From the NCBI GenBank assembly GCA_026874595.1, contig CM049319.1, forward strand, positions 59,840,917 through 59,904,916: a stretch of DNA of 64,000 nt, read 5' to 3'. The DNA is from Sipunculus nudus (Eukaryota; Annelida; Sipuncula; Golfingiida; Sipunculidae). The notes under the pieces are model-generated. The model was not told where the DNA came from and made no database searches. It saw only the letters and a list, made by a program, of their open reading frames with translations. Below, one piece after another: positions 1 to 64,000 of this stretch; the first letter of the stretch is position 1, and each line of letters begins with the position of its first letter. Both the position numbers and the translations under genes were made by a program.

Positions 1-86
1 TTAAATTGATTTTAAATTTAGGCGGTTTTGCAAGGTATATGCTACCGTAAGAAGGTCATAAATAACGGGGAATATATTCTCCTTAC

Positions 87-952
87 TTTGTTGGCGGTCC
101 CTCTGTTTTTTAAGCATGCGCTCACGGGCTTCTATACTTTTTTTCTTCATCTTCTCAGCTTCCTCACGTGACTTCATCTCTTGCTGAAGCCGAGCTTTCT
201 GTGTCAACTTCCGCTGTTCCCAATTTTCTTCAAGCTATGAAGAGTCGTTTATACATTTATGATGATTCTGACATAAACAGCGGTCATGTTTAACAGTTCA
301 GTAGGTGTACAATATGTCCGCCATGCTTGTCAAGCTAAATGTTGATATTAATACATTATTGTTTATTTCTTCATCAATATTATCATAAGTGGTAGTAACA
401 GAGTTTCATCTTCCGTGAAAATGATGATGCAACGCTTTTATCAATATTATTTATTTTGTTTTCACGATGATGGTTACCATATATTATTATCATTGTTATC
501 TTCATTATCATTATTATTACTATAATTAAAAGTATTTGTAGTAGTAGTAGTTGTTGTAGTAGAAGTAGCAGTAGTAGTAGTAGTGGTAGTTGTAGCTGTA
601 GTAAGTATTAGTAGTAATATTTACATTATTAAAATTATTATCATTGCATTATTAGTTGCAACTTATTTTGCTGAAGTTTCTTTGTTTTTATTTGTTGTTG
701 TTGTTGTGTTTATTCCACCATTGCTCCACTATTACCATTATTTTCATCATACTGTTGCAGTTGCAGTTATAATTATAATTGTCACTATTATTATAACTGT
801 GTTATCATTACTATTATCAACAGTAGTAGTAGTTGTAGTGGCACTGACATTATTAACAGTATACTTATCATCGTTATTATTATTATTATTATTATTATTA
901 ACTTTTATAATTATCATTTAATGATTATTATTATCATTTTTGTTGTTATCAG

Positions 953-1000
<48 letters not shown>

Positions 1001-1407
1001 TAATTATGATTATGATTTATTCATTACTATTATTATATTATTATTATTAACCTCCGGAAAGAGAAGGTTATTGTTTTCACTCGATTCTGTGTGTTGGTGC
1101 GTGTCTTCGCAAGATATCTGAAGACGGTATCACGGATGTTATCGAAATGTATCATTGAGTGTTTTAAGGGTTTTATAGCACATGTTTACACCAGGACGTA
1201 GCATTTTTTGAGTGCAAATCATGACGTCACAGAGGACAATAACGTCACTCCACGTGCCGTTTCCCTGAAAGGTGTCAGTAAACCAATGTACATCAGTGGG
1301 GGGGGGGGGGGGCATGGTTGTTCGTTAGGTTTAAAGATCATTCCATGGCACCAACTTATTTTTGTAGCGCTGGGTTGTGTCCTCAAATTGGACGCTTTAA
1401 TTTTTTA

Positions 1408-1442
<35 letters not shown>

Positions 1443-4400
1443 TTATAATTATTGTTACCTTCCTCTGTCTCTCCAGCTCTCTGCTCCGCCGTCGTTCGTC
1501 TGCTCTCCGGCTTCTCTCGTGGTCTTCTTCAAACCATCGCCGTAGCACCTCCATTTTTCTATCCCGCTCCTGAAGACAAACACGTACAACAAAAAAATAA
1601 AGTAGACAGTAATCGAAGAGTGCATGCTTCCGCCTCAGGCATGAGGTATATTATTTATTGACAAAATTAATGAATGACCTCATAAGTGTAACCGTAGAAA
1701 TGCTACGTAATTGTATTAATACGACTAATACCCACCAGATGCCAGCACCGACACGTGGAGCCATATTGGAGTCATATTGAGGAAAGAAAAATGTATTTGT
1801 AAATTGTATTTCAAATGGTAATAATAAAACTTATTATCCTGAAGGCTAGATCCATATTGGAGTGATTGTGTCTATAGCACAATTTTTGTTTATTTAAACA
1901 TAACCAGCAATGCCAAGTCACTGGACCCATACGGCAGACGACCGCATCTCGCAGTGCGCATGCTCGTTACACAACCTACTTTACTCGATATCCCGAGGTA
2001 GCAGTCATTATGAATTGAAGGTATAAAACCCTATTAACAGTACTTACTTCCATTTGTCGCTGCCTGAAGTTAGCCAGACGTATCTCCCGCTTGCTTCTGA
2101 TCGTCATACCTTTATCGCATAATTTAGCTAGCTGCTCCTCGCGCAGGCGCCGTCGTCGCTCCTCCTCCTCCTGCATAAGCTCCAAAAATCTGCCAACAGA
2201 TGGCGTATGTGATGTCAGATATCTAGTTTTGCATCAGACAAAACTTTAATTTATTTCCTTCTATTTATTTATTTTTTTTACTTATCTAATTATTTTGTCT
2301 TCAGAGGAAAACATCATTATAAAAATGCTGGCAATAAAAAAATTTGAGCTGCAAGAAAAAAGCTGTCATTTAGTTTGCTAAAATTTGTTAGGTGTAAAAG
2401 GCTGGTGTTATATTTTAACCATTAGGACGAAATATGGTTGGTTAAACAACTTGAGGAATCATAATAACATGAAAATGTATATTTTAACGGAAACATATGA
2501 GGACCTGACTAAGCCACCACAAATATTGTAGAGAAGGCGCTCACTTCGTTCTGTCATCTTCCCGCTGTTTCTCCAGCCTTTTTCTGACCTCTTTGACCTT
2601 TTCTTCGCGGATACGTGTCATGTGACTACCGTAAGGACTCTCTTTTGAAGGTCTTCTTTGTTTGGGACCAGATCGCTTATTCTCCTGCAAATGCAATGAA
2701 ATCAGTGCAACTCTATGTTTATTATTATTTTTTTGTAATTTAAAAGTAACTGGTAAAAATTATTATAGTTGATTAGAATTATACTAAGAGAGGCGAAATA
2801 TATTGATTACCGAGCCCATTCGTTTATCCGTTTTGTTTTAGAAATTTTTGGATATTTGAAAACAGAGCACAATAAATGAAAAAGTGTAATTAGTAAAAGT
2901 TAGTTCCTGAAGTCAAGAATTATTATTTAATAATAACTTGTAAAGTCCCTGACAATTTTTATTGTAAAATGCCTGAAATCGCTACTTAAGGATACCTGTT
3001 CACATTAATGAGTCTTGTAGAATTAATGAAGGGTCCCCTTAGTTCGAAACTGAAAAGAAATAGTTTTAGGAACAAAAAAATATGAAAACAGATAAGAATT
3101 ACGTTTCAGTTTAGATAAATGTATATTTTGTATTTAAAATACAAATAAACAGTCCCTACGCTGCCCTTACCTCCAGTTGCGTCAATTTCTCCTAAAGGGG
3201 GGGGGGGGGGGGCGGTGTGAATCGCGCAGGCGTGGGAGGGTAATTAAAGTTGGGAATTTTTTTTTTTGAACAGACACACACACAAACACATACACAAACC
3301 AGGTTTGGATATGTAATATTTCATAGTAAACTCAGAAATGGAACCAAAGTCTATTATTCTAATTATTAATATATTTTCCTCTAATATAAAAATATAAAGT
3401 TGGGCGATATATAACCCCCCCCCCCCCCTTTCCCTAGTAAAGACGCCCCTGCTAACCTTTTTTTCTGTGTCCTGACGCTGGTATATTTTCCTCAGGTACT
3501 GTCTGTACTCGTTGAACTCTTTGAGAGTACACAACACCTTCCCGTCCTTGCTGATGAATCCGGCTTGCAGCAGTCGTTTGCGCATGCCCGGCGCATTGAG
3601 ATGTAGCTTTAGATGAGGGTCGTGCAAAGGTTTGTAGTTATTGGACATGAGCAAGGAATACGGGTCCGTCAGGTCAAAGCCAAGGTCACGGGAACTCATG
3701 CGTATCTTAAAAAGATGATAAAAAATAAAGATGTGCATATTGACTGATCTTCTGTACGGTTTCAACGTGATCTTGTATATATTGGATTTATTTGTATGTG
3801 GAAATGTAGATCGTATCTGAATGAGAACTCTTCCACATCTCTAGCGTCACCTTCTGGCGACGAGTGACACTGTTCTGGTGCGTTATATTGACTAGAGAGA
3901 TCATATTTTACTGTATCTCAATTGAAAGTAAAACCTTATCTTACACAGCGAGATTCCTGCGCAATACAGACTATCAAGTGCGATGCGTCTGTTACTATGA
4001 CAAAAACTATCAGATTAATTTTCATGGTTTTTATAAAAATGAATTCATATATACAAGATCATATTACTGAACCCACAGTTTATCTGAATAAAAATGTGGG
4101 CTACTTAATGTTGACCCTAAAACGTGAGCCTTGTATAATGAAAATATATCAGTAATTAAAAAAAATAAACCGGAATTGCCTTTATATATACATGTATTAC
4201 AAAAAATAACGATAGGCGCCTCTTGGTGGAACAGGCTAAATAAATATTAAACGTCAATATAAATATATAAAACAACATTAAAATGGGTAAACGGCTATAT
4301 ATTAAGCTTCTATACTAAACTTTACCTATATGAATTATACAGGCCTACAATTATCATTTTATAATTTAAAAAATAAAATGCGACCGGTACAAATTGGTTA

Positions 4401-7325
4401 GGTTTTCATTACACAAGCTCACATTGAGAATGCATACTTGGTAATAAAAACGGAATTCCTAAAATCTGAGCCCCGTATAATGCGTCTATACTAAAATGTA
4501 AGTTGAACGCCTAATACGCTTCTACTATAAAATTATATGAGTAAAAGTGCAGTACAAGTGCCCAGACTAAAACATGCTTCCTTACAGGTGTTCCCACGCC
4601 TATCTTATTTAAGAAATAAGACAAGCCCGTAGGCTGGGGGGGGGGGGGGGGGGGGTTCGGTGGGTTCGGACGAACCCCCCCGCTGAGCATCTGAGTTCCA
4701 CCTGACGAATACAGATATGCTATAATCTAGGAAAATTATACAGAACTTTATGTTAAACCCCTTCTGTCCGGTTCCATGCATGTCCTCACAGGGAGAGACT
4801 ATATTTCTGTATAAATATTGTTTAAAGTGGCCTCTTTTCTTAAGCTCTGTCAGGGATGAAGACTGCAATTATGGTTCAAATTTTTTATTTCACCCATGAA
4901 ACCAGAGAAAATGTTGATTGCCCTTTCTCATGCAAAGAGGGCAGTAGCACCCTCTTGTTTCCAGGCCAACGGATGTAACTATAAGGCCACTTTGTCAATA
5001 GCGCACGCACAGATGGCATACATGTCAAGGGACCAAACCCAGCTTGTTCCCATCAAAATAACAAATAAAGGAAGAAACCAAACAAAAAGTTAAAATATAT
5101 CATAGAGATTTATAAGTGAGCTTATGGAACTTTTCGATATGTTGGGGATGTAAAATAAAAGGGCCTTGCATATTGCTTCGTAGCTATACAGGCCTGTCAC
5201 GCAAACAATTCTTTTTTGTTCTTTCTTGTTTGCGTTACAGCTCCTAAGGTGGAGAGTTTACCATCTAACGCTTGGTCAGATCTGACCAAAGTGGTTCGGA
5301 CTATGATTTTCGGCGTTCAGCGAGAGGACATGCAACAACCTCTACATATTACGCATAATACAGCTGTGTTGACTCAGTTGAAAAATAAATTGTAACTTAA
5401 ATGTTCAGTATGTATTAAATTATTGGCACTTACTCTCAAGAAATCCAGACAATGGTTACCTCAATCGGCTCTTGTTAACAGCCTGGCAAGGCATATTGGC
5501 TAGGCTAAGGAGGGCCTATCCTTGGGGGGGGGGGGGGATTTATGAGGGAACCACCATATTTGGGTGTTTTAGGTAATTTGCATAGATCCCCCTGTTAATT
5601 TGCAAGTGATACCCTTTTGGCGTTGTGGTCGAATAAGAGGGGAAACTCTCACCAACAGGTGTTCGGACTCCATTCCTGAATGAAGTCTGAATGTTCGGGC
5701 TAATTGCTTCGGTGGTTCAGAAGAGTATATGGTGATGATCAACCGTCCATAGTCGTCCTATCAGCAGTTTGTCTGCCCGTTAGATTAGCTTGTTTTTTCA
5801 TCGTTATCTACGGATTTTAAAAATATAACATAGAGTAGGATGTACAGACGTTCTACTAAACCGGACACTAAGTCACTGTGTTTGTTCCTTTGAAAAATTA
5901 AACTAAACCAGATTGCATTCAAAACCTATTTTAACAATTCAAGACTGAAAAATGTTTAGCTTGTATTGTTCTGATTAAGGCACAGAGCATTTCATTATAT
6001 GTTTGATATATATGAAGAAAATTAGGTCAGTATTGAGTAATTATTGACTGGATCCTGTGTTTAGTCGAGAATCTTTTTACTTAATGAATATGTTAACCGC
6101 TTAAGCTAGAACTCAGTTCATCCAGAAAATAACTACAGTTAATTTAGATTTAAGTAAACATTGGAGATCAGGTCAGAAATGCAATGTATTTTTAAAATAA
6201 TCAACAAATGTAAAAACACTACCATGAATTTCACCCTATACTTTGACTATCGCATATTGTTTTCTAGTAAGCACTGTTGATTTAATTTTCAAATACCATG
6301 AATACATAGATTTAAGCTATTGGTTCTGAAAGTCTAAGGCAGTTACCCCCCAAAAATGGTCAGGTATGGGAGTTTTCAGGGGGTAATACTAAATAATTCA
6401 GGAATAATTCAGATCAGGTAACAGGCCACCTCCACAGAGTACTGGAGGGCAAGCTGGCGATTTGCTATAGATATATGTCGAAGTGGAGCACACCTGCTGT
6501 GTGCCCCTTGCCTGTAGGGACTGAGGAATGACATAAATATCATTTAATATGTTTAATATTAATATGGATTTTATTCACCGAGGCTCTTTTAAGTTACTTG
6601 GATCGTTTATTTTGTCAGCCTTTAGGCTATACACCCTCTAAATAGTTCAGTCTACTAATTTCATTTATCATACAGTACAATGTATATACCTAATTTTTTT
6701 TTTTTTTTCGGAACTCGCAGAAGTGCCCCGGGATCTTAATTGATCCCTTAAAGTTCCAGCTCCGGCCAAAGTCTGTCCTATATACTGCGCCATTTGTCAT
6801 AGAATTTCAATATGATTCTGACTCGCCTACTGGTCATTTTTGTTTATTTATGCATATTTCAAGTATACCTAGAAACATCAGACAGTATATCCTGTTTGAC
6901 ACCAAACATCACCCGGTTCATTTCTATCCAAAAATGTTAATTTTCAAGTTATCTGCATTGAATGTATATCAATTTCAAGCAACCTCATTTAACTGTCAGT
7001 TAACGTGATAATCAATTGAATGGACAGCTACCGGGAGAATATCAGATTACTGAGGTGTGAGTTTGACAATAAATTTGGTTGTTTTCTTTTTTCAAACCTG
7101 TTATGAAATGGATGTTAATGCACCTTTTTGCAACTGAAATGCCCCTGCTTAAGGTAGGCTAACACGTATATATAGCCGATTCTACCTTATGACCATTCTT
7201 GTGCTGTAGCAGACGCTTGCAAAACGCTTTGGATGGGAGGTTCTGAGTACACACGGTGAGATAAAAGAACAATTCGCTAAAATTGTATGCTGATTTGGAT
7301 TTTTTTATTGTTTTTAAAACATCGG

Positions 7326-7375
<50 letters not shown>

Positions 7376-7876
7376 GTTCCACCATAACTGAAAACGAACC
7401 CTCCCACTCAGCAGTCAGCCTACGGGCCTGTAAGAAAACATCAAATTTTATTCAAAGGAAAATTTAAGTCAACTATACTGCATTTTTTACCATGATATAA
7501 ATAAAAGGCCTATATAACAGTATTTTATAATTTAGAAATATGCAGTAATAAGCGTCACTTCTTAACTTATTTTTCTGGATGTCTTATGCGACGTCATTGA
7601 CGACATTGACGTCACTTTGCACAGATTAAATGTAATGTGTTGGTCCTCAAAACTTTTACTTTTACTGACCTTTTCTCCCAAATTGGTAGTGGACAATACG
7701 ACCGCGCCTTTGGGACCAGGGATCATCGGGAGCTTGGCTTCCAGTGGGAGTTTGACCCATGTCGGCAGTGGGTTTGGGGGTACACCAGGAATTACACGCT
7801 TCCCAGATAAAACACTCGCTGTAATTCTGGGTTCCCTCTCTTTTGGCCCACTTCCAGATAATGTACGTGGCATCAT
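87..7876 (-). CDS. FSIP2: FSIP2-like gene (fibrous sheath-interacting protein 2), 5' five exons, partial
   Basis: Five exons on the minus strand join with consistent phases: 7876-7670 (69 codons), 3705-3457 (83), 2684-2545, 2189-2048 and 234-87, about 295 codons in all. The gene continues past the left edge after a GTAAGG donor. The ATG at 7876 has an in-frame stop just upstream. The exon 1/exon 2 junction restores the conserved FSIP2 N-terminus. Residues 43-54 (LPLEAKLPMIPG) and 63-69 (TTNLGEK) are followed by GFDLTDPY (78-85), LHDPHL (96-101) and DGKVLCTLKEFNEYRQYL (123-140), which fit the vertebrate protein as I know it. Exons 3-5 are rich in Lys, Arg and Glu and look like coiled coil. In vertebrates FSIP2 is a very large sperm-tail scaffold that binds AKAP4, so only a small N-terminal part is seen here. 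Exon boundaries rest on GT-AG sites and phase. Exon 5's acceptor has a weak pyrimidine tract. Identity is strong; the function in this organism is inferred. Confidence 0.88.
470..1045. repeat. Degenerate trinucleotide tract (TTA/GTA/ATT)
   Basis: About 575 bp of imperfect TTA, GTA and GTT triplets with pure (TTA)n runs near 876-905 and 950-1002. It lies downstream of FSIP2-like exon 4, in the intron before exon 5. Open frames here are low-complexity Ile/Leu/Val runs and are not genes. Confidence 0.85.
1408..1442. repeat. (ATT)n microsatellite in an FSIP2-like intron
   Basis: Pure ATT repeats of about 11 units. A run of 15 G lies about 100 bp upstream at 1298-1312. The rest of 1046-2047 is intron sequence with nothing else recognised. 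Confidence 0.85.
3174..3451. mobile_element. hAT-like MITE inserted at the FSIP2-like exon 2 splice donor
   Basis: The left terminus reads CAGTTGCGTCAATTT at 3174. The right terminus reads GACGCCCCTG ending at 3451. Together they form imperfect terminal inverted repeats of the CAGTGGCGTC / CAGGGGCGTC type also seen at 59465-59841. Flanking 8-mers CTTACCTC (3166-3173) and CTAACCTT (3452-3459) match at 6 of 8, as expected for an aged 8-bp hAT target duplication. The inside has long G and C runs near each end. The right flank is the exon 2/intron boundary of the FSIP2-like gene. Confidence 0.65.
5194..5240. repeat. Short inverted repeat (15-bp arms, 1 mismatch)
   Basis: CTGTCACGCAAACAA at 5194-5208 pairs with TTGTTTGCGTTACAG at 5226-5240, around a T-rich loop of 17 nt. 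Pairing extends a few bases outward with a bulge. No flanking target duplication was noticed. The function is unknown. Confidence 0.5.
7326..7373. repeat. (AT)n microsatellite
   Basis: Alternating TA of about 24 units, in intron 1 of the FSIP2-like gene. Confidence 0.9.
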
Positions 7877-8940
7877 AGATAATTAAATGATTGACTAAAC
7901 ATTCAGATTAACCCCATTTCACCGACAATGTGGCCCGCGCGGAGAGCTGCTTACTTCAAGATAAACTGTTGATGGACGGGGGACGTCAAGTTTTGAACGT
8001 TGCCCGCCATGACGCGTGGTAACTATGCTGTCGTCTATGACGTCACCGCTGACGTTTCCTAAAAAGGCCAGTCTGGGTCATCTCTTAGGTCAAGGTCGGC
8101 TCCTGTAGATCTCGTGAATTAATCAATGCATCATTCTTTTCCAGCGCTCTAACAGAGGAAAATGGTTGAGTCATGTCCGTCTTTCTGTCTCTATGTGTCT
8201 TTTCTTGGCCATCACACAAAAAACCGTACACGATTTCATTCCCCTTTGGTGCAATGGTTCACGTTACAGGAGCAGCTTTTGGGACTGCAGTGTGTCCATC
8301 TATCCGGCTGACAATTTAAATTCGTCAATGTAAATTCACTATAAGCTTGGACTGATTTCCAGACTCTGCCTCAATATTATCCGATTTCATTTAAATACAT
8401 ATAACAAAGTTTCATTACTGATGAATGCAAATTACTGAATAACAGTATTTCCTTCCGATTATTTTAAAATATCACTGGTACAATATAGTGCGGCGGCTAA
8501 TAGAATAATTGTGCAAATTGTGATAAAAGTACAAAATTTGGTACAGTTGTAGTATTGTACACTGGCTTTCGTTTAAGAAATAGTTCCACGAAATATTCAT
8601 GGTATTTCAGGGGTGGATCCTGCAATTACTTTGAGGGTACCGATGAATAAATTAAATAATTGATAAATAATGTCTAATCTAAAAGTGTTCGATCAAAGCC
8701 TTTATTTTGCAGTACAAGGAATACAGAAGTCTGCTGATGCTAAAACTTTACTTTCAAGTGAAGTTAATTCAGTTTAACAAGCGACCAGAGTAATGGATCA
8801 GGATGTATTTATTTATCAAGTATTGTGCAGAACTAACATGGATATAATTATAACTATTTATGTTTGTCAATCAGCTTACTATATAGCAAGTTATTTATTC
8901 AGTAAAATGTTTCGGAACTCTGCTTATCTACTTTTCCTCT
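7877..8940. other. Upstream flank of the FSIP2-like gene, no gene seen
   Basis: This contains the probable promoter region on the minus strand, including the CRE at 8038-8045. No clear TATA box is placed at a useful distance from the ATG. A GGGGTGGATCC fragment near 8620 resembles the ends of the hAT-like MITEs elsewhere in the window, but no partner end was found. Confidence 0.45.
8038..8045. promoter_or_regulatory. Consensus CRE palindrome upstream of the FSIP2-like gene
   Basis: TGACGTCA is a perfect CREB/CREM site lying 162 bp upstream of the FSIP2-like start codon. A second perfect copy is at 7607-7614, just inside intron 1. In mammals CRE sites drive many post-meiotic sperm genes. Use here is inference from the motif and its position only. 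Confidence 0.4.
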
Positions 8941-9600
8941 AGACCTATTGAAATACAGACCTGTCAGAATTCCAATATGGCCACCACAGCCCAATCGCTG
9001 ATTTTCTTTCGCACGTGATAACTCAACAACAACAACATACTTCAGCTTTCCCAAATTCACAGGGATGATCGGTACATACGAGGGCTTCAGACCTATTGGA
9101 TGACAGATTTGTCGGAATCCATTATGGCCACCAGATCATAATGGGTGATTTTCTTTCGCACCGGATATCTCAACAAGAACATGCTTGATCTTCATAATTT
9201 TCTCAGGGATCATTGGTGCCCAAATGGACACAATTCCTTTCCAAAAACAGACCTGTCAGAATTCCAATATGGCTCCCAGAGCACAATTGCCGATATTCCT
9301 TTAAGCACGATATCTCAACAAGAACAAGATTGATCTATCTAATTTACACAGAGATGATCGGTACCTATAAGGGCTCCATCTCTATCGAATTGCAGACCTG
9401 TCGAAATTCAAATATGGCCACCAGAGCACTATCTTTGATTTTCTTTCGCAACAATATGCTTGATCTTTCTCAAATGCACAGGGATCATTGGTGCCTATGA
9501 GGGCTTCTGACCTATTGAAAAACGACTTGCTCAAAATCAAATATGGCCAACAGACTACAGTCTGTGATTTTCTATTGCACACATTATTTCAGACATATCT
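8940..9600. repeat. Tandem array, about 145-bp unit, five diverged copies
   Basis: The anchor AATATGGCCACC or a close variant recurs at about 8974, 9121, 9267, 9411 and 9540, giving spacings of 147, 146, 144 and 129 bp. Each copy also carries a CAGACCTGTCAGAATTCC-like block before the anchor. A GATTTTCTTTCGCAC-like block follows it, and most copies have CACAGGGAT[GC]AT further on. Copies differ by substitutions and small indels, so the array is old. No coding sense is shared between copies. Confidence 0.8.
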
Positions 9601-9732
9601 TCTTTAATATTATTTGAACCAGTAGGATTTTTTCCCTCATGCATATGGATAAAAACCTGTTTCTGTTTGTCATATTTTTCAACTTAAACTTAATTCCCCC
9701 CCCCCCTGTAAACTAGTCCAGCACTAGCAGAA

Positions 9733-11600
9733 ATGCTAATGCAGAAATAGCAACATGGAATGCACATGGACTTAAGAACAAAATTAAATAAGTAGAAGTT
9801 AAAGAGTTGATAAATAATCACAGTATTGTATGTATCACTGAAACATGGGCAACCACGGATGATGAATTTTCTGATGCATTCCACGTATACTATGGTTATG
9901 GAATAGTCAGGAAGAGTACAGGGAGAGGAGGGGTTTTAGTTAACGTGCAACAGAAATTAACGGGTATGATGGTACCTTAATTAATGAAGATAAAGATTTG
10001 GCCATAGTTTGCTGCTATATTGCACCAGCAGGTTCATCATTCTATGTGAATGAAGATGAAATAAATGGTATCAACAGGCTGAAAAATTTATTGGTAGATA
10101 CTTTAGCAGAATTTGATTAATTTAATTTAATTCTCCTTGGTGATTTTAATGCTAGAACTGTAAATATAACAGATATACCAGATATACCAGGAGACTTAAT
10201 TACGTGTTTAACTCCTTTTTGTAGCAGTGTAGTTGATTATGTATTTGAGGAAAAGAGGAAAGGCCATAGGGCCTGACGGGATAACGGTAGATATATTGAA
10301 AGATACATATAGTCACATGTCGTCTCATATATTACAATTATATAATAGTGTATTAGGAAATGGATTTTCCCAGGCTCTTGGAGCGAAGCATTTATTGTAC
10401 CAATTCACAAAAAGGCTTCCACCATAGATGCTAAAAAAATTATATATAGAGGTATTTCACTACTTAATACCGTGGGTAAACTATTTACAAAAATATTGGC
10501 AAACAGAATTCAAAAGAATGTTGATCAAGCTTGATTCTTATGTGAAGCACAAGTTGGCTATAGTAAAGGTTATTCAACAGTAGACCATACATTTTCTTTA
10601 ATGGGGTGTGTGCAGAAATATTTAACAAAAAAGAAAAGAAGGTTTTATTACACTTTTATTGATTTTTCAACTGCTTTTGATATTTTTTTTAGACACGTGG
10701 GTTCATTAAAAAGATTAGAGAAATGGCACTATCAAAAATACTCAAATTAAAATGGTAAATGACTATAGATACTTAGTGGTAATATTTACATGTACATTGT
10801 CATGGCATAAAACAAGGAAAGCGCAAGCAATGCAGGCTGAAAGAGCAGTGACTCTCATAAAAAACTTTTATAGGAAATAGTTGTTTATAAGTGAGCCAGC
10901 TATTTTATCTATTTGATTGACTGGTTACACCGGTATTATCATAAGGTTCAGAACTGTGGGGCTATGAAAGATGTAAAATAATTGAAAAGGTGCAATATAA
11001 ATTTTGCAAGTACACTCTAGAATTAGCTCTTCCGCTCCGAACGCAGCATCATTGAGAGAGTTTGGAAGGCATCCAATGTATGTCGGTCAGTTATTAAAAT
11101 GTGTAAAATACTGGACAAAACTAGTACATTATGATAATAATATCCAAAGCGTATATATAATAGCTGTTTACTCTAGATATGAATGGAAAACAAACATGGG
11201 TTACTCATATAAGAAGCAAAATATGCAGCACAGGTTTGGGTATGTGTGGATGAAGTAGGAGACATTAGAAGTAGGAGACATTAGAATATTTTTTGCTTAA
11301 AATTAAGGAAAGAATTTTTGATATGGTAGAACAAAACTGGTCTTGTGATGTAAAAGTCAATACTAAATTAAATTTACATGGTACTTTTAAATCCATGCTA
11401 TCAATTAATGGAGAAATATTTACTGTGTTTGACTAATACCAAGCATAAACAAGCGCTAGCCAGATTGAGATGTTCATGTCATGATTTGATAATTGAAAAG
11501 GGAAGGTATACGCAAATGGATAGAGTTTGTTGGTTTTCAAGATTTGTTTGTAGAAATAAAACTTTAAAACGCTGTTTAGTTGTACATTTACGATAACATT
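9733..11600 (+). pseudogene. Decayed non-LTR retrotransposon (endonuclease + reverse transcriptase)
   Basis: Broken frames read through several LINE hallmarks in order. An APE-type endonuclease starts near 9740 with ATWNAHGL, then CITETW, GRGGV and, near 10130, LILLGDFNAR. RT blocks follow: KAIGPDGITVDILK near 10260, YRGISLLNTVGKLFTKILAN near 10450, and a GYSKGYSTVDHTFSLM-to-FIDFSTAFD stretch near 10560-10680. A C-terminal region typical of mollusc CR1/Jockey-like elements (SSAPNAASLREFGRHPMYV, near 11030) and LARLRCSCHDLIIEKGR (near 11457) close it. Many stops and frameshifts and internal deletion (the FADD catalytic box was not seen) make it inactive. Family assignment to the CR1/L2/Jockey group is inferred from motif style. 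Confidence 0.8.
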
Positions 11601-13160
11601 TAAAAAAGGATGTATCCTGATAATTAAATATGATCCGCCCCTCATTATTAAATATGATCCGCCCCTGGAAATTCAGGGGTTTATTTCAGTGCTCATATGG
11701 AAATGTCCATAAGCTCAATACAAACAACAGATATTTTGCACTAAGAACAATAAAACTGTACATGATTTTTAAGCACGAAGCAACATACACATTGTATGAT
11801 GAAATATGTAATGTTTATACAGTGAACCCATACTACGTAAGTAGTAACCCCCTCCCCCTTCTCATTGACCTCCCCAACCGTCTCCTACATTCATCAAAGG
11901 AGACATCGACGAGATGTGAATTGAGAACAGTGATTAAACCTTACTTTAAAACAGAAGATTTATGGATTTATGTCATATTTAACAATAAATTAACTTCAGT
12001 TAACTACATGTCGTTGAATGGCAATTAGTCATCTTTTAATTATAAATGTTTACATTAATGAGATCACAAAGGTAATTTAACATTTCTCATGATGATGTTA
12101 TTTAAATAGAACCAAATATTCCAAAATTTTACCCTATCTATAAGGAATGTATAAGATGTAATGTAACTTTGATGATCTTCCGTGTGTTTTTCATATAAAT
12201 TTGAGTACCCCAAATTAAACATAGGATCCGCCCCCGTTACACTGAGACGATTTGGTGGAACTAATAAAAAAATGTTAATGTATTATCCAAACTTCATCTC
12301 CGAAAAATTTGGTACTTTTATCACTATCTGAACAATTCTTCTGTAATTTGCCGTTTACCGCTGCACTAATAAGGTTTGAAATCCATGTGTTTTTCAGTGC
12401 CTTTTTAACCTTTTCTTAGGGGTAGCCAGGGCGTTTTCCCATACGTTTCAATATAGGCCTACCTATCTCGCTACATGATCCACCTGGCAGAAAAGGGTGT
12501 ATCTCCATACAGGCTCCAGCCGTATGCGCGACTGCACTCCGCGCCACACAAGTCCTATTAATTTCTCTATGTGGACTATGTTTTAGCCGCGTCCGTGTCT
12601 ACATCACGCTGGAACATGTGGACAGGAAGAGCTACGACATTAATTCAAGGTAGCAGAACTGGGTTAATTAATAAAAATATTGGTTTTTTTTAATAAAAGC
12701 TATACTTAATATTGAATATACGGCAAATACAGATACGCGAAAGAAGGTTGTTGGGGCAGCGCCCTCTTACAAACTTTGAAAATATTCCTTATTTGTCTAT
12801 ATCTCCACAAACATCACAAAATATATTAATTTCGGGTAAACTATGAAATTATAAGTATATTACCTATTGTATTATTATATTTTCTTTTTATAGCATATTT
12901 GGTTATCCTTTTCATGGAGCAGATCCACTGACCTCCCCCTTCAATATTCTGAATTCATTTATACACTTATTTATAAACTGCAAATGTCATATTATTCTCT
13001 ACTCCCATGCCATTGTCTCATTAGTGTCAAATTAACAAATTTGTAAAAATTTTATAGGACACACATAGTTCGTGCTTTCACAGATAAGACGTCTTTAATA
13101 TGTATACCTTTACTCATTTAAAAACCGGATCTAGTCATACAATGAATCAGCTACCTTAAA
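11601..13160. other. Intergenic stretch, no gene recognised
   Basis: Two nearby copies of GATCCGCCCCT (about 11634 and 11658) and a GGATCCGCCCCC near 12226 look like ends of hAT-type MITEs, but complete element boundaries could not be set. The 132-residue open frame starting at 11630 has no recognisable domain. Confidence 0.4.
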
Positions 13161-13168
13161 GAGACGTA

Positions 13169-13531
13169 TTTGGGTATTTCTACAGAAAACATCGCATTTC
13201 AAGTGTTTTCTTGGTGATTTTTTTTATCTTGGTTTTGATAAAATAAAACTTAGTTTGTATAAAAATATCTTTGGAATTATAGAATAATGCAAGAAGTGCA
13301 CTTTTCAGTTTCCCTTTTCAAATAGTCTAGGTAAGGGAAAAATTTGAACCTTTTTCTCGACACCGTTACACGAAGTAATGTCTCACTTGTACATTGCAGA
13401 AATTGTTTTCACGTGATTTTTTTGTGATTTTCGATAATTTTATTCATGCCACTTTACGCATTTGCTAATTTCTCAGTGACAAATATAGTTTCGGGACATG
13501 AAATGTGACATTTTTTGTAGAAATACCCATT
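13169..13531. mobile_element. MITE with TTTGGGTATTTCTACA-type terminal inverted repeats
   Basis: The left end TTTGGGTATTTCTACAGAAA and the reverse complement of the right end (AATGGGTATTTCTACAAAAA) match over about 35 bp with few differences. TA flanks each end (13167-13168 and 13532-13533), consistent with a TA target duplication. The 363-bp interior is non-coding, so this is a non-autonomous element, possibly Tc1/mariner-related. Confidence 0.65.
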
Positions 13532-16500
13532 TATATATTATTTATATCACTTAAAATGATTTTTTTTTGTAGTCCACCTGCTAAAAGGAGAATAATACAA
13601 ACAATGAAAGAAGCATGACACTTGCCATAATCGTTCTCCAGATCATACTCAATTAATCTATCAACCATAAGGACAGGGGTGGAAATCCCCGACATTTTAC
13701 CCTTTGAAAAAAATGTGAGTTTAAAATTTCTTGATTTATGGGATGCGACATATATGTAAGTTTGCTTGTAGTAGTGTATAGTTACTTGTGCATGAATGAA
13801 GCCTAACTGACACAAAAGTGTCCTGTTATGAGAGCTCTGTGTATTAATCATGGTCAATGACTTCACATAATATCCTAGCATCAACCAACCCCCACCTACT
13901 CTGGCATCAGATTACACCGCCATATTGCGTCCCTCGGAACCAGATGTAGGTCAAATGGTCCTATTTGTAAATATGACCTGGCTTCGTGACCTGATGAGAG
14001 TAGTGAATGGTTTGGCCTGCTCTGGTTGGCTCTAGCCGTTATACCAGAAAGCCTTTAAAATCCCTATTGTTTGATTTTTATGTATGTTAAGCATAATCTC
14101 ACACAATATTGATGTTATCAATCAAATATTTTTTTAAATTTGTTTCCAATCATAGACATGTTGTCCAGATGGTTGTTTGGACTGCTTGGAGGGGTAAATT
14201 TTGCTTCACTACATTCAGACTAGGGTGGTGAAAAAATGAGATACACAAGCACTGATTTGCTTGGCCTTGTTTGACTGTTCGACTGTTTGAAATGGATAGT
14301 TTATACAGCAGGTCACTCGGGGTCCTCCGTCAGTCGTTTCATACCTTGTGTCTTCACATTACTATCTGTAACATAAGGCTATGTTGGGGCCTTGTAGACA
14401 TGTTTTAATAGTAATTTTAGGGGCCTGTGTGTGGAGTAACAATGGCAAATAAGGGGACTGTAGTTGAGGGATGAGCATAAATAATGTCCTACTTTTATGG
14501 AAAAACATCTGGTTGTTTTAGAACGCTTAAAAAGAGAGCCAGAGGTCGGTGACAGATTTGAATGAAATTCCTGGCCATAACATCGGCCGGTGGCGCCACA
14601 TGGTGGCGTCCACGTGAAATGCATAATAACTCTAAATCGAGGTACACATGGTAGTATTTTCTGACTAATAACAGACCAGCGACCAGGAACATAAATAGAA
14701 ATGACAAGAATCTAGTTCTGTATATGAGCAATATTCGGTAATGTTAAACATAACAAGGAGGAAAAATCAATGTGTGGGTGTAATCATAAGGCAGCCTGCG
14801 TGTATGTCAGTGTGGCATAAACAGTTTATCGAAAATCGCACTGATAATCTCAACAAAGAAACACCATTTCCGTCATTCAAAAACGTCTCACACCTTTCAA
14901 GTACTAGTACGCTGTCATTTCAAATAAAACCGGACTAACAATTGCATACGTTTATTTAGGTTTTAATAACACCGGCCGTTTACGAAAAAAGATCGTTATA
15001 TATCGGCAAAAATAACACTACATGTTTGTACTTTTTCTGTTAGCATTCAAACTGGTCTCCCAGGAGTTGGCGTCAGTTGAGAGCCGAGTCGTAAGAGCAA
15101 TAATAAACGACGGCGGTTGCCATTGAGTTTGGATTTACGGTTTGGTTTATAAATTCAGATGTATTTTCTGTGTTAATCTGTAACCCATTGTCTAATGTTA
15201 ATTTTGCAGGTTGTGTACATCCATATCGTTGTAAAAAGTATGGTGACCGCTGCAATGCATTTTTCCGTATGATTTGTGTCCCAACCCTATGAGTCCAGTT
15301 ATAAATTGCCTACAAATTCATGTATACAAGGCTGATGAGATCCCTAAGCATTCAACAGTGTATTGTAGCTCCAAATGTATAAAGTTTGTGCATGAACCAT
15401 GAAGCTGTATTTGGCCCGCGCTCCTTCCACAGCGCGTTAACTGCCTATATCTACTGTATAGAAGCGTTATATTTTCCACTGCCTCGGGAGCGTATATTTG
15501 ACCATGTGAGTGGCCACCTGAATTTGCCAAACATCAGTTGGAGAGTTCTCTTGAAGTATATATAACAATAGACCTCCACTAGTTTGTACGACTATGTATA
15601 TTTAAAACTACCTTAACAATGTACAGGTAAACACGGTTAAGGAGGTGTCGCTGTTGAGAGGGATATGTCACTATTATGTCCGAATGATTCAAAGCCAAGT
15701 GGAAATTGAGTTAACATAAGCCAATCCACATGCTTTCTGAAAGTGGCAAAATAAACGGCTGAGAGCTACAAATTACACCGGGTTAACTGTCTGTACGGTG
15801 TTGTGTCAATACCCAAGGCTCGCAATTTCATGTCCGTTGGTCGGTTAATTCCAAGAATCATGGTCCAAGCTGTACATACTTAATGCGCAAGTACGATCTT
15901 GTGCAAAACCTGGTAGAATATAGACACATTGCTAAAATCTATGCATTATGCATTATGTTAATAATAAGTAGAACACAAATAAGATTAAGAAATAAAATGT
16001 ATTTCCAATAATAATAATAATGATAATGATAATTATAAAATAGTAATCAGAACATAGACAATACCAGTACAATCAATTATTGATTATCAGTTTTGAGGAG
16101 GAGGAGGCACTGCATATTGTAAATTAAGTCAGAATGATATATTCGGTAAAAATAACATGATGAAGAGAAGTATAAGACATATAAATATACAGAGTTTATA
16201 CACAGTTATAAGTTCACACACAAAAAAACTCCTCCTACTTATAATCACACAAGGAAAAAACAAGGATTGATTTGTACTGTTGTTAAGGTCCATTCTGTTT
16301 ACAAGTCACTGCGCATGTGCGGACATGGCGCATAATGCTAGCAACAAGGAGAAGGACCTATATGCTCGTTCGGAAATACATGTTTCCGAATTTTAAAGTG
16401 TGGCGGCCAATAAACGACGACATTACCGACATCTTTTGGCGACGATTGGCACTGAGTGTATGGGTCCGTTACATCTATAAAGAAAGATTGTTTATGTCAC

Positions 16501-17253
16501 ACAGTAAATGATAAGCAGAAAAAAATGAATCTCATCCTTAAAGATCCCTATCGGAGACCCTGGCATGTATTTTGCTTACTATAAAAAAAATGCAGGTCGC
16601 AGGAGCCAGGGAAAAAACAGGCAACTATTGCCCTCATGATCTTTTCTCCGGGTATATCGAAACGACAAGATTTGCGTGCTCATTTCAATAATAAATGCCT
16701 CCGAAAAGAGGGTATGCTTTTATACTCGTTTATGTGTTTGTTTGTGTGTTTGTTCACAACAAATCTCACGCAATCATGAACGGGATCTCAAGAAATTTCC
16801 AGCGCATTTCGGGAATGAGCCAAAGATAAATTAGATTACATTTTGGCGTGGATCTGGTATATGATCCGGACTCAGGAACGATATCAATGAATATTCACAA
16901 ATGTAGAGTCACTTATGCACGAATGTACATTGGAATACGGGCCGAATAAGTGAATACCAACACGGTTTTGGGAGCATCCCACAATAGGGTCGGACGCATG
17001 ACGGAGGCTTGCATTCCTTAGAATACAGATTTCAATTTTCCAATACATCTCTTATTTATAAAGAAGTTGTATAATGAAAATATGCGTTTTCTCATAGATC
17101 TGTCATTCCTTGCTGTCATATTCGTTAAACTGCATAGTATTATCTCAGTTCTTCTTCAAGTATTTTGTTACAATCACAAATCGCAAGAACGATGCTGTAT
17201 GATCTGCTTACCAAGATATGAGATTCTCTCACTAATGAAAACTTATGTTTCAT
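13532..17253. other. Intergenic stretch, no gene recognised
   Basis: Only short open frames without domain features. A dispersed repeat lies near 16740-17040 (a GTTTGTGTGTTTGTTCACA start, then ATGAACGG, GGGAATGAGCCAAAGA, ATTCACAAATGTAGAGTCAC and ACGGAGGCTTGCATTCC) and belongs to the family seen at about 26740-27080, 33140-33300 and 48900-49030. Confidence 0.45.
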
Positions 17254-17868
17254 TTATTCATAATAGACTCCGTGAACAACACAAACTACGAACAAGGAGT
17301 CATTCTGAAACGTTTCACAGGCAAACCTGTCTGTGGCCGTGTTCCATAAACACCTTGTGGCCACGGCTAGGCCTGGTGTCCCGGACCCGTCTTTTTGTCC
17401 TATCATCACTTGTGACACGAGCTTATGACGTTTATAACCCATTTTCTTGATATTATCTTTCACAGTTTCTGATATTCTTCGCACTAAAATGCCAGTTCTA
17501 TGAGGGTTATATACTTCGTTTAACAAACACACCCTCAAAGTGTCACTTATCACCCTAGCAACGGCCTCAGTTTTGAACTCCGCGTCTTTACTCGGTCCAA
17601 GTTGGTATGTATTCTCTACTTTGATTTTAGGTTGTTTTTGAGCGTTTTCGTCCAGTTGAATACTTGCGGCCCTTGAAGATCTCCGTCGGAAACTGTTAAA
17701 TGCCACAATAGCCGAAGCTACGCCGAAAAAGGAACTTTTACGTCGACCTGCACGATTCGGTTGCTGCTGCACTGAAAGCTGCGCGCGCATCGGAGAAGCG
17801 CTAGGTGTAGGAGTCTTGATTTCAACTGATTTTCTCTTTTGTGTCTTAAGATCTGTTGTCGTCGACAT
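17254..17868 (-). CDS. Tctex1-domain protein (dynein light chain Tctex-type 4/5-like)
   Basis: A single coding exon of 204 residues with an ATG at 17868 and a TAA at 17256-17254. Residues 1-80 are a basic, Ser/Arg-rich linker (RRKSS, RRRSSR). Residues 85-204 form a Tctex1 fold with the family signature ENTYQLGP (85-92), then an alpha-helical stretch with LLNEVYNP (115-122), HKLVSQVMIGQ (148-158), RCLW (172-175), NDSLF (189-193) and a C-terminal VHGVYYE. This layout matches TCTEX1D1/TCTEX1D4 (now DYNLT5/DYNLT4) rather than the short DYNLT1/3. Family members act in axonemal or cytoplasmic dynein and intraflagellar transport complexes. A pyrimidine-rich TTACTGTTTTAG 24 nt upstream of the ATG may be a 5'-UTR acceptor. 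AATAAA overlaps the stop codon. The subfamily is uncertain. Confidence 0.85.
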   Translation of the reverse strand: MSTTTDLKTQKRKSVEIKTPTPSASPMRAQLSVQQQPNRAGRRKSSFFGVASAIVAFNSFRRRSSRAASIQLDENAQKQPKIKVENTYQLGPSKDAEFKTEAVARVISDTLRVCLLNEVYNPHRTGILVRRISETVKDNIKKMGYKRHKLVSQVMIGQKDGSGTPGLAVATRCLWNTATDRFACETFQNDSLFVVCVVHGVYYE

Positions 17869-17895
17869 TCTGTTTGTACACTTATGGCACCATCT

Positions 17896-18060
17896 AAAAC
17901 AGTAATTTAAAATTATATAATATAATATATCATAACATAATATAACGTAACAAAACATAAAATAATATACTGTAATATAATATACTGTTATATAATATAA
18001 AATAAAATAAAATAAAATAATGTAATACAATATAATATAACATGATGTGAAATCATTTAA
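17896..18060. repeat. Pentanucleotide-like AT-rich tract (ATAAT/ATAAA)
   Basis: An imperfect series of ATAAT and AAAAT units just upstream of the Tctex1 gene. It ends near a pure (AAAAT)n-like run at about 17998-18021. A longer open frame through it is repeat translation and not an N-terminal extension. Confidence 0.75.
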
Positions 18061-18539
18061 TATCATATATTACAATGTTAAAAATGTGAGGCAACATCAT
18101 ATAATTTTATATACATGTACAAAGTTGAACTAAGTTTTAATGAAGATTTAACTCTAATTTAGCTTGAAGAAAACTGTTTTTATCAACTTTCACTGTTGAG
18201 GGACATTTTTATTCCGAATAACATTGATAAAATTAGAAATTATACGACATAGAATGATACGATTTTTTTCTGCATATCAAGATGGCACAGAGACATGTAT
18301 AGTACAGTTATCAGTCTAACTCTTGTGACCAGTTATATAGACCTAAAAGTGTCAGAAATAACGATCATCTCCTTTTTTTATTTACATATACATTTCCAGG
18401 ATGTTTCAATATTCAGAGTAGTTATTTAATTGGTCCAGACCAAGGAATACATTAAATGTGAACATTTATACTACATATTCATGAATATAAAATACATAAT
18501 TTTATATATGAAACGCTCAGGTTAAACATATATACATTT

Positions 18540-18660
18540 TAACAGTATAGTGAAACCTGTGTAATAAGACACCTGAAGACTGGCCTGAAGTGTTCTCTAT
18601 TTACAGGTGGTCTCATTAGACAAGTGGTCTTTTAGACAGGCTCCACTCTACTTAGCTAAC
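18540..18660. repeat. Fragment of an AAACCTGTNTAATAAGAC-type dispersed repeat
   Basis: The sequence alternates GAAACCTGTGTAATAAGAC and GGTGGTCTCATTAGACA, i.e. partly inverted copies of the same short words. This is typical of a small inverted-repeat element. Boundaries are approximate. Confidence 0.4.
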
Positions 18661-18732
18661 TATTAACTGATGGGTAAAAATCATTTTGAAAAAATAGAAG
18701 AATCAACAACTAGAACATACTGTAGACATATA

Positions 18733-19161
18733 CTGGGGTTGGCTTATTATTCGTGAGAGTTTCTAATTCGCGAAATACGCGAAAGCGAAAACATCGCGAA
18801 AATGAAAACTTAGTGAATAAGACGAATCATCTACACAGGCACAGTCTCATTAGTATTTTACGTGTGTTGTCCATACCTTAACCTTTGAAAGAATAAAGGC
18901 CAAAATTTGTTATAATAAATAGTAAGGTGTATTTTATGTGACATGTAAAGCAAATAAACATGGACATTTTAAATTATATCTAATCTTCCATAATTTCTGC
19001 CTCTTTCTTTTCGTTCTCGTGTTTCCTCGCCAAATCTTAGCGTATATAATATATAATCAATATTGGTGCAGATTACTGGTCTTGAAAATGGAACCTTCGT
19101 GTAACATTGAAAAAGTGAAAATCGCGTAAAATTAGCCTCGCGAATATGAAGCCAACCATAG
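18733..19161. mobile_element. MITE with CTGNGGTTGGCTT terminal repeats, copy 1
   Basis: The left end CTGGGGTTGGCTTATTATTC and the right end GCGAATATGAAGCCAACCATAG are inverted repeats, flanked by TA at 18731-18732 and 19162-19163. The interior has many GCGAAA/TCGCG stretches and no coding sense. The length is about 429 bp. A second, more diverged copy is at 36619-37044. A Tc1/mariner-type origin is inferred from the TA flank. Confidence 0.7.
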
Positions 19162-19164
19162 TAT

Positions 19165-21095
19165 TAAAGTCCAATGTTTTTACTGTGCTATGTGTACGCC
19201 CTCATAAAACCAACTGACGAACTGACCACTACCGCATATATGCAATTACTATATACAAATAACTGCAGAGCATACATGCTGGCATGTTTACATACATGAT
19301 GTGGGTAAGGAGAGAGAGATACAGGGGGACAGCAACGTTTAGAACTTAAAGAACAAGGCGGGGACAGTATGTGCTAACTACTGTGTCCACATACTCTGTT
19401 TAGAAGTACAAAGACATGCCCTCTTTATGTATATATCCCATGAAAGTTGGTGACATGTCAGTTTATCTATCTTTATATTTGTATATATATACATGTGTTA
19501 TATATGTCTATATACATGTATATGTGTATTGGAGTATGACTAAAACGTTATCGATATGGCGTATTATTTCTTGGTTGAAATGTCCTTTTAACGCAAATGC
19601 CATATGATTTACGCAAAGTATTTTGTATCAGTTAATCTGTAGAATTTAAGGCGTGTTTTCGCCTCGTGTAATTGAAAACTAACCAGAATATCTGATATTA
19701 TAATTATTTACCTTATACACATAAATTATCATCGGGAATAGGTAACTGTCAACATATAACACAGAAATACATTAATGTCTGAGCAGATTCATTAATTTTC
19801 ATTAATTTTCACTTTTATTAAATTATTTATTTCATATAAACATAATTTATTTTTAATGGAAATTCAAAAATACTCAAGGGTATGTTAGAATTTATTCCGG
19901 ATATGGACCAGAGTCCGGAATAGACTCCCGTACGCGGATAATATGGACATGACTACTGTAATGTTATATATGATGGTCTTCCTGGAGAAACAACCTACCT
20001 GGCTTTGTCGCATAGAATGTTGCTTTTAGAACATTGTAAGCAGATCCATTTTAAAAGTCAAACTAATGAAACGAAATTAGTAACAGTGTAAAAAGATTAA
20101 GGTTACGGGTTCATAACATGTTCTTGTACCGTGATAATAAAATTCCCTTTAATTCTTTTTTTATGTATATGAATGTCTTTGCTTTCATCGAAACTTTTTT
20201 CATGATGAGCATGATCATTAAAACATGGTTCTCATAACTTAATGATGAGTTTATAGCTCTCCAATTGCTAGTTTTTATATTAGGTTAGAGTTATATAAAG
20301 CTATTTATAATTAAATTTACAATCAACAAGTATAAACGGCCAGTCCGAAACCGTATGTACGGAAATACTGACGACGGCACTTACCCGTGTTGTCGTGTGG
20401 TCTACACCAAGTCCATGAATGAACTGTTGTTGTTACTAAGGGAGGGGGTCACTTGACAATACCACCGACAGGCGGCAATACCGGACATATCATTAACCTA
20501 GTCTAGGTTTCCGTGTCAACTGATCCCGGTTTGTTACGTGACTGGACACTTGATACAATCCTGTGACGCTTAGTTCTTTACTAAATCGAACAAATTTTAG
20601 ACACTCTTTTATTTGCCATCTATATTAAATATAGTTAATACTTGGAATAAATTTTAGATCCAATTTGCCCCATTAAGACTGAAAGAAAAAATATCACCTA
20701 TCTAGGAAATTTCTTGGTGGCTGCACCAATTTATGAGAAGCATTGCTATTAAGTTATATCAATAAACACAAAACCAGCTATATATTTATATGCCTCATCT
20801 GTCGATTGTATGTGGTTCTGACCTGCTCTCAGTACAAATTAATTAGGTTCAGGTAATTCCTGCTGAAAAGTTTCTTATAACAACTCTGTGATGGATGCAT
20901 GAGCTAGTTTATCTTCAAGCAGTTAATAATAAACAGAAAAAAAAAACAAATTATTAGTTGCAATTGTCTTGAAGCTGAAAGACCAATATTGCAAACCGCC
21001 ATTTGCAAGTCTGATTTGCCACCACATGGCTTTGTTGAACGTGTTTGCGTTATCCCCCCCCCTCCCCCCCACCACACACACACACAAACATGGAC
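19165..21095. other. Intergenic stretch, no gene recognised
   Basis: AT-rich sequence with short TATATACATG motifs near 19480-19530 and no open frame with recognisable features. Confidence 0.45.
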
Positions 21096-21097
21096 AT

Positions 21098-21300
21098 TAG
21101 GGGCGGATTCAGAATTTTAGAAAGGGAGAGGTCTATCCCATGCAGACTAATAAAAAAAGTAAAAAGAAGTTCCCAAGGTGCTGAAAATTGGGACATTACA
21201 AAAGTAATGTGAAACTCTTAGAGAAAGGTTGCGGTGTTGATAATGGAGGGTGGTCTGATCTAACTGAACCCCCCCCCCCCTCCCCCCCCCCCCCGGATTG
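21098..21300. mobile_element. hAT-like MITE fragment (GGGGCGGATTC left end)
   Basis: The left end AGGGGCGGATTCAGAATTTT is followed by a GACTAAT block and a C-rich right part ending CCCCGGATTGG. The internal order (TIR, CCCA..GACTAAT, GGGACATTAC-like block, poly-C, GGAT) parallels the complete copy at 46922-47124. The right terminus is degraded. Confidence 0.5.
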
Positions 21301-21789
21301 GACATACATGTATGTAAAACGAAAAACTTGTGTGTGATTGGATCTGCGTGTCAAACAAAGTATTCAAGAGATTAGATGGCAGACGTCAGATATCAGGTTA
21401 GGCCCATTTTACCGCTATTATGAAACGTCGTGTCCATGCCACTCGGCAGATTGTTTCGTCTCCCACAGCCTTTTGACGGCAGGTCAACTGAACTAAAGTA
21501 AAATGTGTAGCCGCCTGGCAAACCAGCACGACATCATTATGCTGATTAGTCAAACTAAATATAAATCCTACAGGCTGGTTTGCTGTTGTCCCATGTATAT
21601 GTGTCAATGCCGCCTACAATAACGGATCGGTCAAACGATACAAAGGCATATTATACAGGCTTATAGATCACGTCTCCTCCTTGTATTGTCCCATTAGAAC
21701 AGGTAGGCCATTTGATACTATTGAACGGGCGTCTCTATCCACAATCACGTATACTAGTAGCCCCTTACAATTCAATCTTTACCTAGTCC

Positions 21790-22010
21790 CTTCTGATAAC
21801 GGAAAGGGGACATCAAGGGTTTGAGAAAAGGAGAAGTTTAACCCAGAAAGACTAATTATTCATGAGAAATTCTTGAAAAGATCTCTCAGGTCCGGAAAGT
21901 GACTTACAAAAGAAGTTTGAAACCCTCATGAAAAGTGTCGTCGGTTGAAGGGGTTGGGGTGGGGGGTTGGGTACTGGATCCCCCTTCCCGCAACTGTGGA
22001 TCCGCTTCTG
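21790..22010. mobile_element. hAT-like MITE copy, right end GTGGATCCGCTTCTG
   Basis: The right terminus GGATCCGCTTCTG at 21998-22010 is the same as that of the element at 46922-47124. The interior blocks AACCCAGAAAGACTAAT and GGTCCGGAAAGTGACTTAC also match that family. The left terminus is eroded or missing. Confidence 0.5.
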
Positions 22011-22259
22011 CAGGATGAACAATCATCATGTTATGGTATTTGTAATTGTATCCGCCAAAACGAAGTTTTGCGAATACTATGTTTTTTAACGGGGTCCGCC
22101 GCCGCCGCGTTCGTTTCCGGAGAACTCCTCTGGTTCTACTGTAAGGATTTTCCCGATACTTACACTAATTATCGGGTCACATGTGAACTGGTGCCTGGCC
22201 AATTTGCGTTAACCTCTGACCTTTCCTCTCTGCCCAGCGTTCATTTGTGCGTCTGTTTC

Positions 22260-22935
22260 CATACATAAATCAATATATCTCGGGAACCGTTTGACCGATC
22301 GGGAAAAAAATTGTACAAATGTAGCCCTTGGATAGCTTTATAACATACACAAAAATGGTGGCGCCACTTGCAACCATGTTTGCACAGTATCTTTCTGTTC
22401 ATTTGCCTTGGGTTAAAATCACTCGTATCTCTGCAATGGTTTGACTAATTCACTTGAAATTCGGCATGCGTATACATCCTGGATAGCTTTTTTGATTGTA
22501 TGACAGGTGGCGCCACCTACATTCATGTTCACGCTGCAGACATCAGAGCTCATATCTCGAGAACCGTTTGACCGATTGGGCCAAATGTTGCATGTGTAAG
22601 AATCTCACATAGCTCTTTATCATACACAAAACTGGAGTGGCCACCTGCAACCATTTTTGCACAGCGTCCGTTTGTTTGTCTGCCCTGGGCTAAAATCACT
22701 TGTATCTCTGTAGTGGTTTGACATGACTGCCTAAAATTTTGCAGGTTAATACATCCTGGACAGCTTTCTTAATTTTAAGACAGGTGGCGCCACCTACATT
22801 CTAGTTTACGCTGCAGACATTCAGGCTTATATCTCAGGACTGGTAGGACGTACATATCCTCCTGAAATTTTGCATGTGTATAGATCTCACATAGCTCTTA
22901 ATCACTTTTGGTAGGTGGCGCAACCTGCATACACT
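22260..22935. repeat. Tandem array with dimeric 277-bp period and GGTGGCGCCACC cores
   Basis: The core GGTGGCGCCAC or a variant occurs at 22357, 22506, 22634 (degenerate AGTGGCCACC), 22783 and 22914. Spacings alternate 149, 128, 149 and 131 bp, so the true unit is an A-B dimer of about 277 bp. A-type monomers are preceded by an ACCGTTTGACCGAT-like block and CATACACAAAA. B-type monomers are preceded by CATCCTGGATAGCTTT and followed by CACGCTGCAGACAT. It is non-coding. Confidence 0.8.
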
Positions 22936-23353
22936 ATTCGGCTGCAGACATCCATGCTAATATGCAACACACCTTACTCTATTTCCCCTGCCACTCAATC
23001 CATGCCTCATTTCACCCGCTCCACTCTGATCCTGGCGGATTCACGTAGTCGCATGTCGACTACCCGTATTCGAGTTACAGAATGGTTTTCTGCGCCATTT
23101 TGTCTAATACTCTGATTTATTTGAATGTTTAAACTATATCATATTTTAATTCAACAGTATAGCTTAAATCAGCTCGTTACAGATAGAAATTACTGTATTA
23201 CTTCTTCTGTTTGTGGATACACACGAGTATATGATCAGGTATGAATGCCATACTCCTGTGTTTGACTTGATGATCACAAGATGGCGCTGAGATGTAGAAG
23301 CGGTATCACTGTAATAACAATGAAAACAACGTAGTAAAAAGACATGTTCATGT

Positions 23354-23394
<41 letters not shown>

Positions 23395-25027
23395 CTATAT
23401 ATATATATATATATTTAAGTTTAAATATCAAGGAGTAAGCATTAGTTTTAAATCATCATCAAGAGGTAACTAGTTCAGCACGTTCACACGTATCAGGGCG
23501 TGAGTACGTGTATTAGGAAGAAAGCTTGTTCTCTGGACTTTTTCCATGACTCAAAGTGTGTTACCTTGAAACCGGAACCTTAAACCTAAAGGGATCCAGG
23601 GCCGGATACGGAGATATTCAAATACCTGTGGATGACGTCATTAAAGAAACGTCTTAAATTTAATATCGTTTAATATCTTCAATGAAGACATTTAAAGATT
23701 AGTTCATTAATTTACACCTGACGAGCAGTTTAGATACATCCCAATATATGACAAATACATCGCTTGAAGATAATGAAGACTGGCTAAACTGTTAATATTA
23801 ACAGATAACACACGCGTGACAGGTTAAGATTTTGTTGCACAGACCATAGGAATTACATGCTAAACGATAATTTGTAAAGTAATGAGCAAAGATAACACAA
23901 AAGTTGATTTCAAACACTACTTAAAACACATTTTACTAAATGAATCAAACTGTGTTTGTTGATGGCCTAGGAACAGCTGGAAATTTTGTTATGTCTGATT
24001 CTATGAGTCTCAGAAATGTTAAGATATTACGAAAATAAACAATTATTTTGCATTGAAATATGTCTTATATTTGCCTGGTCGGGGGCTTGATTCAGAGCGC
24101 GTATATTTTTTAACCTTAAAGAAATACCACGATATCAGAAACTGTGAGATCAAATAGGTTAAAGATTCTGGCAGGGATTGGCAGAGATAGAAAAAACATG
24201 AAAAACATGTTAAAGCGTTTTTTTACAATAAGGTTTTATGATGTGTATCAAGACTGTTCCCTAAATTGTTGGATAATCTGTGGCAAAGTGAAGGGACAAG
24301 AAGAAGGAGGCTTATGATGCCTGTCAATAATCTGTGACGTATTAATATGCAAATTAACAAACAGTAACTGATCAGTAGATCCATTAAGCAAGTATCTTAA
24401 GTTAATTATTCAATGGCACCTACCGCGTCCCGTATGCATTTTTTATATTTACTTGTGGTTGGACTTAACTGAATTATGAAAGACCAGACGTAGGTTTCAT
24501 TTCAGATATTCTCGTGATTACACTTTTAGCGAATCCATACTTGAAAGAATTTGGGGTTAGTTAACAATTTATATCACAGATGGTGCTACCGTCGATCCGC
24601 CGTTTGATTGGAATGTGAAATATCATGTTGTTTTTTTTTTTATTTGTTGAAATATCTGAAATATTCTTTATCATTTCATGTAACCAGTGTCTGTGATTCT
24701 GTGTCAAAAAATGCTGAGCATATCGTTTTTGCTTCCATGGTGCCAATATATGATGATTTATTGAGTTGTCAAGCAAGCTTGCGACATATATTACGAAAAG
24801 CAAAGGTCATGCTGTCCCTTCTACATCGCCTGTCTCATATTTTACTTGCTTACTGTTCGTTACACTCTACTGTAATCTGTCTCATGGCTATTTCTAAATG
24901 GTGTCACAGGCATGAACTCGTGTTTCAATCTTTGTCTCTTGTGTCAGGCGCCACTTTGGTTTTAAATTAGCTCAGTTTCTTCGTCGTCTTGATTCCAAAT
25001 TTCCAAAGAATTAAAGGTTTGGTGTAA

Positions 25028-25028
<1 letters not shown>
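22936..25028. other. Intergenic stretch with a (CT)n(AT)n microsatellite
   Basis: A (CT)n run at about 23353-23372 passes directly into (AT)n to about 23414. A perfect CRE palindrome is at 23633-23640. Open frames of 66-120 codons show no recognised domain. Confidence 0.45.
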
Positions 25029-25081
<53 letters not shown>

Positions 25082-25087
25082 GAGAGC
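25029..25087. repeat. (GA)n microsatellite
   Basis: Nearly pure AG repeats with two AAAG interruptions. Confidence 0.9.
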
Positions 25088-26216
25088 GCCGAAATTTATT
25101 TTTGTTTCCATTTTTTAAGTATGTTCATTTGCATAATTTTGTTGCAATTTGGATTTATGCATGAGAGGGAAGTATCACACGCTTCCTCTCATTTTATATC
25201 CTGGTATTTACTAACCAGACCCCGTGACTACCGCACATGCGGGCCTTGAGTGTGTAATCTTCCCAATTGCTTGGGCATACCACCAAAGAACCCCCGAAAG
25301 GCGCACTCGATTGTAAGTGAAACACGGCCTTTCATCTAACCCTGTAGAGCACTCACCCTGGGTGGAGGAGAAACAAAATCTCATTGCCTCGGCTGGGATT
25401 CAGTTTCACCGACCAGAAAAGCCGGTAGGAGCAAAATTTTAGTAAGTTTTATAACTTTTGAGATGTCTCAAGGAATGTCCCATTCGTCAGCATCAGTTAC
25501 TTATAAAGGATTTCTTATAGGATGCATCTAAAGTAAAAATGATAATGTGAAATATCACCTTCACAAAGTTATTTATGATACACAAAAATTATCTCCCACT
25601 GTAGCAGTCATTATACGTTTAAGCTAAGTTAAACTAAAGCATTTAATTTTTAAAAAGCCTTTGACAAATATTTGTTTCGCATCAGACTTTACAATAAACA
25701 GCCGAGCTGGTTTTATATTGCTATGGCTGTTTAGGGGCATATGATTCCCGACTTATAAAGCATGTCCTGTTAAGCAATGCACCAAACTATTTAACAAATA
25801 TCATTTACTGGCACCGTCAATGGTTGTTCTGTTCTAATGAAGCTGGGTTATCTTTCCAACCATGTCTGATAGCTTTTTTATTTGCCTGTCTATTTATCTG
25901 TGTTCAATTATGGGACAAAAGGAAATGTTGTCTGACTGTCTGTCTTTCGCTGATATGTAATGCTGGAATATGAAGAAAGAACAGGCTACCTAAATATTGA
26001 GGTTATCCACGTCTTGTTGCAAATGCAGGGTTCCTTCTTTTCATTTTATACGTGTAGCTCATTTGTTCGTTTGTTCTTTTGCCAAATGTGTTCATTTACA
26101 TATTTAATTCTATGTTCTGAGGAAAGGAAAACATGAAAATAGCCTGCCGGTGCATTATATGAAAAGAAAGAATCTTACCCTGACAGGTGATGCGAATTCT
26201 GACGGCCCCATTACTG

Positions 26217-26304
26217 TTTATTATTATCATTTTTATAATTATTATTATTATTTGTAGTAGTAGTAGTAGTAGTAGTAGTATATTTTTATTATTTTATTAT
26301 TATT

Positions 26305-26336
<32 letters not shown>
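26217..26336. repeat. Compound triplet microsatellite (ATT, GTA, GTT)
   Basis: Successive runs of ATT, then about ten GTA, ATT again, then about ten GTT units. Confidence 0.9.
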
Positions 26337-26739
26337 AGATTTTTGGTTACCTATTCATGCATAAAGTTTACAATATATTTTGTATGTCTCTATATTTAAT
26401 CTATTTTAGGTTTACATAAACGTCTTTCCCTTTAACATATAGTAATAATAAAAGTTATATTCATGACATCAGCTTCTATGTGTTATTTTGGGCTCAATCG
26501 TTTGTTATAATTAAGAACTATAATCCCATGAACGTATTCCCAAATTGTGTCCGTATGTTAATATAATGTTTAAAGGAAGAGATTGAGCTTTTGAGTCAAC
26601 ATACAGGGGATTTGACCTTTAATCTGGAAGGTTATGATATTTAACGCTATTATCAAAATTGAGGAAATGCTACTTAAACATTTTACTGGGTTTTTTTTTT
26701 TTTTTTTTTTTTTTTACTTCCACAGGGGGTATGCCATCG

Positions 26740-27080
26740 GCCCCTTTCGTGCGTCTGTTTGTGTGTTTCTTCAAAATATAACCTACGCAGTCATGAACGG
26801 AATCCCATGAAATATTTAGGCCACCTCGGGAATGAGCCAAAGAAGAATATTGGTGTATGCCCGACTCATGATCCGCATCCAGGAAAGGACTTCCAGGAAT
26901 ATTCACAAATATGCAGTCACATATGCAAGATTAAACAAGGGTATATGGGCCAAATAAGTGAATGCAAACACTTGTTGGGGGGAAAATATGCACCAATGAA
27001 CCTTAGATTTGCGGAGTACTCCGCATTAAGGACCACTCGGATGGCGGAGGCCTGCATTACTGAGAATGGGTGTTTTTATA
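26740..27080. repeat. Dispersed repeat (GGGAATGAGCCAAAGA family), fullest copy
   Basis: Blocks in order: GTTTGTGTGTTTCTTCA, CATGAACGGAATCCCATGAA, GGGAATGAGCCAAAGAAGA, GACTCATGATCCGCATCCAG, ATTCACAAATATGCAGTCAC, CAAATAAGTGAATGCAAACA, GGCGGAGGCCTGCATTAC. The same order is seen at about 16740-17040 (+). Reverse-orientation copies are at about 33140-33300 and 48901-49040. Confidence 0.65.
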
Positions 27081-28349
27081 GTTTGATAATGAGATTATGA
27101 TGACGGATTTTCCTTTTTCGTAATGAAAGGGCCTGGTATAAAAAAAACTGGTGTTGATCTGAATTAAAGTATGTGGTTTGTTTCATTTAAATATAACGTC
27201 ATATATTAGGCCACATTAACTTGCTCTGTAAAACCATTTACGTACACCTGACCCTGACAAGGTTGATTTCCTCGTTCATCATCATCCAGAAGAATTACAA
27301 AAAGTCCACATTTCCCGGAAACTAACGTCCAGGTCAAGCAGTAAGTTGTGTATTCCTGTTACGAATTTTGCACAGTTACGGGTTTTGTTCGTTTATGTGT
27401 GCATGTGTGTCTCAAAGCCTCAGTCTTTATTAATGTGATAGCGAATCGCATACATATTTATATACAATCGATGGAAGATTCATAAATTTCATGATCCAGG
27501 TGAAAAATAATATAACTGAATAATATTTTAAGTCTGTATGTTTTAATATATATATATATTTATTTGTGTGTTTGTGTACATAATTGTTTAATATATGTAT
27601 TGTGTGTTGGTGTACCTATGTACATGCATATGGTTTAGCTCCTGTAATAGGCAACTACCTGCTAAAACTTAATCGAAGTAATGCTGAGATCTAAAATGTT
27701 ACCATTATCATGTGTAAAACACACATATATAAATATATCTACCTTAAAGGTTCGAAAAAGGTCAACAGGTGCAGTTCGCAAGTTCCAGGTACCAACGGGT
27801 TTCCGGTATGTTTTTAACATCTTGACAGTAATTGCACCTGGCGACTTCCTGGTTCGCGCCCTCCATGGGTGCATGTAAGCAAAGGTATGAGGAAGATGTC
27901 TACTTCTGGGGTTACCTGTTTCCATGACGCAGAGCGTGTTACTTGGAAACCAGAGCTAATAAAAAACCTTCAGGGATGGGTGAAGCTTAATGGTACAATT
28001 AACTACGTCGTCCTTATCAATCTGATAAGTGCTTGTTAACTTGCGGTACAATTAATCAATTATTGCCACGGTAGAATATATTGTAGCCATAAGTTTTTAA
28101 ACTTATAGGTACAATTCGAATGTCACAATCCGTTATACCATAAACAGAAGCTGTTGCACTCGCATATAACTTAATAGTTATAACTTAACTGGCTGGAAAA
28201 GATTTTAATAACTGATGCTACCATCTAGCGGTTAACACCCTAACTAAATGAGTCATAATACATAGTGATGATTGGTTGATCAGGACTGGACCCGACCAGT
28301 TGGTATACGTTTGTTGTGAGAGAGGGGAGGGGGAGCTTGACCGCATGTA

Positions 28350-29350
28350 GAGGATTGCTTGATTGATTGATTGGTTTTATTCAAGTAACCAGTAAACATG
28401 TACATTATATAAAAAACAACTTGCATCCTAATATGTACCTGAGACAGCATTAAATGTTTAATAAAAACCTATTTCCATAATGTTCCAAATGCGATCAAGA
28501 TATTGAACAGAGTGTCTTGCCATAGCTGTTGTATACAACTATATTTCCATAGAAATCAATTATTATGAAAATTACCAGAAGAATACACAATAGGAAACTT
28601 TATCTTTATCAGAGAAAATGTAGGTTACAAATTATCTGTTATAAACTATTTGTAAGAAAGTCAATAATAAAATATCCTAAATACACCACGACACGAGAAC
28701 TATATAAATATCTGGTTATGTTTCATGTTATATCACAGCAAAAGATCAGCATAAAAACCACAGAAAGTCCTATAAATATTTAAAAGGCTGGCATGCAGAT
28801 CTATTCACTAAATTTACAGACTAGATAATCAAAGACCAATGGATACACAGACCACAGCAGCAGCAAAACCAGCACAGCAGGCAGCAAAAGCGATCAAGAC
28901 AAGAAAGTAAACCAGAAACAGAAGAATTTCAACTAGACATGTCTAAAAAGAAGAAACCCAAGTTCAAGAAGTTGGACCCGATCGACAACAAATAGGAACT
29001 CGACCACAATTGAGGACCAAACAGCATCTCCCGAGATAAGATTGTAAAACACTACAGAAAACGGACTTTCTTCGTCCTCCGGCTACTGCGAGAATGCAAA
29101 ACTGGTCACCATCGTCATCATCTCATCAACATCTCAGAGATGCTTGACCACAGATAACATCTTCAGTCAGTCAGATAACCACAGAATAGATTAATAGCCT
29201 CAATAAGTTAAAATAACATATATTACCTGAAAATAAAAAGAAAAATAACTTGTTACAAAAAAATATAAAACGTGTATACAATAAGAAACCTTGTCTATAT
29301 CAATGTACATGTAGGTTAAGTGTTATAATATCTATATATAACATATTTGT
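28350..29350. repeat. Diverged interspersed-repeat region with local duplication
   Basis: It begins with GATTGATTGATTGG, often seen at the 3' ends of mollusc interspersed repeats. Segments 28560-28660 and 29240-29350 share GTATACAATAGGAAAC-like, TGTAGGTTA and CTATTTGTAA blocks and appear duplicated. A 30-bp stretch at about 28701 recurs near 31924. No intact open frame was found. Confidence 0.4.
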
Positions 29351-29855
29351 AAAAGAGTCATTTTTCTACACATAATTCCACACGTGTCCTCTGTGGTTAA
29401 CTTTACAGGACTTCTGAACATGCAGGAAATGTGTCATTTGTGTCGAGTAAACGCTATTAACAAACCCACATTAAAGAGAGAATAACCAAACAGACACTAT
29501 ACGGTAATATATGCACACCCCTTCTGTCCTCTTAAAGTCTGCGTGCTGTTGCATTAATAAGTGATGGCCGTGTTGTTCGGTTTTAGTATATTCAGTCAGG
29601 GGCGTATTTATAGGGGGGCGCAAAGGGGCGCGCGCCCCCCTAAAATTCTGCTAACACTTATACCAGTCAACTTCTGGCAAGTATTATGTTTGTTAACTCA
29701 AATTTATTTTATGTTATTTCAATTTAGTATGCATACACATAGATATAAAATATGGCGTTTTAAGTAGAAAAAATATTTTCATGTTTCTCTATACAGAAAT
29801 GAAAGAAGAAAAACAAGAAAGATCTTGTCTGTAATGTAAATATAGATATATACAC

Positions 29856-29858
<3 letters not shown>

Positions 29859-29902
<44 letters not shown>
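29859..29902. repeat. (AT)n microsatellite
   Basis: About 22 pure AT units. Confidence 0.9.
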
Positions 29903-29904
<2 letters not shown>

Positions 29905-30795
29905 TATATAATAATTTATATTTATTATCAGTTCTTAAGGTTCCTATTGACCTAAAGAGAAACTAGTTTAGTTTTGTTGTATTTGTTGAAATTTTGTGAA
30001 ACAAGAAAAAAAGGTTAACAAGATATTGTTCGTAATGTAAATGTAAAGAGTTTCAGACTTTGAAAATTTCTAAAATAAATCTAAACAGTAGAGGGATTAT
30101 ATACTTACACATTTCTCTCATTTTTTACCATCTCTCTTTTCTATTTTGTTTGTGTGCAGAAGTGAAGTCTCCAAACCCCCATTTGATTGTTCTGTTACAT
30201 GATCGTGGATGGCCTAAAAATGTTGAACAATCCATGCAAGCTTTTTGTACTTTCACTAGACGCTTGCTATATGCCTCATTTTTTTAAATTTACCCTGGAA
30301 TACACCAAAAGAATATATGAAAGCTTCCGGTTTCTTGATTCTGGGGTAATAAAAATCACCTCTAAATACCCAGCTACTGTCTCTGGAGCTAGATGGCCAG
30401 GAATTATGTCAGAAAGCTGCATTTTGAATAATAATATAAACCTGAAAATGGTATGCAGATAACAGTCAATGAGCATTTTTTCACTTCTAATATTTCTTGT
30501 GTTTATGTACTTTAATTACCTCAGGTCAGGCTATCTTTATTTCTTTTTAACTCCAACTGGCTATAGTTCGAACTTAATTTCTGCAAAAATAATTTATCTA
30601 CGAAAACCTATATTATGGAATTCATTATCAGAAGCTCTACATGAAAAATAGATGTAGTATCCTTTGACAGATGCAATGACATATAATAGTTAATCCATTT
30701 CAGTTTTTTTACATCATCTTCTACTTAAAAGTTACTAATAAGTTACAACACTACACTTATTGATGCATGTATTTTTCTGTTGTTCAAATAATGCA

Positions 30796-30796
30796 T

Positions 30797-30862
<66 letters not shown>
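30796..30862. repeat. Compound (AT)n(AG)n microsatellite
   Basis: (TA)n turns directly into (GA)n without a break. The same junction type occurs at 58822-58932. Confidence 0.9.
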
Positions 30863-30865
<3 letters not shown>

Positions 30866-31069
30866 GGGTCCCACGGTTAACATAATAAACAACTTGAACT
30901 AGATACCTTACGAAATTACATATAATAATCATAATAATTATGCACGAACTAACAATATTTGACATGTTTAGTAGGAGAAAATTTAAGTGTGTTCAAACAA
31001 GTTTAAATATGCTTGCTTCCTACTAATAGGGCTTTGTGGAATATCAATAAAATTTAGAAAAAAAGTACT

Positions 31070-31090
31070 AATATATATATATATATATAT

Positions 31091-31156
<66 letters not shown>

Positions 31157-31157
31157 G
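31070..31157. repeat. (AT)n microsatellite with ACATG interruption
   Basis: Two TA runs divided by one ACATGTA interruption, ending just before GC-rich sequence of the hAT-like right end. Confidence 0.9.
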
Positions 31158-32093
31158 ACATGTTTAAAAGACGCAGAACAGCCCCCTTTCCCGACTTTGG
31201 GGCTGCGCCCCCTCTATTTTCAAATCCTGGATACGCCACTGTTATCAATTCCGGTCTTCTGACTGAGCACGCATGAACTCTCTTCGTTTTATTTTCATTT
31301 TCTGTTTCCTTCCTATTTGTTTTATATTTTGTTTTTATTTACTATAAGGTTTTCAATTGATGGATTTACGTGTAAACATATTGATGTTATAAGCCTATCT
31401 CATATGAACAGTTCCTTAACCCATACATAATTGCATAAACTATATATATTATGTGTTTATATTTATTTATTTATATATTTATTTATATATATATCATATA
31501 TTTTTATATTCATATAATAGACACCCATAGAGACAATATCAAAGTGGGTCTCTGAGATTCTGTCCAGTTATAACATTCAGTTATATATCCAGAGTGAAAA
31601 AAAAATATATTTATGAAATCTGCATATATATGTATGTAATATTATTAAACCAATTAACTTAATGAAAAAAGTAAATTCTTGGTCGAATGTACACACAAAC
31701 GAGCGAAAAACCATGCAGGCACTTCTGCAATGCTACATAATGAAGAAAAAGACATTATTACTTCCAGAATTTCAGCAAAGATTACTGATAAGATGTAAGA
31801 CTTTCTGAACGCAGGACATGACGTCATACTTACACTGCCATGGCCAGCCACTCAGTGACGGGCCGATGAAACTCACTCGAACAAAAATTGTTTGATTTTC
31901 TTGATTTTCCGATGCGTACTACCACTATATAAATATCTGGTTATGTTTCATGTTATTTAATATACCCTAAGGGTCATAATTAGAACGATGAAGAATAACG
32001 AGGCTAAGAATATCTGGTTGCATATACATGTGTGTACATATATATATATTCAAGAAATACTTTCTTGGAAGATAATACTAATATAGATATTTG

Positions 32094-32096
<3 letters not shown>

Positions 32097-32141
<45 letters not shown>
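32097..32141. repeat. (AT)n microsatellite
   Basis: Pure TA repeat of about 22 units. Confidence 0.9.
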
Positions 32142-32145
<4 letters not shown>

Positions 32146-32276
32146 GTCCAGGTATTTTGATTTCATCCGGTAGTAAATGAACATTAATTAACTATAAACG
32201 CCCCGATCTTTAAGAGCACTTTCACCAGAATGTATTGAATTCATTCACAAAACTTAGTTATTTGATTAACTGTGTT

Positions 32277-32277
<1 letters not shown>

Positions 32278-32315
<38 letters not shown>
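32278..32315. repeat. (CT)n microsatellite
   Basis: Pure CT repeat of about 19 units. Confidence 0.9.
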
Positions 32316-32319
<4 letters not shown>

Positions 32320-35300
32320 TATATAGCAACGCAATCTATCAAATTTCTTCATCTATGTCAAAACCAAATGTAAAATGAGGAAATCGTGTTAATTGCAACA
32401 GATGGACTGGTGGGATTTTAAATACATATAGTTGAAAATGCTTTTTAATAGGATTATAAAAGCTAAACACACCTTGGTCTAAATGTAATTTGGACATCCT
32501 TCCTTACAACTAATTTTAAAATTTAAATTAATGTTTCTTGGTAATACTTGTATCTGGCGTGATATAAATATGCGAATGCAGCTATAAATATAATAATTCT
32601 TCCAAGCAAAGAGACGCATTCACAGACCACGTGACATGTAGTCCCCAAGCCGTCCACGCTCATGTCATTCAAGTCGTTAAAGGCTGTTTATGTGTTCTGA
32701 TCTTCACTCTTCCTGTATGTCGTTGTCAAATCCCCTGAATCGGTGTAGCGTTTTATGATTGTCCCGTTAATATTACTTCCCCATCCTCTCCCCGCACCCC
32801 GATTTCCTGAAATCGCCTATGCGTTACCATGAGGCAGGTTGAAATCTACCCTTAAGTTTTGACCCCCTCCCCCTTATAAAAGTACCCCTCTCCAAACATT
32901 TGTCTGTGGATGAGTACTTAGTTAGAAAGTAATAATTTCAAGTTTTTTTCTATATTTTTTATGAATATTTACTTGTAATTATTGTATTTATTCATCCAGA
33001 ATTCTCTAACTTTACATTATTTTGAATCCTTGTATATATCTTATGTTTGCTTGTAATTTGTTATGCACTAAGATCTTGTGTATTAATATAATTAACATAT
33101 TCCCAGGATCGTGCATAAGTGAGTAAACACTTGTAAACAATCATGATGACGTTCCTGAATTCGGACCATGTGCTTGGACCACACCCACAACTAATCGATT
33201 CTTTACTGGCCTATAACCGAAATGCCCTGAATATTTCATAAGATTCCGTTCATAAGGGTATGAGTTACGTTGTGAACAAACACACACACACACACGAACA
33301 GGAATAAATGCATACCCCCCTGGCGGTTGCAATAAGCAAGGGGAAAGGTTATCACAACAGTGCGACAATAACCTTAAATTATTTTCGGGGGTAATATCCA
33401 TTCAAGATTACTGGGGAATAAAATGAAACGGGTTGATTTGAAGCCTTTCCGTGCACCAGGAAGGAAAATTACCAGTGGCTCAGCTATTTTCAAATAACAT
33501 CCGGAAAAACTCCTCCCACGACACGAGATATATTTACCGCTCATACGTCAACGTAATTGCTTACGGTATTGCGCTCAAGAGGGGTCTTCCTCAGAAATGT
33601 CTTCATGAATATTCATAATGTAGATTTTACACGCTGGCATGTCCAGGCGCCTCACCTGAACGAGTTGGTAAAGGCTCTGCCTTCTGTTACGGTCCACACA
33701 GGATTCAAAACAAACAAATAGCAATGTGCATGTAAGTGTGTGTGTGTTTTATGTAGTTAGTTGCTAAATTTTGTTTCAGGGTACCTTAGAAAGACTTTTA
33801 CTTTTACTTTTACTTTTATAAAATCAGACATTTTATTTTATATTTCTGTCTGTTATAACTTGTAACGTATTACTTTTTTTCTACAAATCATCAAATGGTT
33901 TCAGCACATCGTCGCTGCCCAGAAAGGTTCATTCCTTTGTAGGACCTATTCCGATATCTGACGTCTAATAAGTAAAAATAATCCATTGAACATTTCATAA
34001 AAAATAATCTAGAAAAGGTCGATGCCACGGTGCCCGTGTTGTTCGTTTTGTTTATATCAACTTGTTTATAACAAGTGGGGGAAAGCCAAAATAATCCAAA
34101 CATTCAGTAATGATATCTTGCGACGATTCAGAAAAACTGAAGTTTTGCAAACTTCCCCAAATATTACTAAACCACATTTAGTTACATGTTAATTTTTCTG
34201 TTTGTCAACATGGGCGCACGTACCCTGTTAACTATAAAAGCTCGTAAAAAGTAACACGTCCGTCACAGAGGCAAAATAAGAACCTCTCTTTGCAGGAATG
34301 ACCTACATCCCATCAAAATATACGCAGACAAGCAAATCACATAAAATCTACAGATATGCTGGTGGATATCTTTAATAAAATCTCGCAGCTGTTCTCGTCC
34401 AATTTGGGGAATAATCATAATTGGCGCAAGTAATTACAATAAGCTGAAGTCATTCGTTCTAAAATGACGAAATAATACTTTATTCATCTTACCCGATTTC
34501 TTTAAAAGATTATGAAAAATAAAATACCGGTAACATAAATGCAATTGTTTATATGCATGAATGTGTTGCTTTGATAAATTTACACCTGGTCTTCGGGCCT
34601 GTCCAATCTTGTAGATTCCTTAAGTCCCTTAGGAGAACACTTGTAAGCTAGAAGGTTATTTGTAATACAATCGTTGCCATCCACATCCACACACAGCATT
34701 ACACACAAACCATCACCTACGTACACGCATCATCCCACATACACACAAACACATATGCATATTTGGCCCGAGGTCAAAGCAAAAAGGCGAAAGGTGAATC
34801 AAATATTATCAAATTTTATTTGTAAGTATAATTTCATATAATGTGCAGTGTCACCCTGCCTGCCTGCCTGCATGTATGCATGCATGTATGTATGTATATA
34901 TATGTAAAATATGATATTTTGACTTGGTTCAAAGGGATTTGTGGAAGTGCTCGTTGATTATATATGGATTGGGACACCAAGTAAGATATTTTAGTTTTAT
35001 ATACACGTCCCGTGTGAGCAAGCGGTCGCAGTAGTAGTTCGTTTGCCCATTCAACTGTGGCTGGTTTCGTCACGATGCGCAATAGCATGATGACCCAAAA
35101 CAAAAATAATCCTTCTTTATGCCTCTAGGTATTATATAAAACAAGCTTATTGGGCGGTCGAATTCTGAGGAAGAAGAACCAAAACCATGGCTGTTCCGAT
35201 TATCTAAATGTTTCCCAGTGGTGACCCGTCACTTCATTGTTCAGAATGTCTTTTAAAAGACCACTTAGATGCGTGTTACCTGATTTGTTTAAAAGATTAC

Positions 35301-35654
35301 GGAAGCAAATTTTTAACTACACATCATATTTAACTTTGTCTGTCTCGCTGTTTGTCTGTTTGCGAATCATTAAAAAATAATATTCAAACACAGAGTCAGG
35401 GCTTTTATTCTTTCTTTTATGATAACGCGGGGTACCAGTTTATAGCTAAGGTTGCACCCTAAAAGCCAACCAAAACTGGATAAAAATGACTGAAGACCGA
35501 ATATACCGTATGCGTAATAATTCTCTGATTTATTCAGAAAAGGGGGAGGTTGCAAGTCTAGATTTCCACGATGTGGTCAAGGGCCTGGCAAACAGCTAGA
35601 CCGACAAAGTTAAATATGGTGTGTTATATATCATTTGCTTTCGTAATTTTCTGT

Positions 35655-35975
35655 GGAGCGTGGTGGCGAAATAGTTATGGCGCTGGACTCGTGACCGCAA
35701 GGCTGTGGGTTCGCGTCCCGTTCTGACAGCCGTCTGCGCTGAGACTCCTAGCCAAAGTATTAACCACAAGGGTGAGCTGACTCGCCCGAGGAGTTAATAG
35801 GTACTAATCAGCGCGGCAGGCAAATGTAGAACGAATAACCTTTTTAAGCGCTACTACGGCTGCTTAGGTTGTATGCTCCCCAGGGAACCCAGAAAAGCTA
35901 CAAGAATGAACAGGCCCGAAAGACCAGGAAGTGTAAAGTCGGATACGACTGACATTGTCGGTGATATCAGACTAT
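35655..35975 (+). mobile_element. tRNA-derived SINE
   Basis: An RNA polymerase III split promoter is visible: A box TGGCGAAATAG at 35664-35674 and B box GGTTCGCGTCC at 35708-35718, about 33 nt apart as in a tRNA. The head reads like a Ser/Leu-type tRNA (GGCGCTGGACTCGTGACCGC before the B box). A non-tRNA body of about 250 bp follows with GGCCCGAAAGACCAGGAAG. Both ends are approximate, and no tail repeat or target duplication could be fixed. It cannot be a functional tRNA because the 3' acceptor half does not pair. Confidence 0.7.
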
Positions 35976-36618
35976 AAACCCCCACCGATACCTGGGACTT
36001 AGAGCTTTTGAAAATAGTAGATGAAATAAATACAGCAGAACGGGTTTCGGGAGGGAAGATCGGGATTAAATGTTATCATACCCGTATCCGTCCCCTCCCA
36101 CGATGACTATTCCTAATTGTTATTATACTATATATAGACCTACTTTTATCGTACTATTTTCAATTAATCTACACACTGTTATATCTTTCAAACTTAAGGA
36201 TATTAAACGGGACTAGTCCCTCCGGGTATAAGCATGTATTTTCATTTAATAACTGTGACGGCGTAACTCATATAAATAATATACGTTAAGATCTTGGCCA
36301 AATTGCTCCCCTAAATGAAGATGTTATTATTAAACTCATGCTATATGAACTGGTCTTACAACCCTTCGACCACTAGGGAAGCTTGACCCAATCTCCCTTT
36401 AATGTTCCTCACAATTGTGTTGACAATATATGGCTTGAATAATTGTTTTAGTACTCAAGCACTCCGTACGTATATCAGGGTATAGTTTAACGTACGGTTG
36501 GCCCCTATTTGTGGAGTTATGGGAAATGTGCAGTTATAATTCTTTATTTGTGCAGTTCTAATATTTTTTTTTCTAAATTTGTTTCGAACCAATCACAGAC
36601 TGAAAAAAACACTTCATA

Positions 36619-37044
36619 CTTTGATTGTTTGTGAGGGTTTCAAATTCTCGATATTCGCAAAAGTGAAATTATCGCGAATTGAAACCTTCATGTTTAAGAC
36701 ACAAACAATTATATTTTTTGCCTGATTGGCAGCTAATGTTTGTTATCCTTGCCTGTAATGTCGTAAGTCGTAAGGCAAAAAGATGGATTTTATTAATTTA
36801 AACACAATCTTTAATTTGAATCATAAATCAAATATCTTTATTATAAATAATATCATTATTATTTTAAGTCCTCGGGGAACTTTTAAGATTTTATATACCT
36901 AATACCTAAATTTTACAATACAGTATAGACTTTGTGTAGATTTCTGTTTTGTAAGATCGCAAAAATGAAACCTTGGCGAAAAAATTAAAAAAAAAACGCG
37001 AAAATTGTGAAAATTTAACCCCGCGAATATGAAGCCAACCGCAG
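36619..37044. mobile_element. MITE with CTGNGGTTGGCTT terminal repeats, copy 2
   Basis: The right end GCGAATATGAAGCCAACCGCAG is almost identical to copy 1 at 18733-19161. The left end CTTTGATTGTTTGTGAGGGT is more diverged. TA flanks both ends (36617-36618, 37045-37046). The length (426 bp) and the distribution of CGCGAA words match copy 1. Confidence 0.6.
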
Positions 37045-37702
37045 TAATTGGCTTATATTTTCATTTATATTTCATTAATTATATTCATATTATATAATAA
37101 AAAAGCTATATACACGGTGGCTGATTTGGACATAGAAATAATTATTCATCTCGAGATGTTAAGTCGAGATCTTGAGATGTTATAATTTTTTTTGTGTCTT
37201 AAATCATCCACCGTTATATACAATTTCGAGATCAAACAGGAGGTTAAGCCTTAACATTATTTGCCGGTGAGAACGCTTGATTACAAGTTTGCCCAGTTCT
37301 GAAATTTATTTAAAATATATACTGAAATGTATTACCGACTCGAACTCTAGTACCATGCCGAAATCTACGAGGGAACATTTAAGGTGAAAAAAATGTATAT
37401 AAAATGGGAAATACATCAAGGTATAATCGCTTGACATTTGCAAGTATGACATGTGAAGGAAATGTATGAATGAATGAATGAATGAATAGAAGTTTTTTCT
37501 GAAATAAAAGGCCTCAGGCCCATGGTTCCATAATGAGCATTTGTTAAGAATCATAAAAATTCAACAATAATAAAATGTAACAGCATAACATGAACTAACA
37601 TAACATGCGTTAAAACACAATGTTGTGTCAAAACCCATATTTGCAATTTCTAAACACATGGAAACATTTTGTAATCACATATCTCATTTCATTAAGAGGT
37701 CG

Positions 37703-37703
<1 letters not shown>

Positions 37704-37791
<88 letters not shown>

Positions 37792-37800
37792 TATAATAAT
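37704..37800. repeat. (AAT)n microsatellite
   Basis: About 30 AAT units, then AAAT units. A short (GAAT)n lies nearby at about 37465-37487. Confidence 0.95.
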
Positions 37801-38454
37801 AAATAAATAAATAAGTAAATATATAAACAAGCAGAAGTACAATGCATCAGTTGAAAGCAGTTTATGATTGTAAATGAATAAGTAAGTAAATAATTAAATT
37901 AAATAGATGATAAGGTTTTCAATTCGTCATCTCTCCTGAAAAAGGCATAGTGTGCATAGGTTGCTTATTTCTTTTATTGTATGGGCCTAATTATCTGATA
38001 TGAGGGATGAAAATTTACTTTAATCACAAATGTTATTGATTCTAGAGTCTGTATACAAAGGCGTTTCATGATAAAATTATGCTCATCTTCCAAAATAGCA
38101 TCCCATATCTTAGGCAATATTTAAAATACTTTTAATCACATTGAATATTACTATGCTTTCATTTTTAACTTCTAGATTATGTGATGAACATCAAAGTCTT
38201 GAAAGACATTTCCTAAAGTAAACATTTTGTATAAGTGTTAAATATTTTTCAGTGTTTAATATTAATTTAAAAATTGAATATGTTCTTAAACGTCGATTAT
38301 TAGATATACAGCTCATCAAATCCTGCAATAAAGAATAGTTTAACCTCTGTTTCAATGCTGAAATAAATAATTTAACATCATTTATATTTTTGTTCAATCC
38401 AAACATAGCCAAATCCTTGAGAAAATATTACCTTCGTTATACGTTGTATTAATA

Positions 38455-41220
38455 CCGGTGATAATTACAGGAACCAGGAAGGTGAGGCTCAGGTTATATT
38501 AACAGGTCTCAGGAATTTGAGGCTCAAGTTAAAAAAAAAGGGATCAGGAAATTGAGGCTATAGTTATAATTAGAAGATTAGGAATGTGAGGCTCGGGATA
38601 TAATTACTTGGATCAGGGAATTTGAGGCTCCAGTAATAATTACGGGGATCAGGGAAGTTGAGGCTCCGGTTATTATTACAGGGATCAGGAATGTGAGGTT
38701 CTGGTTATAATTACAGGGATCAGGAATTTAAAGCTCGGGCTATAATAACTTAGATCAAGTTATAATTACAGTGATCAGGAATGCGAGGCTAATGTTAAAA
38801 GAACAGGAATCAGGAAATTGAGACTCAAGTTATAATTAAAGGGATCAGGAATGTGAGGCTCGGTTTAAAATTACGTCGATCAAGAATGTAAGGCACTGGT
38901 TGTAATTACAGGGATCAGGAATGTGAAACTCGGGTTATAACAACTTGGATCAGGAATCTGAGGCTCTTGTTGTAATTACAGGGATCAGGAATGTGAAGCT
39001 CAAGTTAAAATTACAGGGATCCGGGGGTGGCTCGGGTTATAATTACAGGGATCAGAAATTTAAAGCTCGGGCTATAATAACCTAGAGGCTAAAGTTTAAA
39101 GAACAGGGATTAGGAAATTGAGGCTTAAGTTATAATTAAAGGGATCAGGAATATGAGGCGCAAGTTAAAATAACAGGAATTAGGAATTGGAGGCTCGAGT
39201 TTTTATTACAGGGATCAGGAATTTTAAAGCTCGGCCTATAATAAACCAGATCAGGGAATTTCAGGCTCAAGTTATAATTACAGGGATCAGGAATGGGAGG
39301 CTAAAGTTAAAACAACAGGGATCAGGAATGCGAGGCTCGGGTTATAATTACAGGGATCAGGGAATTTTAGGCTCCGGTTATAATTACGGGGATCAAGAAT
39401 GTAAGGCTCTGGTTGTAATTACAGGGATCAGGAATGTTAGGCTCGGGTTATAATAACAGGGATCAGGAATGTGAGGCTCTGGTTATAATAACTTGGATCA
39501 GGGAATTTGAGGCTCAAGTTATAATTACAGGGATCAGGAATGTGATGCTCGGGTTATAATTTCAGGGATAAGGAATGTGAAGCTCAGTTATAATAATTAC
39601 GTTCAGGGAATTTGAGGCTCATGCTATAATTACAGGGATCAGGAAGTTGAGGCTTAAGTTGTAATTACAGGGATCAGGAATTTGAGGCTCCGGTTATAAT
39701 TACAGGGATCAGGAATGTGAGGCTGTGGTTGTTATTACAGGGATTAAGAATGTGAGGCTCGGGTTATAATGACAAAGATAAGGAATTTAAAGCTCAGGCT
39801 ATAATAACTTGGATCAGGAATGTGAGGCTCAAGTTATAATTACAGGGATCAGGAATGCGAGGCTAAAGTTAAAATGAAAGGGATAAGTAATTTGAAGCTC
39901 AAGTTATAATTACAGGGATCAGGAATGTGAGGCTCAAGATATAATTATAGGGACCAGGAATTTGAGGTTTAAGTTATAATTACAGGGATCGATATTTGAG
40001 GCTTAAGCTAAAATAACAGGGATCAGGAATATGAGGCTCAAGTTTTAATTACTTGGATCAGGAATGTGAGGCTCGGGTTATAATTACAGGGATCAGGAAT
40101 GTGAAGCTCAGGTTATAATAACTTTTATCAGGGAATTTGAGGCTCAAGTAATAATACTGGGATCAGGAATTTGAGGCTAAAGTTATAATTACAGGGACCA
40201 GGAATTTGAGGCTCAAGTTAAAATTGCAGGGATTGATATTTGAGGCTTAAGCTATAATTTCAGGGATCAGGAATTTGAGACTCAAGTTGTAATTTCAGGG
40301 ATAAGGAATGGGAGGCTATGGTTATAATTAAAGTTATCAGGAATTTGAGACTCAGTTTATTATATCAGGTATCAGGAATGTGAGGCTCAAAATTACAGGG
40401 ATCGATATTTGAGGCTTAAGCTATAATTACAGGGATCGGGAAGTTGAGGCTAAAGTTGTAATTACAGGGATCAGGAATTTGAGGCTCAATTTATAATTTC
40501 AGGGATCAGGAGTTTAAGGCTCAAGTTAAAATTACAGGGATAAGGAACTTGAGGTTCAAGTTATAATTACAGGGATCAGGAATGTGAGGCCCAAGTTATA
40601 ATTGTAGGGACCAGGAATTTGAGGCTCAAGTTAAAATTACAGGGATCGATATTTGAGGCTTAAGCTATGATTACAGGGATCAGGAATTTGAGACTCAAGT
40701 TGTAATTACAGAGAATAGGAATTTGAGACTCAAGTTATAATTACAGGGATCAGGAATTTGAGGCTCAGTTTATTATTACAGGGATCAGGAATGTAAGGCT
40801 CAAGTTAAAATCACAGGGACCAGGAATTTGAGGCTCAGGTTATAATTACAGGGTTCGATTTTTGAGGCTTAAGTTATAATTGCAGGGATCAGGAATTTCA
40901 GGCTCAAGCTATAATTACAGGGATCATGAATTTGAGGCTCAGGTTATAATGACAGGGTTCGATTTTTGAGGCTTAAGTTATAATTACAGGGATCAGGAAT
41001 TAGAGGTCAAGTTATAAATGCAGGAGCCAGAATTGTGAGGCTAAGGTAATAAGTACATGGATCAGGAATGTGAGGCTCTGGTTATCATAACTTGGATCAG
41101 GGAATGTGAGGCTCCGTTTATAATTACAGGGATCAGGGATTTGAGGCTTAAGTTAAAGTTACAGGGACCAGAAATGTGTGGCCCGGTTTATGAGGAATGA
41201 TCGAGTTTTTTTATTACAGG
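38455..41220 (+). repeat. Large minisatellite, about 79 copies of a 35-bp unit
   Basis: The unit is, in two pieces, GTTATAATTA then CAGGGATCAGGAATTTGAGG then CTCAA. Units vary at several sites (AATGTG for AATTTG, CTCGGG for CTCAAG, TAACTTGG for TTACAGGG). A shorter variant unit with GATCGATATTTGAGGCTTAAG recurs at about 39987, 40229, 40398, 40641, 40851 and 40954, at spacings near multiples of 35, showing higher-order duplication in the right half. Since 35 is not divisible by 3, the frame shifts each unit; open frames across it (e.g. 39187-39453) are by-products. Confidence 0.95.
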
Positions 41221-43420
41221 GAAAAGATAAAGATAAGCTCGGGTTAAAGATAAGAGGTCAGGCGTATAAGTTTAGTAGATATAATTGCAATAACTGTATA
41301 TCAATGACTTGTAAACTTAATTAAGGTAGGAGGTCGGAAGTCAAAAATTTGAAATTGGAACATTGTTGAATACAAGGGGCTTAATAGCCTATTCTAATTC
41401 TAATTTAAGGGACTGGACTTGGAAATTTAAAATACAGATACCAATGAGTACTACTCACGAATAGAGTAAAATAAACAAAGAATATAAAATTATTGTTTTA
41501 ATTACAGGGAATGAGACCATCAGTTCAGCTCAACACACATTCCTTGCCCTATTTTTAGCACGAAATAAAGCCATGCACCTCCTATTATAGGTGCTATCAT
41601 AATTATGAAATAATACATGATGCGGTTTTATAACCTTAGGTCAATGACATTTGCGATAACCACGCAAACGCTGGCCAACATTAATCTTCATGCATTAATC
41701 ATACATCCGCCAAGTGCTGTTATGTTTACTAATCTTGGTTAGTCGGTAGGCTAGTCTGTTAGCAACATTTACGCGTCATTCCTTGTTGTAATTAGACCCC
41801 GCCTTCATTCTGGCGGTCAGTCACTTCCAAGTCCGAGTTATCAAGGTCTGAGTCCAAGTGAGAGCTTAATTCCATTTAAAATTAATCACTGAAATACTGC
41901 TTAAACATGATTTTGAAATATTCATGCAATTCGGGTTTGTCCATTTTTTATTTCATTATTTACAACCCTGTTCGCTGTTAAATACATAATTGTCTGTAAT
42001 TGTAAAATTTCCTACTTTTAATATTTTTGGACCAATTGCAACAATTTTTTTGCAAATCATTATTGGTAGTTTTTTTTTTTCTAAACTGAACATTCAGATT
42101 TACACAATATATATATATATTGTCTTCCACGCAAGCTGAACTTGGTTTGGTATCTTGAGTCCTTGCTTCCGTTTCCGTCATGCAGTTAATGTCCGGTCGA
42201 AGACCATCGTGTCCAAGTCCATGTCCGTGTCTCCGAAAAAGTGGATTCGCCCAAGTCCAGAATCAAGCACTACATCACTGAATAGGACAATTTTAAGAAG
42301 TAAATGATTATGGAAAAGGGAATTAAGGGTGAAACCTCAAATCCAAAAGATTACTGACATGTGCACCACTCTCTTAAACCAATTACAGTCCCTGACCCTT
42401 CCTGAGTATACTCAAGAGTACACACAAATATGAGAAGAATTCAAATCATAACGATATTTAAAAACATAATGAGCCAGAAAAATAACCTATCAAAACAGAA
42501 ATAGAATCTGAAAAATAGCCTCAGACACACCACTAGGTAAAACTTTCAGGAAGAAAAACAAGGTAGTACAACGCTATATGTTTTTATAAGTTCGTTCCAT
42601 ATAGCGCAAACAAATGTCTTATTATAGATTAACTTGTGAAGTCTTTTGAGCTTAACAATTTAACGAGAATGTATACTTCGGCTTAAGAATAAACTTGTTT
42701 ATGATTTGAAAATTAAAAATTCGTTTCACGTCTGAATATTAATTTACCAACTCGGAAGTCAAAATCTCTATAGAAATTATCTCTATTAAAGCACAGATAT
42801 TAGACAGAACAAAAATATAACGGCTGATATTGTGGGGTGAATTCAGCGGGACGGGTTTTCGGGGGATAGCCCCCTCCCCCTGAAACAAAAAAAATATCTT
42901 ATTTGCATTGTTTTCCTCCTGATTTTTTTTTAACACCACTCTCTTGTTTATGTTTTTCCCCCACGTTTCTACCGACTCTCACGCATGGCGTGTTTTGCCA
43001 CCAATATACCGATAGAGTCAATTGTTTTATACATTTACAGAATGTCTCGAGTTTGTATCCTCCACTTGAGCACATGAGCGTACATAAACAGTCCAAACAA
43101 CTGAACTAATATCAATTTGTCATAGATCATGATACGTGAACATGATATAGACACATGATCTGTAAATTCAGGATGAACTTAGATAAACTTTATCAGTGAC
43201 GAGCGCGTGGATAAACAACGGTTGTTCATCCCGACACACAACCAAACGAGACATCCCTGTTTAATCTACACACGTAACTCCGCTTGCACAAGACGTGGCG
43301 AATATAAGTTGCACAGGTAGTCAAATACCTGATGAATAGTGCTCCGGGGGTCAAGGAGGTCACGAGGAGCAATCATTTAGCTAAACGTTTCCTCATGCCG
43401 TGTCCCGTTCCACTCCCCTA
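41221..43420. other. Intergenic stretch, no gene recognised
   Basis: Unique-looking AT-rich sequence with short poly-T and (AT)n runs (about 42106-42120). A GGGGGATAGCCCCCTCCCCC stretch near 42861 may be a remnant of a GC-rich transposon end. Confidence 0.45.
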
Positions 43421-43422
43421 AC

Positions 43423-43432
43423 GGGAAACCCC
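43423..43432. promoter_or_regulatory. NF-kappaB consensus site upstream of IL-17-like gene 1
   Basis: GGGAAACCCC fits GGGRNNYYCC exactly and lies 215 bp upstream of the gene's TATA box. IL-17 family genes are induced through NF-kappaB in animals studied. Use here is inferred. The paralogue has an equivalent site at 53205-53214. Confidence 0.5.
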
Positions 43433-43646
43433 AAACCCTTTGGGGCTTCTGATTATCCAAAACGAGGCTGCTATACTAGCCTATAGGATGGACGAATATT
43501 TTACTATCTTCCTCCAAACGGCCACTCCAAATCCATTCACATATAGCCAACGTGAATAAATATTCTATCTTCCTGGATTTTGCTTGGTTTTTTCCTTCGG
43601 TGGTCTAAACCCCGTCACTCGTAATAATTTTAGCCGCCTGAACTTC

Positions 43647-43654
43647 TATATAAG
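43647..43654 (+). promoter_or_regulatory. TATA box of IL-17-like gene 1
   Basis: TATATAAG lies 100 bp upstream of the micro-exon start codon, so transcription would start near 43677-43682 and leave a 5' UTR of about 65-70 nt. Confidence 0.6.
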
Positions 43655-43746
43655 CATCATGGCACCAGCATTAATCAAACTTACCCAGAAGATACAGGCA
43701 GAATCAAGTTTAAAGCGAGGCAGCTCCACAAATTTTGTATTCCAAA

Positions 43747-45087
43747 ATGAATTGTATGATGGTAAGTTTGAAATCAATATGATTGTATTTCCATTGCTTG
43801 TACATCTGATAGGTAATTTTGCAAAGTTTTCAATATTGAACAATAAAATTTAAACTACATAACGTTTAATATCTCTTGGCTCTTTAGATTTATAGGATAT
43901 CAATAAAATACAATTAAGAGTAAATATTTTAAACATATTTAAATTGTAATTGGTGGTTCGATATTGAAGAAATTTATTAATAATACAAATCATCTTTTAT
44001 TTTCATTATGTCTTTATTATATCCACCTTTATTGTTTCAATATTTAAAAATATTGACAAGATTTATATTAATCCCATTTGCACCATCTTCCGCAAAAATA
44101 TAAATAATATTATATATATTATTAAGTCTCTTAAAGCTCTGTGGACATATATCTGTTCAGGTGAAATCATGTGCATGGAAGAAATCGCACAGTGTCCAAT
44201 ACATGGTTAAGTTTCGCTGAGAGAAACTTATTACAAAGTGGAATTTTTTTTAAAAATCCAGAAAGATAAATTGATGTATTACATAATGTATCACGTGGTC
44301 TCTGCTTGTCTTTACCGGAGACATGAAACCACTCGAAGCCGGTTAATAAGTTAAAAACATGAAGCTCTGTGCCAAATGGTTATATACTTTTATGTTTCAA
44401 TGTGTCAATGTCAGGAAGAAATTAAACACAATTTAACGGACATTAATTTAAGTAAATAATTGCATATTTTACAGAAAAATGTAAATGTATTTTTATTTAT
44501 ATCACTTTCGTGTATTTCTTCAGAAACTTTGCCTCTTCTTTGCCTCCATGGCGGGAATGATGAACGGAAGTATCGGTGCTGCCATCTGCACTGATCCTGA
44601 CGGACCTGTTCTACATCAACAGTGGATCAACACTCATTTTGCAAGCCACGAAGAGCAACATCCATCAAACTACATCCATCCAGCTCTCCGAAGCGCAAAA
44701 GACAGCATGATCGATCAAAGCACAAGAAAATACGCCACCCATACTCCGTTCACGGCTGATTCTGACAAAGAAAAACGGTGCCCAAACCAGCCAAGCCAAG
44801 GAATGAATGACGAATTAGCGCTCAGGTCCACGTGCCCTTGGTATTACGTCACTAACCACGATGAAAACCGTTACCCTAGAGACATGATGGAAGTCGAATG
44901 TGCCTGCAGCGACGCATGCTCGGGAATCACCACAACTTCCGGTCTTGCGCACTGCGAGAAAGCTTACTATAATGTTCCTGTTTTACGGAGAGATACGTGC
45001 AACGAAACAAGCGGCCGTTATACATGGGTGCAAGGCTGGCAACGACTCGCCACTGCATGTGTGTGTGCAATGCGCCAGACCGCGTGA
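43747..45087 (+). CDS. IL17: IL-17-like secreted cytokine, tandem copy 1
   Basis: Two coding exons: 43747-43761 (ATG AAT TGT ATG ATG) and 44524-45087, joined in phase 0 by a GTAAGT donor and a TTTCTTCAG acceptor. The product is 192 residues. Joining completes a signal peptide (MNCMM plus KLCLFFASMAGMM, cleavage near A24-A25). The mature part has ten Cys (27, 91, 109, 131, 133, 137, 149, 164, 184, 186). The IL-17 cystine-knot hallmark is present: STCPWYYVTNHDENRYP (107-123), MMEVECACSDAC (126-137), VPVLRR (156-161) and a C-terminal WQRLATACVC. It would act as an extracellular dimeric ligand of IL-17 receptors, a family expanded in molluscs. Without the micro-exon, exon 2 would start without a proper leader. 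The closest relative is the gene at 53445-56035. Confidence 0.88.
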
Positions 45088-46920
45088 AGATAATACCCAT
45101 AATACTCTAGGTCATTTGCATAATGTTTCTTCCCAGGTTTGGACTATGATCTCATGCTGCTATTAAATCTGCCGTCCGTGCGTGCGTGTGTGTATAGGAA
45201 AGTCCGTATTTTGCTACTTCTGAAGATGAGTGACTTTGCTCACTTCATATAATTGGTTTTACAGGGTATGTTGATCACAATGAGGCGTTTATTTACACTA
45301 TTCATACATGCCAACCTGCCTGAGTTGCAATATAGCCGAAGTACAGAGCGCAAATAGTAAGGTTGCTATCAAACAGTAGTACTTAAACACCGTATTGCCA
45401 AAGATATACACACAGGATTCTAAAGTACTAGTCATGTGTTACTATTTGATCTTTCCCATGCATACATCTGATGGTACATTTTGCTATGCATTATATATAT
45501 TCGGGTAGGCTAGACCATTATGTTTAACTCTAAGGAACTCCAGAAACTAAAATATGGATTTTTTTAGTTTTGTATTTTACCGGGGTACTCAAAATAAGTT
45601 AAATATTACCAACATTTAATAAGGATACAGAATATGGCCAATTTGTTTTAATTGTGAATATAATTTTTTTTATCCATTTATTTTGATAACTGAATGGAAT
45701 AATATTTTACTTTTAATACACTTTATGAATTATTAAAGAGATTAAGGCTTTGGTTGCCATTAGCAACACCACTCCCTTGGACTTCGTATTCATTTAGGGG
45801 GGGGGGGGGATTATCTATGGGGAAACGCAGAATTATAATTTTTTTTTCTATTGCTGTATGTATTTAATCAAGCAGTAGAAGTCCCGGATTATTACGCCTT
45901 TGCTGATATGCACAGTTAAGTTATTTAGAGGAAATATTTATGAATTATTTATTTATTTATTTTTTAATACACTGCATATATTTATCGAGGTACAAGAAAA
46001 TTAAGAGGTCTTCTTTTCCTATTAGTTAAATAATGTTAATCTGTACATGCAATAAGTCAGCTTAAAAACTATATTTCATATCACATTTGTTGCATAATTT
46101 ATTTTATACCAGTACATGATCATTGTATTTTATTCAGAATATTGAGCTAACATATCAAATAAATTTTTTATTTTTCTCTACAACTGACTTTTATTATATT
46201 TTACCTTTATAACCTTTGGGGTTATTAAGTGATTTATTACAGAACGAAGATTTTTAAGTGTTGTCTGTATGTATGTTTGTATATGTATGTTAGTGGTGTG
46301 GCGATTAATCGATTAAATCGATGATTTTATCGTTTTCTTCCAAAATCAAATAAATTGATTGCATTTTTGCATAATGTATGCACATTCAAAGAATCTAATC
46401 CTGTCAGAAATATACGAACACACAGTAGCGAAGAACAGCATCTGCATGACAGGTAAATTTCTTGGAATAAGCACCCAATGACACCCGCTGACATCCCCCC
46501 CCCCCCCCTCCACACACACACACAAACACACAATCCTGGATCCGCGCCTGTTGCGCAGCCAACAGTCGTCCAACCGAAGTCAACCTTGGATGCGGGTGGA
46601 TTGATGGTTTCTTTATGAAAACTGATGTTCATGTCACACTATTAATAAGGTCAATAGTTCAGGTACTAGATTGATAGATTTCAAGGTTATATAGAAAGTA
46701 CATAAAACAATCGATAAATAACGATCATCGGTCGTTTTTATTGTTCCATCAGCGATTATGATTTTAAAACCAATTCCTACCACTACTGCTGTATAACCTA
46801 TTACCCCATACCTACAGCAATTTTTCAATGGACAATATTTACTAAGGTAGGTCTTTACAACATCCCACAGCTTATGCAATATGACTCATATTCCAAATTT
46901 TACAAATTGCTAGGTAAAAA
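45088..46920. other. 3' flank of IL-17-like gene 1 and intergenic DNA
   Basis: The 3' UTR end could not be fixed; ATTAAA near 45163 is the nearest poly(A)-like signal. A right-end hAT-like terminus CCTGGATCCGCGCCTG sits at about 46537-46552 next to a C run and (CA)n, with no matching left end found. Confidence 0.45.
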
Positions 46921-46921
46921 A

Positions 46922-47124
46922 CAGGGGCGGATCCAGGATTTATGAAAAGGGGGGGTCCAACCCAGGAGGACTAATGAAAATCCTAAAAAAAAGGTCATCA
47001 CTTCCGGAAAAGGGGGCGTCCAGCCCGCAAAATTTTGTCTATAAGCCTTTAAAAAAGGTTGTTTCGGGTAAAAAAGGGGGGGTCCGGACCCCCTGGACCC
47101 CCCCCCCCCCTGGATCCGCTTCTG
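46922..47124. mobile_element. hAT-like MITE, complete copy with GC-rich ends
   Basis: The left end CAGGGGCGGATCCAGGATTT and the right end CCTGGATCCGCTTCTG are inverted repeats (reverse complement of the right end is CAGAAGCGGATCCAGG). Inside each end is a G7 or C12-class run, then a non-coding 150-bp core with AACCCAGGAGGACTAAT and CTTCCGGAAAAGGGGG. It sits in A-rich sequence (AAAAAA on both sides), so the target duplication cannot be resolved. Related copies are at 21098 and 21790. Confidence 0.75.
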
Positions 47125-48725
47125 AAAAAATACAAGAGTTCTCTCTTCATTCCCAAGATGGCAGCACAGTCAGGGGCTGCAGTCTCTGACCATCTCATGA
47201 TCCCAGCACTTCGTTATTTAACTTTAGAGTATAACTAGTTTTTTTTATTCATTATTTTGAAAACCAGTTCAGTTTCATCCATAAATAAGACAGATGATGA
47301 TTTTGATATAATAAAGACTTGCTAATCTTTAACTTTAAGATAATTTGTAAATTAATAAGCAACAGTTAAGACAATAGAAGTAACTGAACATCTTGTAATG
47401 TGTGACTCTTGGGGTCACAGTAATGTAAAGATACGGATGGCTTTGATCCCTGGTTCAGAGTAACAAACTGTTTTTTAAATGGTTAACATTCCTAGTAGCC
47501 GACAATCTTAGACCCTTCGAAAAATAATTTGAGATATCTCTGGATTTATGGTGAAATTAGGAAAATGATACACTTTCGGACACCCTTCCCACCATTCCAT
47601 GCAGACAGTCCAAGACGGTTTGTGGAGTGTTTAGGTTAACCTGAAGAAATAACCCATCAAATTAAAGAGGTAACATGGATACCAAATGTTTTTAAATTAA
47701 TAAAATTATTCTTTATCATTGTGCGAAAGGGTAATTTCCTTATCCCAGCCTAGGGCCAGAGCTATCCAATGGTTTAAGAGACAGCATTTGTTCTTGAGCT
47801 CACATGAGTGATCCAGTATGACACATATCCTGGAGGGGGTACACTTGCTGTCTCAGACTACTTCTCTAGTTCCTGGATAAATTCCAATCACTGATTCTAC
47901 ACAACCATTAGGCCAAAAATGGGTGGATTCTCAGAAAGGGTGACTCCCCTTATAATTTTGTTATTCAGTAGAAACCTCGCCGATTGCGAGCTCCAGTCGG
48001 TCTAAAGTTTCTTTCAAGAAAACAGCAAAATACAATTTAAAAAAATTTCGTTTTGCGATCATGTGATTTTACCTGTTTTGCAAAAAAATTATATCATTAT
48101 CATATTGTTCCCTTATCATGTGTATCTTTATCGAAAAATTATGATAACAGCTAAGATAAAGTCTCCCTTCAGCACTGATTTATGAAAAATCCCTGAGAAC
48201 CTATTTTTTTTTTTTTTGCCTGTCAACAACCAAATTGCGCATGCTCCGTATCAGTGCTGGATTTGGTTTGAACATATTTAATTTAACAGAAATACAAAGT
48301 AGCCATTGCCTAATATACATATATACATATAGGCATAAGGTGACATATATGCACGTGAGCGGGCAATAATTAGTGAAGCACGGTGGTACAAACATAGTAT
48401 CATTTAAAACGTTAAGTTTGTGTGATAAACCGAGATATGGCTATGCGTATTTTATCTCTTATAAAGTCTGATGGGGCATTTCTCCCATATAATATGAATT
48501 CTTTTAATTTTTCGTTTTCAGTTTTAGTTGTAGGATCAAGCTTGATAAAGATTTTCTCCATCGTATTTTTCCTCGTCAAATGCTGTTTTAATGAACGTGA
48601 ACGTGAAGATGTCGGATCGGATATATTTACATATTGGGCTGAGCGGGATACAGCTCAAGACTTAAGTACATTCCTTAAGTAGATTTTATTCACTGCAATT
48701 GTTTCAGATCTTCTCCGTTTAAACT
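47125..48725. other. Intergenic stretch, no gene recognised
   Basis: AT-rich sequence. Short open frames (e.g. 48422-48682) show no recognised domain. Confidence 0.45.
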
Positions 48726-50930
48726 GAGGACATGAGAGGACACGTAAAAAAAGCTGTGCAAACATCGAAATCCCCCAGTGTTAAATTGCCGATGTACTCA
48801 TCCGTATTGCAGATAACCACTGGACACCCTCAGTCTAAAGTACTGGCGCTCCACCGTAACTTGAACAGGAGGGCGGCCCAACTGCGTGGCGCATGAGGCT
48901 GGACCATGTTTGCATTCACTTATTTAGCCCATATTATTCCGTGGTTCATTCGTGCATATGTGACTGCACATTTGTGAATATTCCTGGTAGTCCTTCCTGG
49001 ATCCAGATCATGAGCCGGACCTACACCAAAGACTAATCTGCTCTTTAATTTACGAGTTTTATGGAAACATTTATATGTTTAAAGGGACCCATTCCGATAT
49101 CTGACGTTTATAACCGCGACAGCCAGCTCTGGTTGGTCTGGTTATACCGGTTGTGGTGGTCGGTCCATACAAAACCATACAAAAGCAACGAAGGAGATTT
49201 AGAACGAGAACACGGTTTGCGAGTAACCCGACCAAACCCCACGTAGCCCGACAAAGAACTTACAAGTGTTAACTTAAAGGCGTGTATGAATATTAGTGAA
49301 AATATGTGTATAGGGATCTGTTCCCTTTTATGAAAGTTCATGTGGAAATTATGTGAATTGTTTAATATGTTACAGATCTAACAGCTTTACTAATCATTTT
49401 AAAAGGACATGCAAGAAAATCATGTTTGACCTGCAAGGCCGTCAGTAATTAATTTTGCCACTAAAAATGTAAAATGAATCATAATATAAAAAATATAAGT
49501 TAAATAAAATAAACATAAGCCTCGATAGACATACATTTGTCCTAAAATTCTTTGCTAGGCCTGTTCAGTGCAAGCATGGGATGATTTCCTGATATTTTCA
49601 TTTAACTGCGTCACAGGAAGCGGGTTATTTCCTGTCATTTACAAATTAGCACCTCACTCTTGAGATCAAACCCTTTGCTTTTTTTATTTATTTACTTCTC
49701 TTAAACAGAGCAGAATAAATGTTTATAGGAGGATTATTCACCAATCCGAGCAACCGACCAAAGTTCTGGTCTTTCTATCCATAAAGCACACAGAAGGGGA
49801 AACACGCACGGATGATGGGTTAACACACCAATCTCCAGCTGTCTATTTGTTTACCATGGCCCATACCTCACTGATGAGGGATCAGAAGCATCACATAATG
49901 ACATATACATTAAAGTCAGCTGATTACCTGCATTGTTTGTAGAATTTATGTGATTTCTGGCGTACTCGGAGTACATGTTATTGAACTGTAGGTAATATGG
50001 GATATCGCTAATACCGATACTCTTGTGTGTGGAGGAAGTAAATGACTGCCTGCTTGAAAAAAACTGTAGGCAAACAACCAGTGCCCCCTAGCGTCCAGCC
50101 TGACCAGCCCATTCTTTCAGCACAGCAGTGTGGGCACTGGACATTGTGTTTTTAATTGCCGATCATCCTGAAACTTATTTTTCATCATATTTATTTTGCC
50201 GTGTTAAACCATAATACAGTATATTAAGGATATAAGAAAATTCTGCATTCGGCACGGTTTGCATTAGAAGTTGATCTTGAATCAACTGCCTTGTAGCGGA
50301 TGATATGAGGGAAACGTACAGAGGGTCTTTAGTCATTGATAAACGTCATATTTTGCAAGTTTCCTTGAATTTTGATACATTATGGTACGAAACAATTTAA
50401 CCTCGTATTTTTTCAATGATCATTTTGATTTTTGAGATTCCATAGCGCGTATACGCTAACAAAGTGAGGACTGTCAGTTTCGTCCGTGTTAATGAGTGTC
50501 CGGCTAAATCACGCTTGCCTGCACAAACAAGCTTCCGGCTGCGCCAGCCAGTCGTTTTTTCTCCTCCGTCTACACGAGAAGCTGCATTAGTGATATCCCG
50601 TATTCCTGGCAAGTTAAGTTCCTGTAACCCCCTGCGATAGATGTATGATCTTACTTATTTACAAGCTGTTAGTAAACAAGGTGCACGGAGCCATGATGAC
50701 AAACAGGAAGGGCTAAATAAGTGAATGCAAACATGGTCCAGCCTCATGCGCCACGCAGTTGGGCCGCCCTCCTGTTCAAGTTACGGTGGAGCGCCAGTTC
50801 TTTAGACTGAGGGTGTCCAGTGGTTATCTGCAATACGGCTGTGTACACCGGCAATTTCAAAGTAGGACCTTTAACATCGGGGGATTTCGATGTTTGCAGA
50901 GCTTTTTTTTACGTGTCCTCTCAGTTCCTC
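48726..50930. repeat. Large inverted repeat: arms of about 205 and 221 bp, 1.8-kb spacer
   Basis: Left arm 48726-48930 and right arm 50710-50930 are reverse complements. The inner 130 bp (through TAACTTGAACAGGAGGGCGG, GCGTGGCGCATGAGGCTGG and TGCATTCACTTATTTAGCCC) are almost identical. The outer parts differ by a few substitutions and a small indel. The spacer has no recognised gene. Just inside the left arm, 48931-49040 continues as a reverse copy of the GGGAATGAGCCAAAGA dispersed family. It may be a foldback-type element or a recent inverted duplication. Confidence 0.85.
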
Positions 50931-53200
50931 TCCCCGTTGACAAAGGAATCGCCCTATGTCACAATGGTATATCTCAGAGTCATAATACACAAGTGACAAG
51001 AGCTAGAACTCTTTGATCTGGATACCGGTCCTTACCTGTTGCTCTGGGGTTATCCCTGGGAAATTACGTTGTTCTCACCTAGATTATATTATAATTAAAT
51101 GTTATTAATTAATAATATTGAGTACTGTTATGGTGTAGTCACACTTGGTATCAAACAGGCTTTTCACTGAGGCCAACAAGGGATAAGATAAGTTATTGTC
51201 AGCTCACGCCTACTCATTTATCAGTTTGAATAGATCCATCTTTAAGAACGGTTTGATTGGTTTGCTCAACCGAAAAGATACACACAGAAGACTCACAAGT
51301 CAGATATAATCAAAATTTATAGAATACTATCCAAATTTACATACACATCCTGCACTGCTTCGCACTATAGAAGCTCAGGTATAATGCCCTGCAACTTATT
51401 AAACACGTAATATGGGTACCAGTATGTAAGTGTTTTGCAGCCATGTTCTTTAAATAAACTATGCGCTGACATTAAATTATAACTTCCGCTTGCGCTATAT
51501 TTAAAAGAAAGTTGATATCCTCCAAAGTACAGCTTTCAATCGGCGGCCGAGAACAGCATGGGGCGCAGCTATTGCACTGTCTGACTTTTGTGAGGTGTCG
51601 CGATAAAGACGGACCGCGAGTACTATTCGCAACCCCAACGAGTACAGTAGGCAGCTAAAGATAAAACCTAAGGGACTGGGATTCGGGTCCATTTGATGCT
51701 AGACGACGATCCCAGTGCTCTCTCCTGTCTGATCGAAACTCCTAATGTATATAATCCTTAAATTTCCATGGAAAATATATTACGGTGATCGCGATTATTA
51801 CTGTGATCGAGATTACCCTTAAAGTTTAATGGATTGTCCCTTCGGTGCTACCTTTGTTAAGTGTCATCAAAATCCGTTTCCTAACTGAATGGGTAAAATT
51901 GCTAACAAAAAAACCACGCAGACGAAGGAAATATATACCGCTCTGACCTAGGTATAATAACAGATACCATCCCGGGCAATAGTCGTTTTAACGGCGACAA
52001 GACATGTCACTGCATGATGTAAAGAGAGAAAACTCTTGAACACCGAGAACTACCTTCAACCTTTGTTTAATCATCCCATGGTCACATACAGGCCACATGG
52101 AGGCCCATATAGAGTTCGGAGTGGAAAACATGCTGACAAGAACCAGCGGTGGATAGAGAATGGTATATGGAAAGTCGTATACACTTGTTTTTGCCCATCA
52201 GATTCCAAGAGACATTTAAGTTTTACATTTTGTGTTCTCTTTGCCATGAACCCAACATAATTTTTACCAATTTACCACTTCGAAACCGCACATGCGTAAA
52301 ATCACGCGTGGCAATCACATGGTCTTGGCTGAGGGCCAGGTATCGATGTAAAAGGTTCCTGTGTCAAGTTAGCCCAAGGCAATCCAGAAGCTTAAATTTA
52401 GTTCTGGTGCAAGAAAAATAAAATAAGTTCAACATTTTCTCCCTTACAATTTCTACACAATATATCCCGTCAATAATATTTTTTTCAAAGGAAATCGTTT
52501 TGTTCTTAAAGGACCTGTTAACATACCTATGTCATCATTTTGAGTATACCTGTTAAGGTCAAGTCCCCATTTATTCCGGCAGATTTATTATATAGTTGCA
52601 TGTAAAGTACTCTGATTATCTGCATCATGCTTTACAGTGTGTCATGCATGGTCAATAAATTATATTAATTCAAATTTAGTTCGATTCAATAAAAATAAAC
52701 ATATTAACGTAATCCTTTATTCCTATATTGATTTACAGATGATGTCGCGGTCACTGACGAAGCGTTCCTCCGGCTTCTACTTAGAAGATATGGGTCCATT
52801 GGCCAACAAACTCTCATCGCAGATAGATTTTCATCTTCAGACTGTGACTAGTTGTATTAATTAGCATAAAAATGGAGGCGGTTACCTCCAGTAAAAAAAA
52901 AAAGATTACTAAAAGCTTTGTTGAAGGCAGTAGTTTATTGTATTATTCTGTTAACATGAAAAATAAACATAGATGTAAACATAATCTCATCGGGCGGAGG
53001 TACTGGATCTTTAGAGAATTAAAGGTAAACAAACATTATAAAAAATACAGGGAAACACCCGGAATTGCGTCTTTATCTGCCATTAACTTTTATCAATCAA
53101 CCAGGCCCCTTTATCAATCTTATCAGCCTTATCAATACCATATTACCGCCTCATGATAGCGCACGGAAGAAAGCTGTATTTCTTTCGAAGCGGCGAGGAG
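50931..53200. other. Intergenic stretch, no gene recognised
   Basis: A TTGATTTACAG acceptor-like site precedes a short open stretch at 52738-52860, which reads plausibly in two frames but has no donor or family match. Nothing else was recognised. Confidence 0.4.
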
Positions 53201-53204
53201 ACGA

Positions 53205-53214
53205 GGGGAATTCC
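53205..53214. promoter_or_regulatory. NF-kappaB consensus site upstream of IL-17-like gene 2
   Basis: GGGGAATTCC matches GGGRNNYYCC exactly and lies about 130 bp upstream of the TATA box. It parallels the site upstream of the paralogue. Function is inferred. Confidence 0.55.
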
Positions 53215-53342
53215 GCGTTATTAATTAATTAGACCGCGTATTAGTTTGTTTAGGGGCGCAGTATTTTGTCTTCCTAGTTTGACCAGAGTTTCCGTATTCT
53301 TCCTGATTTCGTCATTGTCAATAATTTTAGCATCTTCGATGA

Positions 53343-53350
53343 TATAAATA
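53343..53350 (+). promoter_or_regulatory. TATA box of IL-17-like gene 2
   Basis: TATAAATA lies 102 bp upstream of the micro-exon ATG, almost the same distance as in copy 1 (100 bp). Confidence 0.65.
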
Positions 53351-53444
53351 CCCCACCTCCTAACTGTGAAATGCATAAATGAATTCAATCTGAAGCAGAA
53401 AGACCCAAATATACAACTGAAGGTATACGCTGATACTGTTCAAA

Positions 53445-56035
53445 ATGATCTCCCAATTGGTGAGTTTAAGATGTATTCAAAGATATCTTGTAAACCATGG
53501 TTCTGATAAGAGATTTTCTTCAAACAGCAATCACAAATATGATATACACTTATATTTATCAAGGATAGGATAATGACTTATCATGAGAATGTATGCAATG
53601 AGAGTGCGCCTTGTGGGTTTCATGCTTTAACTGAATATTCCAAAAGTCATAACCTTTAGTTAGTGTGTAAGAGTTAACCTATGGGTCAAAACGAAATTCA
53701 ACTGTTTTGAATTTAAGTATCTGGTTTGGTCTGACCGGAAACATTTACCACTCGGCTATAGCCAGTCCATCGTGAAGAACCTTGGAGGATTCCTCTCAGA
53801 ACCTTTGATGAGGTTCTACATGGAACCTTTCAGTTTCCAGAAAAGAACCCTCGGGAGAATCCAAAAAGAACCACGTCTTAAAGGTTCCAGCTGGAACCTT
53901 AAAAGGTTCCCCCACTCGGTCAATTCTGATGAACCCTTTTTGGGTTCTCACTATAACCCTTTTTCCTTGGAGTCTGCGTGCTATCCCTGCACATTTTACA
54001 CTGTTAAACATGATCATAATAATCAAAAGACCGGAACAATCTAAAATATAACATTAGAATGAGTTAAACGACGCTGAAGAGGCCAAGTCGTGACAAAATG
54101 GACATTTTACGACATCTGTTACAAGACGAAAAAACAAACGGATCGTAATTTCTTCTAGGTAGTCATATATGAGAGCTTTTTCCTTACATGAAGTTCATAA
54201 ATTAATAAACATAAACAGAGAGATCACAACCATGAGATCAATATAATATAATTACTTTTATCACGACTGCTGCATGAAATCGTAAAAATGATCATTTTGA
54301 CTTGGAAAAATGGAAATATTATTTTATTTTATTTATTTACTAAAAAAATAATATCGCCTAGTTATTTCTATCCAACTAAAGGTGTCCCTCTAGCTGAATG
54401 GGGAGGGGAACTTTATTTGTATATTTTGCTACACCTCTTAATATGATGATAAAAATGTGAGATACAGGACAATGCATTATGTTGATATGTGAATGTGAGA
54501 ACTGACTTCCAAGATGGTAGAGAGAATGAAGGATATAGCTGAGCAGTCAAGGAGTTAAAGTACATAAATATTTGTCTATTATGTGTATCATCTCACGCTG
54601 TTGGTTCAATTTGGCAGAATACAAACGTTTGCAGTAAAATTATCCGAGCATACGTTATTATTTCCTTCAGTACACTTGTTTAATACGTTGTTCTGGTTCT
54701 GAGTGTGAGTAAACACAGTCCGCGTGTGTCTGTTTATCATAAGACCTTTTATACATAGCGCCCAAACAAAGAGAGGACTCAAAAAAGCAGATAAAGCTTG
54801 GAAACTCCTGATTCATCAGCTGGCGTGCGCACTATAGTTATGTTTTAAGCCACTGATTGATCCCCGGTGTCAGCGTATCTCCACTTTTTTACAGGGGCGA
54901 ACAAACGGTTTTAAAACGAAACAATGGCAGATGTCATGATAATATACTTCGTGTATGTTCAACATAAATATATATAAACAAGTCTATTTAACGACCGGCT
55001 GTAGGGTGCCTCGATTATTCCAAGACCCTGTGCATTTAAAACTAGAAATCCAGAAATCTTATTTTTTTTAAAAAAATTGATACTTTTTAGGTTATTTTTA
55101 TCTGTATTCAGCAGACAATAAGACCAACAAGACATAAACTTGGTTGACGGGCCCACTAGATATACTAGTGTTTATGTACACAAAGGAAGAAAAGCAAATG
55201 AAAATACAAGTGTGGTACAGGTGAAAGCATAGTACTGATTAATAATGTTTACCATGTGGTCATTTATAATTTGCAAAGTTGTTCATTGACGGTGTTACTG
55301 ATAACACTTTTATAAATTACAACCCTCTGCATATATATGAAGTTAAAATTTATAACCCGGGAAGTTGTATATTACAATATCTTTTCAACCATTATCTCAT
55401 TACAAATCATTCTGTTTCAGCCACTTCTTGAATGCGGACATTCATTGCTTCTCTCTCTTTTTTTTATTCAGATTTCCATCTGCGTCTCTCTGGCGGCCAT
55501 GTTGACCGGAAGTACCGGTGCTGCTATCTGCACTAACCCTCATCCGAGTGTTCTTCATCAACAGTGGATCAACATCCATTTCGGAAGTCCCGATGTGCAG
55601 CACGAATCTCACTTTATCCAACCTTTGTACCGCAACTTGAAGCGAGACATGCTCAGTCTGAGTTCACGACAATACGCCAGTCACGTGCCTTTTACGTCAA
55701 ATTCTGATAAAGAAAAACGATGCCCTCTGGAGCCCAGTCATGGAATGAACGACGAACTAGCGCTCAGGTCCACGTGCCCTTGGTATTACGTCACTAATCA
55801 CGATCAGAACCGTTACCCTAGAGACATGATGGAGGTGGAATGCGCGTGCAGAGACGCATGCTCAGGAGTAACCACGACTTCCGGTCTTGCGCACTGTGAG
55901 AAGTCGTTCTATAACGTGCCTGTGCTGCGCAGAAGCACGTGTAACGAAACAACAGGTCAATACACGTGGGAGGAAGGCTGGCAGCGCCTGGCCAATGCCT
56001 GCGTGTGTGCCAGGCGGCCTGAAGCAAACGCCTAA
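53445..56035 (+). CDS. IL17: IL-17-like secreted cytokine, tandem copy 2
   Basis: Two coding exons: 53445-53459 (ATG ATC TCC CAA TTG) and 55472-56035, joined in phase 0 by a GTGAGT donor and a TTTTTTATTCAG acceptor across a 2.0-kb intron. The product is 192 residues. The junction gives a clean leader (MISQL then ISICVSLAAMLTGSTGAA). The mature domain keeps all ten Cys of copy 1 and the motifs STCPWYYVTNHDQNRYP, MMEVECACRDAC, VPVLRR and WQRLANACVC. The N-terminal part (about residues 25-85) has diverged from copy 1 more than the knot has. The C-terminus ends ARRPEANA. Its role is expected to be an extracellular IL-17 receptor ligand. An upstream in-frame ATG at 55337 would lie in the intron and is not the start. 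Confidence 0.88.
53772..53960. mobile_element. Probable MITE with repeated GAACC/GGTTC words, in the IL-17-like gene 2 intron
   Basis: GAACC or its reverse complement occurs about ten times in 190 bp, in both orientations, e.g. AAGGTTCCAGCTGGAACCTT (a perfect palindrome near 53880-53899) and GAACCCTTTTTGGGTTC. Such self-complementary clusters are typical of small foldback transposons. Ends are approximate. Confidence 0.5.
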
Positions 56036-56284
<249 letters not shown>

Positions 56285-56938
56285 GTTTTTATCATCATTT
56301 GTATCCCTAGGTCAATATGTAGGCAGTAAATGTCTGTATTCTTCATGCACAATTTTACATTTTTATTTATCATTTTTACTATATTTTCATTGTACTTACA
56401 TTTGCATTTCTACATATATTAATATAGGTTATTTAATGTCTGTTGATAGTTAATTATATTACGTGTAAATGACACTGCCACCCTTGTAATCATATATGCC
56501 ACATGTCATAATTTTTTATATGGAATTATATATTCATGTCTATATTATCTAAAGGTATAATGTATATATACCTAAGAGTATTACACATGTCCATTAAATG
56601 ATTTAACTGTTCATGCCGTTTTCTTTATGTACCACACTTATGATAAAAGTCAGCATTTATGATTTTGTTTTTTCTTTTTTTTTTGTCACATCCGATGTCT
56701 GTCGCTAACCTTAGTCCGTTTAAATATATTCAGAAAGGAAACAATATAATGTAGATTTAAACATTTAACCGAATGTAACAATAAACAAATGTATTTAAAC
56801 TACTGAACATAACAAAAAGTTTTTTAACTAGATCTCTGGATATAGCTGCAGCTACGTAAAGTTCAATAGCAATAATATATCTAAGGTATCGTAAGCCCCA
56901 GCGAGTCCTGAATACATATAAACTAACGATTCATCCAG
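56285..56938. other. AT-rich intergenic DNA
   Basis: No gene or repeat recognised. Confidence 0.45.
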
Positions 56939-57437
56939 CAGTAGCGGATCCAGAGGGGGGGGGGGGGTCGCTCTCGGCGCGCGCCTCCCGTTGGGTGGTA
57001 ACACCTCTCATTTTACCGTTTGATTTTTTTCCCGTTTATTCGTAATTGATTTTGTTTTGTTTTATTCCTTAGCAATTAGATTATTATGTATATTACTTTC
57101 CTAGTCATGGCCTGAGGATATTAATGAACACTTCATCGAGATAGCATCTATATATTGAGAGGAGTCCTTCCGTTATCACACTCTGCTGGTTCAGAACACC
57201 AAGGAATTTCCCCCTCCCATACCCTCTCCAATGTTAAAATAATTAACTTTAATGGAAACATGGCTCTATATTTTATGAGTATATTCCATAAGGTGAAATA
57301 TATTACGTAATTATATATTTATTAAATTTATATAACAAATAATTAAGAACTTAGTTTTTATAATACCCTTCAACCGTCAATTCAATATTATAGCGCCCCC
57401 CCCCCCCCCCGTTCTCGAATTTCTGGATCCACCACTG
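56939..57437. mobile_element. hAT-like MITE (CAGTAGCGGATCCAGA ends)
   Basis: The left end CAGTAGCGGATCCAGAGGGG and the reverse complement of the right end (CAGTGGTGGATCCAGAAATT) agree at most positions. G13 and C17-class runs lie just inside the ends, as in the 46922 copy. The 499-bp interior is non-coding. No clear target duplication was seen. Confidence 0.6.
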
Positions 57438-58934
<1,497 letters not shown>

Positions 58935-59048
58935 CTTATTGGTAATCATAGGAACTTAGTATCCAATTTCATGGTTTGAGTATTTCCTTGTTTTTACTGT
59001 TGTGATTGTAAAAGTTGTAAACTACATTACGCCAATGCAGGAGCGAAT

Positions 59049-59160
59049 CCAGCCCCCCCTACTTTTCTCAGTCGCCGCAACAAAGGTTTCAGAATATTTT
59101 TTTTTCGGCCGGGACCACCCATTCCCCCCCCCCCCCCCCCCGGCCCACTCTCCCTCGGAC
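59049..59160. repeat. GC-rich transposon-end-like fragment with C18-class run
   Basis: AGGAGCGAATCCAGCCCCCC resembles the CAGGGGCGGATCCAG ends of nearby MITEs, and a long C run follows at about 59125-59142. The opposite end was not identified. Confidence 0.35.
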
Positions 59161-59464
59161 CTGCATGGGGACCTTCTTTTTAGGTTTTGTCATTAGTCTC
59201 CTAGGTTGAATTCCTCTTTTCCTTAATCCTCGATCCGCCTCGACATACGTAAAATCCGCGCGGGCGGAAGGAGCGGAACCAAGACACATGACGATCAGAT
59301 GAAAACAGCGGGCTCGCCTATATGGTGCGTCAAGGTTGGCCTGGAAACAACTTGGAAAACCCTCGGAACGTCATCGCAGCTACACTGAGGAGTTGTCCCG
59401 TGCAGAGTGGTTTTAACGAGATAAGAAACAACGGTTTCGCGGATTGTCTAAGGGGACATGCGAG

Positions 59465-59841
59465 CAGTGGCGTCAATTTTTCTTCCAGGATGGGGGGATG
59501 ACTTTGTATATACATATACACACACACATATATATATATATACCCTTTTAAGCGTGTCTGAGTGACATATTCAACTATATATTTTTATTATATATACGTA
59601 ATATTTTAAATAATTATAATGTTTTAGAAAATAAGTTATTTTGTGAATTTTAAGCAAGGTTTAGATATAACATTATTGAGTAAATAGATCCAACGTCTTT
59701 AATTCTATTTCTGAATATATTTTATTTGCAATATTATAATATTATTCTCTGAAAAGTGGGGGAGATGATTACATTGACCATCCCCCCTTGCCAAAAAGTG
59801 GGGGTATATATACCCCCATCTCCCCTATATGGACGCCCCTG
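59465..59841. mobile_element. hAT-type MITE with perfect 8-bp target duplication
   Basis: CATGCGAG is present on both sides (59457-59464 and 59842-59849). The element begins CAGTGGCGTCAATTTTT and ends GGACGCCCCTG, whose reverse complement starts CAGGGGCGTCC. The 377-bp interior holds a short (CA/TA)n and two GGGGG/CCCCC stretches and has no coding capacity. The 8-bp duplication and the CAG..CTG ends fit the hAT superfamily. It must be mobilised in trans. Confidence 0.9.
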
Positions 59842-59849
59842 CATGCGAG

Positions 59850-60680
59850 AGTTAGTGGTTAACCTGAAAACTTATACACGGAGACTGCTTGGAAGCCTAC
59901 CATTTTGCTTTTTTTCACGTTTCTGCTTAATGTGTTTTACGCTAAAATATGGTTTAGGATCCATTGTATTCTTGCCTTTAAACACAACAATCCTGGATTT
60001 GGGCCCAATGAAATTTCCTTCTTTGAAGATTATCCTCGCCAACGACAGGGACATTGGAGGGAAACTTGCCGCTATACCTGACAAGAGCCACATTTGAACT
60101 AGAAATATTTACCCCTTCATAAATAAATTTATCTTGAAACAATGGCCTATAAAGTCCAAAATAGTCCCTGCCATGTGTTTAACTAGGAAAGTGTAGCATC
60201 AATGATACCCAAATATCCCCAAACCTTGGCTAGAACCCCCTTTTCATTCAAAATACTTGCAAAATATATATTGGATTTAAAATAAGAGAATACATGATTA
60301 GCTATTTAGTTTTCCTGATGACAATGTATTAAGTGCATGGGAGCAATCATGGATGTTATTTGTAAACTTGACAAAATAGAACAAGATACCCCGAGGGACA
60401 GGTTATCAAAAATAGATGGCCATCATGGTTATTGCGAACAAATTGCTTGTAAAATTTTATGCTAACAACTGCTGCTGTTACTTGGATATTTGGTACTCGA
60501 TTTAACATCCTAAATGCTGACATCTGAAATCGTAAAATTTTGTGATTATTTATATTTGGATTTGCATGAAATAGGCATTTTGAAAATAAATTTTAAGTCA
60601 CACATTTAATTTCCTTTTGTCAAAAATACAGTTGACCATGATAGGAAAGCTAAAATTTTAACATTTTCTGACAAATTAAG
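59850..60680. other. Intergenic stretch, no gene recognised
   Basis: Overlapping open frames on both strands at about 59870-60097 lack recognisable domains. Confidence 0.4.
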
Positions 60681-60689
60681 GAATAGGCA

Positions 60690-61560
60690 GAAAATACCAT
60701 TTCATCTTACAGAGTGTAAGCTAACACAGGTAGTGCCATCTATAGGCAAAAATCACATCGCAGTGCAATGATTAAACATGTCTAAAAGATTTGATGGTGA
60801 TTGGAGAAGTTTTCATGAAATACAGGGTAAAAGATTATGCGCCATATATGCAAACGTGTGAAATAAGAAAATATAGCGATCAACAAAAATTCTAAGCGCT
60901 GTGAAAAAAAAATCAGTCTGAAAATTATTCCTGTCAATACAGTACTCTTAGGATTCGCTTGCTCCAAGTATAATCCTTGTATATGACATGAAGGCAAAGG
61001 TGTTCTGATATTCACTTATATGATTTATCTGAAGGAAAGTTGAAAAGACCATTTGGACCTCAGAAAGTAGTTGAACAGAGGTGGCGCCACCTGCAGTTTT
61101 AGACACATGCGAGTCATGTGATCAATATTCATTAAAAAATTGTAATAATTGGTGAAGTGTTTCGGGAGATAAAGGTCAAATAAATGCTTTTGCACCAAAT
61201 ATGGAAAAGTGAAATCAGAAATTTTTTCAAACAGAAAAATTCTAACTCCGGTGGAAACATTAGTCTAAATTAATTCTGTTCTATATAGAATTTATTTAAT
61301 TGACTAGCTCAAAGAAATCCTTGCATATGGTTTAAAGGCTAAAGTGTTCTTATTTACTTGCTTATCTGAAGGAGAGTGAAAAGACCATTTTGAACAGCAG
61401 AAAGTCGCTAAACAGAAGTGGCGCTACCTGCAGATTAAAAATCACGTCAGTCATTTGCTGAGTAAGTCTTAAAAATTTGGTGAAGAAAAAAGGTTCTAAG
61501 AGATATTTAATAAAAATGAATGGAGGGAAGGACGGAAGAACAAAAGGACAGACGTAGACC
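60690..61560. repeat. Tandem array, about 340-bp unit, with GTGGCGCCACCTGCA core
   Basis: A block GAAGG[AG]AAGT..GAAAAGACCATTT followed by AACAGAGGTGGCGCCACCTG occurs at about 61031-61094. It recurs at about 61370-61432 as AACAGAAGTGGCGCTACCTG, 339 bp later. A third, degraded core GGTAGTGCCATC is near 60729. AATTCTAA, CAGTCTGAA and TCCTTG[CT]ATATG blocks also recur in order. It is non-coding. Confidence 0.7.
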
Positions 61561-62790
61561 GTTTTAGTAGTCCATCCATATACATGGCGGGGGACTATAT
61601 ATATAAAAAGTAAAGCTTCTCTTCTTACTACGCAAGAGAAAGCATCAACAACTTTCTGATTTAACTGCATCTGATTAACTGTATATACACGTGATCAGAA
61701 TTTAGAATATATATTCATACAGTGGTTCTGCACATGCGTAAGCGCTTTGTCAACGAGGGATAAATTGCTCAATTTTCATACCAAGAGACTGAAGCGTGAT
61801 AAACATTATCAACTTATCACTGTTCGTGATAACCGCATTTAGGTAAATACATAGTACAGTTTATCCTGTTTTGATCCCGTCATAAAAACTACCGAAAAAA
61901 TTTGGCCTTGTAAGCGATAAAACTAATGTCTGATGGTTGATCATGATAAAGTTGTAACCTCTAGATTTTAGGTGTTATTAATTCTAGATAACATATAAAA
62001 GTTACAGGTATAGAAAACTGCTTAAACAGCTATGTATATACAGCTATATATATATATATATATATATATGGGTGTGTTTTTTTTTGTCCCTTTGCATTTA
62101 AATATATGCAGTTTCTTCAATAAAGTCCTTTCGACTAACTAGATACTAGTTGCTGACCGAATATTAAAATGGTGGGGTTTTTTTTAATTTATAAATAAAA
62201 ATATTATAAAAATTGTGAAAAACAAAAAAATCGGATATAGCTTTAGGGATAGATCTGTCCCTCGGACAGGTCAAGTGTATGAATCACTAATAAAATCATA
62301 AATGGTATGTATACATAATAACATACAGAATAGATTTGGTGAGTAAAGTATTCGGACCACATACACTTGTAGCTGCGAGTGATAAGTTCGGACGATCATA
62401 ATAACGGTCTTATTGACCTGTGTTGGATGATTCGTCAGTGGTTCCTGGACACACACGTGAAGGGGATTCCCCCTGAACCTTGACCGCGTCAGAAGTAAAC
62501 TCCAGGAACACATGATTTTATCTACGTTTATCGTCTTAAGCGAGTGACCGCTCCAGGCACATTCAATAGATAACCACACGTTCACGCTTCTTCCGTGTCC
62601 GCCTGTTTGGGGTTTTAGTCCCTCTCAAAAGCCGTGAATCATTGCATTTCTCGCATACTTCTTCCTGTTAAGTACATACACACAGACACACCCACCTGCA
62701 CACATACAGCCCCACAAACCCACATATAAATATATATTGAAACACATATATACACGTATATAAATATGTACTGATACAAAATTCATCATT
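61561..62790. other. Intergenic stretch with an (AT)n tract
   Basis: (AT)n at about 62042-62070. No gene recognised. Confidence 0.45.
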
Positions 62791-62791
62791 C

Positions 62792-62792
<1 letters not shown>

Positions 62793-62878
<86 letters not shown>
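62793..62878. repeat. (AT)n microsatellite
   Basis: Long TA run with one ACAT interruption. Confidence 0.95.
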
Positions 62879-62880
<2 letters not shown>

Positions 62881-62884
62881 TAGA

Positions 62885-63000
62885 ATACACAGTAAAGTCG
62901 GTTCACTGACGATGGGAATCGAACCCTAGCCGTGACAACCCGATTACGTAGGCAATCGGAAAATTGGGCTGGTAAGCCTACTCTAGTCGTGATACAAGTT
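62885..63000 (-). mobile_element. Possible tRNA-derived SINE fragment
   Basis: On the minus strand GGGTTCGATTCCC (62926-62914) is a near-perfect RNA polymerase III B box. The A-box region upstream (near 62980-62965) is poor and the T-stem does not close, so it is not a working tRNA gene. It directly abuts a long (AT)n tract, as the tails of such elements often do. Confidence 0.45.
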
Positions 63001-63539
63001 ATATCTAGGAATGTATCGCAGTGGTCTTGCATCAGGTTGCATTCATATCATAATCTCAAATTTATGCTAAAAATAATGAATTTACACAATAGTATACATG
63101 TGAGCTCACAATCCAAACTGAAACACCGTCTCCATGGACACGGGTCATTTCCTATATCGCCTGCAAGCTGCCTGCGTCCTGTAACCCGTGCGGGCAGTGC
63201 TTGTATTCATGCGGTCATACATTCAACAAACACGCCAAAGGGTTTACCAAAGAGCTGGGTTAAAACGGACTTTTCTCGCTCATGTTTAGTATTATTAGAA
63301 AGTACACAAAAAATGCTAACGATTGGTCTGGTTTATGTTGATTGACAGTTTAACTGTAAGCCATGAAGCATTGTCAGAAATGACGAAAATATTTGCTTCT
63401 TCATTAATGCGTTCCTCAGACATAGATGTAATGACACTCTGGCGCTAGTAATCTGGTCGTAATACCAGAGGGTCGATATGATGCTAATCGAAACCATGAT
63501 CTTCCGATTTCCGGTCGGCTGTTTTAACCTATTCATTCA

Positions 63540-63540
<1 letters not shown>

Positions 63541-63599
<59 letters not shown>
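63541..63599. repeat. (AT)n microsatellite
   Basis: Pure AT run of about 29 units. Confidence 0.95.
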
Positions 63600-63600
<1 letters not shown>

Positions 63601-63781
63601 CAATAGATTATATGTTTGCAGAACGAATCCAATAGTGCTCTATTAGCGGGGTGCTAAGAGCTGGTACATAGTGATAATTTACGAAAATGTTCAGTTACAC
63701 ATTAACACGTGTTTTCATGCATCTGCAATCTTCAGAATTGATCTGTCAAAGGTTGGTACGGTTATGTAATCAAGTGTTGAT

Positions 63782-63854
63782 GCACTCAGCCATGGTCAGG
63801 TGGGAATGTTGAATCCTGATCCCCGAACATTCCCACCTGACCATGGCTGAGTGC
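63782..63854. repeat. Perfect 29-bp inverted repeat (hairpin, 15-nt loop)
   Basis: Arms 63782-63810 and 63826-63854 are exact reverse complements (start GCACTCAGCCATGGTCAGG) around the loop GAATCCTGATCCCCG. Directly after the right arm, TTTTCGTAAATTATC (63856-63870) is the exact reverse complement of GATAATTTACGAAAA at 63673-63687. Confidence 0.95.
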
Positions 63855-63871
63855 GTTTTCGTAAATTATCA

Positions 63872-63910
<39 letters not shown>

Positions 63911-63955
63911 TATATAAATATATATATATGTATATATATATATTGATATATATAT
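63872..63955. repeat. Imperfect (AT)n tract at the right edge
   Basis: TA repeats with ATG and AAAT interruptions, next to the hairpin. Confidence 0.9.
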
Positions 63956-64000
63956 GATGCGTGTCTGTGTCTAGGTGTGTGTGAAAAACATATCTAAAAT

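Follow-up and report, generated by a model that had tools for sequence, protein, structure and literature searches.

The locus described here raises the question of how a gene is spliced once a transposable element has been inserted on one of its splice donors and has duplicated it. It lies in a 64,000-nucleotide stretch of the genome of Sipunculus nudus, which we refer to as the window and which was analysed over its whole length. We argue below that a miniature inverted-repeat transposable element (MITE) left donor-like sites on both of its sides, and that the terminal repeat of the element may have supplied an acceptor and most of a short coding exon.

The gene and its exons

Reading of the sequence places the gene on the minus strand of the window. 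Its coding exon at 3457..3699 starts with an ATG at 3699, holds 81 codons and ends in phase 0, with an acceptor directly upstream at 3705. The next exon, at 2545..2684 of the same strand, is entered in phase 0 after TTTGCAG, an acceptor that scores 8.3. Translation of the predicted transcript shows that the frame is kept open through the exons starting at 2684, 2189 and 1569, both with and without the 21-nt exon discussed below.

The sequence-only reading of this DNA had called the gene FSIP2-like, a name that database searches did not confirm; FSIP2 is in human a 6907-residue sperm protein according to a review of the fibrous sheath (PMC11276731), a fact with no bearing on the identity of the present gene. 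The N-terminal protein had no match in Pfam, NCBIfam or PDB, and a separate, leftward frame of 1186 codons gave only sub-threshold hits in Pfam and NCBIfam. Further left on the same strand are this frame and another of 1129 codons, which would suit a giant exon but are taken here as separate from the gene. Most of both frames, which share sequence, is held in the copies of a tandem duplication of ∼9 kb (L042-L044, at about window -14200 to -32400) that are 97.6-98.8% identical, reflecting either a recent duplication or an effect of the assembly. When genome contigs of prokaryotes were searched by pattern for related genes, 110 stretches came up, none of which was confirmed.

The element and the duplicated donor

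The element occupies 3174..3451 and is a full-length, 278-bp copy with internal deletions relative to its family. It ends in CAGTTGCGTC on the left and CAGGGGCGTC on the right, and the terminal inverted repeats that it has in common with other copies read CAGTTGCGTCAATTT and CAGGGGCGTC here, compared with CAGTGGCGTCAATTTATCTTCAAGGG and CAGGGGCGTCAATA in the family. The longest stop-to-stop frame wholly within the 278 bp is 49 aa. A second family copy at 59465..59841, with ends of the same two kinds, is flanked by a perfect 8-bp duplication, CATGCGAG. End-to-end global alignment of the two copies gave a score of 33, which was reached by none of 300 dinucleotide shuffles (maximum -47) and by none of 938 random segments of the window, the better strand being taken (maximum -39). 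The reverse complement of the second copy scored -7, also above the shuffles, as is to be expected from inverted ends. When the interior alone was compared, the score was 70, and the best of 500 shuffles reached 54. The 20-bp left end alone has three mismatches to that of the second copy (best in 30 shuffled windows, five), while the 20-bp right end alone has five, no better than the shuffled windows (four to seven).

Many further copies are found in the genome. A search of the species' own genome (1.43 Gb, 153 contigs) gave 3287 candidates at first look, not to be counted as confirmed copies, of which 40 were scored; among the matches listed, 42 rows comprised the element itself, 40 interior matches at 80-94% identity and one match, at 76%, to the left part. 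The 26-bp left end typical of the family is present in exact form at 186 places in the 1.43-Gb genome, and its control at none. MITEs of the hAT superfamily have 8-bp target-site duplications, ends of the form CAG...GCGTC, a short length and a high copy number, and the present element is alike in all four respects; it is unlike them in that its two ends diverge past the first ∼14 bases and carry runs of G. The 8-bp duplication and the CAG...CTG ends presumably place the family in the hAT superfamily. Other sequences in the window, at 46550, 46922, 47124 and 56939, start with CAGnnGCGGATCCAG, several of them adjoining G- or C-runs of 13-14, and probably represent additional elements of hAT-like type that belong to a different family.

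The insertion is flanked by CTTACCTC at 3166..3173 and CTAACCTT at 3452..3459 (plus strand), which agree in six of eight bases and form an imperfect target-site duplication. On the minus strand, the exon that ends at 3457 closes with AAG and is followed by GTTAG and then by CAGGGGCGTC of the element from 3451, so that the bases duplicated at the donor are the last three of the exon and the first five of the intron. The right copy carries the proximal, upstream donor AAG/GTTAGC, whose +6 base (C) is the first base of the element. The left copy carries the distal, downstream donor GAG/GTAAGG, with its GT at 3170-3169.

For the 15 copies in which both ends were placed, the flanking 8-mers agreed in 5.8 of 8 bases on average (2, 2, 5, 5, 5, 6, 6, 6, 6, 6, 7, 7, 8, 8 and 8 in the individual copies), compared with 2.19 for 210 cross-pairings, of which only 0.48% reached an agreement of at least six. 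The ends had been sought in 40 loci and in the second copy of the window: 14 loci, the present one included, passed at both ends, and the second copy was added by hand. The loci examined were seven copies from the genome search and 32 further stretches. When 30 of the 186 loci with an exact left end were inspected, eight had a right end with at most four mismatches and a duplication of at least 7/8, a figure in which the duplication itself had helped to pick the right end. A donor-like target was also seen at one other copy (TTTACCTT, with four mismatches in the left end), where no clear gene was apparent by eye.

The sequence-only reading of this DNA had proposed a MITE at 3174-3451 lying on the donor of the exon that ends at 3457. 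Its letters and coordinates are right, and the family copies and the duplication statistics agree with it. On these comparisons, both the assignment of 3174-3451 to a high-copy hAT-like MITE family, beyond chance likeness, and the insertion of this MITE on a splice donor, with donor-like sites left on both sides, are solid. A chance resemblance to a transposon is ruled out by the alignment to the second copy, the copies in the genome and the statistics of the duplication. That the locus holds no transposon at all, but an ordinary intron and an old conserved microexon that resembles a terminal repeat by accident, is scarcely credible: the splice sites and the phase would suit an ordinary microexon, yet such a reading leaves the end-to-end homology to a high-copy element family, and the duplications of that family, without an explanation.

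Splice sites in the terminal repeat and a candidate microexon

Splice sites were scored with general splice-site frequencies that were not fitted to this species. As the same reading had noted, the proximal donor GTTAGC (3451..3456, minus strand) takes its +6 base from the transposon, and the distal GTAAGG (3165..3170, minus strand) looks the stronger of the two; the scores are 7.3 for the proximal site, in the top 1.7% of the 6956 GTs of the window, versus 10.5 for the distal one, in the top 0.07%. Between the two donors, on the minus strand, the left terminal repeat contains a polypyrimidine tract of 16 C and an acceptor TTTAG (3192..3212). This acceptor, C16-TTTAG/G at 3192/3191, scores 10.4, in the top 0.7% of the 6592 AGs of the window, compared with 8.3 for the acceptor at 2684. 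A branch-point-like TTCAC has its A at 3218, 26 nt upstream of the acceptor. Together with the distal donor, the acceptor delimits a predicted microexon of 21 nt at 3171..3191 of the minus strand, GAGAAATTGACGCAACTG followed by GAG, of which 18 nt come from the end of the transposon and the remaining 3 nt belong to the target copy. Its codons (GAG AAA TTG ACG CAA CTG GAG) are in phase 0 and free of stops, and would encode EKLTQLE.

How could such an arrangement have arisen? A non-autonomous hAT-like element inserted at the exon/intron border and duplicated 8 bp that contain the donor. We propose that splicing departs from 3456, in the upstream copy of the donor, and uses the acceptor that the left terminal repeat of the element carries at 3192/3191. 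The 21-nt exon would then be joined to the former next exon, which starts at 2684, through the other copy of the donor, downstream at 3170. The net gain from one insertion would be a new intron of 265 nt and an in-frame microexon of seven residues. With these splice sites present and the frame open, we infer that the microexon is spliced in, either constantly or as an alternative form, a reading that we prefer and to which we give an even chance. Since both the inclusion and the skipping of the microexon are in frame, the gene could tolerate the insertion.

The chief alternative is that the microexon is skipped, the donor at 3456 being joined directly to 2684, in which case the element would merely lengthen the intron and change the +6 base of the donor, and the protein would be the same. 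The proximal donor is usable, with its score of 7.3 in the top 1.7% of the 6956 GTs, and the frame is open without the microexon. The runs of G14 and C16 of the element pair in the RNA fold, and an end-to-end hairpin of this kind could hide the acceptor at 3192/3191 in the terminal repeat; the stability of the predicted hairpin is no greater than that of shuffles (z -0.19; 39 of 100 shuffles fold as well). Exons of 21 nt are easily skipped, as microexons are hard to recognise, and a pyrimidine tract made of C only works less well in practice than one rich in U. Skipping would, on the other hand, leave both the strong, in-frame pair of acceptor and donor and the unique combination of sequence changes described below as coincidences, and we regard it as quite plausible while leaning somewhat against it.

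The sequence-only reading had further suggested that use of the distal site would add some 285 nt, stops among them, and truncate the protein. The read-through frame does close at the stop at 3246-3244, and a transcript spliced from the distal site alone would keep 286 nt and encode a protein of 151 aa; it is as an outcome that truncation appears unlikely. We set it aside as the main outcome because the acceptor at 3192/3191, which that reading had overlooked, and the distal donor frame an in-frame, stop-free exon of 21 nt. In its simplest form, this alternative has the distal donor used alone, with the element retained in the mRNA. The greater strength of the distal site (10.5 vs 7.3) and the stop within the retained 286 nt speak for it, but the proximal donor is intact and comes first in order, the acceptor in the terminal repeat would split the retained stretch, and the downstream exons are open and in phase with the exon preceding the element. 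We consider this outcome improbable. A little less probable still is a poison exon, perhaps regulatory, formed from a second acceptor within the element at 3381/3380. This acceptor scores 9.2 and, with the distal donor, would give an exon of 210 nt that meets a stop after four residues (RKIY), but nothing favours it over the stronger acceptor at 3191.

If the preferred microexon is to be more than an accident of where the element landed, the acceptor of this copy should be compared with those of its relatives. A family-typical left end put at the same place reads GAAG/ATAAATTGACGCCACTG, with an acceptor of 4.6 and a 20-nt exon with an in-frame TGA. In a first set of 16 other copies whose left end could be recognised, the best acceptor scored 6.8; the best site was in frame and stop-free in two copies (scores 3.2 and -4.0), and one copy lacked a usable AG. 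The second set was picked by an inner motif and comprised 15 other copies, two of which were dropped as their left ends had six mismatches (their best sites scored 2.7 in frame and 4.8 out of frame). Among the 13 kept, the best acceptor scored 7.5 and was out of frame, one copy was in frame at -0.4, and two were without an acceptor. Thus none of the 29 other copies scored has an acceptor that is both strong and in frame, and none exceeds 7.5.

The 20-mer GCGTCAATTTCTCCTAAAGG was sought genome-wide and found at 51 places with at most two mismatches: one exact place, which is this locus, none with one mismatch and 50 with two; the reversed-pattern control gave one place. Each single change recurs among the 50 near matches, two of which carry CCTAAAGG, with the same TTTAG/G core and no known splicing role. 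By its letters, then, the combination of changes at this copy is unique in the genome, whereas the single changes are not private to it. That the acceptor is an inherited trait of a subfamily is not supported, as no other place in the genome carries the exact 20-mer or differs from it by a single mismatch, even though the single changes recur. This recurrence elsewhere lowers the odds both for the use of the microexon and for its tuning by selection.

Neutral decay of the family end was simulated at 10-25% divergence, and an equally strong and in-frame site appeared in 0.00003 to 0.0042 of the trials, or in 0.0006 to 0.013 of them when the bar was lowered to 8.32, the score of the acceptor of the next exon. 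The estimate is post hoc and built on the general scoring scheme described above, and we take it as support rather than proof. It hints that this locus has changed in a way that promoted clean splicing. The changes in acceptor and frame, absent as a combination from other copies, may have been favoured after the insertion. The fuller proposal, that one MITE landing on an existing donor created a new intron and a coding microexon at a stroke and that selection later tuned the acceptor and the frame, is one that we advance tentatively and with less than even confidence.

Relation to introners and neighbouring features

The proposed events resemble those described for introners. In Gozashti et al. 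2022 (PMC9860276), the 5' splice site comes from the target-site duplication and the 3' splice site is carried by the element; in one case described there, 12 bp of codons were added, 4 bp from the element and 8 bp from the duplication. The present element shares with the introners of that account the terminal repeats, the target duplication, a donor from the duplication and an acceptor within the element, here at the level of sequence. Splice sites that derive from the duplication and/or the element, by which introners are recognised, are found here as donors in both copies of the duplication and an acceptor in the left end. Unlike in the cases of that account, an existing donor was hit here, so that its second copy would close a separate microexon made of 18 nt of the element and 3 nt of the duplication. 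The [D1,2] spliceosomal twin introns of PMC12403724 are alike in that the gain of an intron bears on the donor of one already present; there, however, the inner intron splits the donor, whereas the present donor has been doubled and an exon would separate the two introns.

Introners are known as makers of introns, and an element that strikes an existing donor is less described; among openly licensed papers, searched mainly at the level of listings and abstracts, we met no description of a transposon that sits on an existing donor and turns its own end into a microexon. Should the microexon be in use, the locus would be a worked example of one insertion that contributes an intron together with a coding exon in frame, and would point to a route by which introner-like insertions could add exons besides introns. 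The 186 sister copies with an exact left end would then offer a reference set against which changes that improve splicing can be measured.

Other features were observed in and around the window. Two interleukin-17-like frames on the plus strand, at window 44488-45084 and 55319-56032, match the Pfam family IL17 (E 2.6e-12 and 9.5e-11, respectively) and lie ∼10 kb apart, and a frame with a Tctex-1 domain is found on the minus strand at window 17257-18069 (E 4.5e-23). To the left of the window, L046-L047 (at about window -58600 to -61100) is a tandem array that spans ∼2.5 kb and repeats about every 32 bases, and whose copies are ∼92% alike at the shifted register.
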